DNA from: a virus
DNA length: 53,987 nt
IMG/VR virus record: IMGVR_UViG_3300043661_000153
Location: 1-53,987 of that record
Direction: 5' to 3' (one strand)
The notes under the pieces are model-generated. The model made no database searches. It worked only from the letters and a program-made list of their open reading frames with translations, and was not told the origin of the DNA. This document shows positions 1 through 53,987 of the stretch, one piece after another. Each line of letters opens with the position of its first letter. Position 1 is the stretch's first letter. The position numbers and the translations under genes were made by a program.

Positions 1-1071
1 TTAGGCGGGTGCTACGCGCTTTCCCGCTTTTTTGCCCATGCCCGGCAGTTTTTCGACGCGGTCCCATTCGTCGCGCGCGACCGCGTGAGCATAGCGGTTT
101 GCGCTGCGCTCGCTGCGCCAGTTGCCGGTTGCCACGAGGCCTTTCAAATCGGTGCCCGCCTGGCGCATCCACGTCGCCCAAGTGTGGCGCCAGATGTGGA
201 ACGTCACCCACTCCAATCGGTTCGGCGACTCGCGCCAGCCGATCGGGCGGCGCCGCGGGACGGGGAGACCCAAATAAATGAGCTTGGAGCGCGTTAATTG
301 GTGCGCGAGGTGTGCACCATAGGCCCAGCGAAACACGCGCCTACGGTCATGGCTGGCCAGCAGCGCGCCTAATCGTTCGCAGAGATCCTTGCGCAGCCGG
401 ACGTCCATGTGAGGCTGCCCTTTTTGCGGCCGCGCCCATGCTCTCCCTTCCTCGAGGCGGACATCCTCGCGCATGAGATTGAGCGCGGCGCCGATGCGCG
501 GGCCGGTGTAAAGTAGGAAGGCGAGCAGCGTGCCGAATTCGGGATCGAATGAATCCGCAGCTTCAATGATGCCGAACGCGTCGTCGGACGTGAGCCAGTC
601 CGACACTGTGCGGCCCTGCCATCCCTTCGGGCGCTTGACGATAAGCTTGCTTCCGGCGGTATGGATGATCGCTGAAACCGGCGTATAGACATACGCCGTC
701 TTGGTCATCGGCGTGGCGTTGGGGCAGATTGCCGCCGCTGCGGCATCGATCGAGGCTTGGTCGATATCGTCGATCGGCGTCTCGCCAAAATATTTAATCA
801 GCGGCGCGATGTAGCGGCGCGGCCGGCCGGATTCCATGTAGGCGACGGCGGCACTCAGGAACGTCGGTCGTTGCTCACGATCAATTCGGGCTTCTTTGGG
901 CGGGTGCTCTCCGAGCTCGATTGACCGCTCAAGGGCTTTGAGCCTGGCGCGAGCGACGGCACCCCGGTCAGTTCGGCAGCTCTCGTCCACTTTGACGCCG
1001 AGGTAGGTTCCCCGGATGTAGATGTTGCCCGCTTTGGTCTTTTTGCGGCCGTAGACGAGCTTGAGGGGCAT
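1..1071 (-). CDS. int: Tyrosine recombinase integrase
   Basis: 356-residue phage integrase that would catalyse site-specific recombination between phage and host attachment sites. The tyrosine-recombinase residues are visible: Arg192 in TGPRIGAAL, Lys217, His292-x-x-Arg295 in HIWRHT, Trp318 in GNWRS and the nucleophile Tyr327 in ANRYAHA. The N-terminal arm and core-binding regions precede residue 160. It is the last gene of the leftward operon, so its 3' end points out of the window, where attP would normally lie. The upstream excisionase-like frame overlaps its first 217 bases. Length and motifs are normal for an active integrase. Confidence 0.96.
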   Translation of the reverse strand: MPLKLVYGRKKTKAGNIYIRGTYLGVKVDESCRTDRGAVARARLKALERSIELGEHPPKEARIDREQRPTFLSAAVAYMESGRPRRYIAPLIKYFGETPIDDIDQASIDAAAAAICPNATPMTKTAYVYTPVSAIIHTAGSKLIVKRPKGWQGRTVSDWLTSDDAFGIIEAADSFDPEFGTLLAFLLYTGPRIGAALNLMREDVRLEEGRAWARPQKGQPHMDVRLRKDLCERLGALLASHDRRRVFRWAYGAHLAHQLTRSKLIYLGLPVPRRRPIGWRESPNRLEWVTFHIWRHTWATWMRQAGTDLKGLVATGNWRSERSANRYAHAVARDEWDRVEKLPGMGKKAGKRVAPA

Positions 1072-1268
1072 GGCAACGCCTCGATTACGCGGTCCAGGTA
1101 GACAAGCTTGTCCCGGCCGGCGCGGCGGTACAAGGGGCGCCCGGCAGGATCCGTCTTGGTGCTGTGGAGGAATTCGACCAGCCAGCGGCGGCTTTTGCGC
1201 TTTGGCTTCGTCATGTCATTGAGCGAAGCGAGCGCCTGGTCGACGGAGATTGGTGCGCCGGCGATCAT
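855..1268 (-). CDS. Putative excisionase-like DNA-binding protein overlapping integrase
   Basis: 137 residues. The first 65 or so are basic and resemble a small winged-helix or excisionase domain (KRKSRRWLVEFLHST, then RAGRDKLVYLDRVIEALP). The last half is read in another frame of int and is Ser/Pro/Lys-rich, so it may be a non-conserved tail. Support for translation: its ATG overlaps the stop of the DUF4326 gene as ATGA, the same coupling used throughout this operon, and its position just before int fits xis. The 217-base overlap with int is unusual. Excisionase function is inferred from position and basic character only. Confidence 0.55.
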   Translation of the reverse strand: MIAGAPISVDQALASLNDMTKPKRKSRRWLVEFLHSTKTDPAGRPLYRRAGRDKLVYLDRVIEALPCPSSSSTAAKRPKRATSTSGEPTSASKWTRAAELTGVPSLAPGSKPLSGQSSSESTRPKKPELIVSNDRRS

Positions 1269-1675
1269 CGGTTCGCCAATTCCAATTCAACATCGGCGTG
1301 ACACGGCTCGTCAAGCCCGCAGAAGCAGGCGAGGTTTTTGCCGCGCAAAGGTGCCCAAAATTCCGCGCTACGCTGCTCGGCGATCTTCTTGAAAAATTCG
1401 ACAGCCTGCGCCTTCGTTTCGATCTTCGTAAATCGTGGGTCGCGCTGGCCGATCTCCGTAATTGCCTCACACCAAGCCATGGCGAATAGTCCACTTCGAC
1501 CGTTCGGATCGCCGATCATGAAATAGCCGCCAATGCGGAAAGGGTTGCTCCACTTGCCCGGCCGCGTGACGCTCACCGTGTTCGGCGGCATCTTCCATCC
1601 GCGCGTGCGCTTGCGCTGAATCCTCTTCGGCACCTCAGTGCCAATGTTGTTGTGGGATGGTTGGGGAGAAGGCAT
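1265..1675 (-). CDS. DUF4326 domain protein
   Basis: 136 residues. The family signature is clear: an N-terminal basic stretch (RIQRKRTRGWKMP), a SVTRPGKWSNPF segment, and near the C-terminus LRGKNLACFCGLDEPCHADV, with the conserved Cys-x-Cys and Pro-Cys-His-x-Asp. DUF4326 proteins are common in phages and have no firmly known activity. The start is the ATG at 1675, because it overlaps the stop of the preceding 59-residue gene as ATGA; a longer upstream in-frame extension would overlap that gene and lacks the family sequence. The 3' end overlaps the excisionase-like gene as ATGA. Confidence 0.88.
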   Translation of the reverse strand: MPSPQPSHNNIGTEVPKRIQRKRTRGWKMPPNTVSVTRPGKWSNPFRIGGYFMIGDPNGRSGLFAMAWCEAITEIGQRDPRFTKIETKAQAVEFFKKIAEQRSAEFWAPLRGKNLACFCGLDEPCHADVELELANR

Positions 1676-1854
1676 CAGTTCGGCACCTTGACCAATTCGT
1701 GCAACGGACAGTCGGATGCAAAGCGAAGCTGTTCCGGCCACAAGGTCTGAGCGGGGCAGGTGCAACCAAGTTTTGTCGCCTTCTCGCTCGCGGGGAAGGG
1801 ATCAAATTCGCTCGCCTTCGTTCCAGTCGGAACGCGGCAGGTGAAAATCTTCAT
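1675..1854 (-). CDS. Small cysteine-containing protein (59 aa)
   Basis: A short frame starting MKIFTCRVPTGT and ending HELVKVPN. It has four cysteines (positions 6, 31, 33 and 49) and one His near the end (CTC, then DCPLHEL), so it could bind a metal, although the spacing is not a standard zinc ribbon. Both ends are ATGA overlaps, with the 74-residue gene upstream and the DUF4326 gene downstream, which is strong evidence that it is translated. Function unknown. Confidence 0.75.
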   Translation of the reverse strand: MKIFTCRVPTGTKASEFDPFPASEKATKLGCTCPAQTLWPEQLRFASDCPLHELVKVPN

Positions 1855-2075
1855 CCCTCAATCTCCACCTTCAACCCGACATCCTTAAGGCACGTCACCC
1901 GCCAGCTCTGTGCCGCGCTGGCCCAGTCGTCGCGCTCTTGCTGCGGCATGTCGGTGAAGAGCGGACGCATCAAGCCGTGTCTCCATCTGCGCAAGGCTTC
2001 GCCTAAGCGATCGTCGATGCTGCGCTGTTCGGGTCCGCCAATTGGCGGGGGCTGTTTTTGTTGGGGTGATGTCAC
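1851..2075 (-). CDS. Hypothetical protein (74 aa)
   Basis: Starts at a GTG that overlaps the preceding stop as GTGA and ends in an ATGA overlap with the next gene. The N-terminus is Pro/Gln-rich (PPPIGGPEQ) and its DNA contains the palindrome CCGCCAATTGGCGG, a member of a repeat family seen elsewhere in the window. The rest is helical and charged (DRLGEALRRWRHGLMRPLFT, then QQERDDWASAAQSW). No recognised domain. Probably a small regulator or accessory protein of the leftward operon. Confidence 0.7.
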   Translation of the reverse strand: MTSPQQKQPPPIGGPEQRSIDDRLGEALRRWRHGLMRPLFTDMPQQERDDWASAAQSWRVTCLKDVGLKVEIEG

Positions 2076-2323
2076 TTTCGGCTCTGGCCTTTGGCGGCTT
2101 GCAGCAATGCGCGTTGAGCTTGGATATAAGCAAGATTGCAGTGGCAGATGGCCATGAAAATTTCTTTGTTGATGGTTTGCTTCTGACGAAGACCGAGCTC
2201 GTGCATAGTCTCAGCGGGGACCATGACGCGCTCTCCCTGCCACATCACGAAGGGGATCCTGCCGGCATCCATCATTCGCTCGGCTTCGGCGAGCATGGCG
2301 ATCTCTTCGGGTGAGAATTTCAT
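2072..2323 (-). CDS. Hypothetical protein (83 aa)
   Basis: Starts MKFSPEEIAMLAEAERMM and ends AKGQSRK. Mostly helical, with an N-terminal acidic helix and a basic C-terminus (AYIQAQRALLQAAKGQSRK). The start overlaps the stop of the HNH-like gene as ATGA and the stop overlaps the next GTG start, so it sits inside a translationally coupled chain. No domain recognised; function unknown. Confidence 0.72.
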   Translation of the reverse strand: MKFSPEEIAMLAEAERMMDAGRIPFVMWQGERVMVPAETMHELGLRQKQTINKEIFMAICHCNLAYIQAQRALLQAAKGQSRK

Positions 2324-2793
2324 CGCGCTGGCCCTCGCATCTGCGCCGCATTCTCCCGCTCAGCCATGAAGTTAAACACCACGGCGCGCATCTTCGGGAT
2401 GTCTGGCGATACGGCGTACAGCGCCTGGCACAAAAGAAACGGATTGATGCCGAGATTATGAAAGAAGCTGAGCTCGCCGATCTTGTGGATTGAATCCGGA
2501 TCGTTCTGATGGTCAGCGCGGCAGACCGGGACGGTCCATCGGTCATCGGGCTTCGCGCTCATCCCGCCGCGCTTGTTGTGCAGCCCCGATGAAGAGCGGA
2601 CGTGCGCGGCTTCTCCGCAGGGATCAAGGCCGCAGTGGATGCAGGGACATTGACGGATGGCCTCAAGGTGCTTGGCTTCGGTGATCTGGCCGCGTTCGTT
2701 CGCGGGCTTCCTCTTCGCCAAAGGCTTCTTGAGCAGCGAGCCGATCGGCGCGCGCCGGGTGATGGTGCCGGGCATGGTGACTGGATCGGTCAT
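2320..2793 (-). CDS. DUF968-like HNH-family nuclease
   Basis: 157 residues. The conserved core is CPCIHCGLDPCGEAAHVR, a KPDDRWTVPVC segment, an RADHQND segment and a C-terminal helix (ELSFFHNLGINP). This matches the pattern of phage DUF968/NinG-type zinc proteins related to HNH nucleases (Cys pairs, then His, Asp, Cys, His). Such proteins are thought to act in phage recombination. The ATG at 2793 was chosen because it overlaps the upstream stop as ATGA; the in-frame extension upstream is Arg-rich antisense-like sequence. Nuclease activity is inferred from motif resemblance. Confidence 0.8.
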   Translation of the reverse strand: MTDPVTMPGTITRRAPIGSLLKKPLAKRKPANERGQITEAKHLEAIRQCPCIHCGLDPCGEAAHVRSSSGLHNKRGGMSAKPDDRWTVPVCRADHQNDPDSIHKIGELSFFHNLGINPFLLCQALYAVSPDIPKMRAVVFNFMAERENAAQMRGPAR

Positions 2794-2981
2794 GCCTGCG
2801 CCCGCTTGAGGTCGAGCATCGACCGCCCTGGCTTCGGGTCGCCGAGCAGCTCCATCGCGATCGTGAGCGGCTGGGCGTGGCAATGATCGCGCTCTGCGAG
2901 GCGTTCGGCGCATACGGGACCGCCGGCGCGGGACTCCACGTTGTTCCTCTGCGTCGGATAGGGCTTCCGTTCGTAGCTCAT
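2790..2981 (-). CDS. Hypothetical protein (63 aa)
   Basis: Starts MSYERKPYPTQRNN at the ATG that overlaps the preceding stop (ATGA) and ends in an ATGA overlap with the HNH-like gene. It contains two cysteines and several His residues (CAERLAERDHCHAQP), so metal binding is possible. No recognised family. Confidence 0.68.
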   Translation of the reverse strand: MSYERKPYPTQRNNVESRAGGPVCAERLAERDHCHAQPLTIAMELLGDPKPGRSMLDLKRAQA

Positions 2982-3181
2982 GCGACCGTCTCTTTCCACC
3001 ACTCGCGATACCAATCGGGCGGCTTGATGCCGGCAGCGACCAGCTCGTCGTGACTCATCGGACGCGACGGCGGACGGTGACGTTCATCCTCGCGGGCGCC
3101 GGTGCCCAATGCGGCGGCGAAAAAGAAACCGACGATGCCGCCGCAGGACGCGCTGGCGAAGATGATTGCGGCCAGCGTCAT
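2978..3181 (-). CDS. Small single-pass membrane protein (67 aa)
   Basis: An N-terminal hydrophobic helix (LAAIIFASASCGGIVGFFFA, residues 3-22) is followed by a charged cytoplasmic-type tail that ends DWYREWWKETVA. The organisation resembles other short phage inner-membrane proteins of unknown role. The start at 3181 overlaps the stop of the 83-residue gene as ATGA and its stop overlaps the next start the same way. A longer frame upstream is out of keeping with the coupling and is Arg-rich. Confidence 0.75.
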   Translation of the reverse strand: MTLAAIIFASASCGGIVGFFFAAALGTGAREDERHRPPSRPMSHDELVAAGIKPPDWYREWWKETVA

Positions 3182-3429
3182 GACGTCACCCGCAGTCGCG
3201 CACGTTCGCTGTCGACCTCCATCCAAACAACGCAGGTTGAGACGTTGGCCATCGCGACGATGAAGTCCGCCGTCTGCTCCGCAGCCGGATCGACATTGTC
3301 GAGCCGAAAGACCTCGTTGCCGTTCGCGTCGTCGACCGCCCAGATGGTCATCTCGCCGTCGCGAAAGCTCCATGCCGCGATGCGGTGCTTGTGCCAGGGC
3401 AGGGGATTGGTGGCAGACGGTTTCAGCAT
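3178..3429 (-). CDS. Hypothetical protein (83 aa)
   Basis: Starts MLKPSATNPLPWHKHRIAAW behind a GGAG ribosome site eight bases upstream. The sequence (EMTIWAVDDANGNEVFRLDN, then ADFIVAMANVSTCVVWME) looks like a small beta-rich phage accessory protein. It is the first gene of the coupled run 3429-1, after a 54-base gap. Function unknown. Confidence 0.75.
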   Translation of the reverse strand: MLKPSATNPLPWHKHRIAAWSFRDGEMTIWAVDDANGNEVFRLDNVDPAAEQTADFIVAMANVSTCVVWMEVDSERARLRVTS

Positions 3430-3483
3430 GACGCGCTCCGTGATTTGAAAAACCCGACAACGAAACACGCAACGCAACGCGAA

Positions 3484-3786
3484 CTAACGGGCATCAAGCG
3501 CGGCAAGCACCTGCCTGCCTCGATCAGTGATTTGCAGATGGACACACGTCCCTTTGCCGTGGCGGCCGTGGTGCGACTTGAAGGGGCTCGGCAACTGGAC
3601 CTGCGTTACAAAATTCTCGCGGGCTAACCGATTGGCAACGCCTGGATTGAGGGACTGCCGCGGGATTGGCTTCGAGGCGATGTCGCGAAGAACGCCGATC
3701 GCGTGCTGCGTCAGCGGGTGAGTTTTCTCGCCATTGAGCGGCTTAAGCTCATATCGCTCGCCTTCGAATTCCAGAACGGTTTTCAT
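3484..3786 (-). CDS. Putative winged-helix protein (100 aa)
   Basis: Pattern of a small winged helix: a helix with THPLTQHAIGVLRDIASKPI, a second with NPGVANRLARENFV, then a basic hairpin (SPFKSHHGRHGKGTCVHLQI) and a last helix TDRGRQVLAALDAR. The ending TDRGRQVL is typical of MarR/PadR-like and phage DNA-binding proteins. It lies seven bases after the first zinc-ribbon gene. DNA binding is inferred from the pattern only. Confidence 0.7.
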   Translation of the reverse strand: MKTVLEFEGERYELKPLNGEKTHPLTQHAIGVLRDIASKPIPRQSLNPGVANRLARENFVTQVQLPSPFKSHHGRHGKGTCVHLQITDRGRQVLAALDAR

Positions 3787-3793
3787 GACCGGA

Positions 3794-3991
3794 TCAGCTC
3801 CACGAAATCTTCCCGCAGTGAACGCACTTGGTCTCGCCGCAACTCGTCAACCACAAATGCCCACCATCATGAATGCAGTCATGCTCGCCCATGTCGTCGA
3901 ACTCGTTGCCGGAGAATTCCTGTTCGTCTTCGAGTTCTTCAATAACGGCACAATCTTCGAAGGCTAGGGTGAGGCAGGCGACGCGGGGCAT
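3794..3991 (-). CDS. Small zinc-ribbon-like protein, copy 1 (65 aa)
   Basis: N-terminus MPRVACLTLAFEDC, an acidic middle, then a Cys/His-rich end: EHDCIHDGGHLWLTSCGETK followed by CVHCGKISWS. The C-x-x-C and the preceding Cys and His residues suggest a zinc knuckle. A near-identical paralogue lies at 5172-5372; only the acidic linker differs appreciably. A clear AGGAG ribosome site lies upstream. Function unknown; the conserved end may bind nucleic acid. Confidence 0.8.
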   Translation of the reverse strand: MPRVACLTLAFEDCAVIEELEDEQEFSGNEFDDMGEHDCIHDGGHLWLTSCGETKCVHCGKISWS

Positions 3992-4001
3992 CGGTTAGCT
4001 C

Positions 4002-4259
4002 CTAATCGATAAACATCCGAAGCGGGATCGCCTCGACAGTCGGGCGAGGGTCCTCCATACGTTTAAGGTCGCGCTCGAACTCGGCGGTCAGCGCGTCAAT
4101 GTTCGGATCGGTTTTAGGAATTTCCGGCGCGATCCGTGTGATGAAGCACTGCACAGGAATTCCGCCGTCCGTCTCGCCCTGCCAAACGCGCGCCGGCAAA
4201 TCCTTGCCGTCGACAACGAGCGTCACGATCTTGCTGGTGCTTTCAATTCTGATCTTCAT
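4002..4259 (-). CDS. Hypothetical protein (85 aa)
   Basis: Starts MKIRIESTSKIVTLVVDGKD and continues ARVWQGETDGGIPVQCFITR, a beta-rich N-terminus, followed by an acidic helix (NIDALTAEFERDLKRMED). Its ATG overlaps the preceding stop as ATGA. Proteins of this look are common in rhizobial prophages next to zinc-ribbon genes; no function known. Confidence 0.78.
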   Translation of the reverse strand: MKIRIESTSKIVTLVVDGKDLPARVWQGETDGGIPVQCFITRIAPEIPKTDPNIDALTAEFERDLKRMEDPRPTVEAIPLRMFID

Positions 4260-4489
4260 GCCACGTCCCTCTTCGGCGCCGCGCCAGAAGCTTTCGCGAT
4301 GGCGTCGTTTATTGGCCCCACGACTGCCGCAGGGATGTCGCGCCTCAAATATTTGGTCGCAACCTGAAGCATCTTCAGCAAATCAGGCGCGGCGTGGAAA
4401 AGGCGGGCGTGCCGATCCGCATCCGGCGCCTCAATATTTATCTCGCCAAGGAGGATTTGAGGATTGTGGGCGTCAACGATCTCAATCAT
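4256..4489 (-). CDS. Hypothetical protein (77 aa)
   Basis: Starts MIEIVDAHNPQILLGEINIE. A central segment (LFHAAPDLLKMLQVATKYL) resembles the short conserved motif seen in many tiny phage proteins (AAPDLL). The end APKRDVA and its stop are shared, through an identical 18-bp DNA stretch, with the 178-residue protein at 5656-6192, which marks a module boundary. Couples to the next gene by ATGA. Confidence 0.75.
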   Translation of the reverse strand: MIEIVDAHNPQILLGEINIEAPDADRHARLFHAAPDLLKMLQVATKYLRRDIPAAVVGPINDAIAKASGAAPKRDVA

Positions 4490-4514
4490 GCTTATCCGGT
4501 TGTCACACACAGCC

Positions 4515-5039
4515 CTACATCTTGTGTTGTTGGTTGGCGCGCAATTCGGCGCGAATTTCCATCCACAGCTTGCCAAGCATGTTCTGGCCATCGCGGTTCG
4601 GCCCCCAGCCCCAAAAATCGTCGCGCCAGCTATCCTCGATCAGTTCGCGGTCGCCGGTTTCCAGCAGTTTCCGGCGCACGTATTCGTGCTGAGAAGCTTT
4701 GGTGCGAAGGATTGACCGCATGACATCGACCTTAACCGCGTCCCAATCAGGACGCTGGCTGGCCTTGTGGGCCTGCGCGATCCTGAATGCCTCATGGGCC
4801 GAAGGCGCAAATCGGATATAGTCGGCGATCACAGAGGCAATTGAGCCGAACGCCGGACTGCGATTGCCTTCCTGCCCGGTGGCAAACCGCTCCCAGTGAT
4901 AGGCCGCCTCAGAGGTATCAAAATCGCGCCCGCGCCATTGCAATCGAAAGGCCGAGAAGTTCGACAGGACATAAAATTCCTGTTCGTAGAAAAAGATCTC
5001 AGTCACGGTGTCGAGTTTGCGGTTTGCTTCGATCAACAT
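4515..5039 (-). CDS. NADAR family protein (YbiA-like, DUF1768)
   Basis: 174 residues covering the whole NADAR fold: FYVLSNFSAFRLQWRG near the N-terminus, TSEAAYHWERF, and the C-terminal signature FWGWGPNRDGQNMLGKLW. Family knowledge: E. coli YbiA hydrolyses the N-glycosidic bond of early riboflavin intermediates, and other NADAR proteins remove ADP-ribose from guanine in DNA. A phage copy could reverse ADP-ribosylation by a host toxin or act in NAD/ADP-ribose metabolism; the sequence does not decide between these. A GAGG site lies before the ATG at 5039. The gene lies between the two zinc-ribbon copies. Confidence 0.92.
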   Translation of the reverse strand: MLIEANRKLDTVTEIFFYEQEFYVLSNFSAFRLQWRGRDFDTSEAAYHWERFATGQEGNRSPAFGSIASVIADYIRFAPSAHEAFRIAQAHKASQRPDWDAVKVDVMRSILRTKASQHEYVRRKLLETGDRELIEDSWRDDFWGWGPNRDGQNMLGKLWMEIRAELRANQQHKM

Positions 5040-5049
5040 CTAGTAGGCC

Positions 5050-5130
5050 TCAGCGTTTGTGTGTCTTAACCGGATAAGCATGATAGATGGCGTCGGCGAT
5101 CGCTTCGGCATTTTCGCGCGTGATCGGCAT
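5050..5130 (-). CDS. Possible 26-residue peptide
   Basis: Very short frame (MPITRENAEAIADAIYHAYP and six more residues) with a good ribosome site, TAGGAG, seven bases before its ATG. It ends ten bases before the NADAR start, and its stop lies beside that gene's GAGG site, so it could be a coupling leader. Alternatively it is the remnant of a longer gene. Translation is not proven. Confidence 0.4.
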   Translation of the reverse strand: MPITRENAEAIADAIYHAYPVKTHKR

Positions 5131-5171
5131 AATTATTCTCCTACAGAGTGAGGGCGCCACAAGGTAGCTCA

Positions 5172-5372
5172 CTAGCTCCAAGAAATCTTTCCGCAGTGAA
5201 CGCACTTGGTCTCGCCGCAACTCGTCAACCACAAGTGCCCACCATCATGGATGCAGTCATGCTCGCCCATGTCGTCGAACTCGTTGCCGGCGAACTCCTG
5301 CGGATCGTCTTCGTACTCTTCGACGACGGAGCAATCATCGAAGGCTAGGGTGAGGCAGGCGACGCGGGGCAT
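5172..5372 (-). CDS. Small zinc-ribbon-like protein, copy 2 (66 aa)
   Basis: Paralogue of the gene at 3794-3991: the first 11 residues and the last 38 or so are identical, including the Cys/His-rich end (SCGETKCVHCGKISWS). The acidic linker is one residue longer and diverged. The start overlaps the preceding stop as TGATG. The DNA repeat begins and ends almost exactly with the coding frame. Function unknown. Confidence 0.8.
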   Translation of the reverse strand: MPRVACLTLAFDDCSVVEEYEDDPQEFAGNEFDDMGEHDCIHDGGHLWLTSCGETKCVHCGKISWS

Positions 5373-5659
5373 CAGATTTTTTCCTTGAGCGCGAGTTTTT
5401 CGCGAGCAACTGCCGCCTGATCCTCGGCCACGATCCGCGCGTAGTTTGCGGTCCTGGCTTCATCGTCTGCCTTGCGCTGGGCAGCGAATCCATCAAGAGC
5501 GCGCTGCCACGCCTCTCGCGGCGTCAGCCCTTCCTTGAACAGCGGGTACCAGTGCGATGTGTAGATAGTGAACTCACCGCGTTCGTAGCCAAATTCGCCT
5601 TGGATTACGTCCTCATCGAGAGCCTGAATCCATTCTCTAAATTGTCTGCTCTGGATCAC
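5372..5659 (-). CDS. Hypothetical protein (95 aa)
   Basis: N-terminal part MIQSRQFREWIQALDEDVIQ and GEFTIYTSHWYPLFKEGLTP, then a long charged helix (RKADDEARTANYARIVAEDQ) that may form a coiled coil. Joined to its neighbours by ATGA upstream and TGATG downstream. No recognised domain. Confidence 0.74.
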   Translation of the reverse strand: MIQSRQFREWIQALDEDVIQGEFGYERGEFTIYTSHWYPLFKEGLTPREAWQRALDGFAAQRKADDEARTANYARIVAEDQAAVAREKLALKEKI

Positions 5660-6192
5660 GCCACGTCCCTCTTCGGCAACGCGCCAACATGCTCAAGATG
5701 AAGCCGGCCACCTTTGACCAAGAGCCCCATGTAGTTGCCGACATGGCGGGTCCGATAAGCGGATTCCCCGCACGTGCAGCGCCAGAATGCCGCGCGATCA
5801 AAACCGCCGCGGTCGTAGCTGATGACGTGCATCCCGATCTCGCGGGCAAAGGCTTCCGCAACCCGATCCGCGCGCCAGCGGCCGTGTTCGGAGAGGACGT
5901 GAAAGCTACCCTTGCAGACGGCGAGGTGAAGCGGAACGAGGGATCTGAAATCCGCTCCCGCGACATCGGTGTTGCCGAGCTCGGCAAGCTTTGCCAGGAC
6001 CGCCTTCGACCAATCGGACCGGCGCATCTTGAGCAGCGCGATCTTCTGGCCGTGCGTCAGATTAAACTCGCTCGCTCCGGGGGCTGGCACATGGGCGGAA
6101 GTAGGAGCGAGCGAGCGGTCCGCCAAATGTTCTCCTAGCGGACTGTCGAACCGAATGCGTTTGGGGCGTCGGGTGAAGCCGAAGGCGGACAT
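5656..6192 (-). CDS. Hypothetical protein (178 aa)
   Basis: Basic N-terminus (MSAFGFTRRPKRIRF), a helical centre (HGQKIALLKMRRSDWSKAVL, then AKLAELGNTDV) and a C-terminal part with CTCGESAYRTRHVGNYMGLL. The Cys-x-Cys followed by His residues hints at metal binding. It ends in ALPKRDVA, shared with the 77-residue gene at 4256. No family recognised. Second gene of the leftward operon; couples by ATGA to the next gene. Confidence 0.72.
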   Translation of the reverse strand: MSAFGFTRRPKRIRFDSPLGEHLADRSLAPTSAHVPAPGASEFNLTHGQKIALLKMRRSDWSKAVLAKLAELGNTDVAGADFRSLVPLHLAVCKGSFHVLSEHGRWRADRVAEAFAREIGMHVISYDRGGFDRAAFWRCTCGESAYRTRHVGNYMGLLVKGGRLHLEHVGALPKRDVA

Positions 6193-6195
6193 GGC

Positions 6196-6363
6196 TCAAG
6201 CCCTCGCGGAGCGAAGCAGCGCAGCATTGGCGCGGTGGATCGCAAGAGCATGCTCTGCGGCAGCGGCAATCTCAGCGCGGTACTGAGCGAGCGTGACCTC
6301 GCGCTCCGGTCCCCATGAGCCGTCGGGTTGTCCGTCGCGGATTTTCCAGGTGCGTTCGGCCAT
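6196..6363 (-). CDS. Small hypothetical protein (55 aa), first gene of leftward operon
   Basis: Frame starting MAERTWKIRDGQPDGSWGPE and ending with a helix, HRANAALLRSARA. A strong AGGGGAG ribosome site lies six bases before the ATG at 6363; the other ATG at 6368, in another frame, is only one base from that site, so it was not chosen. The stop lies three bases before the next start. Function unknown. Confidence 0.68.
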   Translation of the reverse strand: MAERTWKIRDGQPDGSWGPEREVTLAQYRAEIAAAAEHALAIHRANAALLRSARA

Positions 6364-6440
6364 GACATGCTCCCCTTGTCTGTGGTTGTTCAGCTAACAG
6401 TTGAGTGATAAGGTTGGTCGGGTTGAGTTGTGGGGGATTT

Positions 6441-7094
6441 ATGATCCGGAAAGCCTTGCAGGCTGCGGCTTTCGCCGCGTGCGTCAGCGGCTGCGCGGCC
6501 GCGCCGCAGATCACGGGTCGGGACGATTTCCTTAAAGAGGCGACGCGCACCTATCAGGGCGAGACGACGGAGCGCGTGATCCTGGCCGCGCAGCGCGTCT
6601 TGGACCAATCCGACCCGAAATATTTTGAGTTCCGCAACACGCTCAACGGCTTTTCCGGGCTGCGGCACTATCAGGTCTATGCCGTCGTGGCGTCGGCTAC
6701 CGGAAGCGATCGTTGGGATTTCACAGCCGAGCGCGAACCGGCCGGCATCAAGGCGGCCGTCACCATTACCGACGTTGGCGCCGCGCAGAACGGCTACACG
6801 CGGACGTCCTACGACGCGGCCATGACCAGCATTCCGCTGTTCCGACTGTTCTGGTCCCGCGTCGAGTACGTGCTGGGCCGCAGCGACAACTGGCAAACCT
6901 GCGACGATGCTGTGGTTCAGTTCTACGATACCAAGATCAGCGCGGACATCGCGCTCGGTGGCCTTTGCGGTCCGACAAGCCACGGCAGGGACAATGAGCC
7001 GCCGGAACGATTGCCGTCGCTGCTCAAGCAGCCTAGCGCTGGCGCGCCGGCTCCAAAGGCCGCAAGGGCCAAGGCGCAAACGAGCTCTAATTGA
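6441..7094 (+). CDS. Predicted lipoprotein (lysogenic conversion candidate)
   Basis: 217 residues. A type II signal peptide is visible (MIRKALQAAAFAACVSGCAA, lipobox VSGC), so the mature protein should be anchored to a membrane at Cys18. The mature part is beta-rich (YQVYAVVASATGSDRWDFTA) with Cys residues near the end and a Pro/Ala/Lys-rich tail. The start was chosen for its GGGGGA ribosome site. It is a single gene on the strand opposite both neighbouring operons and lies between PL and the PL operon, a typical place for a gene expressed in the lysogen. Surface exclusion or host fitness are possible roles; none is shown. Confidence 0.8.
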   Translation: MIRKALQAAAFAACVSGCAAAPQITGRDDFLKEATRTYQGETTERVILAAQRVLDQSDPKYFEFRNTLNGFSGLRHYQVYAVVASATGSDRWDFTAEREPAGIKAAVTITDVGAAQNGYTRTSYDAAMTSIPLFRLFWSRVEYVLGRSDNWQTCDDAVVQFYDTKISADIALGGLCGPTSHGRDNEPPERLPSLLKQPSAGAPAPKAARAKAQTSSN

Positions 7095-7133
7095 GGACTT
7101 TGAAAGCATGGGGCACCGATTAGGTTCCCCAGT

Positions 7134-7162
7134 TATCTAGGACAGTATGTCCTAACAGTCAA
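7134..7162 (-). promoter_or_regulatory. Predicted leftward early promoter PL
   Basis: On the minus strand a -35 box TTGACT (7157-7162) and a -10 box TAGATA (7134-7139) are separated by exactly 17 bases (7140-7156). One operator palindrome fills the spacer and the other abuts the -35 box, so repressor binding should block RNA polymerase. It would drive the operon 6363-1, crossing the lipoprotein gene in antisense. Confidence 0.65.
7139..7153. promoter_or_regulatory. Operator OL1-like palindrome
   Basis: AGGAC-AGTAT-GTCCT, a perfect inverted repeat with 5-bp arms (6-bp arms if flanking T and A are counted). It lies inside the PL spacer. One of four copies near the repressor gene. Confidence 0.75.
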
Positions 7163-7176
7163 GGACTATTTGTCCT
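7162..7176. promoter_or_regulatory. Operator OL2-like palindrome
   Basis: AGGAC-TATTT-GTCCT, a perfect inverted repeat whose centre is 23 bp from that of the 7139 site. It overlaps the upstream edge of the PL -35 box and the stop codon of the gene 7175-7465. Confidence 0.75.
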
Positions 7177-7465
7177 ATTCGCCCCAGCCTGGCTGCACAC
7201 GCGTCCGCTGGGTCTGAGGATTGACCCAAAGCCGGAACTGAGTGCCGTAAGGGAGCGGCCCGGGGCATGAAACCCGGTATTGGATGCCGTATTCATCAGT
7301 TTTGAAGGCGGCTACGAAGAGGGTGTGATCACAGTAGAAGCCGGCGCGGGTGATCGCGTCGACCACCTCCCGCAGCGCGGCTGGGTCCTTGATCTCGATA
7401 ATGTCGGCAGAAGCGGTGGCTACCGGAAGGCCTGCCAGCATTAAGGCGACGACCGTGCGGACCAT
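7175..7465 (-). CDS. Small secreted protein co-transcribed with repressor (96 aa)
   Basis: A signal peptide (MVRTVVALMLAGLPVATASA) is followed by a mature domain of about 76 residues with two Cys (FYCDHT and RVSCPG), which could form a disulphide in the periplasm. It starts five bases after the repressor stop, so it is probably made in the lysogen along with the repressor, as the rex genes are in lambda. Role unknown; superinfection exclusion is a reasonable guess. Its stop codon lies within an operator. Confidence 0.75.
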   Translation of the reverse strand: MVRTVVALMLAGLPVATASADIIEIKDPAALREVVDAITRAGFYCDHTLFVAAFKTDEYGIQYRVSCPGPLPYGTQFRLWVNPQTQRTRVQPGWGE

Positions 7466-7470
7466 GGCTA

Positions 7471-7770
7471 TTATGCCGCCTTTCGTGGCCTTTTCGGCGG
7501 CTCTGGTGGCCGAGACGGCCCCGGCAGGTCCGCCATCATCTTGCCGACGCCAGTGCACAGCCATTCGAGGCGAACGCCAGTGATCCGGCAAAAATCAAGG
7601 TAGAATCGCGGCGGCAGATAGCTGCGCGTTTCGTATTGCTTGTAGGTTCCCTGATCCAATTCGAGCAGCTCATACATCGGCCGTTGAGTGGAAAAGCGGC
7701 CCTCGCGGGCTTTTTTTACCCGCGCGATAAAGCGCTGTTTTTCCTCAGTTTCTGAAAGCTTTTCGGCCAT
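7471..7770 (-). CDS. Short XRE-type phage repressor
   Basis: 99 residues. The N-terminal region after MAEKLSETEEKQRFIARVKK carries a helix-turn-helix (STQRPMYELLELDQGTYKQY) followed by LPPRFYLDFCRITGVRLEWL and CTG, the hallmark of XRE/CI-like repressors. The C-terminus is a Pro/Arg-rich tail. There is no LexA-type peptidase domain, so RecA-stimulated self-cleavage is not expected. It is divergent from the Cro-like gene, and four operator palindromes flank the repressor operon. The start at 7770 was chosen because upstream in-frame sequence is antisense to the Cro-like gene. Confidence 0.85.
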   Translation of the reverse strand: MAEKLSETEEKQRFIARVKKAREGRFSTQRPMYELLELDQGTYKQYETRSYLPPRFYLDFCRITGVRLEWLCTGVGKMMADLPGPSRPPEPPKRPRKAA

Positions 7771-7805
7771 AGGGGCATTTTCGCCCACGAATGTTCCACA
7801 GTCAC

Positions 7806-7820
7806 AGGACAAGTTGTACT
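7806..7820. promoter_or_regulatory. Operator OR1-like palindrome
   Basis: AGGAC-AAGTT-GTACT, matching the AGGAC-N5-GTCCT consensus with one change. It lies just upstream of the PR -35 region, the same place that the 7162 site has relative to PL. Confidence 0.68.
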
Positions 7821-7848
7821 TGCCACTAAGGACGATTTGTCCTAAGGA
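7820..7848 (+). promoter_or_regulatory. Predicted rightward early promoter PR
   Basis: A TTGCCA box (7820-7825) and TAAGGA (7843-7848) are separated by 17 bases that contain an operator, which is the same geometry as PL. The -10 box is weak (only the first two bases match the consensus well). If correct, transcription would begin at or next to the ATG at 7856. Confidence 0.45.
7829..7843. promoter_or_regulatory. Operator OR2-like palindrome
   Basis: AGGAC-GATTT-GTCCT, a perfect inverted repeat with its centre 23 bp from the 7806 site. It fills the spacer of PR. Confidence 0.75.
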
Positions 7849-7855
7849 TGATTCC

Positions 7856-8089
7856 ATGCCTAAGGTTGTCTCGTTTCGCTCCATCATCTCACTTTGGCCC
7901 TCGCAAGAGGCCATGGCCGCCGACGTGGGTGCCGGGGTTGCGGCCGTTCGGAAATGGTGGCAGCGGGATCGAATACCCGACGAATGGTGGTCTTCGGTCC
8001 TTGGAACCATGACCGCCAAGCTCGCCGGCCTCACGGCTGAAAAGCTGGTGGCCTTGGCCGCGCGCGACCAAGTAACGGCCCGCGCATGA
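7856..8089 (+). CDS. Cro-like helix-turn-helix regulator (77 aa)
   Basis: Starts MPKVVSFRSIISLWPSQEAM; the segment SQEAMAADVGAGVAAVRKWW reads as a helix-turn-helix and is followed by RIPDEWWSSVLGT, as in Cro/YdaS-type proteins. It is the first gene rightward of the operator region and divergent from the repressor, the expected place for Cro. An AAGGA sequence lies about nine bases before the ATG but coincides with the predicted -10 box. It would antagonise the repressor during lytic growth. Confidence 0.82.
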   Translation: MPKVVSFRSIISLWPSQEAMAADVGAGVAAVRKWWQRDRIPDEWWSSVLGTMTAKLAGLTAEKLVALAARDQVTARA

Positions 8090-8325
8090 AAGTACGTAGC
8101 AAAATCAATGATTTCTCCCTTGGGCACCTTGCGCTCTCTTATGTTGCCGCCCCGATGGAACTCTACCATGTCGGGCAACATAGGTGCCATGCGGAAAATT
8201 CATTGCCTTTCCAAAGGGTTAGCGAAGGTTTTCAGGGAATAAACAGCGGTTCCCAAGCTGGTTGTACGGAACCGAACAATACTCGCGGGCCGGCCAGGCA
8301 CTCACAGCTTGAGGTCCGGTCATGA
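8086..8325 (+). CDS. Doubtful small protein after cro-like gene (79 aa)
   Basis: Frame whose ATG overlaps the Cro-like stop as ATGA. The sequence (MKVRSKINDFSLGHLALSYV, ending RHSQLEVRS) matches no family, is rich in Ser and Asn, and the same DNA contains a strong inverted-repeat structure at 8123-8188. It may be a real coupled gene or an untranslated leader. Confidence 0.3.
   Translation: MKVRSKINDFSLGHLALSYVAAPMELYHVGQHRCHAENSLPFQRVSEGFQGINSGSQAGCTEPNNTRGPARHSQLEVRS
8123..8188 (+). repeat. Structured inverted repeat in early leader
   Basis: TATGTTGCC (8140-8148) pairs with GGCAACATA (8174-8182), and GGCACCT (8123-8129) pairs with the adjoining AGGTGCC (8182-8188), leaving a 10-base bulge and a 25-base loop. 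In RNA this would make a stable two-part stem early in the PR transcript. Possible antitermination or regulatory RNA element; role not known. Confidence 0.45.
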
Positions 8326-8345
8326 ACGGCATGGCGCTGTCCATC

Positions 8346-8633
8346 TCAGTTCTTGATCTGCCGCATGGCGTAGTCTGTGGCGAAGGCGGTACGTGCCTTG
8401 GCATCGACGTTCAGTCCTTCGCGGGCACACCAGGCCAGGAACTCGTCGGGATCGATTATCGCTCGGAAGACCCTGAGTCCACTGGCCTTGGCAGCGCGCT
8501 CGGTGCTCTCAGCCTTTTCGCGCCATGCTGCATAGGTCGGCGGCAGAACGTGAGCATCTGCCATGATCTGCAAAATGCGCGGATAGTCCTTCTCGTTGAA
8601 CCAGGAAATCCCGGCAGCGGCGATCTTGACCAC
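8346..8633 (-). CDS. Conserved hypothetical protein (95 aa)
   Basis: Starts at GTG behind a GGAGG site. The sequence includes GISWFNEKDYPRILQIMADA, YAAWREKAESTERAAKASGL and a C-terminal EFLAWCAREGLNVDAKART. It resembles small alphaproteobacterial proteins often found near mobile elements, but no function is known to me. It is the only minus-strand gene between the switch and the late genes and may be expressed in the lysogen. Confidence 0.75.
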   Translation of the reverse strand: MVKIAAAGISWFNEKDYPRILQIMADAHVLPPTYAAWREKAESTERAAKASGLRVFRAIIDPDEFLAWCAREGLNVDAKARTAFATDYAMRQIKN

Positions 8634-8675
8634 GACAAATCCTCCATCGGCGACGTTGACGGGCCGATGGTAACA

Positions 8676-8723
8676 CGCGGGCCGGCCGGTAACAGGGTTG
8701 CTGCCCTCCCGGCCGGCCCGCGT
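8676..8723. repeat. 15-bp perfect inverted repeat
   Basis: ACGCGGGCCGGCCGG at 8676-8690 and its exact reverse complement at 8709-8723, separated by 18 bases. A third related GCGGGCCGGCC lies near 8286, and a separate 14-bp palindrome CTCGTCGCGACGAG follows at 8724-8737. It lies between two divergent genes, so it is not an ordinary terminator; it may be a protein-binding site or an RNA hairpin in both leaders. Confidence 0.6.
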
Positions 8724-8764
8724 CTCGTCGCGACGAGTTCTGTAGTTGAGTTTGGAGTTCTATC

Positions 8765-9052
8765 ATGTCGAGTGAATCAATCCCGTCTCACGGTCGCGGA
8801 GCAAACGAACAATCCGAACATCTGCCCGGATTTGGCAAAATCCGAACATTTGTTCGCAGCACAAAGCGCCACGCGGCGCGGCATTTCTGCAATTTCGGCA
8901 AAGCCGTCGCCGGCATCTGGCCTATCAAGCCCGCACTCAATCTCGCCCAGCGCTGCAACATCAGCGCGCGCGGCGCCGAGCTCATCATGGAAGGCAAGCG
9001 CAAGGTGCCGGCCAAGGTGCTTCACGTCGTCGACGGCGTCGAGCTCGAATAG
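8765..9052 (+). CDS. Putative DNA-binding protein (95 aa)
   Basis: A flexible polar N-terminus is followed by a helical C-terminal half (KAVAGIWPIKPALNLAQRCN, then ISARGAELIMEGKRKVPAKV) that reads as a helix-turn-helix with Ala/Gly at the turn. A TTGGAG ribosome site precedes the ATG. It heads the main rightward early operon, so it may be a CII-like or other early regulator. Confidence 0.72.
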   Translation: MSSESIPSHGRGANEQSEHLPGFGKIRTFVRSTKRHAARHFCNFGKAVAGIWPIKPALNLAQRCNISARGAELIMEGKRKVPAKVLHVVDGVELE

Positions 9053-9076
9053 ACCTAATGCCAACCGGAGAGTCTC

Positions 9077-9354
9077 ATGACCCTCCGCGAGCGCCTCACT
9101 AATTCCCAGGTTGTGATCCTCCGCTCGATCTTCACGCGCAGCGGAGGCCGTCCGGTTACGCTTGCTGCCGACTGGCAGCGCGAGTTCGCGGCTCCGCTAT
9201 CGCGTCGCGGTCTCATCGAGATTTGGTATCGCCAGACCATGGGCGACGATCTCGCGCTCCGCGGCCCTTTCCTGACTTTGAGCATCGCGGGCGATCGGCT
9301 CGCTGCGGCTTTATTCCGTGCGCCTCGGCGGCTTTCAGGGGCAGAGCAATCGTC

Positions 9355-9358
<4 letters not shown>
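9077..9358 (+). CDS. Hypothetical protein (93 aa)
   Basis: Starts MTLRERLTNSQVVILRSIFT with a CGGAGAG site upstream. The N-terminal helices and the LIEIWYRQTMGDDLALRGPF strand segment suggest a winged-helix-like fold. Overlaps the next start as ATGA. Function unknown. Confidence 0.74.
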
Positions 9359-10272
<914 letters not shown>

Positions 10273-10344
10273 TCAATGAAGGTGACCGCCTAACCGCTCG
10301 CGTCCATCGCGCATAGACCAAACAGTAAGTTCAAGCTTTCTCCT

Positions 10345-10377
10345 AGCGTCAGTAAGCGTTCGTAGCGTTCAAGCGTC
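10345..10377 (+). repeat. Four short AGCGT(T/C) direct repeats
   Basis: AGCGTC, AGCGTT, AGCGTT and AGCGTC begin at 10345, 10355, 10364 and 10372, about one helical turn apart, in the 139-base gap between two early genes. Could be binding sites for a regulator or replication protein; apart from them I see nothing in that gap. Confidence 0.35.
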
Positions 10378-10411
10378 CGGTTGTAACCCCGAACGAACGA
10401 CTGACGATTCC

Positions 10412-10540
10412 ATGTCGCTCATCATCGAAGCCATCAGCTCCGGCGCCGCCGATCTCTACATCCGCGCCGCTGCCCTCGCCATCGGCCCCGTGCTTGGTGC
10501 TGCCGTCTATGCGGTTGCGATGATTGGAGTGCCGCGATGA
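10412..10540 (+). CDS. Small membrane protein (42 aa)
   Basis: Frame starting MSLIIEAISSGAADLYIRAA and ending AVAMIGVPR, with one hydrophobic segment of about 22 residues. Its stop overlaps the next ATG as ATGA, which supports translation, although no strong ribosome site is visible. Function unknown. Confidence 0.55.
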   Translation: MSLIIEAISSGAADLYIRAAALAIGPVLGAAVYAVAMIGVPR

Positions 10541-10887
10541 GTGCACTCGCCCATAAGCCGCGCGAGGATTACGAGCTCACCGACGTCGAGCGGATCGCAA
10601 CCGGCTTGATCGCATGCGTCGAGGGCCTGCGCGACAAACAAATCTCGCCGAAGGCCGCGCGCGTCAGCGCCGAAATGTTCTTGGCACAATTGGACACGGC
10701 ACCAATTCCGGTCACCGTGCTCTATGTGCCGACGCATTTGCTCGCCGATGTTTGCAAGCGATGGGCCGCCATCGGCTGCGATGTGCCGGAAGATTTTCTG
10801 ATCCTGCAGAAGTGGAAAAAGATCGCGCTCGATACCGTCGACCTCGTCCAAACAACGATGGCGCGTGAAGCAGGGAGGATGCCTTGA
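10537..10887 (+). CDS. Hypothetical protein (116 aa)
   Basis: Helical protein (YELTDVERIATGLIACVEGL, KAARVSAEMFLAQLDTAPIP, CKRWAAIGCDVPEDFLILQK). No domain recognised. It is coupled to both neighbours, ATGA upstream and TTGA downstream, and so is made with the ParB/MT-A70 methyltransferase. Confidence 0.75.
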   Translation: MSALAHKPREDYELTDVERIATGLIACVEGLRDKQISPKAARVSAEMFLAQLDTAPIPVTVLYVPTHLLADVCKRWAAIGCDVPEDFLILQKWKKIALDTVDLVQTTMAREAGRMP

Positions 10888-12245
10888 GCATTCAACCCGG
10901 CGGCATCTTACAGCCCGGCGCGCCGCTCTATGAGGCGCTGAAAGCCGCCTTCGCTGCCATGGCGCCAGGCGAGCCGCCTGCCGTGCCGCCCTGTCATCCG
11001 TTCGCCAACATCTTCCCGATGCTCGCGGCAGATGACAGGCGCGTGAGCTTTCGCGCCTCGCTTGCCGAAAAGCAGAATCATCCGGTTATTCTGCACAAGG
11101 GAATGCTGCTCGACGGCCGCAACCGCGCCCGCGAGCTCATCGAGTTTAACCTGCCGATCAGCTTCGCCGTCTTTGATGGAGGCGACAGGCAAGCCCTCGA
11201 TTTTGCCTGCGCAGAAAACTACGAACGGCGCGATCTCACCGACAAGCAGCGCGCGATGTGCGCCGCGCGGATCGCAACGCTCCGTGTCGGCGACAATCAA
11301 CACACGCGCAAGCCTACGCCAATTGGCGCACCCACGTTCGACCTCGGCGAAGGCGCACAGCCAGAGCCCGAGGCGGCTCCGATGCGTTCCATCGGCGAAG
11401 CGTCGGCGATGATGCACGCGCCGCGGCGCAGCGTCGATCGCGCCGCCGTCATCGAGGCAAAGGGAGCGCCCGAGCTAAAGGCTGCCGTCGAGACTGGGCC
11501 TATATCGCTCGCAGCAGGCGCCGAAATAGCGACGCTCCCCGTCGAGCAGCAGCAAAAAGTGCTGGCGATGAGCGAGAAAGAAATTCTCGCTGAGGCTGCA
11601 CGCATTCGCAAACTAAAAAACGACAAGCGCCGCGGCGAGCGCGTCGAAAAGCTCAAGCAAATCTCTGCGGGCAATTCGGCGCTGCCGACCGAGCGCAAGT
11701 TCCCGGTCCTTTACATGGACCCTCCGACAAAGTTCGCCGCCGGCGACAGCGACCGCTCGACAGAAAACCACTACCCGACCATGACCGAGGAAGAGCTGGC
11801 GAAGCTGCCGATCGGCGAGCTGGCAACCGATGACGCGGTCCTCTTCATCTGGACGACGGTTCCCTGGCTGCGCAAGACGATGGCGCTGATCGAAGCTTAT
11901 GGCTTCGAGTATGTGTCGGAATTGGCTTGGGACAAGGCAACTCTCGGTCTCGGCTTCTGGAATCGCAATTGCCATGAGTGCGTGCTCATCGCCACGCGCG
12001 GCAAGATGCCGGCGCCGGATCCTTCCGTGCTGCGACCATCGCTCTATCGCGAGGCAAAGGGCAAGCATTCCGCCAAGCCAAAATACTTCCGCGATCTGAT
12101 CACTGCTTACTATCCCGATCTTCCCAAGGTCGAACTGTTTGCTCGCGGTGAGCTTCCTGAGAATTGGTCTGCGTGGGGCAATCAAGCCAACGTCCCCGAA
12201 CAACAACAGCTCGGCATCGAGCCTGCGGAAGAGGCTGCGGCATGA
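10884..12245 (+). CDS. ParB-like nuclease/MT-A70 adenine methyltransferase fusion
   Basis: 453 residues. Residues 37-130 form a ParB/sulfiredoxin-like domain (HPFANIFPML, LLDGRNRARELIEF, ENYERRDLTDKQRAM). Residues 270-440 form an MT-A70 N6-adenine methyltransferase domain: FPVLYMDPPTKF, HYPTMTEEEL, AVLFIWTTVPWLRKT, CHECVLIATRGKMP and a KVELFARGELPENWSAWGNQ end. The usual catalytic DPPW reads DPPT here (279-282). The linker is Pro-rich and encodes PTPIGAP over a palindrome CGCCAATTGGCG. The start is a TTG overlapping the upstream stop. Likely role: methylating phage DNA against restriction, with the ParB domain perhaps aiding DNA recognition. Confidence 0.88.
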   Translation: MSIQPGGILQPGAPLYEALKAAFAAMAPGEPPAVPPCHPFANIFPMLAADDRRVSFRASLAEKQNHPVILHKGMLLDGRNRARELIEFNLPISFAVFDGGDRQALDFACAENYERRDLTDKQRAMCAARIATLRVGDNQHTRKPTPIGAPTFDLGEGAQPEPEAAPMRSIGEASAMMHAPRRSVDRAAVIEAKGAPELKAAVETGPISLAAGAEIATLPVEQQQKVLAMSEKEILAEAARIRKLKNDKRRGERVEKLKQISAGNSALPTERKFPVLYMDPPTKFAAGDSDRSTENHYPTMTEEELAKLPIGELATDDAVLFIWTTVPWLRKTMALIEAYGFEYVSELAWDKATLGLGFWNRNCHECVLIATRGKMPAPDPSVLRPSLYREAKGKHSAKPKYFRDLITAYYPDLPKVELFARGELPENWSAWGNQANVPEQQQLGIEPAEEAAA

Positions 12246-12595
12246 GTACGCTCAACGAACTCGCCCGCGACTGCCATGCCGACAACGAACATTGGTGGCG
12301 CAATCCCGCGACGGGCGAACGCCTCAACCGCAACAAGGGCGAGATGATCTGCCTCATGCACTCCGAGCTTTCCGAGGCGATGGAGGGCGAGCGCAAGGAT
12401 TTGATGGACGATCACTTGCCGCATCGGCGGATGGCAGAGGTCGAGCTTGCGGATGTCCTCATTCGCATCTTCGATTACTGCGGCGCTTTTGGTTACGACC
12501 TTGATGGCGCCGTTGCTGAGAAACGCGCCTACAACAAACAGCGCGCCGATCACAAGGCGGAAGCACGTCTCGCCGCCAACGGGAAGCGGTTCTGA
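12242..12595 (+). CDS. MazG-like nucleotide pyrophosphohydrolase
   Basis: 117 residues with the all-alpha NTP pyrophosphatase pattern: EMICLMHSELSEAMEGERK (E-x-x-E), AEVELADVLIRIFDYCGAFG (E-x-x-D) and the following AVAEKRAYNKQRADHK. MazG-like phage enzymes hydrolyse (d)NTPs to monophosphates or may act on alarmones; the substrate cannot be told from sequence. Its ATG overlaps the methyltransferase stop as ATGA. Confidence 0.88.
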   Translation: MSTLNELARDCHADNEHWWRNPATGERLNRNKGEMICLMHSELSEAMEGERKDLMDDHLPHRRMAEVELADVLIRIFDYCGAFGYDLDGAVAEKRAYNKQRADHKAEARLAANGKRF

Positions 12596-12596
12596 G

Positions 12597-13181
12597 ATGA
12601 AGCAATCCCGCGTCATGTCGCTTGTGGAATCGCTGGCCAATATCGCGGTCGGCTTTGGCCTTTCGATACTGTGCCAGGCGCTCGTGCTGCCTGCGCTGGG
12701 CGTGGCCATTCCCTGGACCGCCAATCTTCTATTCGCGGTCTTCATGACCGCCGTATCGATCGCGCGCCAGTTCGTTATGCGGCGACTTTTTGAGGCGCTG
12801 CACATTCGCCGGCCGCTGTCGCCCTTCATGCAAGCCGTTATTGCCGAACGCTTCCGGCAGATTGAGGTTGAGGGCTGGGATGCCGCGCACGATGACCGCG
12901 AGCATTTGCCGGGTGAGATCGCGATGGCCGGCGGCTGTTACGCAATCAGCCACACAGGGTTGAGCGGCGAGAAATGTTCACAGCCTCACATGTGGCCATG
13001 GTCCGCAGGATGGTGGAAGCCGCAAAATTTTCGTCGCGACCTTGTGCGCGCTGCCGCGCTGATCGTGGCTGAAGGCGAAAAGTTTGACCGCCGAAAGCCG
13101 CTGCGAGCCGCTTCGCCTGAAGGCGCCAAGGAGCGCCTGTTGCCCGCGACCGGGACCAAATTCGAAAAGTTCGGCACATGA
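12597..13181 (+). CDS. Membrane protein fused to a soluble phage domain (194 aa)
   Basis: Residues 1-70 (MKQSRVMSLVESLANIAVGF, then CQALVLPALG and FAVFMTAVSIARQFVMRRLF) match small phage two-helix membrane proteins of the DUF7220 type. Residues 78-170 (MQAVIAERFRQIEVEGWDAA, HLPGEIAMAGGCYAI, WWKPQNFRRDLVRAAALIVA) match a second phage protein usually found on its own. The fusion is in one frame with no break. Function of either part is unknown. The start at 12597 lies one base after the MazG stop. Confidence 0.82.
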   Translation: MKQSRVMSLVESLANIAVGFGLSILCQALVLPALGVAIPWTANLLFAVFMTAVSIARQFVMRRLFEALHIRRPLSPFMQAVIAERFRQIEVEGWDAAHDDREHLPGEIAMAGGCYAISHTGLSGEKCSQPHMWPWSAGWWKPQNFRRDLVRAAALIVAEGEKFDRRKPLRAASPEGAKERLLPATGTKFEKFGT

Positions 13182-13366
13182 CCAAGCACGCACCAACAAC
13201 AAACGCCTTCACCCCCGGCGACAGCTACGTCCGCGAGGACAACGTCGTCATGGTCGAAGTCAGGCCCGGCGTCTACGTCAATGCAAAAACCGCGTGGGAT
13301 CGTCACGGCATCATGCCGAAGAAAGCAAAGAGGGGAGAGCATCATGGCTCAACGCAAGGCACGTAA
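13178..13366 (+). CDS. Hypothetical protein (62 aa)
   Basis: Starts MTKHAPTTNAFTPGDSYVRE in an ATGA overlap with the gene upstream; the middle reads VVMVEVRPGVYVNAKTAWDR, a short beta hairpin plus helix. It overlaps the first 23 bases of the next gene. No recognised domain. Confidence 0.66.
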   Translation: MTKHAPTTNAFTPGDSYVREDNVVMVEVRPGVYVNAKTAWDRHGIMPKKAKRGEHHGSTQGT

Positions 13367-13520
13367 GCCGCAGCGCTCGCTTGTCAGCTTCGTTACACGC
13401 GCGGTAAGCGACAGGTGCGTCTCACTTTGGGGGTGGCGGCGGCACGCGAGAATTCCCCGCGCGCTCGCCCTCACTGCAATGCGCGCCATCAAGCGCGGAC
13501 GAGCCAAGGGCCTTCGTTAA
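13344..13520 (+). CDS. Small basic protein (58 aa)
   Basis: Starts MAQRKARKPQRSLVSFVTRA behind an AGGGGAG site and ends MRAIKRGRAKGLR. Strongly basic throughout, so nucleic-acid binding is plausible. No family recognised. Confidence 0.6.
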   Translation: MAQRKARKPQRSLVSFVTRAVSDRCVSLWGWRRHARIPRALALTAMRAIKRGRAKGLR

Positions 13521-13584
13521 AGGGCCTCACGATAGGCCAACGCGAGCTGAGAGACCGTCTAGTCAACGTTCCGCTGGGGTTGAA

Positions 13585-15681
13585 GTGAAAAGACCGCGCA
13601 AAATTCTTGTGGCCGACCTTCTTTGCGGCGCCGGCGGATCGTCGACCGGCTGCGCGCGCGCCTTGCGCGATCTCGGCCTCGAGATGGAACTGGTCTGTGT
13701 GAATCATTGGCCGGTCGCGATCGATACCCACACCCGCAACCATCCGGAAGCGCGGCATTACGTCCAGGACATCGCGACCGTGCGGCCGCACTTGATCGTG
13801 CCGGAAGGTTATCTCGATCTCTTGATGGCAAGTCCGACGTGCACGCATCACTCGGTTGCGCGCGGCGGCAAACCGACGTCGGATCAGCAACGCTCTGATC
13901 CCTGGCACATCATCACATGGCTCACCGAGCTGCGGGTCAAGCGCATCATCATCGAGAACGTGTGGGAGTTCTGCGGCTGGGGTCCGGTCGATCCGCGTAC
14001 TGGCAAACCGATCAAGGCTCGCAAGGGCGAATATTTCCGCGCCTGGATCGATACGTTGCGCCGGCTCGGCTTCGATCCGGAATGGCGCAAGCTAAACGCC
14101 GCCGACTTCGGCGATGCCACGACGCGCCAGCGCTTCATCCTGATGGCCCGCAGCGACCGGAGGACGGTCGCGTGGCCAGTCCCGACACACCGCAAGCGCG
14201 ACGCATGCAAGCTTGAATTCTTCCCCGGCGTGAAGCCCTGGCGGCCGGCGCGCGACATCATCGACTGGGAGATCAAGGGCAAGTCCATCTTCGGCCGCAA
14301 AAAGCCGCTGGCGCCGAAAACGCTGGCCCGGATTTATGCCGGCGCGGTCAAATTCAAATGGCCGGAGCCGTTCCTTGTCGTGCTGCGCAACCATATCGCC
14401 GTCGCCGCCGGCTTGATGCCAAAGCCTGCGGTGCCATGGATTGAGGAATTAGAGGTTGCCGGCCTTGTGCAGCCGTGCACTCCGGAATGGGAGGCGACGA
14501 AGCCTCCTCATCCGATCATCGTCAAACAGAATTTCCGCCGCGATACCCAGAGCGTTGACGATCCGGCGCCGACGATCATGACTGAAGCACGGATCGGCTT
14601 GGCGCAGCCGATCATCCTCGCCAATCGGAACAACAACGCTGCCAAGGGTACGGCGATCGATCCGACGCCGTGCCTGACGACGGCGCATGGCGGCGGCATC
14701 GCGATCGCGGAGCCCGTCATCGTCAATATGAAGGGCCAATCAACGGCAACGAGCGTCGATAGCCCGGTGCCCACGCAAACGTCGCACGCTGCGCATCTCT
14801 ATGTCGCTGAGGCCTTCGTCATGGCGACTGGAGCGGGCGCACCACGCGCCGCCGGTGAGCCGCTGCCGACCATCACCACAGGAGGCGCCGGCTCCGAAGA
14901 GCGCGAAGGCTGCGCGCGGCCGATGCTGGTCGAGCCGTTCATCCTCAATCGCCATGGTGAAGGGTACGGTGACACGCGCGCTCACTCGGTCGAAGACCCG
15001 GCACCGACGGCCAACTGCCGCGGCGCGGGATATCTCCTTGAGCCCTTCGTTCTCTCCCGCGAAGGCGGCGGCGCGCCGCGCTCCGTCGAAGACCCGACGC
15101 CTACACAAGTCGCCAAGCACAGCCATTGCCTGATCTCGCCCTACTACGGGTCGGGATCAGGGGAGACATGCCAGAGCGTCGTAAATCCATTGCCGACGGT
15201 CACGGCAAAAGCGCGGTTCGGCATCGTCGTCCCGATCACACATTCCGCCGACAACAGCAACCGCGCGCGCGACGTCGAGACTGATCCGATCCCGACATTG
15301 ACGACGGCGCATCGTGGCGAGCTTGCGTTCATCACGGCGCAGCATGGCGAGCGGCCAGGGCAATCTCCGCGCGTTCACGACATCGAACAGCCGGCGCCGA
15401 CGATCTGCGCCGAAGGCCATATCGATCTCGTTATTCCGACCGAACAATACGACATTCTGTTCCGCATGCTCGAGCCGCACGAACTCGCGGCCGCCATGGG
15501 CTTCAACAGCGACGAGGTAACCTACGTTTTCGCCGGCACGAAAACCGAGAAGATCAAACAAATCGGCAACGCGGTCTCGGTCGCGAAGATGAAAGCCTGC
15601 GTCGGCGCGATCATGGCCGATGCCGAGATGCCAGCGCATCAGCCTCCAGAATCCAGTCGCGCGGAAGAGGCGGCAGCATGA
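13585..15681 (+). CDS. C5 cytosine DNA methyltransferase with repeat domain
   Basis: 698 residues from a GTG start. Motif I is DLLCGAGGSSTG (12-23); the catalytic Cys86 sits in SPTCTHHS, a phage-type variant of the usual PCQ; ENV is 124-126; TTRQRFILM forms motif VIII. The C-terminal end has MLEPHELAAAMGF and IGNAVS (motif X). Between motif VIII and the end, residues 309-618 carry nine imperfect repeats of about 34 residues, each with a P-x-PT core. It would transfer a methyl group to cytosine C5 in DNA. Overlaps the next gene as ATGA, so it is made with the helicase-methyltransferase. Confidence 0.92.
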   Translation: MKRPRKILVADLLCGAGGSSTGCARALRDLGLEMELVCVNHWPVAIDTHTRNHPEARHYVQDIATVRPHLIVPEGYLDLLMASPTCTHHSVARGGKPTSDQQRSDPWHIITWLTELRVKRIIIENVWEFCGWGPVDPRTGKPIKARKGEYFRAWIDTLRRLGFDPEWRKLNAADFGDATTRQRFILMARSDRRTVAWPVPTHRKRDACKLEFFPGVKPWRPARDIIDWEIKGKSIFGRKKPLAPKTLARIYAGAVKFKWPEPFLVVLRNHIAVAAGLMPKPAVPWIEELEVAGLVQPCTPEWEATKPPHPIIVKQNFRRDTQSVDDPAPTIMTEARIGLAQPIILANRNNNAAKGTAIDPTPCLTTAHGGGIAIAEPVIVNMKGQSTATSVDSPVPTQTSHAAHLYVAEAFVMATGAGAPRAAGEPLPTITTGGAGSEEREGCARPMLVEPFILNRHGEGYGDTRAHSVEDPAPTANCRGAGYLLEPFVLSREGGGAPRSVEDPTPTQVAKHSHCLISPYYGSGSGETCQSVVNPLPTVTAKARFGIVVPITHSADNSNRARDVETDPIPTLTTAHRGELAFITAQHGERPGQSPRVHDIEQPAPTICAEGHIDLVIPTEQYDILFRMLEPHELAAAMGFNSDEVTYVFAGTKTEKIKQIGNAVSVAKMKACVGAIMADAEMPAHQPPESSRAEEAAA

Positions 15682-18668
15682 ACGCCCGCGCCGCCATAGC
15701 CCACGATCCCGATCCGATCCTCGCCGAGACGCTCGCGGCCTTCAAAGTGCGGGAAGTGTTCCCGAGCGGGCATGAGATCAGCCGCGAGAGCGACTGCGAT
15801 GAGCGCGGGCGCACTCTTGTTGTTGCCAGGTGCGAATGCGGAGCGGTCTTCAGACTTTTGTTGTCGCGTGAGGCTGAGCTTGATGCGCAGGTCGAGGCGC
15901 ATTGGCAGAGATTTGATAGCGTCGATGATCGCGGGCAGCCGGTGAGTGGGGGTGACTGCGCTGAATCAGGCGGCGCGCCGATCAAGCATGAACCATCCCT
16001 TCCTGAATCCCAAAACGCTGTGCCCCCCAGTGCAGCGCCAGAGCCCGCATGCGCGTCATCCGTTCATCCCCTCGGATTGCATGCGGGCTCGCTCATTTCC
16101 GACGATGACGATCTGCAGATCGAGTGGCCGTCCTACGAGGGCTTCCTCGAAGACAAGATCGTCACCGCGCCGCTCCGTGGCATCGAGGTCCCACGCGACA
16201 CGCTGCACCCCTGGCTCAAGCCGCACTGCAGGGATCTGGTGGTATGGGCGCTCCGGCTCGGCTGCGCTGCGATCTTCGCCAATTTCGGCCTTCATAAGAC
16301 GGCGATGCAATTGGAGTGGTGCCGGCAGCTTCACAAGCGGACCGGGCAGCCGACGCTCAGCGTGCTGCCGCTCGGCGTGCGCCACGGCTTCATCAAGGAA
16401 GCCCTGCAACTCGACATGGACGTGCGCTTTGTTCGGTCGACCGCAGACTTTCAGGCGCTCGCCGGCGAGGGCTTCCTTCACTTTCTCACCAACTATGAAT
16501 CCGTCCGCGACGGCAAGCTCGACCCTAATCTGTTCGGCGCCGTCTCGCTCGACGAGGCGAGCGTGCTTCGCAGCTACGGCTCGAAGACGTTTCAGGAATT
16601 CTTGCCGCTGTTCTCAAAGGTGCCATTCAAGCTGGTCGCGACCGCGACACCGTCGCCGAACCGCTACAAGGAGATGATCCACTATTCCGGCTTCCTTGGC
16701 GTCATGGATACCGGCCAAGCGCTGACGCGTTTCTTTCAGCGTGATTCAGAAAAGGCCGGCAACCTCACGCTTTACCCGCACAAGACTGAAGAATTCTGGA
16801 TGTGGGTGCATTCGTGGGCGGCGTTTTTGCAAAAACCGTCTGACTTGGGTTACAGCGATCTTGGATATGAGCTGCCTCCGCTCAAGGTCAAATGGCACGA
16901 GGTGCCGGCGGATCACTCCAAGGCCACGCCCGATCGCGACGGCCAGGGCGCGCTCTTCCGCAACGCGGCCGCGGGTCTCTCACAAGCCGCCTCGTCAAAG
17001 CGCGACAGCCTGCCGGCGCGCATTGTGTGCATGCAGGGCATCATCGAGCATGACCCCGAGCCGCACCGGATCATCTGGCACGACCTCGAAGCCGAGCGCG
17101 AGGCGATCGAGCAAGCCATTCCCGGCGTCGTCACCGTCACCGGGTCGCTTGATCTTGATGAGCGTGAAAAACGCCTCAACGAATTCGAGGAAGGCCGGAT
17201 CAAATATTTCGGCACCAAGCCGATCCTGTCTGGCTCCGGATCGAACTTTCAATATCACTGCCACAAGGCGATCTTCCTCGGCGTCGGCTACAAGTTCAAC
17301 GACTTTATCCAGGCCTGCTACCGCATTCAGCGCTTCGGCCAGGCCCACGAGGTCGAGCTCGACATCATCTATTCCGAAGACGAGCGCGACATCCGCGCCG
17401 CGCTGGAAAAGAAATGGGCGCAGGACAGCGAGATGCGCGCCCGCATGTCGGAGATCATCCGCAAGTATGGTCTCGACACGCTGCCGATGCGCGACGTGCT
17501 GGCCCGAACGATCGGCATCAAACGCGTCGAGGTGAGGGGCGACAAGTTCATCGCGATCAACAACGATGCTGTGGCCGAGTGCAGGACTTGGCCCGACAAT
17601 TCCGTCGATGAGATCGTGACGTCGATCCCGTTCTCCAATCACTACGAATATTCCGCAAGCTACAACGACTTTGGCCATACCGACGACAACGCCCACTTTT
17701 GGGGCCAGATGGATTTCCTGACGGCCGAGCTTTTTCGCATGCTCAAGCCCGGCCGGCTCGCCTGCATCCACGTCAAGGACCGGATCCTGTTCGGCGCGGT
17801 GACCGGCGAAGGCGTGCCGACGATCTCGCCATTCCACGCCGAAGCGATCATGCACTACCGCGCCCACGGATTCCAGTTCATGGGCATGATCACCATCAAC
17901 ACCGATGTGGTGCGGGAGAACAATCAAACCTATCGTCTCGGCTGGTCGGAGTGCTGCAAGGACGGCACCAAGATGGGCGTGGGCTCGCCCGAATACGTCT
18001 TGCTGATGCGCCGGCCGCAGTCCGACCGCTCGCGCGGCTACGCCGACGTGCCGGTTACAAAGGACAAGGAAACCTATACCCGCGCCCGCTGGCAGCTCGA
18101 CGCCCATGCGTTCTGGCCATCAAGCGGCAACCGGCTGCTCACGCCGGAAGAGTTCGCCGGCCTTGGTCCTAGCGAGCTGGCGCGCGTGTTCGGCAAAACA
18201 TCGGCAGAGCGCGTCTATGACTACGAGGCACACGTCACCATCGGCGAGAGTCTCGAGCGCAAGGGCTCGCTGCCGGCGACCTTCATGTGCTTCGCGCCAG
18301 GCGCGACCGATCCGAACACCTGGCACGATGTCAACCGCATGCGCACGCTCAACGGCGCACAGCATGCCGCGAACCGCGAGCTGCACATCTGCCCGCTGCA
18401 GTTCGATATCGTCGATCGGCTGATCGAACGCTATTCCAATCCGGGCGATCTGATCTTCGATCCGTTCGGCGGTCTCATGACCGTGCCCTACCGCGCAATC
18501 CTGAAAGGACGCCGCGGCGCCGCGACCGAGCTTGCGGCGCCGTATTTCCTCGACGGCGTGCGCTACCTGCAGATGGCCGAAGAGCAGGTCTCAACGCCGC
18601 AGCTATTCGACCTCGCAGCATTCGACGCTGCCAATACCCCCCCCCTCGGCGGACGTGATGGAGGTTGA
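15678..18668 (+). CDS. SF2 helicase/beta-class DNA methyltransferase fusion (DarB-like)
   Basis: 996 residues. Residues 150-600 are an SF2/SNF2-type helicase: degenerate Walker A FGLHKT (203-208), Walker B DEAS (292-295), ATATPSPNRY and motif VI QACYRIQRFGQ. Residues 620-970 are an N6/N4 methyltransferase of the beta class, with motif IV first (TSIPFSNHYEY, about 648) and motif I last (FDPFGGLMTVPYRA, about 927). The N-terminal 60 residues hold a CEC motif. A helicase joined to a methyltransferase recalls P1 DarB, an injected antirestriction protein, though this one is far shorter. Whether the helicase hydrolyses ATP is uncertain because the normal GKT is HKT. Confidence 0.87.
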   Translation: MNARAAIAHDPDPILAETLAAFKVREVFPSGHEISRESDCDERGRTLVVARCECGAVFRLLLSREAELDAQVEAHWQRFDSVDDRGQPVSGGDCAESGGAPIKHEPSLPESQNAVPPSAAPEPACASSVHPLGLHAGSLISDDDDLQIEWPSYEGFLEDKIVTAPLRGIEVPRDTLHPWLKPHCRDLVVWALRLGCAAIFANFGLHKTAMQLEWCRQLHKRTGQPTLSVLPLGVRHGFIKEALQLDMDVRFVRSTADFQALAGEGFLHFLTNYESVRDGKLDPNLFGAVSLDEASVLRSYGSKTFQEFLPLFSKVPFKLVATATPSPNRYKEMIHYSGFLGVMDTGQALTRFFQRDSEKAGNLTLYPHKTEEFWMWVHSWAAFLQKPSDLGYSDLGYELPPLKVKWHEVPADHSKATPDRDGQGALFRNAAAGLSQAASSKRDSLPARIVCMQGIIEHDPEPHRIIWHDLEAEREAIEQAIPGVVTVTGSLDLDEREKRLNEFEEGRIKYFGTKPILSGSGSNFQYHCHKAIFLGVGYKFNDFIQACYRIQRFGQAHEVELDIIYSEDERDIRAALEKKWAQDSEMRARMSEIIRKYGLDTLPMRDVLARTIGIKRVEVRGDKFIAINNDAVAECRTWPDNSVDEIVTSIPFSNHYEYSASYNDFGHTDDNAHFWGQMDFLTAELFRMLKPGRLACIHVKDRILFGAVTGEGVPTISPFHAEAIMHYRAHGFQFMGMITINTDVVRENNQTYRLGWSECCKDGTKMGVGSPEYVLLMRRPQSDRSRGYADVPVTKDKETYTRARWQLDAHAFWPSSGNRLLTPEEFAGLGPSELARVFGKTSAERVYDYEAHVTIGESLERKGSLPATFMCFAPGATDPNTWHDVNRMRTLNGAQHAANRELHICPLQFDIVDRLIERYSNPGDLIFDPFGGLMTVPYRAILKGRRGAATELAAPYFLDGVRYLQMAEEQVSTPQLFDLAAFDAANTPPLGGRDGG

Positions 18669-18671
18669 GTG

Positions 18672-18860
18672 ATGGAGGGCTTTTTCTTCTTCATCGTGTG
18701 GCTGCCGTCGCTCGTGACCGTGCTCGGCACAACAGGCACGCTGGCGTTTTGGGCAACTGGCGGCGCGGTCGATCAACAATGGGTCCAAACACTCGCCGTC
18801 GGCTGGGCTGTTCTCACGCCGGCTAATATCGGGCTGTGGGCAATCGGGCTTTATGAATGA
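18672..18860 (+). CDS. Small membrane protein (62 aa)
   Basis: Almost wholly hydrophobic, with two predicted membrane helices (MEGFFFFIVWLPSLVTVLGT and [18 protein letters not shown]). The ATG at 18672 was chosen because GGAGG lies seven bases before it; the GTG at 18669 is only four bases away. Overlaps the next start as ATGA. Function unknown. Confidence 0.72.
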   Translation: MEGFFFFIVWLPSLVTVLGTTGTLAFWATGGAVDQQWVQTLAVGWAVLTPANIGLWAIGLYE

Positions 18861-19078
18861 GAGCCCTTCGCCATCCGTCACCAGAATTTCCAGTAGGCGT
18901 CACACCGGCGCAAGCAATCGCGTTCGCGTTGTCAATCTGCGGGATCAAGGTCAGTGAAAGCGCCGGCACTGTTCGCTTCGTGCTCTACGCGCTCGCTCGC
19001 TGCGGTTTCAAGATCGAGCTGATCAACAACGTCATCCCTTTCAAAGGAGAAGATCATGGGGCTCGCAGTCGTGGCTAA
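18857..19078 (+). CDS. Hypothetical protein (73 aa)
   Basis: Starts [20 protein letters not shown]; the core [20 protein letters not shown] is followed by [20 protein letters not shown]. Reads as a small helical protein with some resemblance to a helix-turn-helix. The start is an ATGA overlap, and the end overlaps the GapR gene by 23 bases. Confidence 0.66.
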
Positions 19079-19361
19079 CAACGAAACCAAACAAACGTCG
19101 GCATCTGCGAAAGACGAACAAACAGCCCATCGCTTCGCCAAGGATCAACTCAAAGCCTTCGTGGAGCGCGTCGAGCGTCTCGAAGAGGAAAAGAAAGCCA
19201 TCGCCGACGACATCCGCGACATCTACGCGGAAGCCAAAGGCAACGGCTTCGACGCCAAAGCTCTCCGCACTGTGGTGAGAATGCGAAAGCAAAACATCAA
19301 CGAGCGGAAAGAGCAGGAAGCGATCCTTGAGACGTATTTGCATGCGTTGGGGATGATCTGA
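19056..19361 (+). CDS. gapR: GapR/DUF2312 family nucleoid-associated protein
   Basis: 101 residues. After a short polar lead, the remainder is the GapR domain: [40 protein letters not shown] and [12 protein letters not shown]. Known for the family: alphaproteobacterial GapR encircles overtwisted, AT-rich DNA ahead of replication forks and aids topoisomerases. A strong AAAGGAG site lies before the ATG. In this phage it lies between the methyltransferase and SNF2 helicase genes, consistent with a role in phage DNA replication or transcription. Confidence 0.93.
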
Positions 19362-19365
19362 AGCA

Positions 19366-21231
19366 ATGAACGAGCTTGCGCCAATTGGCGCACCCGACGC
19401 TGATGACGACGTGATGTCGTCGCCGCTGATGAAGCTCGCGGCGTCGCTCGCCTGGCGTGACGATGAGCCGGCCGTGAAGCTACCGACGGTCCTCACGCGG
19501 CCGTCGCTCGAGGGTGCCGTTGGCGAACTGCACTATACCGAGCCGGAAAGCGGCGCGGCGCATATCTGGCCGCGTTGGCGGATCACCGGCTCGCCGCACG
19601 CTGTCATCATGGCGCGCAAATTGTTCGGCAGTATCGAGAGTGAATCCAGCCTCAATAAAATCTCGTTCCCGGCGACGCTCGGCAGCTTTGATGAGTTGCT
19701 GATCCTGCTGCATCGCTTCCCGCTGCGGATGACGGAAGCCGCGCAAGTCATCTTCGATCGTTTCTACCGTCAGAGCGTCGCCGAGCGGCACATTGCAGCG
19801 AGCGTGCCGGCTACGAGCTCTGCCGGCAAATACTTTCGCGGCAAGTTGCTGCCTTTCCAGACCGAAGGCGTCGCCTATTTGTGTGCCGTGCGCAAAGGCT
19901 TACTCGCCGACGACATGGGGCTCGGCAAGACCGTGCAGGCGTTCGGCTTCCTTGATCGGATCGACGCCTATCCGGCCGTCATCGTCGTGCAATCCCATGT
20001 GCAGCGGCACTGGGAAAAGAAGCTTCCGGAATTCATGACTGTCCGCGATGCCGGCGACATGCTTCCGCACGACACGTTTTCACTGTCCTGGATCACGCTC
20101 AACGGCGGCAAGCGTCTCGACGCCACGCCGGCGGCCGATATCTACATCGTTCATTATCTGGTGCTGCACGCATGGGCGCCAATGCTGGTCGAGCGCGGCG
20201 TCAAAACCGTCATCTTCGACGAGTGCCAGGAACTAAGACGTTCCGGCACGCGCAAGCATGACGCTTGCACCGCGATCTCGCGGGCGGCCGATAATGTCGC
20301 TGGGTTAAGCGGGACGCCGATCTACAATCACGGCACCGAAATGCACACGGTGATGAATACGCTCTGCCGCGGCGCGCTCGGCACGCGCGCGGACTTCGAA
20401 CGGACCTGGTGCACCTTCATTGATCGCAAGATCGTTGTCGGCGACCCTGAAGTCCTTGGCGAATATCTCCGCGACCGTCGACTTATGCTGCGGCGCCGGA
20501 AGGACGAGGTCCAGCTCGAGCTTCCCGCAAAGCGCCGCGTGATCGAACCTATTGCGGGAGATACCGGCATCTTCGCCGATCTCGTCAAGAAGGCTGCGGA
20601 CCTCGCGCGCGAAGCCGCCGAAATTGGCGATCCATTCGACCGCGCGCGCATGGAGGCGCAGGCTATCCGCGAAACGCGCCGCGCGACCGCAATGGCAAAA
20701 CTGCCTGCGGTTATTGCGTTTCTGCGAGGCCTGATGGAGGCCGGCGAGCCGACGCTTTGTTTCATCCACCATCACGCCGTCACCGATGGCATTGTCGAAG
20801 CACTCGACGAATTCAAGCCATCCTGCATCACCGGCCGCGAAGATCGGAATATGAAGGATGAGGCGCAGCGGCGCTTTGTCGAGAATGAAACAAACCTCTG
20901 CCTGATCTCGCTCCGCGTCGCGACCGGTCTGGACGGCCTACAGGCTCGCGCTCGCGTCGTCGTGTTTGCCGAGCTCGATTGGTCGCCTGCCATCCATCGC
21001 CAAGCGGAAGATCGCGCGCATCGCATGGGTCAACGCGACAGCGTGCTTGCGTACTACCTGGTGACCGATCTCGGCACAGATCCATTCGTCATGTCGACGC
21101 TCAATCTCAAGGCGAGCCAATTTACCGGCTTGATGCAAGACAAAGCTGAAACCGACGATGATAGGCGCGATGCCGATGTTGCCGCGAAAGAGCATATGGC
21201 CGGCGTGCTGGCGATGCTGAGGGGCAAATAA
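19366..21231 (+). CDS. SNF2-family DEAD/DEAH helicase
   Basis: 621 residues with all SF2/SNF2 motifs: Walker A ADDMGLGKT (about 181-189), DEXx box FDECQ (285-288), SGTPIYN, a C-terminal lobe with LISLRVATGLDGLQARARVV and motif VI QAEDRAHRMGQ. The N-terminal 150 residues contain WPRWRITGSPHAV and are not helicase. SMARCAL1-like phage helicases of this kind probably remodel forks or recombination intermediates. The start MNELAPIGAP is encoded over a palindrome TGCGCCAATTGGCGCA. Confidence 0.93.
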   Translation: MNELAPIGAPDADDDVMSSPLMKLAASLAWRDDEPAVKLPTVLTRPSLEGAVGELHYTEPESGAAHIWPRWRITGSPHAVIMARKLFGSIESESSLNKISFPATLGSFDELLILLHRFPLRMTEAAQVIFDRFYRQSVAERHIAASVPATSSAGKYFRGKLLPFQTEGVAYLCAVRKGLLADDMGLGKTVQAFGFLDRIDAYPAVIVVQSHVQRHWEKKLPEFMTVRDAGDMLPHDTFSLSWITLNGGKRLDATPAADIYIVHYLVLHAWAPMLVERGVKTVIFDECQELRRSGTRKHDACTAISRAADNVAGLSGTPIYNHGTEMHTVMNTLCRGALGTRADFERTWCTFIDRKIVVGDPEVLGEYLRDRRLMLRRRKDEVQLELPAKRRVIEPIAGDTGIFADLVKKAADLAREAAEIGDPFDRARMEAQAIRETRRATAMAKLPAVIAFLRGLMEAGEPTLCFIHHHAVTDGIVEALDEFKPSCITGREDRNMKDEAQRRFVENETNLCLISLRVATGLDGLQARARVVVFAELDWSPAIHRQAEDRAHRMGQRDSVLAYYLVTDLGTDPFVMSTLNLKASQFTGLMQDKAETDDDRRDADVAAKEHMAGVLAMLRGK

Positions 21232-21233
21232 AT

Positions 21234-21572
21234 ATGGTCGATTTAGTCGGCACTTGTCCGAAGGGTTTTTGGGAGGAATGGATCGCGGAGGGTGACGCGG
21301 CCGGCGATCCTGAGACCGGCGAGGAATGGGGATGGTTCACCCAACACAGCTTCAAATCTCAGATCGTGCCCGGCGACCGATTTTATGTCGTAGCACACGG
21401 CAAGCTTCGCGGCTGGTCGCCTGTCACCGGCATCTGGGGCGGCGCGATCGTACGCAAGGGCGGCGCTGTCGCCTGCACGATCGATGAGCCAATTCCCGGT
21501 TTTCGCGGGCTGCGCAAACGCTGGTGGGATCGTGCGGTCGAGCAACCATTTCCAGATTGGAAAACGCGATGA
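21234..21572 (+). CDS. Conserved phage protein, PUA/ASCH-like (112 aa)
   Basis: Begins MVDLVGTCPKGFWEEWIAEG and has DRFYVVAHGKLRGWSPVTGI, AVACTIDEPIPGFRGLRKRW and a PFPDWKTR end. This set of motifs recurs in many phage and prophage proteins; the beta-barrel-like pattern resembles PUA/ASCH folds that bind modified or structured nucleic acid. That fold assignment is an inference. Overlaps the next small gene as ATGA. Confidence 0.75.
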   Translation: MVDLVGTCPKGFWEEWIAEGDAAGDPETGEEWGWFTQHSFKSQIVPGDRFYVVAHGKLRGWSPVTGIWGGAIVRKGGAVACTIDEPIPGFRGLRKRWWDRAVEQPFPDWKTR

Positions 21573-21688
21573 CCATCACTTTGCCCACACTGACACCCTA
21601 CCGCTTCGCCGTCCCCACGTCTCGCTGCGGAAGCGATTCCCGGCGTGGCTATCCCCGTCTTGCCCGTTATTCACAGGCTGAAATGTGA
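21569..21688 (+). CDS. Very small coupled protein (39 aa)
   Basis: Frame starting MTITLPTLTPYRFAVPTSRC and ending ARYSQAEM. It begins in an ATGA overlap and ends in a GTGA overlap with the replication protein, so it sits exactly between two coupled genes. May be a real small protein or a ribosome re-initiation bridge. No family recognised. Confidence 0.55.
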   Translation: MTITLPTLTPYRFAVPTSRCGSDSRRGYPRLARYSQAEM

Positions 21689-22977
21689 CCACTTCGACCA
21701 CCATAAAGCGCCGCGCGCGCCGGATCGCTTCCGACGAGGCTCACGCGTGGGCGCGCTCGATCCGGCTGGGCAACCCTTTTGCCAATAGCGTGCTGCGAGC
21801 GCTTTCGCTTTACGTGAACGGCGAGGGCGTGTGCTTCGTCGGCATTGATGCTTTGGCGGACGACTGCGATCTCTCGCCCGATACCGTGCGCAAGCGGATC
21901 GCTTGGCTCGATACTGTCGGCGCCATCGTCCGGCTGGCGCAATGGATCGACGCGGACGGTAAGCGGAACAGCGAAGGTCGCGGCAAGCGCACAACCGATG
22001 AAATTCGGCTGCTTTTGGATGCCGACATAGCGGAAATCGAGGCAAAAGCTACCGGAAATGGCGATGATATTAGCCCTCGCTCCCAGCCAGGGCTAAATGA
22101 AGAGGCAAATTCGAGCCAGCCCTCGGTTAGCACTGGGTTAGCCCTCGGCCAGCCCTCGCACTGCAGCGAGGGCCTAATCTCTGAACCTGAACCGGAACCT
22201 GAAGTAAACCCCCAACCCCCTAAAGGGGGCGGTCAAGTGGTCGATCAGGAATTTGAAGATCAGATCAGCGAAGCAATCAAAGCCTACCCGATCCCGATCA
22301 CCAACCTGCCGCGGTTCCGAACGGTCTGGCAGGCGCAAGATCGAGCAACGCGCTCGAAAATCTTGGCCGCAATGCGAGCGTTTGCGAGTTTCATCGCCGA
22401 CTGCGAGCGAAAGCACAAACCGCGCGCCGTGAAGGACGCCGATCGCTGGGTCGCGGCCGGCATGTGGCAGGGCTTCGTCCAATTGGCCGAAAACGTCGAT
22501 GCTGCAGGGCAAATCAGCCACATCGAGCCCGACAGCGAGGCCGGCAAAGCGCATGCCGTGCTGTGTCGCATTGCGGAAATCGAGCCCAAGATCGAAGGCG
22601 GCAAAATCGTGCTGAAACGGTCGCTTTCGCCGCGCGGATTGGCTTTTGCCGGCGCGCCGGATGCTTCCGACTGGGTCTTCATCGCCGACGGCGCCGACAG
22701 CAACAAGATCGGCGCGTGGCGCGCGTTCGTCAGCGCCGAGCTCGACATGCCGATCGGCCGGCTGGTGCGCGAGCGAAGCTGGCGAAAATTGAAGCCCGAA
22801 GAGGTTGAAGCTCACGGCGGCAGATCGACCGAGATCATCAATCAGCGCGGTTTTCTCGCGCCTTGGCCGTGGCCGCCACGAAAAGACGGGACGCTCAGCA
22901 CAACCGGACCTCCCGACACGCTCATGACCGACCAGGACGTCAAAGACCTCGATCAACTCGGCAAGATGACAGGGTGA
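21685..22977 (+). CDS. Helix-turn-helix replication protein
   Basis: 430 residues from GTG. N-terminal winged helix-turn-helix of the phage replication-initiator type: NPFANSVLRALSLYVNGEGV, FVGIDALADDCDLSPDTVRK and RIAWLDTVGAIVRL. A low-complexity linker (EPEPEPEVNPQPP) separates it from a C-terminal part with IPITNLPRFRTVWQAQDRAT and DRWVAAGMWQGF, common in Bradyrhizobium phage proteins. It probably binds the origin, as lambda O-like proteins do. No helicase loader gene is seen beside it. Position at the end of the early operon fits. Confidence 0.8.
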   Translation: MTTSTTIKRRARRIASDEAHAWARSIRLGNPFANSVLRALSLYVNGEGVCFVGIDALADDCDLSPDTVRKRIAWLDTVGAIVRLAQWIDADGKRNSEGRGKRTTDEIRLLLDADIAEIEAKATGNGDDISPRSQPGLNEEANSSQPSVSTGLALGQPSHCSEGLISEPEPEPEVNPQPPKGGGQVVDQEFEDQISEAIKAYPIPITNLPRFRTVWQAQDRATRSKILAAMRAFASFIADCERKHKPRAVKDADRWVAAGMWQGFVQLAENVDAAGQISHIEPDSEAGKAHAVLCRIAEIEPKIEGGKIVLKRSLSPRGLAFAGAPDASDWVFIADGADSNKIGAWRAFVSAELDMPIGRLVRERSWRKLKPEEVEAHGGRSTEIINQRGFLAPWPWPPRKDGTLSTTGPPDTLMTDQDVKDLDQLGKMTG

Positions 22978-22982
22978 GGGAT

Positions 22983-23606
22983 ATGCTGATGGTAACGGAA
23001 AAGACCGGCAACATGGCGATGGTTTTGCGGGCCCTCGAAGGCCCGCTTGGACCCGCACCCGTCGAATTGTGCCAGCCGATCACCGAGTGGTGTTTGGTCA
23101 TGGTGCGCTCTGGCTTCGAGTTTCAAGCGCGTGAAGCCATGCGGCGCCGCGGCGTCGGTGCATATTGGCCGAATTACTCTCGGATCGCGATGGTCGACGA
23201 CAATCGCAACGGCGGCCGCATGAGGCGCGTCTTCCTGACACCGGTCGTTCCCGGCGTCATCTTCAGCCCCGCCAAATTCACCGACCTGTTTTGGAATGTG
23301 CTCGATCTGGCGCCGGGCGTCATCAACGTCGCGCGGAAGGCGTACAGCGACATCATTGTGCTCAACGACGTCGACATTGTCCTGATCCACAAGATCGAGC
23401 AGGGCTTGAACAAGCCGATCATGGCGAAAGCTGTCCACAGCTATAAGATCGGCGACAAAGTAAGGCTTTGCGACGATGAGCGATCCGGTTTTGGTATCGG
23501 CAAGGTTTTAAAGCTTTTCAAGGACGGGAGAATCAGCATAGGGGTTGGCGGGATGGGACGGGAGTTGGTGATAACGCTCCTTCCGCACCAGATCAGGCGG
23601 CCGTAG
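22983..23606 (+). CDS. NusG paralogue (specialised transcription elongation factor)
   Basis: About 207 residues; ATG at 22989 is an equally good start because GAGGG lies eight bases before it. The NGN domain is EWCLVMVRSGFEFQAREAMR, GVGAYWPNYSRIA, RRVFLTPVVPGVIF; the KOW-like C-terminus is YKIGDKVRLCDDERSGFGIG and KVLKLFKDGRISIGV. NusG and its paralogues bind RNA polymerase and change pausing or termination. Being the last gene before a terminator and the packaging genes suggests it switches on late transcription by antitermination. Confidence 0.87.
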   Translation: MLMVTEKTGNMAMVLRALEGPLGPAPVELCQPITEWCLVMVRSGFEFQAREAMRRRGVGAYWPNYSRIAMVDDNRNGGRMRRVFLTPVVPGVIFSPAKFTDLFWNVLDLAPGVINVARKAYSDIIVLNDVDIVLIHKIEQGLNKPIMAKAVHSYKIGDKVRLCDDERSGFGIGKVLKLFKDGRISIGVGGMGRELVITLLPHQIRRP

Positions 23607-23613
23607 CATGGCC

Positions 23614-23631
23614 CCTGCCACACTCGGCAGG
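23614..23631 (+). repeat. Hairpin in late leader
   Basis: CCTGCC-ACACTC-GGCAGG, a perfect six-pair stem eight bases after the NusG stop codon. Not followed by a T-run, so not a clear terminator. The remaining leader to 23877 holds no recognised gene or tRNA; only this hairpin and the terminator stand out. Confidence 0.45.
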
Positions 23632-23717
23632 CATCCCAGCTAAGACCGGTTGGCGGCGGTCCAGGTGATCGCTTCATAGGCGCCCAAAGCGAGCGCCAAT
23701 CGCAGAGCGTCCAAATC

Positions 23718-23742
23718 AGCCCGGGCAAAGTCCCGGGCTTTT
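23718..23742 (+). terminator. Predicted intrinsic terminator
   Basis: AGCCCGGG (23718-23725), six-base loop, CCCGGGCT (23732-23739), then TTTTGCTTGT. Eight GC-rich pairs and a T-rich tail. It would end early transcripts unless RNA polymerase is modified. Confidence 0.78.
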
Positions 23743-23882
23743 GCTTGTCATAGGGTAGATGGACTGACAGCTACCACGCCGACTACCTCACCAAAGGACT
23801 GCACCATGTGACGGCATCATCAAGCGGGTCGCGCGTCTAAACCCTGACGCCAGCGATCCGCGATGCCGTTGCAGTGAGTTTG

Positions 23883-24218
23883 ATGAAGAGGCTCAAGCCT
23901 TTAGTTAAAGCTTTCGATGGTCGTGTTGCCAAGCAGCTTCCGAAGGAAGCCGACGCCGAGCTACTCACCGAAGAACACAAGCAATGGCGGCTCTATGTAT
24001 GCCGCCGCGCAGGCTGGCGATGCGAGTGGCTCATTGACGGCCTGAGGTGCCGCAAGGCTTCGCCGGAGCACCGGATGGTAGCCGACCACATCGTCGACCG
24101 CGAAGACGGCGGCGCGCTCTTCGACCCAGCCAACGGCCAATGCCTTTGCGTGCAGCATAATACCATCAAGGGCATCCGATCCCGCGCGCTAAGAGCCGCC
24201 GGGGCAGGGGGGGCATAA
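23883..24218 (+). CDS. HNH endonuclease beside terminase
   Basis: About 111 residues. The HNH core is VCRRAGWRCEW, then VADHIVDREDGGALFDPANG and CLCVQHNTIK, with the Cys pairs and the His-Asn-His set. HNH proteins next to HK97-type terminases are known to take part in DNA packaging (HK97 gp74). A GTG at 23874 is an alternative start. No strong ribosome site is visible at either. Confidence 0.88.
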   Translation: MKRLKPLVKAFDGRVAKQLPKEADAELLTEEHKQWRLYVCRRAGWRCEWLIDGLRCRKASPEHRMVADHIVDREDGGALFDPANGQCLCVQHNTIKGIRSRALRAAGAGGA

Positions 24219-24380
24219 TCTTTGGGCCTTGGAGCACCGCTACCGCTCATGGCGCCATTCGCGGATTTTTTTTCTCAAGCCTGAAATTTTGCCCCTGGCC
24301 AGCTACCTGGCATCAAGGAAAGCCGCTGTTTACCGGCACAAGTACAACGCGTCGCCTGACGGATCGGGTTTTATTTTTCC

Positions 24381-24905
24381 ATGTCGCAAGCCGCCCAAAC
24401 TGAGACCACGCCGCCGCCGGCGCATCGGCGCACCGACCTGTTCGGCGACCCGGTCCCTGAGAACTGGGGCGGTCGTGGCCGGCCGCAGCACATCGCGACG
24501 CAAGAGAACCGCAACAAGGTTCTTATGCTGCTCGCGTTGGGTTGGAACAACGAGCGCATCGCGCAGGCGCTGGGCATCACCGCGCCGACTGTGCGGAAGT
24601 CCTACAAGGTTGAGCTCAAGTTCCGCGACGAGCAGCGCGACCGGCTTAACGCAGCGCTTGCGATGAAGCTCTGGGACGGCGTGCAGGACGGCAATGTCAC
24701 GGCGATCCGGGAATTCCAGGCCTTCCTCGAGAAGAACGACCTGATGAACTACGGCCAGACATCGAAGCCAGAACAGGTGAAAGAGCCCAAGCTCGGCAAG
24801 AAGGACGCGGCGCTTGTCGCAGCGCGCCAGCCTGACATCGGAACGCCGCTGGGAATGTTGATGGCGCAGCGCCAGCAAGGGGGCGGTGGCGGCCGTTCCC
24901 ACTGA
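24381..24905 (+). CDS. terS: Terminase small subunit
   Basis: 174 residues. N-terminal helix-turn-helix: KVLMLLALGWNNERIAQALG, ITAPTVRKSYKVELKFRDEQ. It recognises the packaging start and recruits the large subunit. It lies between the HNH gene and terL; its stop overlaps the terL start as TGATG. Gly-rich end (QQGGGGGRSH). The 162 bases upstream hold no gene that I can support; they are AT-rich with a T-run near 24264-24272, and a cos or pac site could be there. Confidence 0.88.
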   Translation: MSQAAQTETTPPPAHRRTDLFGDPVPENWGGRGRPQHIATQENRNKVLMLLALGWNNERIAQALGITAPTVRKSYKVELKFRDEQRDRLNAALAMKLWDGVQDGNVTAIREFQAFLEKNDLMNYGQTSKPEQVKEPKLGKKDAALVAARQPDIGTPLGMLMAQRQQGGGGGRSH

Positions 24906-26611
24906 TGTGGGACCTAAGCTGCCCAGACTGGGAAGCCCGGATCAGGGAAGGCCGGTCGCTCATCCCCGAAGGGCTTCCGCTTAACGAAGCCGAAGCGAGA
25001 ATGGGCCTCGCGTTCTTCGACGAGCTGCCGCTGCCCGACGGTCTCGACGAGATGACGTTCCGCGAAGCCGTCGGGCCTTGGTTCCGCGACATTGTGCGGG
25101 TCATCTTCGGATCATGGGATCCGGCCACCAGGTCTCGCGCCATCCGGGACATCTTCGCCCTGGCGCCGAAAGGGTCCTCGAAGACGACTTACAGCGCCGG
25201 CTTGATGCTGGCGGTGATGATGATGAACAAGCGGCACTATGCCGAGGCCTTGTTCATCGGCCCGACACAGGCGATCTCTGACCGCGCCTTCGACCAGGCG
25301 GCGGCGATGATCCGCAAGTCGCCCGACCTGCAGCGCCGCTTCGAGGCGCAGGATTACCACAAGATCATCTTCGACAAGGCGAACCGCTCGGAGATGAAGG
25401 TCAAGACCTTCGATCTGAGCATCCTGACCGGCTCGTTCCCGATTTTCGTGCTGCTCGACGAGTTGCATCTGCTCGGCAAGAGCCCGCACACCACCAAGGT
25501 GCTTCGCCAAATTCGCGGCGGCCTCGACAAGCGCGAAGAGGGCTTGCTGCTGATCACCACGACGCAGAGCGACAGCGAGCCGGCCGGCGCCTTCAAAGAC
25601 GAACTGAAGATGGCGCGGAATATCCGCGACGGTAAGTTCAAGGGCAAAGTGATCCGGTCGATGTTGCCGGTGCTCTATGAATTTCCGACAGAGATCGCCA
25701 AGGATCAGGAGCTTTGGCAAGACCCGAAAAACTGGCCGATGGTGATGCCGAACCTCGGCCGCTCTGTGCATCTCGCCACCTTGGTGCCGGACTGGGAGAC
25801 GGAACGCACCAAGGGCGAGCACGCGATCCGGATCTGGGCCTCGCAGCATCTGAATATCCAGATCGGCTTGGGGCTCAAGGGTGAAGGTTGGGACGGCGCG
25901 CTGCACTGGCAGAAGCGAGAAGACCTCAGCCTAACGCTCGACGCCCTGATCGAGCGCTCCGAGGCGATCGTGGTCGGCGCCGACGGCGGCGGCCTTGATG
26001 ATCTTTTCGGCCTGACGGTGCTCGGCCGCGAGCGCGGCACCAAGAACTGGCTGGCCTGGTCGCATGCGTGGTGCCATCCCGACGTGCTCGAGAAGCGCAA
26101 GTCGATCGCCACGCTGCTCTTGGACTTTGCCAAGGAAGGCTTCCTCACCTTTATCGACGCGGAGCATGACGACATCCGCGAGATCGTCGACATCATCGAG
26201 CGCGTCAACGAGGCCGCTCTACTGGCCTGCGTCGCGATCGATAGTGAAGGACCATTCGGCGACCTAGTCGATGCGCTCGACCTGATCGAGGTCAACGAGG
26301 AAAGCGAACAGATCGTCGGCGTGGGCCAAGGTTTCCGGCTGATGAGGGCGATCAAGCACACTGAGCGAAAGCTGCAGCGGGGAACGCTGTTTCATGCGCC
26401 GAGCACGCTGATGGATTGGTGCGTCGGCAACGTAAAAATCGAGCCGACGGCGACCGCGATCCGCGCGACGAAACAGAACGCCGGCGACGCCAAGGTCGAT
26501 CCTGTCTTCGCGCTCTGGGACGCGTCGGAAGTGATGATCCGCAACCCAAAGCCGAAGGCGCCGCACAGCAAGCGGTCCTACCTGCAAGAAGAGGCGCTGA
26601 TCCTGATCTGA
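24905..26611 (+). CDS. terL: Terminase large subunit
   Basis: 568 residues, HK97-type. ATPase: Walker A APKGSSKTT (87-95), Walker B FVLLDELHLLG with Asp185-Glu186, and the coupling segment LLITTTQSD. Nuclease: VVGADGGGLDDLFG (first Asp), DAEHDDI and DAKVDPVFALWDA. Powers DNA translocation into the prohead and cuts concatemers. Complete and without breaks. Confidence 0.96.
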   Translation: MWDLSCPDWEARIREGRSLIPEGLPLNEAEARMGLAFFDELPLPDGLDEMTFREAVGPWFRDIVRVIFGSWDPATRSRAIRDIFALAPKGSSKTTYSAGLMLAVMMMNKRHYAEALFIGPTQAISDRAFDQAAAMIRKSPDLQRRFEAQDYHKIIFDKANRSEMKVKTFDLSILTGSFPIFVLLDELHLLGKSPHTTKVLRQIRGGLDKREEGLLLITTTQSDSEPAGAFKDELKMARNIRDGKFKGKVIRSMLPVLYEFPTEIAKDQELWQDPKNWPMVMPNLGRSVHLATLVPDWETERTKGEHAIRIWASQHLNIQIGLGLKGEGWDGALHWQKREDLSLTLDALIERSEAIVVGADGGGLDDLFGLTVLGRERGTKNWLAWSHAWCHPDVLEKRKSIATLLLDFAKEGFLTFIDAEHDDIREIVDIIERVNEAALLACVAIDSEGPFGDLVDALDLIEVNEESEQIVGVGQGFRLMRAIKHTERKLQRGTLFHAPSTLMDWCVGNVKIEPTATAIRATKQNAGDAKVDPVFALWDASEVMIRNPKPKAPHSKRSYLQEEALILI

Positions 26612-26636
26612 TCACGCGCCAGGAAAGGCCGGCATC

Positions 26637-26804
26637 ATGCGGCAATTCGTGGCGCGGATCGTGGCCTCCATCGATGTGCAGACCGCGCTTCTCGCCGGCG
26701 GTCTCGCTCTGGTCTCCTACGGATCGTCCCTCATCTACTGGCCGGCCGCTTTCATTGTGCCCGGTGCGGTATTGACCGCGGTCGCGATCTTCGGAGTGCG
26801 CTGA
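26637..26804 (+). CDS. Small membrane protein between terminase and portal (55 aa)
   Basis: Frame starting MRQFVARIVASIDVQTALLA and ending VAIFGVR, with two hydrophobic segments. Its stop overlaps the portal start as TGATG and it fills the gap between terL and portal. Small proteins like this are frequent at this place in rhizobial prophages. Function unknown. Confidence 0.66.
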   Translation: MRQFVARIVASIDVQTALLAGGLALVSYGSSLIYWPAAFIVPGAVLTAVAIFGVR

Positions 26805-28114
26805 TGGGCTTGCTCGCGCCGTTGTCGCGCTCGGCGCGGGCCGAGTTCAAGGCCGTGGATGCGTCCGATCTGACCTGGACCGCATTGCTCGGTCAGCCGG
26901 CGTCGAAGGCCGGCGTTGCCGTCAATATCGAGACCGCGCTTCGCGCGTCGACGGTCTTTGCGTGCTGCCGCGTGCTCGGCGAGGGCGTCGCGCAGCTCCC
27001 GCTCAACCTATTTGAGATCATTGGCAACTCGAAAAAGCTCGCGACGAACAATCCGCTTTTCAATATCCTGGCATTGCGGCCGAACGATTTTATGACGTCG
27101 TTCGAGTTTCGCGAGACCATGATGTATCACGCGGTTCTGACGTCGAACGCGTTTGCCTATATCGGTCGCGGTGGCATTGGAAAGACCATCCAAGAACTGA
27201 TCCCGATCTACAGTCCGGTTCGCATTGACCGCGACAAAAACTGGAACATCACCTATTGGATCGAGGGGCCGGACGGCGAGAGCGTCCCGTTCACGCAGCA
27301 AGAGATTTTCCACCTGCGCGGGCCATCCTGGAACGGCTATGTCGGGATGGACGCGGTCAAATTGGCGAGGGAGTCCATTGGGCTCGCCATCGCGACGGAA
27401 GAGACGCACGCGCGGCTGTTCGCCAATGGTGCCAAGCCTGGCGGCGTGTTGTCGGTCGAAGGGACGCTGGGCAAGGAAAACCGCGAGGCGCTCAAGGCGC
27501 GCATCGCCGAGATGCAGGAAGGGCTGCACAACAATTTCAAGACGCTGGTGCTCGATCAGAACGCCAAATGGATGACGATGGCGATGACGGGTGTCGACAG
27601 CCAACACCTCGAGACGCGGCGCTTTCAGACCGAGGAAGTCTGCCGCGCGCTTCGGGTCTTTCCGCAGATGGTGATGAGCTCCGACAAGGTATCGACCTTC
27701 GCCAGCGCCGAGCAGTTCTTCATCGCCCACGTCACCCACTCGCTGATGCCGTGGGTCAAGCGCTGGGAAGAAAAAATAGGGCACTCGCTGCTCGGCGCCG
27801 CCGACAACCTCGAAGCCAAGTTCGCAACGGCGGCGATCATGTTCGGCGATGCGGCGGCGCGCTCGACCTACTATCAGAACGCCTTGGGTGGCGCGCGCGG
27901 CGAGACGGCTTATCTCACGCGCAACGAGGTTCGCTCAATCGAGTCCGCGCTGCTCGGCATCTCGTTCGATCCGCTCGAAGGCGGCGATGATCTGCCGACG
28001 GCGACGCCGCCGGCGGCGCCGATCGGCGGACCCGATGTCACGCCGCACAAGCCAGCTCTCCCAGCGGCTCCAGTGGTTCCAGCGGTCCCAGCAAAACCGG
28101 GCACAGCACAATGA
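26804..28114 (+). CDS. Portal protein (HK97 family)
   Basis: 436 residues: TALRASTVFACCRVLGEGVA, QLPLNLFE, NDFMTSFEFRETMMYHAVLT, PLSRSARAEF, and the typical FRLRGPSWNGYVGMD-like segment, here IFHLRGPSWNGYVGMDAVKL, followed by EEVCRALRVFPQMV. It forms the dodecameric portal through which DNA enters. The Pro/Ala-rich tail (PVVPAVPAKPGTAQ) is a linker. Overlaps the protease gene as ATGA. Confidence 0.95.
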   Translation: MGLLAPLSRSARAEFKAVDASDLTWTALLGQPASKAGVAVNIETALRASTVFACCRVLGEGVAQLPLNLFEIIGNSKKLATNNPLFNILALRPNDFMTSFEFRETMMYHAVLTSNAFAYIGRGGIGKTIQELIPIYSPVRIDRDKNWNITYWIEGPDGESVPFTQQEIFHLRGPSWNGYVGMDAVKLARESIGLAIATEETHARLFANGAKPGGVLSVEGTLGKENREALKARIAEMQEGLHNNFKTLVLDQNAKWMTMAMTGVDSQHLETRRFQTEEVCRALRVFPQMVMSSDKVSTFASAEQFFIAHVTHSLMPWVKRWEEKIGHSLLGAADNLEAKFATAAIMFGDAAARSTYYQNALGGARGETAYLTRNEVRSIESALLGISFDPLEGGDDLPTATPPAAPIGGPDVTPHKPALPAAPVVPAVPAKPGTAQ

Positions 28115-29178
28115 CCGATCTCAATCTCACCGGCGAAAGCTACGCGCACTCGCTGATCGCGGCCGGCAAGGTCGACCGCAATTCGCCGTGGTCGTTTACG
28201 GCCGATGACGGCAATGCGCTTTTGGGCAAAGGCGGCGACGATTGGGATTCCTACGGCAAGGTTCATCTTGGACTTGATCGTTCGGCGAGCGACAAGACGA
28301 AGGCGCGCTACAAGTATCCGGTTGCCAAGAGTGGCAAGCTTTATCGCTCCGGCGTGATCGCCGCCAAGCAGCGCGCGTCGCAGCAAGGCGACGGCGCGGT
28401 CGAGAAAGCGGCAAGCTCGCTGCTCGATCAGATCGACAAGCCGAAATCGTCGCTCGTTGTCGAGCACAAGGCCTCATCCTTCGAATACAAGTTTGTCGAG
28501 GGCGACGGCAGCGCGCTCGGCAGCTTCGAGGGCTACGGCTCGGTCTTCAACAACGAGGATGACGGCGGCGACGTGGTTCTCCCTGGCGCCTTCGAGAAGA
28601 CGCTCGACGCCCATGACGCCGCCGGGACGATGCCGAAAATGCTGCTCAACCACGGCAGCATGGGCGGCTCGCCGTTCGGCGGCAACGATCCGATGGCGGA
28701 CCTGCCGATCGGCAAGTGGACGAAGATGTCGGAAGACAGCCATGGCCTGCAGGTCAAGGGCCGGCTGATCAATCTCGACACCGAGCGCAGCAAGAACATC
28801 TATGGCGCGATGAAGGAAGGCGAGCTGTCGGGCCTTTCGATCGGCTACAAGGCGCGCGATTTCATTCGCGGCACCAAACCGAACGAGCCGCGGCGCCAGC
28901 TCAAGGCGGTCGACCTCTTCGAGGTCTCGCCAGTCACGTTTCCGATGAACACGCGCGCCGGCATCAACACGGTGAAGAGCGCGCGCGATATCACCACGAT
29001 CAGAGAATTCGAAGACTTTCTGCGGGACGCAGGAAGCTTTTCGCGTGAAGCCGCCAAGGCCATCGCCGCCGGCGGCTTCAAGGCACTGTCGTCGCTACCT
29101 CGGGATGAGGCCGACATAGGCGAAGAGATCGCGGGTTCCATTCAGGAACTCGTCGACAAAATCCGCTCATCCACCTGA
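28111..29178 (+). CDS. Prohead protease with N-terminal extension
   Basis: 355 residues. Residues 125-300 are the HK97 prohead protease: GYGSVFNNEDDGGDVVLPGA, His181 in LLNHGS, the active-site Ser in ELSGLSIGYK (240-243), and the end FEVSPVTFPMNTRAGI. Residues 1-110 form an extra domain (GKGGDDWDSYGKVHLGLDRS, YPVAKSGKLYRSGVIAAKQR) that is also found on its own in other phage head proteins. The protease cleaves the capsid delta domain during maturation. A C-terminal region continues after the catalytic domain. Confidence 0.92.
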   Translation: MTDLNLTGESYAHSLIAAGKVDRNSPWSFTADDGNALLGKGGDDWDSYGKVHLGLDRSASDKTKARYKYPVAKSGKLYRSGVIAAKQRASQQGDGAVEKAASSLLDQIDKPKSSLVVEHKASSFEYKFVEGDGSALGSFEGYGSVFNNEDDGGDVVLPGAFEKTLDAHDAAGTMPKMLLNHGSMGGSPFGGNDPMADLPIGKWTKMSEDSHGLQVKGRLINLDTERSKNIYGAMKEGELSGLSIGYKARDFIRGTKPNEPRRQLKAVDLFEVSPVTFPMNTRAGINTVKSARDITTIREFEDFLRDAGSFSREAAKAIAAGGFKALSSLPRDEADIGEEIAGSIQELVDKIRSST

Positions 29179-29185
29179 GGACATC

Positions 29186-30607
29186 ATGAAAACCAAGAGC
29201 CTGCTCTTGTCCGCGACTGCGGACATTGCGGTCACGCGTCGCGCGCTTGCGCTCGCGGGTGCCGCGCGCTTTCACTCGCTGCTCATGCTCGCGAGCGCCG
29301 GCGGCGAAATCGCCGAAGAGGTCAAGAAGGCGGTCGAGCCTTTGATGACCGCATTCGACGCCTTCAAGGAGGCAAACGACGCTCGCCTGAAGGAGATCGA
29401 GAAGAAGGGTAGCGCCGATCCGGTGCTCACCGACAAGCTGGCGAAAATCGAGACCACGCTCTCGAGCTACGAAGGCATCAACCAAAAGCTCGCCACTGCG
29501 GAAACGCAGTCCAAGGCGCTGGCTGAGCAGGTTGGCGCGGTCAACGCCATCATCGCCAAGATGGAGGCCAAGCTTGGCCGTCCGGGCCAATTCAGCCTCA
29601 ACGGCTTCGATGCATTCGGTCGCAAGACCGAACTGAAGAAGCGCGTCGGCGATTGGGCGCGTGCCGTGATCCAGGCTGGATCCATCGGCGCGCAGAACCT
29701 CAACGACGATCAGCGCAAGATGATCGGCGACATCTCTGCGGCCTACAAGGTGCTGCGGATTTCCGACGACACTCTGGGCGGCTACCTCGCCGTCCCGGAA
29801 TTCGTTCCGGAGATCATCGAGGCGATCGTTCTGATCTCCAATGCTCGCTCGATCGTCAACGTGCGCCAGACCGCCAACAAGTCGGTGCGGATCCCGAAAC
29901 GTACCGGCGTCTTCGCCGCCCAGCGCGTGACCGAGCAGGGCACACGTTCGGAAACGACTGGCCTGACGTTCGGTCTCGAAGAGGTGTTGGCGCCGGAGAT
30001 GTACGCCATCATCGACATCTCCAACGAAGACCTCGAAGACAGTGCCTTCGATTTGCAGGAATACATCCAGCAGAACGCGGCCGAGCAGTTCGCCGTGCTC
30101 GAAGGCAAGGAGTTCGTCACCGGCACCGGCGTCGGCCAGCTCGAGGGAGTTCTCACCAACGCCGCGATCGCTGCCGACGTAACCACCAACGCAGCAACGC
30201 TGAGCGCCGATGGTGTGCTCAACGTCTGCTACAATCTCAAGACCGCGTATGCGCGAAACGCCTCCTACATCCTCAACCGCCAGACCATCGGCGCGGTTCG
30301 GACCCTCAAGGACGGCGTCGGCAACTATCTCTGGATGCCGGGCTTGCAGAACGGCTTGCCGAACTCGATCAACGGTCAGCCCTACTACGAGTTCCCGGAC
30401 ATGCCGGCGGTGGGCGCGTCGACCTATCCGATCGCCTTCGGCGATTGGAAGCGCGCCTACACGATCGTCGATCGCATCGCGATGACGTTCCTGCGCGATC
30501 CCTACACGCAGGGAGCGTCCGGCAACGTGCGCATGTGGTTCCGCCGTCGTTGCGGCGGCGCGGTGGTGCTCGCGGAGGCTATCCGCAAGCTGCAGTGCCA
30601 CACCTAA
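29186..30607 (+). CDS. Major capsid protein (HK97 fold)
   Basis: 473 residues. Residues 30-135 form a helical delta domain (VKKAVEPLMTAFDAFKEAND, LDKLAKIETTLSSYEG-like coiled coil), and the rest is the HK97 shell: GGYLAVPEFVPEIIEAI, ISNEDLEDSAFDLQEYIQQN, GTGVGQLEGVL, AYARNASYILNRQT and the end GDWKRAYTIVDR. GAGG lies before the ATG. The delta domain is removed by the neighbouring protease. Confidence 0.96.
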   Translation: MKTKSLLLSATADIAVTRRALALAGAARFHSLLMLASAGGEIAEEVKKAVEPLMTAFDAFKEANDARLKEIEKKGSADPVLTDKLAKIETTLSSYEGINQKLATAETQSKALAEQVGAVNAIIAKMEAKLGRPGQFSLNGFDAFGRKTELKKRVGDWARAVIQAGSIGAQNLNDDQRKMIGDISAAYKVLRISDDTLGGYLAVPEFVPEIIEAIVLISNARSIVNVRQTANKSVRIPKRTGVFAAQRVTEQGTRSETTGLTFGLEEVLAPEMYAIIDISNEDLEDSAFDLQEYIQQNAAEQFAVLEGKEFVTGTGVGQLEGVLTNAAIAADVTTNAATLSADGVLNVCYNLKTAYARNASYILNRQTIGAVRTLKDGVGNYLWMPGLQNGLPNSINGQPYYEFPDMPAVGASTYPIAFGDWKRAYTIVDRIAMTFLRDPYTQGASGNVRMWFRRRCGGAVVLAEAIRKLQCHT

Positions 30608-30650
30608 GCGCGATCTGATCGCGCCTCGCGCCGCCGCTCGTCGGCGGCGC
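30608..30650 (+). terminator. Tandem hairpins after capsid gene
   Basis: First stem GCGCGATC-T-GATCGCGC (30608-30624), then a nine-pair stem GCGCCGCCG-CTCGT-CGGCGGCGC (30628-30650) followed by TTCACCCTTT. Probably a partial terminator or 3' stabiliser that raises capsid mRNA over downstream genes. Confidence 0.55.
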
Positions 30651-30681
30651 TTCACCCTTTCATTCCACTGAGGATCATCCC

Positions 30682-31125
30682 ATGCAACCCGATCTCTATC
30701 ACGGCGTCACGCCGAAAGTGGCTCTGCCGCTGCAGACCGTCGGCACGACCGGCACCGGGCATACCAGCCCGATCATCGATCGCCTTGGCTACCAGGGCGT
30801 TCTCTTCCTGCTCGACTATGGGTCGGTGACCGCGACCAACGCGACCATCACACCCACTCTGACCGAGTGCGATACGACGGGCGGCTCGTTCACGTCCGTT
30901 GCCGATATCGACATGCTCAACACCGAACTCGGTGCGGGCATCGGCGCGACTGCAACGCGCGTGTCCGGCGTCAGCAAGAACGTCGTCAAGAAGCTGAGCT
31001 ATCGCGGCGCCAAGCGGTTCCTCAAGATCAAGGAAGTGCCGACGGTGACGGCCGGTGCGGAATTCGGCATCGACTATCTGCTGCACTCGCCGAGCCACGC
31101 GCCTGCGGGCGCCACGGAAGTCTAA
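30682..31125 (+). CDS. Head-associated protein (147 aa)
   Basis: Beta-rich: VALPLQTVGTTGTGHTSPII, VLFLLDYGSVTATNATITPT, CDTTGGSFTSVADIDMLNTE, and an end FLKIKEVPTVTAGAEFGIDY. Proteins with this pattern commonly follow the capsid gene in rhizobial prophages. Could be a decoration or head-completion protein. The track of structural genes supports virion membership; exact function unknown. Confidence 0.7.
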   Translation: MQPDLYHGVTPKVALPLQTVGTTGTGHTSPIIDRLGYQGVLFLLDYGSVTATNATITPTLTECDTTGGSFTSVADIDMLNTELGAGIGATATRVSGVSKNVVKKLSYRGAKRFLKIKEVPTVTAGAEFGIDYLLHSPSHAPAGATEV

Positions 31126-31150
31126 GCCTAAAGGCTCGGAGTTTTGCGTA

Positions 31151-31924
31151 ATGACAAACGACTCCATCGCGCGTCTCTTGCGCCTTGAGCGCGCGATGGA
31201 GAAGCGGCCGAAATCCGTTGCCATTCTCGGGCTCGGCCTGACCTTGCGGTCCTACATCAATATCGCGAAGGGCCAGGGCGCCCGGCGGACGATTGCCGAC
31301 GAGACCTGGGGCATCAACGCGCTGGGCGATGTCATCCAATGTGATCGCGTCTTCCACATGGACGACGTGCGCATTCAGGAAATTCGCGCCGAGGCGGATC
31401 CCAAGAGCAACATCGCCTCGATGTTGAAATGGCTCAAGACTCATCCGGGGCCGATCTACACATCGCAGACCCATCGGGACTATCCTGGTTTGGTCGAGTT
31501 TCCACTCGCGGACGTGCTCAATTCCTGCGAGGGCCAGCAATACATGAACACGACGGCGGCTTGTGCGGTCGCCTACGCGGTCCATATCGGCGTGCAGAAG
31601 ATCTTGTGCTTCGGTATGGATTTCACGCTGCCGAATTCTTACGACGCCGAGCAGGGGAGAGCTTGTGTCGAGTTCTGGCTGGGTTTCGCGCGTGCGCGCG
31701 GCATCGAAATCGTCTGCCCGAAATCGTCGTCGCTGCTCGATGCCTGCGAGCCATTCGAGCGGCGCATCTACGGCTACGACGCAGTCAATCTGAAAATCTC
31801 CGGTGAGCCAGGCAAGCTGCGGGTCAAGATGACGCCGCGCGCCGAGCTCCCGACCGCCGAGCAAATGGAACGGCGTTACGATCACACGCGTCACCCCAAC
31901 CCCCTCATGCGGGACAAGGACTAG
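31151..31924 (+). CDS. Rossmann-like DUF115-type protein in the virion region
   Basis: 257 residues. A nucleotide-binding-type strand and Gly loop (VAILGLGLTLRSYINIAKGQ) is followed by TWGINALGDVIQCDRVFHMD, NTTAACAVAYAVHIGVQKIL, CFGMDFTLPNSY and a second domain-like end. The order resembles DUF115/MptE-like Rossmann proteins that transfer phosphate or sugar groups. Not a typical capsid or tail gene, so it may modify a virion or host molecule. The start at 31151 was chosen because an upstream frame overlaps the preceding gene. Confidence 0.66.
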   Translation: MTNDSIARLLRLERAMEKRPKSVAILGLGLTLRSYINIAKGQGARRTIADETWGINALGDVIQCDRVFHMDDVRIQEIRAEADPKSNIASMLKWLKTHPGPIYTSQTHRDYPGLVEFPLADVLNSCEGQQYMNTTAACAVAYAVHIGVQKILCFGMDFTLPNSYDAEQGRACVEFWLGFARARGIEIVCPKSSSLLDACEPFERRIYGYDAVNLKISGEPGKLRVKMTPRAELPTAEQMERRYDHTRHPNPLMRDKD

Positions 31925-31933
31925 GAGAGAACG

Positions 31934-32389
31934 ATGTTGCAATCCCTTCGTAAGAATGCCCTCCCGCTTGCTGCGCTCACGCTGGCGGCCTTCGCCGTGG
32001 TGACCAATCCCGGCACTAAGTCGTTCGCGCAGGACGTCTTGAACTACATGGCGCAGGGCGGCGCGCTCTGGGTTGTCGGCGGCGAGCTGGACATCAACGG
32101 CACGCTGAAGATCAACGGCGTGGCCGCCAAGTCCGCGAGCGGCCAGGCGACCACGGCGACCGCGAGCGACACCATCGCGACAGGCTTGACGAAAGTGACG
32201 TCATGCTCGGCCACGCTCGACGGTGGACCGCTGGTCGATCCGGAGATGGCGACCTGTTCGATCGGCGACCAGAACGGCTCGCCGGTGTCGGGCTCCATCC
32301 TGATCCAGACCTGGAAGACGTTCGGCGGCACGCCGGCGGCGTCTGCGACCTTCTCCAAGAAGGTGAACTGGGTCGCCATCGGTTCGTAG
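31934..32389 (+). CDS. Putative head fibre/decoration protein with signal-like N-terminus
   Basis: 151 residues. N-terminus LRKNALPLAALTLAAFAVVT ending SFAQD looks like a Sec signal peptide. The remainder has GALWVVGGELDINGTLKING and TIATGLTKVTSCSATLDGG, SPVSGSILIQTWKTFGG, typical of phage beta-rich fibre or decoration proteins. The export-like N-terminus is odd for a virion protein. A palindrome follows two bases after the stop. Confidence 0.65.
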   Translation: MLQSLRKNALPLAALTLAAFAVVTNPGTKSFAQDVLNYMAQGGALWVVGGELDINGTLKINGVAAKSASGQATTATASDTIATGLTKVTSCSATLDGGPLVDPEMATCSIGDQNGSPVSGSILIQTWKTFGGTPAASATFSKKVNWVAIGS

Positions 32390-32390
32390 C

Positions 32391-32408
32391 CTGCGCCAAT
32401 TGGCGCAG
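32391..32408. repeat. Palindrome CTGCGCCAATTGGCGCAG
   Basis: An 18-bp perfect palindrome directly after a stop codon. Shares the core CGCCAATTGGCG with sites at 2036, 11317, 19379 and 37213. Possible terminator or repeat element; no T-run follows here. Confidence 0.7.
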
Positions 32409-32444
32409 CCGCAAGAGCAGCAATTCGAGTTTCGGAGGCTTCCT

Positions 32445-32708
32445 ATGAAGATCAGGGTTGTCAAAGAGTTTCGCGGCGCCAAGGATGGCGACCATCATCC
32501 GACGCTGTTTCGGGTCGGCGATTTTGTCGAAGGTAATCTCGCCGACGTCGCACTGGCCGAGAAATGGGCCGTGCGCGAACGGTCGCGGCAGAGCAGCATC
32601 GCTGCCGAGCCTCTGACTGAGGCGCAAGGCGAGCCGGCCAGCGAGGCTTCGAGCGAGCCCGCGCAGGATCCTGCCGAGGCGCCCAGCGAAGCGCAGCCCG
32701 GCGAATAA
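32445..32708 (+). CDS. Hypothetical protein (87 aa)
   Basis: Starts MKIRVVKEFRGAKDGDHHPT behind CGGAGG; VGDFVEGNLADVALAEKWAV follows. The end is a low-complexity Glu/Ala/Pro/Ser tail (AQGEPASEASSEPAQDPAEA). The first half resembles small phage head-tail-region proteins with an SH3-like start. Function unknown. Confidence 0.72.
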   Translation: MKIRVVKEFRGAKDGDHHPTLFRVGDFVEGNLADVALAEKWAVRERSRQSSIAAEPLTEAQGEPASEASSEPAQDPAEAPSEAQPGE

Positions 32709-32717
32709 CGGTCAGCA

Positions 32718-33404
32718 ATGCTCGCGGTCACCACGCCGGCGGCAACGACCGCGCTGACGACGCTCGCGAACGTCAAGCTCGCGCTCGACATCAAGACGGG
32801 AACTGACGACGCGTGGCTTAGGCGCCAGATCGATGTCGTGTCGTCGATTGCGATCAGTGTCCTTGGTGTCGAGATGGCAGAGGATGGCTCGCGCCATTTC
32901 GGCGTCGAGACAGTGACTGAGACGCTCGATCGCCGCACGCGTTATCCGTGGCTGCCGCCGCTTGGCGTCATCGCGCCGCGGCGTGAGGCGGATACTATTA
33001 TCGTGCTGGGGCGCCGGCCGGTGATCTCGATCGCCAGCGTCACGGAAGACGGCACGGCGGTCGATCCCGGCGACTACGAGTTGTCGGCGACGGACGGCAA
33101 GGTGAAGCGGCTTTCGAGCGATCTTGCCGCGGCGTGGCCGTGCACCTTGATCGTGGCCAGCTACACAGCTGGATGGAAGCTGCCGGGCGACAGCGGGACG
33201 AACCTGCCGCCGGAGATCGAAGAGGCTGTGATCCAGGGTGTCAAGGAACGCGTCGCCGGCCGCAAGCGCGATCCGAACGTGCGCAGCGAAAACGTCGCTG
33301 GCGTTCGCGAGGTGCAGTATTTCTTCGGCGCGCCAGGACAAGATCAGCCGCTGTCGCCGACGGTCATGGCGATGCTCAATCCCTATCGGAACATGAGCCT
33401 TTGA
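32718..33404 (+). CDS. Head-tail connector protein (gp6-like)
   Basis: 228 residues. An N-terminal helical part (TLANVKLALDIKTGTDDAWL, RRQIDVVSSIAISVLG) matches the DNA-packaging/head-tail connector family, followed by RRPVISIASVTEDGTAVDPG and DYELSATDGKVKRLS, then PEIEEAVIQGVKERVA near the end. It attaches below the portal. Longer than HK97 gp6, with a beta insertion. Confidence 0.85.
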   Translation: MLAVTTPAATTALTTLANVKLALDIKTGTDDAWLRRQIDVVSSIAISVLGVEMAEDGSRHFGVETVTETLDRRTRYPWLPPLGVIAPRREADTIIVLGRRPVISIASVTEDGTAVDPGDYELSATDGKVKRLSSDLAAAWPCTLIVASYTAGWKLPGDSGTNLPPEIEEAVIQGVKERVAGRKRDPNVRSENVAGVREVQYFFGAPGQDQPLSPTVMAMLNPYRNMSL

Positions 33405-33406
33405 TC

Positions 33407-33808
33407 ATGGACAATCCCGGCGTTTCCGTCCTAGCGGCCGCGGCAGTTACGGTGCCGCTCACGGCGCAGGCCTTTTCGCCGATCGACGATCTCGACGGCA
33501 TCCAGGCCGCGAACCTGCTTTGCGAAATGACCGGGGGGACGGCCGGCACCAGCATCGACGTGCTGGCGCAGACGAGCTTCGACGACGGAACGACGTGGCT
33601 CGACGTCGCGCATTTCACCTTCAACAATACCGGTAGCAAAAAGTACGTGGTGCTCAACGCGTTGGCCTCCAAGGCCGTCACGGCCTATTCGGCGCTCGGC
33701 GCCGAAGGCGTCAATGACGGCCTTCTGGGCGACATGATGCAGGCGGTGATCACCACCGTTGGCACCTACACCAACACCACGATCGCGCTTCGCCTGCACG
33801 CGAAATGA
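33407..33808 (+). CDS. Hypothetical virion protein (133 aa)
   Basis: Starts MDNPGVSVLAAAAVTVPLTA two bases after the connector stop; beta-rich with SIDVLAQTSFDDGTTWLDVA, HFTFNNTGSKKYVV and TYTNTTIALRLHAK. Pattern fits a small neck or decoration protein. The stop overlaps the next start as ATGA. Confidence 0.7.
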   Translation: MDNPGVSVLAAAAVTVPLTAQAFSPIDDLDGIQAANLLCEMTGGTAGTSIDVLAQTSFDDGTTWLDVAHFTFNNTGSKKYVVLNALASKAVTAYSALGAEGVNDGLLGDMMQAVITTVGTYTNTTIALRLHAK

Positions 33809-34182
33809 GCCCGGAAGAGTGCATCGCCGGGCTCGATGGCGCGCTGGCGGCCGATGGCGAAGACATAATCCTGCGCCGCGTCGTCGGGGCGGCAAATATC
33901 GATGTGGGGGTCCGGGCAAGCGTGCGAGCCTATCGGCCGGAAGAGCTGATCGGTGGCATCTCGCAGACGGACTCCCTGGCCGTGATCTCGCCAACGCAGA
34001 TCAAGGACGCGCAATGGCCGGGCGGCCAGCCGGTCACCCAAGGCCGCTACAAGGGCGTTCCGTGGCTGCCGCAGAATAACGATCGGGCCGTCATCCAAGG
34101 GCGCAACCGGGGCATCACGTTCGTGAAGCCGTTTGTGATCGGTGGCGAGATCGTGCGGATCGAACTCACGGTAGCAGGGTAG
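33805..34182 (+). CDS. Putative head closure/stopper protein
   Basis: 125 residues in an ATGA overlap: LAADGEDIILRRVVGAANID, VGVRASVRAYRPEELIGGIS, DSLAVISPTQIKDAQWPGG and GEIVRIELTVAG. The beta pattern and position match phage head-completion (stopper) proteins. Assignment from position and pattern. Confidence 0.65.
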   Translation: MSPEECIAGLDGALAADGEDIILRRVVGAANIDVGVRASVRAYRPEELIGGISQTDSLAVISPTQIKDAQWPGGQPVTQGRYKGVPWLPQNNDRAVIQGRNRGITFVKPFVIGGEIVRIELTVAG

Positions 34183-34248
34183 GCCTGTGATCTCTTCGCT
34201 CGGTAACCAGGTCGTGCGCTTCGATATGTCGGTAGAAGGCTAAGGCCG

Positions 34249-34662
34249 ATGGTCGCGCAGAATACCTCCGGCAATACGATCGACGGCATCTTGGCTGCCG
34301 TGACGGATCTGGTGAACCAGACCGATCATCATCCCTATACGCGCAACACGTCGGGATCGACGACGCTCGATGGCGTGCTCAATGCGCTGACTGATCTGGT
34401 GACGTCGGGCAACACGCAGCCTTATCCGACCAATACGACGGGAACCGGTTGGAATGCTGTTCTGCTTGGCCTCACTGATCTGGTGAGCAAAGCCGACAAC
34501 CATCCCTACGCGGGCAACACCTCGAGCGTGACGCTCAACGGGATCATCTCGGCGATCACTGATCTGGTCGATAGCGGAAGCTCTACTCCTTATGCGGAGA
34601 ATACATCGGGCACGACGCTCGACGGAATTCTGGCCGAGTTGCCGTCCGCTCGAATTGCCTGA
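34249..34662 (+). CDS. 28-residue tandem-repeat protein
   Basis: 137 residues made of four full repeats and one partial repeat of 28-29 residues. Each begins NTSG or NT(S/T), continues with a (I/L)xGIL-like hydrophobic segment and has (L/V/I)TDLV, and each full copy ends HPY or QPY/TPY. Low Lys/Arg content, no Cys. Lies between the head closure gene and the gp10-like gene. Repeats may stack into a small solenoid. Its stop overlaps the next start as TGATG. I do not recognise the family. Confidence 0.78.
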   Translation: MVAQNTSGNTIDGILAAVTDLVNQTDHHPYTRNTSGSTTLDGVLNALTDLVTSGNTQPYPTNTTGTGWNAVLLGLTDLVSKADNHPYAGNTSSVTLNGIISAITDLVDSGSSTPYAENTSGTTLDGILAELPSARIA

Positions 34663-35327
34663 TGGCTGTCACAGTCAAAGTCGACCCGATCGACCGCGAC
34701 GTCGCGGTGATGCTGGCAGAGGACTTGTCGCCGGCGGCTCGTAGCGCGACGCTGGCCGAGTTTGCGAGAGAAGCCCTCTCGGATGCCGAGGATCAGAACA
34801 AGGCTGCACTAGGCGTCGTGCCTCCTTTCGATACGTTCGTTGATGGTAGCCAAGGCAAGAGCGAAGACCAGGTCCAGCCCGACGGCGTGATCGTTTACAC
34901 GTTCAAGCTGGTCGGGGATGTGCTGAGCTTCGTCGATCAGCAGCTCATTGCGCATTCGCCGGTGAAGACCGGACGCTATGCGCGGTCGCATGTTCTCTAC
35001 GCGGACGGCACCGAGACGGATCCTGATAATCCTGCGGCGGCTTCCGAGTATGTGTTTCTCAATCTGCAGCCTTATGCGCGCAAGATCGAGAAGGGGCTGT
35101 CGCCGGCCGCTCCGGAAGGCGTTTATGAGGGCGTTGCGACGCTAGCCGCAGGACGGTTCGGCAACATCGCCAAGATCAGCTTCACCTATCGATCGCCGGC
35201 CGGCGGTGCGGTTGCCGATTGGGCCAAGACTGCGAGCGCAGCTCGGCATGCGCGCGTTCATCACAGGGTCAGCAACCCGCAAGCGTGGCTCACCAATCAG
35301 CCGGCGATCGTGATCAGGGCCTTCTGA
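34662..35327 (+). CDS. HK97 gp10-like neck/tail completion protein
   Basis: 221 residues. FVDQQLIAHSPVKTGRYARS is the conserved segment of HK97 gp10-type proteins, followed by EYVFLNLQPYARKIEKGLSP and a basic end. It would act at the head-tail joint. Larger than HK97 gp10, with an N-terminal helical part (ARSATLAEFAREALSDAEDQ). Confidence 0.75.
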   Translation: MAVTVKVDPIDRDVAVMLAEDLSPAARSATLAEFAREALSDAEDQNKAALGVVPPFDTFVDGSQGKSEDQVQPDGVIVYTFKLVGDVLSFVDQQLIAHSPVKTGRYARSHVLYADGTETDPDNPAAASEYVFLNLQPYARKIEKGLSPAAPEGVYEGVATLAAGRFGNIAKISFTYRSPAGGAVADWAKTASAARHARVHHRVSNPQAWLTNQPAIVIRAF

Positions 35328-35328
35328 C

Positions 35329-35742
35329 ATGGCACAGCAGGCTGTCGTCGATGCCGTGATCGCGCGGCTGAATGCCAATTGGACGACGACTTCGGTCTTC
35401 GTGCCGAACGATCCTCGCGGCGATACGCCGGCGGATGGCTCGCCTTTCGTATCGGTGCAGTTTCCGACCGCGACTGAAACCTTCATCGCGATGGCCGCGG
35501 TCGGCTCGCGCCTGGTGCGAGAGGCTGGAACGGCGCGGATCGTGGTGAGCGTGCCTCGCGGTCAAGGGCTCGATCTCGGTCTCGGCTACTGCGGCACGCT
35601 CGCGGCGCTGTTCCGGCTGCAGACGTTCTCCGGCGTTGTTTGCTTCGAGGCGTCGCCGCCCTTCGACAACGATAGCGGCGACAACGGCGCCTACTGGGTG
35701 TTGTCGACGTCGATCTCATATCAATTCGACTTTTTCGCATAA
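35329..35742 (+). CDS. Tail terminator-like protein
   Basis: 137 residues: VVDAVIARLNANWTTTSVFV, PFVSVQFPTATETF, GTARIVVSVPRGQGLDLGLG, and the end YWVLSTSISYQFDFFA. The alpha-beta pattern, length and place before the tail tube gene match phage tail terminators (lambda gpU-like, DUF4128). Confidence 0.75.
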   Translation: MAQQAVVDAVIARLNANWTTTSVFVPNDPRGDTPADGSPFVSVQFPTATETFIAMAAVGSRLVREAGTARIVVSVPRGQGLDLGLGYCGTLAALFRLQTFSGVVCFEASPPFDNDSGDNGAYWVLSTSISYQFDFFA

Positions 35743-35754
35743 GGAGCGAGCGCT

Positions 35755-37203
35755 ATGGCGACTCCCGGCTCAAGTTCACGATCAAAAACTGGTTACGTCG
35801 CGGAAGTCACCAAGGGCACCACGCCCGCGACGCCGGCGATCCAGAACATGCGGCTGACGTCGTCTCAGTTGGCTTACACGCCGACGCGCGTTACCTCGAA
35901 CGAGATCAGGCCTGACCGCATGGTGGCGGATCAGATTCTGACCAAGTTCGAAGGCGGCGGCAATATCGGCTTCGAGCTGTCGTTCCACGGCCAGGACGAC
36001 ATGATCGCCGGCGCGCTGCAGGGATCATGGGGCAACACGCCGAACCAAGCGGTCAGCGCGCTGAGTACCACGACGGCGACGGTCGCGGCGGGTGCGACGT
36101 TCAAGGCGCAGATGCTGGCGTTCCTCTCTGGCTTCGCCACGCCGGCAAACAACAATCTCTTCGTGGTGTCGTCATCGGGCTCGACCACGGTCGTGTTTCC
36201 GTCATCGTCGTTCACTGCGGAAGCTTCGCCGCCGGCGGCGGCGTTCTGCCGCATCGTCGGCGCGCAAGGTGCGTCTGCCGACATCACGGCGACCGCAACC
36301 GGGCTTGCTTCGAGCTCGTTGGATTTCACCACGCTCGGCCTCACTGCCGGTCAGTGGATATTGATCGGCGGCGATGCGGCGGGAACGCATTTTGCCACGG
36401 CCGCGTGCAACGGTTGGGCGCGCATGGAGTCGATCACGGCACACGCCATCACTTGCGACATCGTGCCGGCCGGCATGACGACGGACGCCGGCACCGGCAA
36501 GACGATCCAGATCTTCTTTGGCGATTTCATGATTAACGGAACGACGCAGCAGTCGTTCACCTTCGAGCGCCAGCAGCAGGATTTGCCGTCGCCAGTTTAT
36601 GAGTATTTCCCGGGCTGCCAGGTCGACAAGTTCACGCTGCCGTTCAAGGCAAGCTCGGTTCTCACCGGCACGATCAGCATGGTCGGTCAAGGTTCGCCGA
36701 CGCAAAACCCTCCGACCACAACGCGCTTCGCCGGGGCGACCGATTTGTCGGCGCCGACCTACAGTATCCTCAACGCCTCGTCGCACATCGGCGAGCTTTA
36801 CGAGAACGGCGCCGCGGTCACCTCGTTCATCACGGAGATCGACCTTGATATTGCCAACAATCTGAGCGCCCAATTCGCCGTCGGTAACATCGGCGCCATT
36901 GGCGTGCTCAACGGCGAGTTCAATGTCTCCGGCAGCCTTGTCGCGTATTTCAGCAACCTGACGCTGCTCCTGCAATGCATAAATGACACCGACACCTCAA
37001 TGATGTTTCGCGTCGGTCGGACTGACGGCAATCGCGAAAGCCTGCAGTTCGACGTGCCGTCGATGCGCGTGTCGGCCACGTCACCGGTCGATGCCAAGAA
37101 CCAGAGCCGCATGCTCAACGGCACCTTTGCGGCGAAGATTCATCCGGTGCTGCAGTACATGCTCAGCGTCTCGCGCTTCTGGTATCTGCCGATCGCGAGC
37201 TGA
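35755..37203 (+). CDS. Major tail tube protein
   Basis: 482 residues. The N-terminal part (GYVAEVTKGTTPATPAIQNM, TSNEIRPDRMVADQILTKFE, GNIGFELSFHGQDDMIAGAL) is the phage tail tube family signature. An Ig-like or insertion region follows and the C-terminal part has VASALTSFITEI-like beta strands. Larger than many tail tube proteins, so it probably carries a surface domain. Confidence 0.9.
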   Translation: MATPGSSSRSKTGYVAEVTKGTTPATPAIQNMRLTSSQLAYTPTRVTSNEIRPDRMVADQILTKFEGGGNIGFELSFHGQDDMIAGALQGSWGNTPNQAVSALSTTTATVAAGATFKAQMLAFLSGFATPANNNLFVVSSSGSTTVVFPSSSFTAEASPPAAAFCRIVGAQGASADITATATGLASSSLDFTTLGLTAGQWILIGGDAAGTHFATAACNGWARMESITAHAITCDIVPAGMTTDAGTGKTIQIFFGDFMINGTTQQSFTFERQQQDLPSPVYEYFPGCQVDKFTLPFKASSVLTGTISMVGQGSPTQNPPTTTRFAGATDLSAPTYSILNASSHIGELYENGAAVTSFITEIDLDIANNLSAQFAVGNIGAIGVLNGEFNVSGSLVAYFSNLTLLLQCINDTDTSMMFRVGRTDGNRESLQFDVPSMRVSATSPVDAKNQSRMLNGTFAAKIHPVLQYMLSVSRFWYLPIAS

Positions 37204-37209
37204 TCGCAC

Positions 37210-37231
37210 GCCTGCGCCAATTGGCGCAGGC
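37210..37231 (+). terminator. 22-bp palindrome terminator
   Basis: GCCTGCGCCAATTGGCGCAG plus GC, a perfect palindrome starting seven bases after the tail tube stop and followed by TTCGCTTTTG. It could act as an intrinsic terminator after the abundant tail tube message. Same core as the 32391 site. Confidence 0.6.
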
Positions 37232-37266
37232 TTCGCTTTTGTTGAATCTCACTTGGGAGTTGCATC

Positions 37267-37695
37267 GTGAAGCTTTCTGAAATTCGCATCGACGCCGCGG
37301 TCATCGAAGCGGGGGACTGGATCGGCGACCTTCCGTTCCCCGGCCTTGAGGGCGTCCGGCTGCATGTCCGCGGCATCGGCAACTCGAGCTATCGCCGCCT
37401 GCAGTCGAAGCTCTTCCGCGAGGCGAGTGCCAAGCGGGCTGTGACCGACGATGGCGCCAGTGCCGACGATTTCGGCGAGAAGATCACCAACGAGCTGTTG
37501 AGCTCGACCGTCTTGCTCGGCTGGGACGGCATCTTCGAGGAAGACGGCACCACGCCGCTTGCGTTCACGCAAGAGCTGGCGCTGCAACTTCTGTCCGATC
37601 CGGAGTTGTCGACGCTGCGCAATGCGGTGACCTATGCGGCCAATCTTCTGGCCGGCCGGCGCAAGGCGCCTTCGGGGCAAGCAACAAAAAACTGA
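37267..37695 (+). CDS. Tail assembly chaperone (G-type)
   Basis: 142 residues from a GTG start: VRLHVRGIGNSSYRRLQSKL, ITNELLSSTVLLGWDGIFEE, GTTPLAFTQELALQLLSDPE, YAANLLAGRRKA. It covers the tape measure as the tail forms. The last codons read ACA AAA AAC TGA; the heptamer A AAA AAC (37686-37692) is a classic -1 slippery site immediately before the stop. Ribosomes that slip would continue into the frame ending at 38018, giving a GT-type fusion. Confidence 0.88.
   Translation: MKLSEIRIDAAVIEAGDWIGDLPFPGLEGVRLHVRGIGNSSYRRLQSKLFREASAKRAVTDDGASADDFGEKITNELLSSTVLLGWDGIFEEDGTTPLAFTQELALQLLSDPELSTLRNAVTYAANLLAGRRKAPSGQATKN
37686..37692 (+). promoter_or_regulatory. -1 ribosomal frameshift site A AAA AAC
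   Basis: The heptamer is in the right register (0-frame codons AAA and AAC) and is followed at once by TGA. Slipping by -1 enters the open frame that encodes the second chaperone region. Frameshifting at this place is a widespread feature of long-tailed phages. Confidence 0.75.
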
Positions 37696-37715
37696 CGGCG
37701 CGGATCAAATGGGAT

Positions 37716-38018
37716 TTGGAATTTGGTCCGCACGCCGAACAATTGATGCAGGCGGCTAAAGACCTCAAGCGGCCGATCCCTGTCGATTGTTTTCCGCCTG
37801 ATGTGCCGGTCGAATTCCAGTTCGCCTATCTCGCCTTTTGCGCACTGAGCGGTGACCGCGAAGCCGGCTTCGGCCAAGGTCCGATCAGGTTCACGGCGAT
37901 TGATGCTTATGCCCGGCGCTATCACGTCGACGATCTCGACGAGTTCGATCAGTTCGCCGCGGACATTCGTCTGATCGACGGCATCTATCTCGACGTCTCG
38001 AAGCCTCCGGATAAGTGA
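37716..38018 (+). CDS. Tail assembly chaperone C-terminal region (T part of GT)
   Basis: 100 residues when counted from TTG at 37716; this is probably not an independent start. After the -1 shift at 37692 the frame reads LTARIKWDLEFGPHAEQLMQ and on, and includes PVEFQFAYLAFCALSGDREA and YARRYHVDDLDEFDQFAADI. The fused product would have roughly 250 residues. It ends seven bases before the tape measure start. Confidence 0.8.
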   Translation: MEFGPHAEQLMQAAKDLKRPIPVDCFPPDVPVEFQFAYLAFCALSGDREAGFGQGPIRFTAIDAYARRYHVDDLDEFDQFAADIRLIDGIYLDVSKPPDK

Positions 38019-38024
38019 GCATCG

Positions 38025-40679
38025 ATGGCCACGGTCGACACCATCCGCAACATCACGATCCAGGCCTCAACGTCGGGCGTCGATCAGGCCACGGATTCGT
38101 TGAATAAGCTTTCGGACGCGCAGTCTGGCGTTTCTCAGTCCGGCGCCTCGATGGCGACCGTCACCGACACCAGCGCGAGCAAGCAGCTTTCAGCACAGGG
38201 CGCCTACGACAAGCTGCGCACCTCGATCGACAGCCAGTACAAATCGCAACAGCAGCTCGCCAAAGGCGAGAGCGTTCTCACCAACGCGCTCAATCAGGGC
38301 GTCATCACGACCGCGCAATATGCGCAGATGCACGATCTGCTCACCGCGAAATATTCAACGAACACGACCTTGAGCGCGGCGTTCGGCAACGCGATCGGCG
38401 GCGTCAAGAACCAGATGATTGCACTTTCGGCCGGCATGGGGCCGGTCGGGGTGTTCCTGGCCTCGTTCGGGCCGTGGGGCCTTGCGGCGGCGGCCGGAGT
38501 CGGCCTGATCACGGCGGCGCTCGATTACATGGTCGAGGAAGCCAACCGCATGGGCGACGTCGCGGCGCAGCTTCGCAACGTTTCCGAGGCGACGGGGCTT
38601 TCGACCGACAATCTGCAGAAGCTCGACATGGCCGGCGCCGAGGTCGGCATGACGGCGCAGCAAGTCGGTACATCCTTCGAGCGCTTTGAAGTGCAGATGG
38701 GCTCGCTGCGCGACGGAACGGGCACGCTCTACACCGACCTGATGAAGGTCAATCCGGCGCTGGTTTCGCAGATGGCGTCGACCAAGGACGCCGCGACGGC
38801 GTGGAATTTGCTCGCGCAAGCCTATGCGATGGCCGATCAGCAGCAGCAGGCTTTGATCGCGCACGCGGCTGCGGGAGGCCGCAACGGTACGGCCGGCGCG
38901 GGCAATCTGTTGACAGCAACGAACGCCGCCGGCGGCATCCAAGGCCTGCAGACGCCGGCTGACCTGCTCAGCTCCGATCAGGTCACGCAGTTCGCACAGC
39001 TCAAGACGCAGATCGACGCGACCAATCTCTCGGCTAAGAATCTGATCGCGAGCCTTTACGCGTCCGACGTGCTGAGCGCTGAAAAGACCGCCGCAGACGG
39101 CTACCTCGCCATGGCGCAAGGCCTCAAGGCAATCGCGGATCAGCAACAGGGCATGAGCTGGTTCGAAAAGTTCTTGAGCCTGCTGGGACAGGCTGATCTC
39201 AATATGTCTGGCGGCGGCGCTATCGCGGCGCTGGGATCGGCAATCCCGACGCTTTCAGATGCCGCGGCCGGCGGCATGGCCGGCGTCGGCAGCGCGTCCG
39301 GCGTTCCAGGCAGTTCGTCGAGCGCGCCTAACCCGCAGTTCATGGCCGCGCAGTGGAAAGCCTATACGACCGCGCTGGGCGCTGCCGCGACCTTGACGGA
39401 CCAATTCAACGACAAGTGGGCGGCGCTGAGTGCGGCCTTCGACAAGGGCGGCATCTCGGTCGAGACCTACAATCGCGCGCTGGCCGGGCTGCAGCTCGAG
39501 ACGCAGGTCCAGATGGCACAGGCTTATGTCTCTGCGCTCGGCCCGCTGGCCTCGGTGCAAGACCAGGTCAACGCCAAGATGCTCAGCGTGCAGGCGACGG
39601 TGATGAAGGGCATCCCGCTGACCGATACGCAGGTGCAGCAGATCAAGAATCTTACCCAAGCCAACGACGAGTGGTCGCGGGTGCAAGAGATTTCCGCAAC
39701 CGGCGTTGCCGATCTTGGCCTCGCGACGAAAGCCGCAGGCGATCAGCTCCAAGCCTGGATCGATGAGAAGCTTATCGATCCGACGAACACCACGCAGATG
39801 GCGGCGGCGCAAGCCGTTCTTGCGGCCAAGATTACCGCGGTCGGAGCTGCGGCCTACGATGCGACGCCGTCGCTCAAGGCGCTGCACGATGCGCAGTTCA
39901 CGTCGCAGACGCAATTCATGTCGCCATCGGATCAGGCCGCGGCCAATGCCGCCAAGCAGATTGATCCGACCAATTGGATGGCGCATATCAACGATGCCGG
40001 GCCGGCGCTGGCAAGGTTCAACACGCAGTTGAAGCAGGCTGCCGATCTCGGCGGCGACTTTGCCAATTCGTTCGGCCAAGCGATGCTGCAAGGGCAGACC
40101 GCAACGCAGGCGCTCAACACGGCGCTCAATTCTCTCGCGTCGTCGTTGATCTCGATGATCTCGAAGCAGCTCGTGAACCAGGCGCTGGGCGGTTTGATGG
40201 GTACGGTAGGCGGCCTCGGGGGGTCGGCAATTCCTTCAAGTGGCGTCGTCGGCATGACGGTTGCGAGCGCCATGGGCAACGTGTTCTCCAATGGCCGCAT
40301 CATCCACGCCTTCGGCCTTGGCGACATCGTCAGCGACATCGTCACGCGTCCGACCATGTTCCCCATGGCCAATGGCACAGGGCTTATGGGTGAGGCCGGG
40401 CCGGAAGCTGTGATGCCGTTGACGCGGATGTCGGGCGGTCAGCTTGGCGTGCGTGCCGGCGGCGGCAGTGGCGGTGGCGGGGTGAGCGTCGTCAACACCA
40501 TCACGATCCAGAACAACAGCGGCTCGCCGGCGACGCAGACGCAGCAGAAGAATTCTTCGGGAGGCACGGATACCCGCATCACCATCGGGGCGATGATGAA
40601 CGAGCGGGTAGGGTCTGGCGCGCTCGATAAGGTGATGGCGAGCCGGTATGGCGTGAAGCCGGTTACGCAGGTACACTAG
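38025..40679 (+). CDS. Tape measure protein
   Basis: 884 residues. Helical N-terminal region with repeated polar heptads, hydrophobic segment MIALSAGMGPVGVFLASFGP and WGLAAAAGVGLITAALDYMV, and a C-terminal part with NGRIIHAFGLGDIVSDIVTR, PMANGTGLMGEAGPEAVMPL, the usual end of lambda H-like tape measures. It sets tail length (about 130 nm if 0.15 nm per residue, an estimate) and helps DNA enter the cell. Confidence 0.92.
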   Translation: MATVDTIRNITIQASTSGVDQATDSLNKLSDAQSGVSQSGASMATVTDTSASKQLSAQGAYDKLRTSIDSQYKSQQQLAKGESVLTNALNQGVITTAQYAQMHDLLTAKYSTNTTLSAAFGNAIGGVKNQMIALSAGMGPVGVFLASFGPWGLAAAAGVGLITAALDYMVEEANRMGDVAAQLRNVSEATGLSTDNLQKLDMAGAEVGMTAQQVGTSFERFEVQMGSLRDGTGTLYTDLMKVNPALVSQMASTKDAATAWNLLAQAYAMADQQQQALIAHAAAGGRNGTAGAGNLLTATNAAGGIQGLQTPADLLSSDQVTQFAQLKTQIDATNLSAKNLIASLYASDVLSAEKTAADGYLAMAQGLKAIADQQQGMSWFEKFLSLLGQADLNMSGGGAIAALGSAIPTLSDAAAGGMAGVGSASGVPGSSSSAPNPQFMAAQWKAYTTALGAAATLTDQFNDKWAALSAAFDKGGISVETYNRALAGLQLETQVQMAQAYVSALGPLASVQDQVNAKMLSVQATVMKGIPLTDTQVQQIKNLTQANDEWSRVQEISATGVADLGLATKAAGDQLQAWIDEKLIDPTNTTQMAAAQAVLAAKITAVGAAAYDATPSLKALHDAQFTSQTQFMSPSDQAAANAAKQIDPTNWMAHINDAGPALARFNTQLKQAADLGGDFANSFGQAMLQGQTATQALNTALNSLASSLISMISKQLVNQALGGLMGTVGGLGGSAIPSSGVVGMTVASAMGNVFSNGRIIHAFGLGDIVSDIVTRPTMFPMANGTGLMGEAGPEAVMPLTRMSGGQLGVRAGGGSGGGGVSVVNTITIQNNSGSPATQTQQKNSSGGTDTRITIGAMMNERVGSGALDKVMASRYGVKPVTQVH

Positions 40680-40684
40680 CAGCC

Positions 40685-41131
40685 ATGGCGACGCCTGCCT
40701 TTCCGTCGTGGATACCAGCGGCCTCAATGCAGCCTGGCTATGCGGAGCAGCCTGAGGCCAACCAATCGGCGTTCCAGCCTGAGACCGGCGCGCCGATCCT
40801 TCGACGTCGGACGTCGCTGTCTCAGGATCTGGTCACCTTCACCTCGCAACTCACATCTTTGCAGTGGGAAGGTGTCAAATACTTCTACCGGTACACGATC
40901 AAGGACGGCACGCTGCAGTTCACCATGAACCATCCGCGGACGCAGACTGCCGCGACATGGGCATGGGTGCCGGGAAGTCCGCCGAAGGTTAACCAGACTT
41001 ATGGGTTGACGTTCGAGATCGTGTTTACGTTAAGGCTGATTTCTGGTGGTGCGCTCCTTGGGCCTGACTTAGGCGCCCAATCGGGAGTTGCAATCGGCTG
41101 GAGTCCGGGCAATCCTATCGGGATCGAATGA
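40685..41131 (+). CDS. Minor tail protein (148 aa)
   Basis: Contains PSWIPAASMQPGYAEQPEAN, VTFTSQLTSLQWEGVKYFYR, YTIKDGTLQFTMNHPRTQTA and TYGLTFEIVFTLRLI. Similar small beta proteins follow the tape measure in many rhizobial prophages; it may be a distal-tail (Dit-like) component. Overlaps the next gene as ATGA. Confidence 0.68.
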   Translation: MATPAFPSWIPAASMQPGYAEQPEANQSAFQPETGAPILRRRTSLSQDLVTFTSQLTSLQWEGVKYFYRYTIKDGTLQFTMNHPRTQTAATWAWVPGSPPKVNQTYGLTFEIVFTLRLISGGALLGPDLGAQSGVAIGWSPGNPIGIE

Positions 41132-43458
41132 CCATGAAGAAATTTGCTCGCTCAGCATTTCTTGCGCTCGCGTGGTTGCTCGCTTCGAGCACAGCGTTTG
41201 CGCAGACGGTTGTTACGATTGATCAGCTCGCTCCCGCCGCTCCGATCACTGGCCTAGAAGCGATTCCTGTTTTTCAGGGGTCAAATCCGGCCGTCAAAAC
41301 GACGCCGGCGGCGCTGGCTCTTTTTTCTCAAGGCGCAGTCGGTAATGGTGGAAATCCTGTCACAGGCAACTACACGATCGCGGCAGGCGACTGCAGCACC
41401 AATCTTCTCGCTGGGACCGGCTCAACGGGTAAGTTCACCCTAACGCTGCCGAGCGTGAGTGGATTTCCGGCCGGCTGCTCGGTCCAGATAAAGAACGGCG
41501 ACAGCACTGCTCCGAAGGCCCTTTCTGGATTTCCTCTCTCTACGTCCAGCACCCTTTGGCCCAAACAATCCATTGGTGTGAAGATCATCAACGGAGCGTG
41601 GCACACTTTTTATAATCCGGGAGCTTATCTCGCGCCAATGGGGGGCTTGCCGCTCTATGCGGCTCCGGCTGCTATCGGCTCCGGTTCGTGCCTCGACAGC
41701 GCAAATGCCTGCACGCTGGCGACGGCGTGTTCATTTGTTACGCAGATTGCTACATTCCTTGGCCAGGCAGGGCCAATCCAACTTGCGGACGGAACTTATA
41801 GCACGGTCGTTGGTGGCGCTCTCTGCACTATCCAAGGTGATGCTGGCGGGAGTTCCTCCCAACTTGTTTCGATTCAAGGCAATGCAGTCACTCCCACGAA
41901 TGTTGTTCTTGCTGTCCCGAATAGTATAATCGGCATTCTCATCCAGGATATGGGGTTGGCGGGGACAAACAATTTAGAATTTACTCTCGGAACAAATTCA
42001 TACGGCATTCAGTGCCGCCAACTTTCGGTGTGCGATTACAACACCGTCTATTGGGGGGCATCGGGGGCCGGCAGTGCGCATGTGGCGGCGTTAGGTAACG
42101 CCGTTGTCAATATGAGTGCCAGCGAAACTATTCTGGCCAATTTTGCAGAACATTGGTCAGTTGATTCCGGCAGTTATCTTACCGCCTCTGGAAATACGGC
42201 GATTCCGTCAGCAGTGACGTGGACCCAATTTATCGCGGCCACGTCCGCAAACGTAAATCTCGGTGCGTGGACTTATTCCGGTAGCGGTGCGTCCGGGTCG
42301 AGCGGATCAACATTCGCGGGAACTGGAAACGGTCGCCTTGTCACGCCCGGCGGGCTCCAATGTAGTGCTGCCGGCACATTTCCAGGCAACGGTACTTGCT
42401 CTTTTAATCAAGGCTATCAGGATAGTTTCGGTGACGGCATAACCGGCGGCGGGATCTTAGTCGGCCAGAATGGGCCGACGATCACCGATCCGATCCTCAC
42501 CGCGCATACCTACGCCGGCCTCCCCGGCTCCCCGACCGCCGGCCAAATCTCCCACATCATCGACGGCCTTGCGACGAACTGCGGTGACACTACTTGCACC
42601 ACGCCGGGCGCGACGGTCACTGGCGGTGGTGGCGCGCTTGATCTTCTCGTCGGCTGGGACGGCGCAGCGTGGCGGATATTCAGAGCGCAATCCGTTCCGG
42701 CGCTGGCAAATCTTTCCGGCACACTTGCCGTAAACAAGGGGGGGACCGGCAACGCCACAGCCGCCGCTCACTCCATCCCGGTCAGCGAAGGAGTGTCCGT
42801 ACAAGCGGCGGTCGGGCCATGCACGACCAGCCAGGTCATCGTCGGCGCCGGAGCGAGTGCCGATCCGGCTTGTGGTGCCGTGCCCGCTGCGGCACTGCCG
42901 AGCGCCGCGCCAGGTCTCGGTAAAGTCACCGCTTGGCGCGGCGGCTATGTCACCGGCCGTTACTACATCGGCGAGGCCACCAATCTCAACTCGACTTTGG
43001 CGATGGCCGCCAACACCGTCTATTTCATTCCCGTTGTGGTGGGCGAGACCCACACCTTCGACCGCATTGCCGTCAACGTGACCGCGACAGGAACGGCGGT
43101 AAATCTGCGGCCAGCGATCTACAACGCCGCCGGCGGCGTACCGACGTCGCTGGTCGCCGATGGCGGCAATATCTCCGCAAGCGGAACCGGGCTCGTTGCC
43201 GCGACCATCAGCCAGGCGCTGGCGCCTGGCATTTATTGGCTCGCGATCGTTGCCGACGGCACCGTGACCATCACGGCGACGTCGAGCACGCAAGGATCTG
43301 CTGCGCAATTCTCCGGGCTGTCGTCGTTTGCCACGCCCGATCTACAATTGAATGCTGCGATGACACTCGGTGCCTATCCGGCCAACGCCTTCACCGGCGC
43401 CATGGGCGCCGTCACCTATAGCGCGAGTAGTCCGCCGGTGCTTGGCCTGAGGGGCTGA
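41128..43458 (+). CDS. Tail spike/fibre with signal peptide and beta-helix
   Basis: 776 residues. It begins with a signal-like segment (KKFARSAFLALAWLLASSTA, then FAQ). About residues 185-420 are Gly/Asn/Ser-rich beta repeats with five or more Cys, consistent with a right-handed beta-helix that binds or degrades a surface polysaccharide. The C-terminal 150 residues (GRYYIGEATNLNSTLAMAAN, APGIYWLAIVADGTVTITAT) form a beta sandwich. The middle part of the gene is clearly less GC-rich than its neighbours, which suggests recent exchange. Receptor binding is inferred. Confidence 0.78.
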   Translation: MTMKKFARSAFLALAWLLASSTAFAQTVVTIDQLAPAAPITGLEAIPVFQGSNPAVKTTPAALALFSQGAVGNGGNPVTGNYTIAAGDCSTNLLAGTGSTGKFTLTLPSVSGFPAGCSVQIKNGDSTAPKALSGFPLSTSSTLWPKQSIGVKIINGAWHTFYNPGAYLAPMGGLPLYAAPAAIGSGSCLDSANACTLATACSFVTQIATFLGQAGPIQLADGTYSTVVGGALCTIQGDAGGSSSQLVSIQGNAVTPTNVVLAVPNSIIGILIQDMGLAGTNNLEFTLGTNSYGIQCRQLSVCDYNTVYWGASGAGSAHVAALGNAVVNMSASETILANFAEHWSVDSGSYLTASGNTAIPSAVTWTQFIAATSANVNLGAWTYSGSGASGSSGSTFAGTGNGRLVTPGGLQCSAAGTFPGNGTCSFNQGYQDSFGDGITGGGILVGQNGPTITDPILTAHTYAGLPGSPTAGQISHIIDGLATNCGDTTCTTPGATVTGGGGALDLLVGWDGAAWRIFRAQSVPALANLSGTLAVNKGGTGNATAAAHSIPVSEGVSVQAAVGPCTTSQVIVGAGASADPACGAVPAAALPSAAPGLGKVTAWRGGYVTGRYYIGEATNLNSTLAMAANTVYFIPVVVGETHTFDRIAVNVTATGTAVNLRPAIYNAAGGVPTSLVADGGNISASGTGLVAATISQALAPGIYWLAIVADGTVTITATSSTQGSAAQFSGLSSFATPDLQLNAAMTLGAYPANAFTGAMGAVTYSASSPPVLGLRG

Positions 43459-43482
43459 CGCAAATCGCGAAGAGGCTATCTG

Positions 43483-43989
43483 ATGTCGCGCACAATAGCG
43501 GCAGCCTTCCGCGATGCCATAGAGGCCTCTTTCTCTTCCGAGGTCCTGGTATGGTTTGCGACGGTCACTCATCCCGATCTGGATGTGCCTGTCACCGTCA
43601 ATTCGGATGTGGTGGATTATAATTACAACGGCTCGCTCTATCGGGGCTGCGCGTTCCAGTTCGTTTTCATTGCCGACGATGACCAGCCGCCGCGCGGCCA
43701 GATCGTCATCGAGAATGTCGACGAGCTGATCGGCCAGACGCTGATCGCTCTGACGGACTCGCCGATCCTGCACATGCAGTTGATGGCGAAGTCCGACTTT
43801 GATGAAAACATTCCGCGCAATCCGATCGGGACGCCGACAGTCGAGGTCGACGTTCCTCTGCTCAAGCTCCGCAACGCCAAGGGCGACGTGATGCAGATCA
43901 CCTCGGATGTCTATGGGTACGATCTGACGACGGAGCCTTGGCCTTCGATCCGGTCAACCAAGAGCAGGCTGCCGGGCCTCTATGCGTGA
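43483..43989 (+). CDS. DUF1833 tail protein
   Basis: 168 residues: AAFRDAIEASFSSEVLVWFA, TVTHPDLDVPVTVNSDVVDY, YRGCAFQFVFIADDDQPPRG, and QIVIENVDELIGQTLIALTD. This is the DUF1833 pattern, found upstream of NlpC/P60 and J-like genes in phage tails, and is probably a tail-tip hub component. Confidence 0.85.
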   Translation: MSRTIAAAFRDAIEASFSSEVLVWFATVTHPDLDVPVTVNSDVVDYNYNGSLYRGCAFQFVFIADDDQPPRGQIVIENVDELIGQTLIALTDSPILHMQLMAKSDFDENIPRNPIGTPTVEVDVPLLKLRNAKGDVMQITSDVYGYDLTTEPWPSIRSTKSRLPGLYA

Positions 43990-43998
43990 GGATTGAAG

Positions 43999-44211
43999 AT
44001 GCACACGTTCAAAATTCACGCGCCGATGAATCCGAGGGCCACGACCGTCGAGGTCGACGGCAAGCCTTTGGAGGGAGTCACGCGGATCGAGTTCTCGATC
44101 GCCGCCGAGAAGGTGACTGAAATCAAGTTAACCATCTTGGGCTGCATCGAAGTGGCTGGCGAACTGAGCGAAGCGGAAATCATCCACGTCGAACGACCCG
44201 AGCCAAAGTGA
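43999..44211 (+). CDS. Hypothetical tail-tip protein (70 aa)
   Basis: Starts MHTFKIHAPMNPRATTVEVD behind a GAGG site; KPLEGVTRIEFSIAAEKVTE then IKLTILGCIEVAGELSEAEI. Beta-rich, acidic end. The stop overlaps the NlpC/P60 start as GTGA. Function unknown. Confidence 0.72.
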   Translation: MHTFKIHAPMNPRATTVEVDGKPLEGVTRIEFSIAAEKVTEIKLTILGCIEVAGELSEAEIIHVERPEPK

Positions 44212-44642
44212 AAGAGAACTGGCCGGCGCGCTATGTCGGCATTCCGTTTGCCGATAATGGCCATGGCTTCGACGGCTGCAATTGCTGGGGCCTTGTGCAC
44301 CTGGTGCTCGATACCGAGTGCGGCGTGGTTACGCCGTCCTACGGTGAAATCTCTGCATCTGAATTGCTCGCATCCGCGAAGGCGATGAAAGAAGGCCGCA
44401 AGGATAACACTTGGGTTTCGGTCATGTGCAGCGCGCTCACGTCATTCGACGGCGTGATGATGCGATCGATGACCGACAGCGGATCGCGTGTCGAAAACCA
44501 CGTCGGCATCATCGCGCCGACGTCGGAAGGCCTTCGCGTGCTGCATGTGTGGAAAGCGACCGCAGCTTGCCTGATGCCGCTCGATCATCCGCGCATCAAG
44601 CATCGCATCGTCGGCTTCTATCGGCATCGGGAGCTTGCGTGA
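44208..44642 (+). CDS. NlpC/P60-type tail peptidase (lambda K-like)
   Basis: 144 residues from GTG. The active site pattern is DGCNCWGLVHLVL (catalytic Cys) and VENHVGIIAP (His), followed by HVWKATAACLMPL. In tails this enzyme cuts peptide cross-links of the cell wall during DNA entry or helps assemble the tip. It lies just before the J-like gene, as in lambda. Confidence 0.87.
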   Translation: MKENWPARYVGIPFADNGHGFDGCNCWGLVHLVLDTECGVVTPSYGEISASELLASAKAMKEGRKDNTWVSVMCSALTSFDGVMMRSMTDSGSRVENHVGIIAPTSEGLRVLHVWKATAACLMPLDHPRIKHRIVGFYRHRELA

Positions 44643-44645
44643 CAC

Positions 44646-47420
44646 ATGAACGCTCCCGCTCGATCGCCCACGCTGCCGGTCGTCTGGCGGCAGCGTCCCT
44701 TCGTCGGGGATTTGAAATGCCGCATCCTCGATGTCGGCGTGCATATTCCGACCATCGCGGGGATCATCGCCGGGATTCCTGAGAACGAATTGCCGCGCGG
44801 CTTCGCCGAACTTGGCGAGGTCAGGATCAACGGCGAGGTCGTCCCGCGCGGGCTGTGGCATCTGGTGCGGCCAAAGTATCGGCCGGATCATGAGACCGTC
44901 GTCACGCTGCATGTGCCGCTCGGAGGGCCAAGCGGAGGCTCATCGTCGGGCAGCAGCGGCAAAAGCTCGCTGGCGCTGGTCGCCTCGATCGCGGTGCTTC
45001 TGGTCGCCGCGGCCGTTTCCGGCGGTGCGCTGGGTGTCCTCACCGGCGGCTTGCTTGCCGCAGGCACGGCAGCGGCCTCGATCGCCGGCGCCGCGATCGG
45101 CATCGGCGGCGCTCTTGCAATCGCCGCCCTGACGCCGCGGCCGTCGCTGGCCGCTACGCCATTGACGGCGGGGAGTACGTCAACGCCGGCCGGCCCGGGC
45201 GCCACGGCCGCGGCATCGCTCACCGGCAACATCCTGCAGCCCGGCACGTCGGTCCCGCGCGTCATCGGCACCATGCAATTGTTTCCGCCGCTGGCGTGCA
45301 ATCCGCTGATCGAGGTCGTCGGCGACGTCGAGTATGGTGAGGCGGTCTTTGTGCTCGCCGGGCCACATGCACTGTCGGGCTCGCAGGTCGGCGGCACATC
45401 CACCGATGGCATTGCCGAGCTGGTCGAGCAGCTCGTCGAGGGCAAGCCGGGAGATGCCATCCAGACGCTGGTGCAGCGCTACAGCTTCACCACGGACGTC
45501 AACGCGGTGATGAGCGCACACACGCTCGATCCGACGGTCACCTACAATCTCTTGGACCAGGGCAATCCCGGCGCCGACGTGCCGCAGCCGGTGCCGTGCG
45601 TTGGGCGAGACGGCCCCGACGAGATCTGGATCAATCTCGCGTGGACGACAGGGCTTTTCTCGGACGCGGCTGCGTTGACACTCAATCAAGCGGTGCGCGT
45701 GCAGATCAGGCAGCGCGGCACGTCGAACTGGATCAATCTTCCCGAAGTTCATTTCTCGATGAACATCACGGACCCTTTCCAAAAGGTGATCCGCATCAAG
45801 TGGGGAACAAAGCCGGTCGGCGTGCTCGTGCCGCCTACCAACCAGGGCCCGGTCTACGCGTTCAAGCATGTGCCCGGCCAGGATGGCGTGACGGCGCTTC
45901 CTGCGACGGCAGGCTGGACCGCCGATGCGTCGTTCTCCGCAGGCAGCGGCGGCGATCTGCTCTATGCCGGCAACATCCTCGCCGGCAGCAACGTGCTCAA
46001 CACGGAGCTCTATGCCGACAAGGTGATCTTCTATCTCGATCCGGTGGCTTTCCCGCAGGATTATTATGAGCTGCAGGTCACGGCATCGTCGGCTTACAAC
46101 AGCGCAAGCTTTAACGCTTCCGCCTATACCTATCCGACCACGGTGGTGGATTTCTTCAACTACTACGACCAGGGCGGCGGTGTCTTTCGCATCCCCGAAG
46201 ACCCGCAGCATTATCACGACACAGTGCAGCTCACGCGGCTGTCGTCGGTCTGGAATCAAAACCCGATCCAGTCCAACGACTTTGCGACCATGTCGATCAA
46301 GGTGCACTCGCGCGCGCTCGATCAATATTCGATCATGGCGGCCGGCTACACCTACGACTGGGACGGCAGCGGCTGGAACACGTTCACGACGACGTCCAAT
46401 CCCGCACCTCACGCGCGCGACGTGCTGACGGGCTCGCTCAGTTCAAAGCCGGTCCCGGTCTCGCTGATCAACGATAGCGAATTCGTCGCATGGCGCACGG
46501 ACGCGATCTCGCGAGGGCTCACAGTCAACAGCGTCGTCGAAGGCAAGCAGATCATGGACGTCCTCAACATGATCACCGGCTGCACCCGCGCCGCGATCCG
46601 CCACAACGAAAAGTGGGGCGTCTTCCTTGATCGCGATCGCTCGGCTGATACGCCGGTTCAAATCTTCTCGCCGCGCAACATGGCGAACTTTGCCTGGACC
46701 CGCGCCTATGCGGATAACCCTTCTGGCATCCTCGCTAACTATGTGGATGCCGACAACGATTATGACACATCGGCCGAGGATATCGTCTATGCCGATGACG
46801 CAGTCCAGGATGCCGATCTCCTATCGCAGCAAACCTACGATGGGCTGGTTCACCTGGCTGATATCGAAGCGCAGGCGGTCTTCGATCTCAAGCAACTAAA
46901 ATATCGCTTCACATTCTACACGTTTGACTGTGGCGCGGATGCTCTTGTTGCCCAGCGAGGCGATCTGGTCGGCGTGCAACACGATATCATCACGCGGCGC
47001 TCCGGCGCGTCACGCGTTGTCTCTGTGATCGAAGATGGTTCCGGAAACATCACCGGCCTGACGCTGGACGGCACAGTGCCGGTCTTCACGTCGGCCGGCA
47101 TTCAGTCGCTGGCGAGCGTCGCGACGGCGGCGAGCATTCAGGCGCTCGGCGAAAAGACCGGCATCGCCATCCGGCTCAAGCAAGGCGCCGGAATCCTGGT
47201 CAAGCAGATCACAGCCGCGGTCAATGACGACGTGCTGAGTGTGACCTTCGCTACGCCGTTCCCTGATCCCGGAAATCTCTCGACCGATTGCCTCGTTACC
47301 GTCGGACCGCTCGGCTCCGAATATAAGCGCCTCATCGTCTACGGGGTGCAGCCGAAGGCCGAGCTGCAGGCGACCGTGACCTGCGTTGATGAAGCGCCGC
47401 AGCTTTGGGAAACGCCATGA
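44646..47420 (+). CDS. Tail-tip host specificity protein (J-like)
   Basis: 924 residues. The N-terminal 90 residues (FVGDLKCRILDVGVHIPTIA, KPRGFAELGEVRINGE-like) and a long Ala/Gly hydrophobic stretch (residues 98-170, SLALVASIAVLLVAAAVSGG) resemble the tip proteins of J-type phages. The remainder contains GDVEYGEAVFVLAGPHALSG and many beta segments with a distal RRSGASRVVSVIEDGSGNIT and GLTLDGTV. It forms the central tip that contacts the host. The stop overlaps the next start as ATGA. Confidence 0.88.
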   Translation: MNAPARSPTLPVVWRQRPFVGDLKCRILDVGVHIPTIAGIIAGIPENELPRGFAELGEVRINGEVVPRGLWHLVRPKYRPDHETVVTLHVPLGGPSGGSSSGSSGKSSLALVASIAVLLVAAAVSGGALGVLTGGLLAAGTAAASIAGAAIGIGGALAIAALTPRPSLAATPLTAGSTSTPAGPGATAAASLTGNILQPGTSVPRVIGTMQLFPPLACNPLIEVVGDVEYGEAVFVLAGPHALSGSQVGGTSTDGIAELVEQLVEGKPGDAIQTLVQRYSFTTDVNAVMSAHTLDPTVTYNLLDQGNPGADVPQPVPCVGRDGPDEIWINLAWTTGLFSDAAALTLNQAVRVQIRQRGTSNWINLPEVHFSMNITDPFQKVIRIKWGTKPVGVLVPPTNQGPVYAFKHVPGQDGVTALPATAGWTADASFSAGSGGDLLYAGNILAGSNVLNTELYADKVIFYLDPVAFPQDYYELQVTASSAYNSASFNASAYTYPTTVVDFFNYYDQGGGVFRIPEDPQHYHDTVQLTRLSSVWNQNPIQSNDFATMSIKVHSRALDQYSIMAAGYTYDWDGSGWNTFTTTSNPAPHARDVLTGSLSSKPVPVSLINDSEFVAWRTDAISRGLTVNSVVEGKQIMDVLNMITGCTRAAIRHNEKWGVFLDRDRSADTPVQIFSPRNMANFAWTRAYADNPSGILANYVDADNDYDTSAEDIVYADDAVQDADLLSQQTYDGLVHLADIEAQAVFDLKQLKYRFTFYTFDCGADALVAQRGDLVGVQHDIITRRSGASRVVSVIEDGSGNITGLTLDGTVPVFTSAGIQSLASVATAASIQALGEKTGIAIRLKQGAGILVKQITAAVNDDVLSVTFATPFPDPGNLSTDCLVTVGPLGSEYKRLIVYGVQPKAELQATVTCVDEAPQLWETP

Positions 47421-48889
47421 CCGCTGCCAGACGCTCAACGCCAACGCAGCTCAACATGGAAGCCGACGACGGCGTGTCCTATGAGAACGACGTCAATGCG
47501 GAGGTCGGCGCGCTTTGGGCTGTTGGCGCAGAGTGGGCTGCGAGCGTTGGTGGTACAGCGAACGCGATCACGGCGACCAGCGATAGCGGCGTCGTCGGCG
47601 CGGCGCTCGCGATCGGGCGTCCCAAGTCCTATTGGCTCGTCCCGACCGCGAACAACACCAGCTCGGTCACGATCTCGCCCGACGGTCTCGGCCCCTATGC
47701 CGTCGTCGATAAGGACGGCAACGCGCTGCCGCCGAATGCGTTGCTCGCGGGGCGCATTACGCAGCTTGTGTTCGATGGCGCGCAGTTTCGCGTCGCGATC
47801 TCAAACGGCGGCAGCGGCACACCGGCGGCGGTCAATGCCGTCAACAACGGGCGCCTGACGCTGGCGAGCGGTGTCTTCGTGCCGTCTTCGAACATCCTGG
47901 CCGCGACAACGTTGTATTGGACCATCGGCGGCCTCGGCAATCAGATCGGGCTCTATGACGGCATCTCGAGCTGGATCAACGTCGCCTCGACCGAGAAATC
48001 GGTCAAGCTGACCGACACGCAAACCGGCACCACGTCGAACGGCTCGAAGATCATCACCGGTTTGACCGATACGTCCCAGTTCGTTGTCGGCATGAAAGCC
48101 TCCGGCACGGGTGTCGGCGCCGGCGCAGTGATCAATACCATCGACAGCGGAACGCAGGTTACTCTCTCGGTCAACTCGACCGCGGGCGCCTCGGTCTCGA
48201 TCACGTTCAAGCTACCGGCGAATTCAGTCTTCGACGTGTTCGGCGTTCTCACGTCCGGAGCGCTCAAGCTGCATTTGTGGCCGTGGACGAATTCGACAAC
48301 CCGCTCGTTCGCGCTCGCGCAGCAGGACGGCATCTATATTCTGACCGGCAATCCGACGTGGCGCTATCTCGGCACGATCGCCACGGCAGCGGTCGACGGC
48401 CAGTCGGAATTCTCCTATGGCGGCAGCGGTGCCGGCGGCGTCGCCTCCAACATGCTGGTGTGTAATCAGTATAACCGCGTGCCGATGCGCGCAAATATTG
48501 TCGACACGACTGCGAGCTATGCCTATTCCGGCGCGGCGCGCTCGGTGGACGGCAGCAATGCCATGCGTGTTACCTTTGTTCTCTGCCAGGCCGAAGATAG
48601 CGTCGTGGCAACCTATCAAGACATCGTCCAATACAACTCATCTGGCACCGTCGCCTATGTCGGCCTCGCTCTCGATGCGACGAACGTCTTCTCCGGATCG
48701 CCTGGCATGACAGCCTCTCTCACGCCAGTTGAACTCGTCGCGAAATATGTCGGTCGGCCGACCGCTGGTTTACATTTCCTACAAGCAAACGAACAGAGTT
48801 CGGCGGGCTCCAACATAGCATTCTTCCATGTTGGCACCAGTTTCAGCTCATCCAACGGCGATCTGTTGGCCGCCGATCTGTCGATGTGA
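47417..48889 (+). CDS. Distal tail fibre-like protein (490 aa)
   Basis: Starts MTAARRSTPTQLNMEADDGV; a beta-rich chain follows with YWLVPTANNTSSVTISPDGL, NPTWRYLGTIATAAVDGQSE and CNQYNRVPMRANIVDTTASY, ending in a 25-residue Ser-rich segment. Position after the J-like gene and the composition fit a fibre. No enzymatic motif is visible. Confidence 0.72.
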   Translation: MTAARRSTPTQLNMEADDGVSYENDVNAEVGALWAVGAEWAASVGGTANAITATSDSGVVGAALAIGRPKSYWLVPTANNTSSVTISPDGLGPYAVVDKDGNALPPNALLAGRITQLVFDGAQFRVAISNGGSGTPAAVNAVNNGRLTLASGVFVPSSNILAATTLYWTIGGLGNQIGLYDGISSWINVASTEKSVKLTDTQTGTTSNGSKIITGLTDTSQFVVGMKASGTGVGAGAVINTIDSGTQVTLSVNSTAGASVSITFKLPANSVFDVFGVLTSGALKLHLWPWTNSTTRSFALAQQDGIYILTGNPTWRYLGTIATAAVDGQSEFSYGGSGAGGVASNMLVCNQYNRVPMRANIVDTTASYAYSGAARSVDGSNAMRVTFVLCQAEDSVVATYQDIVQYNSSGTVAYVGLALDATNVFSGSPGMTASLTPVELVAKYVGRPTAGLHFLQANEQSSAGSNIAFFHVGTSFSSSNGDLLAADLSM

Positions 48890-49122
48890 TGATGAGAATC
48901 ATTCTTGCCGGGCTGATCCTTTGCGCGCTCGCTTCATCCGCTCCAGCCTTCGACGCGCCGACCGGCGATGAGATCGAAGCCTGCACCCCGGACGCCATGA
49001 AGCTGTGCTGGCGCCAGATCTGGGGAGCCGGCGCTCACGCTCGCGTCTATGCGTGCTTGAAAGACCATCGCAAGGATTTGTCGCCGCAATGCGACGCCGT
49101 GTTTAGGGCTCACGGCAAGTAA
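48889..49122 (+). CDS. Secreted small cysteine-rich protein (77 aa)
   Basis: Signal peptide (MRIILAGLILCALASSAPAF) followed by EIEACTPDAMKLCWRQIWG and RVYACLKDHRKDLSPQCDAV: four Cys with spacing like the Cys-rich GLG1-type repeat of periplasmic proteins. TGATG overlap with the fibre stop. May act in the periplasm during lysis or as a virion-linked protein; unproven. Confidence 0.7.
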   Translation: MMRIILAGLILCALASSAPAFDAPTGDEIEACTPDAMKLCWRQIWGAGAHARVYACLKDHRKDLSPQCDAVFRAHGK

Positions 49123-49156
49123 AGCGTTCCGATCAACAAAACCGAGGGTGAAAGCA

Positions 49157-49774
49157 ATGCGAGCTTTACTCGCCGCGCTGATCGTTTGTCTGGTTGGCTT
49201 CGCTTCGCAGGCGCAGTCCCGCGAAATCGGTGGGCCTTATGATATGTACGCCGTCGATGCTCCGGCTCACGCCGTGCGTCACACGGCAAGGCATCACGTC
49301 GCCGCGGTCCATCGTTATCAGAAGACCGATCACGTCGAGCCGCGCGAGGCGCATGCAGCGCCAGCTCCGGCCGGACACGCCGGATCCGGGCTCTCCCACG
49401 AAAAGCTCGCCGACGGCCAGGTCATCGTCGTCGCCGCGGCTTATGCCTCGCGCTTCGTCGGTTTCTTCAATGCGTTATTTGCGCGCGAGGGAAAGCTTCC
49501 GGAGATCGGCTGCTATGCACCGCGCGGCCATATGCGTGGTTCTCTACACCACTGGGGCGGCGCCTGCGATGTCGGACAAACCTCCCGCAACGTCGCCTGG
49601 CGCGCGATGTATCACGTCGGTGATCTCGCAAGGCAGTTCGGACTCACCGATGGCTGCATCTGGCGCAATCCGGATTGTGGGCATGTCGATGTGAGCGGGG
49701 TTGGCGGCGGTGGTCACTACGTCCATCGCTACGCATCGGCTCGTCGTCATCGGCATCGTTACGCGGGGGCGTGA
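49157..49774 (+). CDS. Secreted M15-like peptidase (putative endolysin)
   Basis: 205 residues. Signal peptide MRALLAALIVCLVGFASQAQ, then a His/Ala-rich linker and a catalytic domain at the C-terminus: RGSLHHWGGACDV (His and Asp zinc ligands), LARQFGLTDGCIWRN and CGHVDVSG (second His). This is the M15 D-Ala-D-Ala/L-Ala-D-Glu peptidase layout. A signal peptide would carry it to the periplasm, so it may not need a holin. Assignment to M15 is from motif pattern. Confidence 0.78.
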   Translation: MRALLAALIVCLVGFASQAQSREIGGPYDMYAVDAPAHAVRHTARHHVAAVHRYQKTDHVEPREAHAAPAPAGHAGSGLSHEKLADGQVIVVAAAYASRFVGFFNALFAREGKLPEIGCYAPRGHMRGSLHHWGGACDVGQTSRNVAWRAMYHVGDLARQFGLTDGCIWRNPDCGHVDVSGVGGGGHYVHRYASARRHRHRYAGA

Positions 49775-49776
49775 TC

Positions 49777-50232
49777 ATGTGGCGTGAAGGGGAAGAGATT
49801 GAGCACGATCTCGGCGGCCTCGTTTGGTTCGCCATCGCCACGATGATCGGTGCGGGTGTTTGTTTTGTGCTCGCCATTCTTTTCTGGCTAGCGAGCGAGA
49901 CGTTCGCGTGGCCGCGCGATCTCGACGGCGCGCATGCCAACTCGCCGCTCAAATCCTGGTTCGATCACCTGGCCAGCGGCAAAGGCCTCTGCTGCTCATT
50001 CGCCGATGGCGTCACCGTCGAAGACGTCGACTGGGATACCGGCGGCACCAACAAGGACACGGCAAGCGAAGGCGGTCACTACCGCGTGAGGCTCAACAAG
50101 GAATGGATCGTCGTGCCCGATGCTGCGGTGATTACCGAGCCAAACAAGTTCGGGCCTGCTGTGGTGTGGCCTTACACGGATGGATCGGGGCAGACACAGA
50201 TTAGGTGCTTCCTTCCTGGCGCAGGGTCATGA
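49777..50232 (+). CDS. Single-pass membrane protein (151 aa)
   Basis: One hydrophobic helix near the N-terminus (GLVWFAIATMIGAGVCFVLA) followed by a soluble part with GLCCSFADGVTVEDVDWDTG, GGHYRVRLNKEWIVVPDAAV and CFLPGAG. A GTG at 49771 gives a GTGA overlap with the peptidase stop and two extra residues. Might be in the cell envelope; function unknown. Confidence 0.72.
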   Translation: MWREGEEIEHDLGGLVWFAIATMIGAGVCFVLAILFWLASETFAWPRDLDGAHANSPLKSWFDHLASGKGLCCSFADGVTVEDVDWDTGGTNKDTASEGGHYRVRLNKEWIVVPDAAVITEPNKFGPAVVWPYTDGSGQTQIRCFLPGAGS

Positions 50233-50597
50233 AGCGCGTCGACCAAACGATCTTGCACGTCGAGGGTGTCTCGCTTGGCAATTGTCAGCAAGCGGTTGTT
50301 GCTAGCGTTCTCGGCCTCCCAATCGAAGACGTTCCGAATTTTAACGAGTGCAGAGGATTTTGGAACGGCTACCACGCCTTCCTCAAATCTCGCGGCTTCA
50401 TTGACGTCGAGTTACCAAACAATAGGTGCCCCGATTGCTTCTATCTTGCATATGGGAAGTCGCCGCGTGGTGTTCTCCATGCGGTCGTCTACCACGGCGG
50501 AAACCTTGCACATGATCCTCACCCCAGCCGCGCCGGGATAATCGCGGTCGACGAGGTTCACCTGATTGTTCCGATAGAGATCGGCGCCGGATCGTGA
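50229..50597 (+). CDS. Papain-like (C39-like) cysteine protein
   Basis: 122 residues in an ATGA overlap. VSLGNCQQAVVASVLGLPIE carries a Cys in the usual place of the active-site helix, GVLHAVVYHGGNLAHDPHPS holds the His and Asp, and RAGIIAVDEVHLIV closes the fold. The same set of motifs recurs in small phage proteins related to peptidase C39. Protease activity is inferred; substrate unknown. Confidence 0.72.
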   Translation: MKRVDQTILHVEGVSLGNCQQAVVASVLGLPIEDVPNFNECRGFWNGYHAFLKSRGFIDVELPNNRCPDCFYLAYGKSPRGVLHAVVYHGGNLAHDPHPSRAGIIAVDEVHLIVPIEIGAGS

Positions 50598-50794
50598 AGC
50601 GCCGCAAGCGCCGCGTGAAATTCGACTACATCCCGGCCGGCAGCTTCATCCCACCGCCGCCCGACGTCGCGAGCTGCGCGCCTGGCGCAGCACCTGGCTC
50701 ACCCGCTGCCGTCGCTGCCTATAAGCGGATCATGGGGCAGTACAGGCCGCGTGTTGTGAGTGCTGCGCGTTCGAGTGTTGGTCTCTCAAAATAG
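50594..50794 (+). CDS. Hypothetical basic protein (66 aa)
   Basis: From GTG in a GTGA overlap: MKRRKRRVKFDYIPAGSFIP with a Pro/Ala-rich middle and an RVVSAARSSV end. Positively charged N-terminus; no family recognised. Confidence 0.62.
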   Translation: MKRRKRRVKFDYIPAGSFIPPPPDVASCAPGAAPGSPAAVAAYKRIMGQYRPRVVSAARSSVGLSK

Positions 50795-50804
50795 GAGGTC
50801 AGTC

Positions 50805-51038
50805 ATGACCATTCGCTGCAAGATGCGTTTAGAGAACGTGTTCGCTCAATCGTGGGGCGGCGCGAAGGCAATCTTTAGCTGCCAGTACGATCCAAAACTT
50901 TGCGAAGAAGATCGCGGCTTTCAGAAGGCGACGCCTTCCGGGATGGCCGAGTTTTCGATCGACAACCCGAAGGCCGCCGAGCAACTCACCATTGGTGAGT
51001 ATTACTACTTCGACATAACGCCGGCGCCGAAGGCGTAA
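50805..51038 (+). CDS. Conserved small protein (77 aa)
   Basis: Starts MTIRCKMRLENVFAQSWGGA behind AGGAGG; SCQYDPKLCEEDRGFQKATP, ASGMAEFSIDN-like and YYYFDITPAPKA follow. Proteins with this pattern (QYDP, FQKATPSG, DNPKA) are common in alphaproteobacterial phages; function unknown. Confidence 0.78.
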   Translation: MTIRCKMRLENVFAQSWGGAKAIFSCQYDPKLCEEDRGFQKATPSGMAEFSIDNPKAAEQLTIGEYYYFDITPAPKA

Positions 51039-51047
51039 GCGACCAGC

Positions 51048-51074
51048 GCGGCAGCGCCCTTGCGGCGCTGCCGC
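51048..51074. repeat. Strong 11-bp stem hairpin
   Basis: GCGGCAGCGCC (51048-51058), five-base loop, GGCGCTGCCGC (51064-51074). No T-run follows on the plus strand, so a rho-independent terminator is not clear. It lies between two lysis-region genes. Confidence 0.6.
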
Positions 51075-51086
51075 AGCCATGCCGAC

Positions 51087-51329
51087 ATGACCGCCAAGGA
51101 CATCAAAACCTTCAAGCTCAAGGCGCGCGGCGATGCCGGCGCTGGTAAATCCGAATTGTTGCTCGCGTTCGCGATCATGCTTCGCCAATTCGGAATGACA
51201 ACCGAAGTCTGCGGAGACGATCACCATATCGTCGTCACTGCGACCAAGGCGCAACGCAACGCGCTCTATGCGGCTAACCGCCGGCATCGCGCGACGGTGA
51301 CCGAGTCCGGTCCCTCAACCGGCACCTAA
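51087..51329 (+). CDS. Small P-loop-containing protein (80 aa)
   Basis: MTAKDIKTFKLKARGDAGAGKS places a Walker A motif, GDAGAGKS, at residues 15-22, followed by LLLAFAIMLRQFGMTTEVCG. A P-loop in an 80-residue protein with no visible Walker B is unusual; it could be a truncated NTPase or a chance match. Function unknown. Confidence 0.6.
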   Translation: MTAKDIKTFKLKARGDAGAGKSELLLAFAIMLRQFGMTTEVCGDDHHIVVTATKAQRNALYAANRRHRATVTESGPSTGT

Positions 51330-51444
51330 GAGCCGTGACCGCTTGAAGCTGCTTACCCGCCTGCGCGGCTACCCCGAAAGCAAATTCTACTTTCTCGAAT
51401 TGTTGCTCCGCTCACGCGGGCAATGGACCGCATGGGATCAAGTC

Positions 51445-52185
51445 ATGACTGTCAACAAGCCCTACTGCATCGATATCTATCAAGGCGACACGGTCCAAGG
51501 CGACAACGACGAGGGCTTCGCCCAGGTCAAAGCATCCGGCATCGCGTTTATGGATCACAAGGCGAGCCAGGGTACTGACGAAACGGATCGCATGTGCGCC
51601 CTCCGTCGCCGGGCGTGGATGGATGGCGTCTTGGTTCCCGTCGTCGACGTTGATGGCGCGGCGCTGCAAGTGCCGCCGCAGTTCGGATTTTATCATTTCA
51701 ATGGCACGGGACCGGCGGCTTCAGAAGCCGCGTGGTTCATCGCCGCGGCCAAGGCGGCAGGTTTTCAGTCCGGCGATGATCTTTGTTTGGACTGGGAAGA
51801 CATCGGCGCGTCAGGCTATCAGCAGCCGGCGACGTGGGCGGACGATTTCTGCAATGTCGTCGAAAATTGGTGTGGCTTCGCGATCAAGGTCTATGGCGGC
51901 GACGCGCCGCGCGATCAGTTGGCGAAGGCACCATCGGCTGTCGTCGATCGGTTCACCGCGCGGCGCTTTTGGTTTTGCCAGTACGGCCAATATCGTCCCG
52001 ATCTCGTTCCGGTTGCCTGGAAGGCCTCCGGGCCATTCCAATGGCAAGACGACGGCGATCAGTGGGGACCTGGACCGCACACCATCGCCGGCCTCAAAGG
52101 CTATTGCGACAACTCGACCGTCGTTGGCGCGATGACGGTTGCAAAGCTCTATGCGGGATGGGGCGGCGTCGCGCCGTCCGCTTAG
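51445..52185 (+). CDS. Glycoside hydrolase family 25 muramidase (endolysin)
   Basis: 246 residues. GH25 lysozyme motifs: YCIDIYQGD (catalytic Asp near the N-terminus), GIAFMDHKASQGT, FGFYHFNGTGPAASEAAWFI and DLCLDWEDIG (second acid pair). It hydrolyses the glycan strands of peptidoglycan. A TTG at 51343 would add 34 residues that look non-homologous, so the ATG at 51445 is preferred. Lies between the M15-like peptidase and membrane proteins. Confidence 0.9.
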   Translation: MTVNKPYCIDIYQGDTVQGDNDEGFAQVKASGIAFMDHKASQGTDETDRMCALRRRAWMDGVLVPVVDVDGAALQVPPQFGFYHFNGTGPAASEAAWFIAAAKAAGFQSGDDLCLDWEDIGASGYQQPATWADDFCNVVENWCGFAIKVYGGDAPRDQLAKAPSAVVDRFTARRFWFCQYGQYRPDLVPVAWKASGPFQWQDDGDQWGPGPHTIAGLKGYCDNSTVVGAMTVAKLYAGWGGVAPSA

Positions 52186-52213
52186 TTCACAGTTTCACAA
52201 TCGGAGAACCATC

Positions 52214-52414
52214 ATGGCGACCGCTGCACAGTACGCAGCCGCGACTGCGGCTGTTCTGAAAGTCGTTCAAGCCGACATCGCGAAGGAAACAGCTTCGATG
52301 TTGTTCAAGCCGACGATCCCGCAAGACCTCGTCAATCAGTTCGCCGCCGACGCGGCGAAAACCGCGATCGACAGCTACGAGGCTGGCGTCGAGGCCGCCA
52401 AGGGCTTGGCCTGA
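52214..52414 (+). CDS. Hypothetical protein (66 aa)
   Basis: Starts MATAAQYAAATAAVLKVVQA after a GGAG site; a helical, Ala-rich protein that ends DSYEAGVEAAKGLA. Probably a small lysis- or virion-associated protein. No family recognised. Confidence 0.68.
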   Translation: MATAAQYAAATAAVLKVVQADIAKETASMLFKPTIPQDLVNQFAADAAKTAIDSYEAGVEAAKGLA

Positions 52415-52439
52415 TCCTCAATCCGGAATCTTGAAACTG

Positions 52440-52455
52440 CCGCGCGCTCGCGCGG
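52440..52455. repeat. CCGCGCG-CT-CGCGCGG palindrome
   Basis: Perfect seven-base arms in the 66-base gap before the next gene. Could form a small hairpin; no T-run. Confidence 0.4.
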
Positions 52456-52480
52456 TCACTCACTCGCATGGGAGGCAATC

Positions 52481-53371
52481 ATGCAAGCTATCGTTACTTG
52501 GGTGCGCAACATCGACATGCGTTGGGTCATGGGCGTTATCGGTTTCCTGACGGTCCTCGAGCAGGCCATCGTCGGCGGCCACACGCCGCTCAGCGATCCA
52601 CACTCCCCGATCTCTCCCGCGGTCATGGACCAGCTCGTCTGGTACTGCAGCGTCGCCATCTGGATTAACGGCTTCATCCTGATGGGTCACGCCACTACGG
52701 CCGCGACCTGGATTACGGCGCCTGCGGTCAAGGCGGGGCTTGCCATCTTCGCCATACTGCTCGCGTCGCTGATCTTTGTGATGCCGGCGGCGGCGGCGCC
52801 GGATGGCCTGGTGCTCAAGAAGCCCGCGCTTACCGGCAACATCGCCAAGGACATCAAGACCGATGTGAGCAACGCCACGACGGCCGCGGCGACGTCGACG
52901 GCATCCGCGGGACAGGCGGCGGTCGACAAAATCCTCGCGGCGCTGGCGAAGCCGTTTCAGGACTTGGCCACCTTCATCGGCGCAGACGACACGGCCGCTG
53001 TTGCGCTGTCGACCGCGATCCCGTCATTGCAAGATGGCCACGGTCAGCAATGCTGGATGGCCATGCAGCAGTTCTCCGCTGTGGTGAAGGCGCATCCGGT
53101 GCCGGTCACACTCAAGATCGCCACCGATCTCGAGGCCCTGCGGCTGTCGATGATGGCGGCCAATAACCTGTGCGCCAATCCCCATTGCACGCAGGTCTTC
53201 GCCGATCTCGCCAACGGCGTTCAGCAACTCGCCATCGGCGTAGGCAGCAATATCCCGATCCCGAGCCTCAATGCCATTTGCTCCAAGGTGCCGCAGATCG
53301 CAGTGGCGGCTCCTGTCCCCGTTCCCGCGGCGCCGGTTGTTTCAATGCCCGCGACGCCAGCGGCGCAGTAA
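52481..53371 (+). CDS. Membrane protein with holin-like features (296 aa)
   Basis: Three hydrophobic segments are visible in the first 110 residues (WVMGVIGFLTVLEQAIVGG, LVWYCSVAIWINGFILMGHA, AGLAIFAILLASLIFVMPAA). The third ends in a possible signal-cleavage site before APDGLVLK. A soluble C-terminal part (CWMAMQQFSAVVKAHPVPVT) follows, ending with Ala/Pro-rich repeats. Beside GH25, so a holin or membrane lysis role is possible, but the 296-residue length is large for a holin. Start after a GGGAGG site. Confidence 0.62.
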   Translation: MQAIVTWVRNIDMRWVMGVIGFLTVLEQAIVGGHTPLSDPHSPISPAVMDQLVWYCSVAIWINGFILMGHATTAATWITAPAVKAGLAIFAILLASLIFVMPAAAAPDGLVLKKPALTGNIAKDIKTDVSNATTAAATSTASAGQAAVDKILAALAKPFQDLATFIGADDTAAVALSTAIPSLQDGHGQQCWMAMQQFSAVVKAHPVPVTLKIATDLEALRLSMMAANNLCANPHCTQVFADLANGVQQLAIGVGSNIPIPSLNAICSKVPQIAVAAPVPVPAAPVVSMPATPAAQ

Positions 53372-53386
53372 CCAAGCAGGCAGAGC

Positions 53387-53497
53387 ATGACCGCCGCAGA
53401 CCGGCACACGCTCTGCCTGCAGCTCTTCGTTATCTGTCTGTTGCTTTTCATGATCGCGGTTGCTGCGATCTCGCGTCATCCGCAATGGTTCGGTTGA
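53387..53497 (+). CDS. Small membrane protein (36 aa)
   Basis: Frame starting MTAADRHTLCLQLFVICLLL with a single hydrophobic helix and the end SRHPQWFG. Too short for standard ORF cut-offs; lies between two membrane genes of the lysis region. Could be a small holin or spanin part. Confidence 0.5.
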   Translation: MTAADRHTLCLQLFVICLLLFMIAVAAISRHPQWFG

Positions 53498-53510
53498 GGA
53501 AACCCAGCGA

Positions 53511-53987
53511 ATGGCCGCACGCCTTGATGACCTGAGCGTTGCGATCGGCGACATCCAATCGTCATTGCGCACACTATTCAAGCGCGCGGACGAGGACCGC
53601 GAAATCCAAGCCAAGCGCCATGAGGCAAATCAGAACGCCATCGGAGATTTGCGAAACGACATGCAATCCGCCAATTCGGAGTTGCGTCGGTCCGCGGTCG
53701 AGAGATGGGATGGCGCGACAGCGGCGATCGAACGAGTCGCGCAAGTCGCCACGACGCGGGACGACACGATGACGGCGGCCCTTGCTGACCTTAGCCGTGA
53801 GCTTAAAGAACATTCCGACGTGGTTGCAAACATGGAGCCGAAGATCACGTCGCTTCAAATCTCGCGCACAAAGCTTGCTGCGCTTGCCGGCGTTGGCGTC
53901 CTGGCACTTTGGGTGATCGGTCAGGCTGCCGAGGCGGGATTTAACCAACTATTGGCCTGGGCGTTCAAGAAAGTCGGCGGCCCTTAA
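53511..53987 (+). CDS. DUF1515-like membrane protein (possible spanin-type)
   Basis: 158 residues. The N-terminal part MAARLDDLSVAIGDIQSSLR followed by ADEDREIQAKRHEANQNAIG resembles rhizobial DUF1515 proteins, a long coiled coil continues to about residue 115, and a C-terminal membrane helix follows (LAALAGVGVLALWVIGQAAE). A good GAGGA site precedes the ATG at 53511. The window ends at its stop codon. Confidence 0.78.
   Translation: MAARLDDLSVAIGDIQSSLRTLFKRADEDREIQAKRHEANQNAIGDLRNDMQSANSELRRSAVERWDGATAAIERVAQVATTRDDTMTAALADLSRELKEHSDVVANMEPKITSLQISRTKLAALAGVGVLALWVIGQAAEAGFNQLLAWAFKKVGGP

Follow-up and report, generated by a model that had tools for sequence, protein, structure and literature searches.

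Paired palindromes and a predicted short 434-type repressor in a probable lambda-like immunity region of a temperate phage family

Results

Genes and sites of the switch region

The window (the whole stretch of DNA that was analyzed, 53,987 bases) has an integrase gene at its far left. In its putative immunity region, one pair of palindromic sites (OR) lies between a leftward gene for a predicted repressor and a rightward gene for a Cro-like protein, and a second pair (OL) lies on the other side of the repressor gene, beyond a further small leftward gene (Table 1). The predicted promoters PL and PR are mirror images that point outward, with the form TTGACT-N17-TAGATA leftward and TTGCCA-N17-TAAGGA rightward.

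Table 1. Features of the predicted switch region and its flanks; promoter elements and starts are predictions.
Feature	Positions	Strand	Remarks
Putative lipoprotein gene	6441-7094	+	Convergent on PL; not part of the switch core
Inverted repeat GGGGaACC..GGTgCCCC	7110-7130	-	Spans predicted PL start; counterpart of the family's Shine-Dalgarno-pairing arm
PL -10 box TAGATA	7134-7139	-	17-bp spacer from -35; position fixed by OL1; predicted start 7127
OL1 operator	7139-7153		AGGACAGTATGTCCT; exact AGGAC-N5-GTCCT; inside PL spacer
PL -35 box TTGACT	7157-7162	-	TTGAC at this position in 29/31 loci
OL2 operator	7162-7176		AGGACTATTTGTCCT; exact copy; its end is the first base of PL -35
96-aa protein	7175-7465	-	Apparent signal peptide; between repressor and OL
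Repressor, 99 aa	7471-7770	-	Predicted 434-type HTH and basic tail; PHROG repressor families; no cleavage domain
PRM -10 box GAAAAT	7777-7782	-	Family consensus CATAAT; predicted start 7770, the A of the repressor ATG
PRM -35 box GTGACT	7800-7805	-	Adjoins OR2; GAC core conserved at this position
OR2, weaker operator	7806-7820		AGGACAAGTTGTACT; one mismatch
PR -35 box TTGCCA	7820-7825	+	TTG at this position in 26/27 loci
OR1 operator	7829-7843		AGGACGATTTGTCCT; exact copy; inside PR spacer
PR -10 box TAAGGA	7843-7848	+	Predicted start 7855, one base ahead of cro ATG
Cro-like HTH protein, 77 aa	7856-8089	+	Conserved partner family A2

The site centers fall at 7146/7169 and 7813/7836, which places them 23 bp apart within each pair, with 667 bp between the pairs. 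The initial annotation had described four 15-bp copies of AGGAC-N5-GTCCT; the two pairs, their positions and the 23-bp center spacing stand, but only three of the sites are exact and the fourth, OR2, carries a single mismatch. No further exact copy exists anywhere in the 53,987-base window. The three exact sites compare with 0.015 expected per window in dinucleotide shuffles, and close pairs (sites with at most one mismatch within 40 bp of each other) were seen in none of 200 such shuffles. By itself, the number of sites with up to two mismatches (19 versus 15 expected) is unremarkable; the signal is carried by exactness, clustering and spacing rather than by this count.

The promoter geometry claimed at the outset, with one site of each pair filling a 17-base spacer and the other abutting the -35 box, holds with a refinement: the outer site overlaps the -35 and the inner site overlaps the -10 by one base each, the final T of the outer site doubling as the first base of the -35 and that of the inner site as the first base of the -10. 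A generic sigma-70 scan returned no promoter in the switch region, and both the PR -10 (TAAGGA) and PRM are poor sigma-70 matches; the assignment of the predicted promoters rests on comparative evidence. TA is present at the OR1 end, in the PR -10, in 25/25 loci profiled, and PRM in relatives is of the type nGAC-N17-CATAAT. Transcription starts were placed from the -10 boxes. In 23 of 27 loci the repressor ATG lies 36 bp from OR2, so that the predicted PRM start coincides with the A of this ATG and the center of OR2 falls at -43, and in 21 of 27 the cro ATG follows 12 bases past OR1. From these fixed distances to both start codons we predict repressor and cro transcripts with no leader or almost none, the PRM mRNA apparently being leaderless.

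A third palindrome, OR3, is located 34 bp past OR2 and over the PRM -10 in 16/27 loci. At the corresponding position the window has 5 mismatches, and OR3 seems to have been lost in this phage. What had been taken for a compact two-site version of OL/OR therefore looks like a reduced state of OR.

Relatives in viral contigs and genomes

A search for paired sites with the same spacing in related phages, which the initial annotation had called for, was made in viral contigs with the pair pattern alone and yielded 26 loci at 23 bp; with gaps of 0-30 bp allowed, 4 loci at 24 bp and 5 at other spacings were added. A homologue of the repressor (~100 aa) is found at 27 of the 30 loci with spacings of 23 bp (23/26) or 24 bp (4/4), and a Cro-like homologue at 26 of the 30 (22/26 and 4/4, respectively), while both are missing from all five loci with other spacings. 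Conversely, of 19 viral loci that protein similarity identified and the exact pair missed, 13 show a pair close to the consensus (0/460 in shuffled loci), three of these 13 being near-copies of one another; a recognizable pair was not found in the remaining 6, nor in any of the four genome-derived loci (L156-L159). Two of the latter, L156 and L157, are repressor homologues of one genome (G113), and their operators may have diverged.

The repressors of these relatives are 27-50% identical to that of the window, and the relatives are thus diverse phages. Over 31 oriented loci, OL1 has a mean of 0.03 mismatches, a perfection at OL that is partly due to selection by the search pattern, and OL2 is kept in all 31. 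In 27 loci, OR1 averages 0.04 mismatches versus 1.48 for OR2, whose consensus across relatives is aGGACAnntTGgcCT; OR2 is a conserved weaker site in the family.

In genome searches, the repressor family was present in 2/397 genomes of one order and 3/385 of its class, and the exact PL pattern in 1/398 genomes of the phylum, a genome that was already known; the pattern scan of genome contigs was dominated by unrelated repeat families. Named phages gave weak matches only to the repressor and none to the Cro-like protein, and there was no plasmid match. A separate array of about ten operator-like palindromes, spaced by 16, 21, 23 bp and larger distances, occurs at 10871-11143 of another viral contig (L028), with no member of the repressor family nearby.

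Repressor, Cro-like protein and neighboring genes

Searched against the PDB, the repressor family profile gave the 434 repressor (1per) as best match (E = 4.9e-6). The structural model (pLDDT 82) consists of five helices plus a basic tail that is disordered, and its structure search returned 434 Cro and repressor, 186 CI and C-proteins with high probability, though with E > 0.1. Scored as a single sequence, the repressor stays below the curated Pfam cut-offs and matches HTH families only. On the basis of its five-helix domain and its sequence similarity to 434 repressor, the protein is assigned to the predicted 434-type HTH proteins (HTH_XRE); a C-terminal autocleavage/oligomerization domain of S24 type is absent from its 99 residues. 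The Cro-like protein has weak Pfam matches to the YdaS, CI and Cro families and a helical model (pLDDT 87).

In lambda, rexAB occupies the slot between repressor and OL. In the window and in L004, L023 and L034 this position is taken by cargo genes for secreted or lipoprotein-like products, which are candidates for superinfection exclusion; the 96-aa protein of the window had no relatives among the loci fetched. Nor were relatives detected for the putative lipoprotein on the other side of OL. The codon-position GC of its gene (0.61/0.53/0.78) is gene-like; the minus-strand ORF 6390-7109, antisense to it (0.75/0.53/0.59), was considered as the first gene of PL and rejected on these values. As PL transcription would run antisense to it, the lipoprotein gene may be a lysogenic-conversion gene that is shut off on induction.

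The portal protein has its nearest matches in rhizobial, Azospirillum and Bradyrhizobium phages, which makes an alphaproteobacterial host likely. An SOS box (GTTC-N7-GTTC) for an antirepressor was sought in the window and not found. Elsewhere in the window, two adjacent large proteins (13585-15681 and 15678-18668, plus strand) have C5-cytosine and N6/N4 methylase domains, and a NADAR-domain protein (E = 1.1e-26) is encoded in the left region of the phage (4515-5039, minus strand).

The leader of PL

In relatives, a start codon with a Shine-Dalgarno follows almost directly after PL, and the PL bases from about -7 to +2 pair with the Shine-Dalgarno of their own phage more strongly than with that of others (own -10.8 versus swapped -7.6 kcal/mol, permutation p = 5e-5). 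This swap test was used because MAFFT did not align the leaders well enough for a covariance model; Rfam gave no match for the leader. The own-arm signal peaks at about -7..+2 (z = -8.8) and is gone downstream of +1. Among 11 protein-found loci the result was replicated (-10.8 own versus -6.8 swapped, p = 2e-4), although only partially, as two of them also belong to the first set and another has a leader near-identical to that of a first-set locus. The predicted unpaired state of the Shine-Dalgarno is 0.08 in read-through RNA versus 0.46 in PL-initiated RNA (28 loci, Wilcoxon p = 5e-8). In several relatives the repressor stop codon touches OL, and read-through from PRM is therefore to be expected unless repressor at OL blocks it.

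The corresponding repeat of the window has no Shine-Dalgarno. An earlier reading of it as a hairpin at the 5' end of the PL mRNA was revised, because the predicted start falls inside its 5' arm. Given the missing Shine-Dalgarno and a PL that faces the lipoprotein gene on the other strand, a gate of the kind proposed below may be vestigial in this phage.

Discussion

Site positions, gene content, conservation and base-pairing statistics, all obtained in silico, are the observations from which we infer the binder of the sites and the activation, repression and translation gating set out here. The region is very probably the immunity region of a temperate siphovirus-like phage, in which a short 434-type repressor on paired palindromes shuts PL and PR, and comparison of the loci indicates that such an OL/OR arrangement with outward promoters is family-wide. 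The 15-bp palindromes are most likely bound by a dimer of the repressor, which at OL would cover PL and at OR would cover PR, occupying the -35 and -10 boxes and the space between them; the lytic promoters would then be off in a lysogen. As OR2 is directly upstream of PRM (center at -43), repressor bound there could help RNA polymerase to make repressor mRNA, which is probably leaderless. In most relatives OR3, over the PRM -10, should limit PRM; this phage lacks it. Cro made from PR presumably opposes the repressor. The initial proposal of a lambda-like dual operator switch with a short repressor is thus borne out by the gene pair, the outward PL and PR and the paired sites, which recur together in dozens of viral contigs; that picture was incomplete in having no PRM, no lipoprotein gene convergent on PL and no leader complementarity.

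To this operator switch a translation gate that depends on the start site may be coupled. In relatives, the predicted leader hairpin has a 5' arm within which PL transcripts are expected to begin, and its 3' arm is the Shine-Dalgarno that belongs to the first left gene. RNA reading leftward out of the repressor gene should then not be translatable, whereas true PL mRNA would be translated. Lysogeny would then be leak-proof without a terminator between the repressor and the early genes, a proposal for which we judge the case evenly balanced. The complementarity suggests a second, RNA-level lock on lysogeny, and within the open-access papers searched we found no description of a lock of this kind.

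That the palindromes are there by chance around promoters has a vanishingly small probability: the window is indeed not enriched at two mismatches, but the exact count, clustering, spacing and conservation speak against it, and conservation already refutes it. The sites might primarily serve the Cro-like protein, or both proteins, rather than the repressor. Both genes are conserved together with the sites, and in lambda CI and Cro use the same operators; however, it is the repressor that is a predicted 434-type HTH protein, the regulatory domain of M.SsoII, which binds the same word, is also 434-like, and the placement of OL downstream of the repressor gene, away from cro, fits a repressor of both arms. 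We consider Cro as the main ligand improbable, though it may be a second ligand. Still less probable, to the point of being very doubtful, is that the phage captured the sites of a host or restriction-modification regulator of the M.SsoII or C-protein kind. The word AGGACAAATTGTCCT is identical in the SsoII/Ecl18kI promoter and the window encodes a C5 methyltransferase (13585-15681), yet no further exact site occurs in the window, the pairs are found together with the repressor and Cro genes, and M.Ecl18kI matches the repressor profile weakly, over 28 residues (11.7 bits) that exclude the recognition helix.

The fixed 23 bp, which resembles lambda operator spacing, could reflect cooperative repressor binding, with OL-OR looping closing the switch as in lambda, and the conservation of OR2 as a weaker site is as expected if it is filled by cooperation. 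However, the 23 bp equal the -35 to -10 register (6+17), since each hexamer starts with the last T of a site, and where the sites of OL are 24 bp apart the promoter spacer measures 18 bp; the spacing follows the promoter register and is alone no evidence of cooperativity, contrary to what had been argued from the shared geometry. Looping over about 667 bp likewise finds no positive support here, because OL-OR distances range from 356 to 869 bp across loci without helical phasing at 10.5 bp (Rayleigh p = 0.97). The repressor is without a C-terminal oligomerization domain. Cooperativity with looping is a tentative reading that we hold to be somewhat less probable than its negation. The leader repeat, in turn, could act in DNA as an operator, or as a transcription terminator, instead of hiding a ribosome-binding site as an RNA hairpin: it is symmetric, straddles the predicted PL start and, in the window, directly follows the lipoprotein gene at its 3' end. 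We regard this as unlikely, as 13/173 stem pairs are of G-U type, which RNA tolerates and by which a DNA palindrome is broken, in most loci a start codon comes soon after the 3' arm, which is a Shine-Dalgarno, no T-run follows the repeat, and the arms vary between phages yet match within each.

The repressor-operated switch proposed here would add a compact lambda-like system, with a short repressor and one operator word, from an uncharacterized phage family. Its promoter-locked 23-bp spacing is a caution against inferring cooperativity from spacing alone, and because OR3 is present in some members and absent from others, the family could be used to test which parts of lambda (cooperativity, looping, OR3) are dispensable.

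Comparison with lambda and other regulators

As in lambda, the repressor gene lies between OL and OR, PL and PR point outward and operators sit in the promoter spacers; divergent repressor and cro genes share multiple operators between them, and a second operator cluster accompanies the outward promoter beyond the repressor gene (31 loci). The likeness extends to OR2 upstream of PRM, to a third site over PRM in most relatives and to a predicted leaderless repressor mRNA, the -43 activator placement and leaderless cI mRNA being known from lambda. By contrast, the repressor here has ~100 aa and lacks the C-terminal oligomerization/cleavage domain by which lambda CI cooperates, the operators use one exact 15-bp word, OR2 and OR3 centers are 34 bp apart, cro is also predicted to be leaderless, and this phage, without OR3, does not have the three-site OR of lambda. 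The DNA-binding domain of phage 434 repressor is the best PDB profile match (1per) and has the same fold, but the protein here is short and stand-alone, and AGGAC-N5-GTCCT is not the 434 operator.

The same 15-bp palindrome, AGGACAAATTGTCCT, is the experimentally defined regulatory site of M.SsoII/M.Ecl18kI, where it is bound by two 434-like N-terminal domains (PMC3978073, PMC3695355), and the word is also on plasmid pECL18 (SsoII/Ecl18kI promoter). That a pair of 434-like domains binds this word makes binding by a 434-type dimer chemically plausible here, and C-protein structures also match the repressor model. However, the restriction-modification promoter has a single site and its regulatory domain is fused to a methyltransferase and has another recognition helix; the phage repressor has no such fusion and shares an 11.7-bit match only. 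Common ancestry of the operator with that of M.Ecl18kI is unsupported by so short a match, and with the M.Ecl18kI domain only distantly similar to the phage repressor, convergence of the operator word is the simpler reading.

Among temperate phages of alphaproteobacterial hosts, the rhizobial phage 16-3 has a C repressor that controls PL and PR (PMC3694467); a tblastn search of the phage collection did not return this repressor as a homologue. Gifsy-type repressors are likewise short and without a cleavage domain, implying induction by an antirepressor (PMC3121763); in the present phage RecA-driven cleavage is unlikely, and no antirepressor was identified. For the proposed gate the closest likeness is T4 gene e, where the ribosome-binding site is hidden in read-through RNA and exposed in transcripts that begin within the 5' arm (PMC3014915). 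Judged by sequence and predicted start, relatives of the window have the same arrangement, with the start inside the 5' arm and a 3' arm that is the ribosome-binding site, while the stem of the window lacks a Shine-Dalgarno. The two systems differ in what the gate would separate, which in T4 is early from late transcription in a lytic phage and here would be lysogenic read-through from lytic PL transcription.
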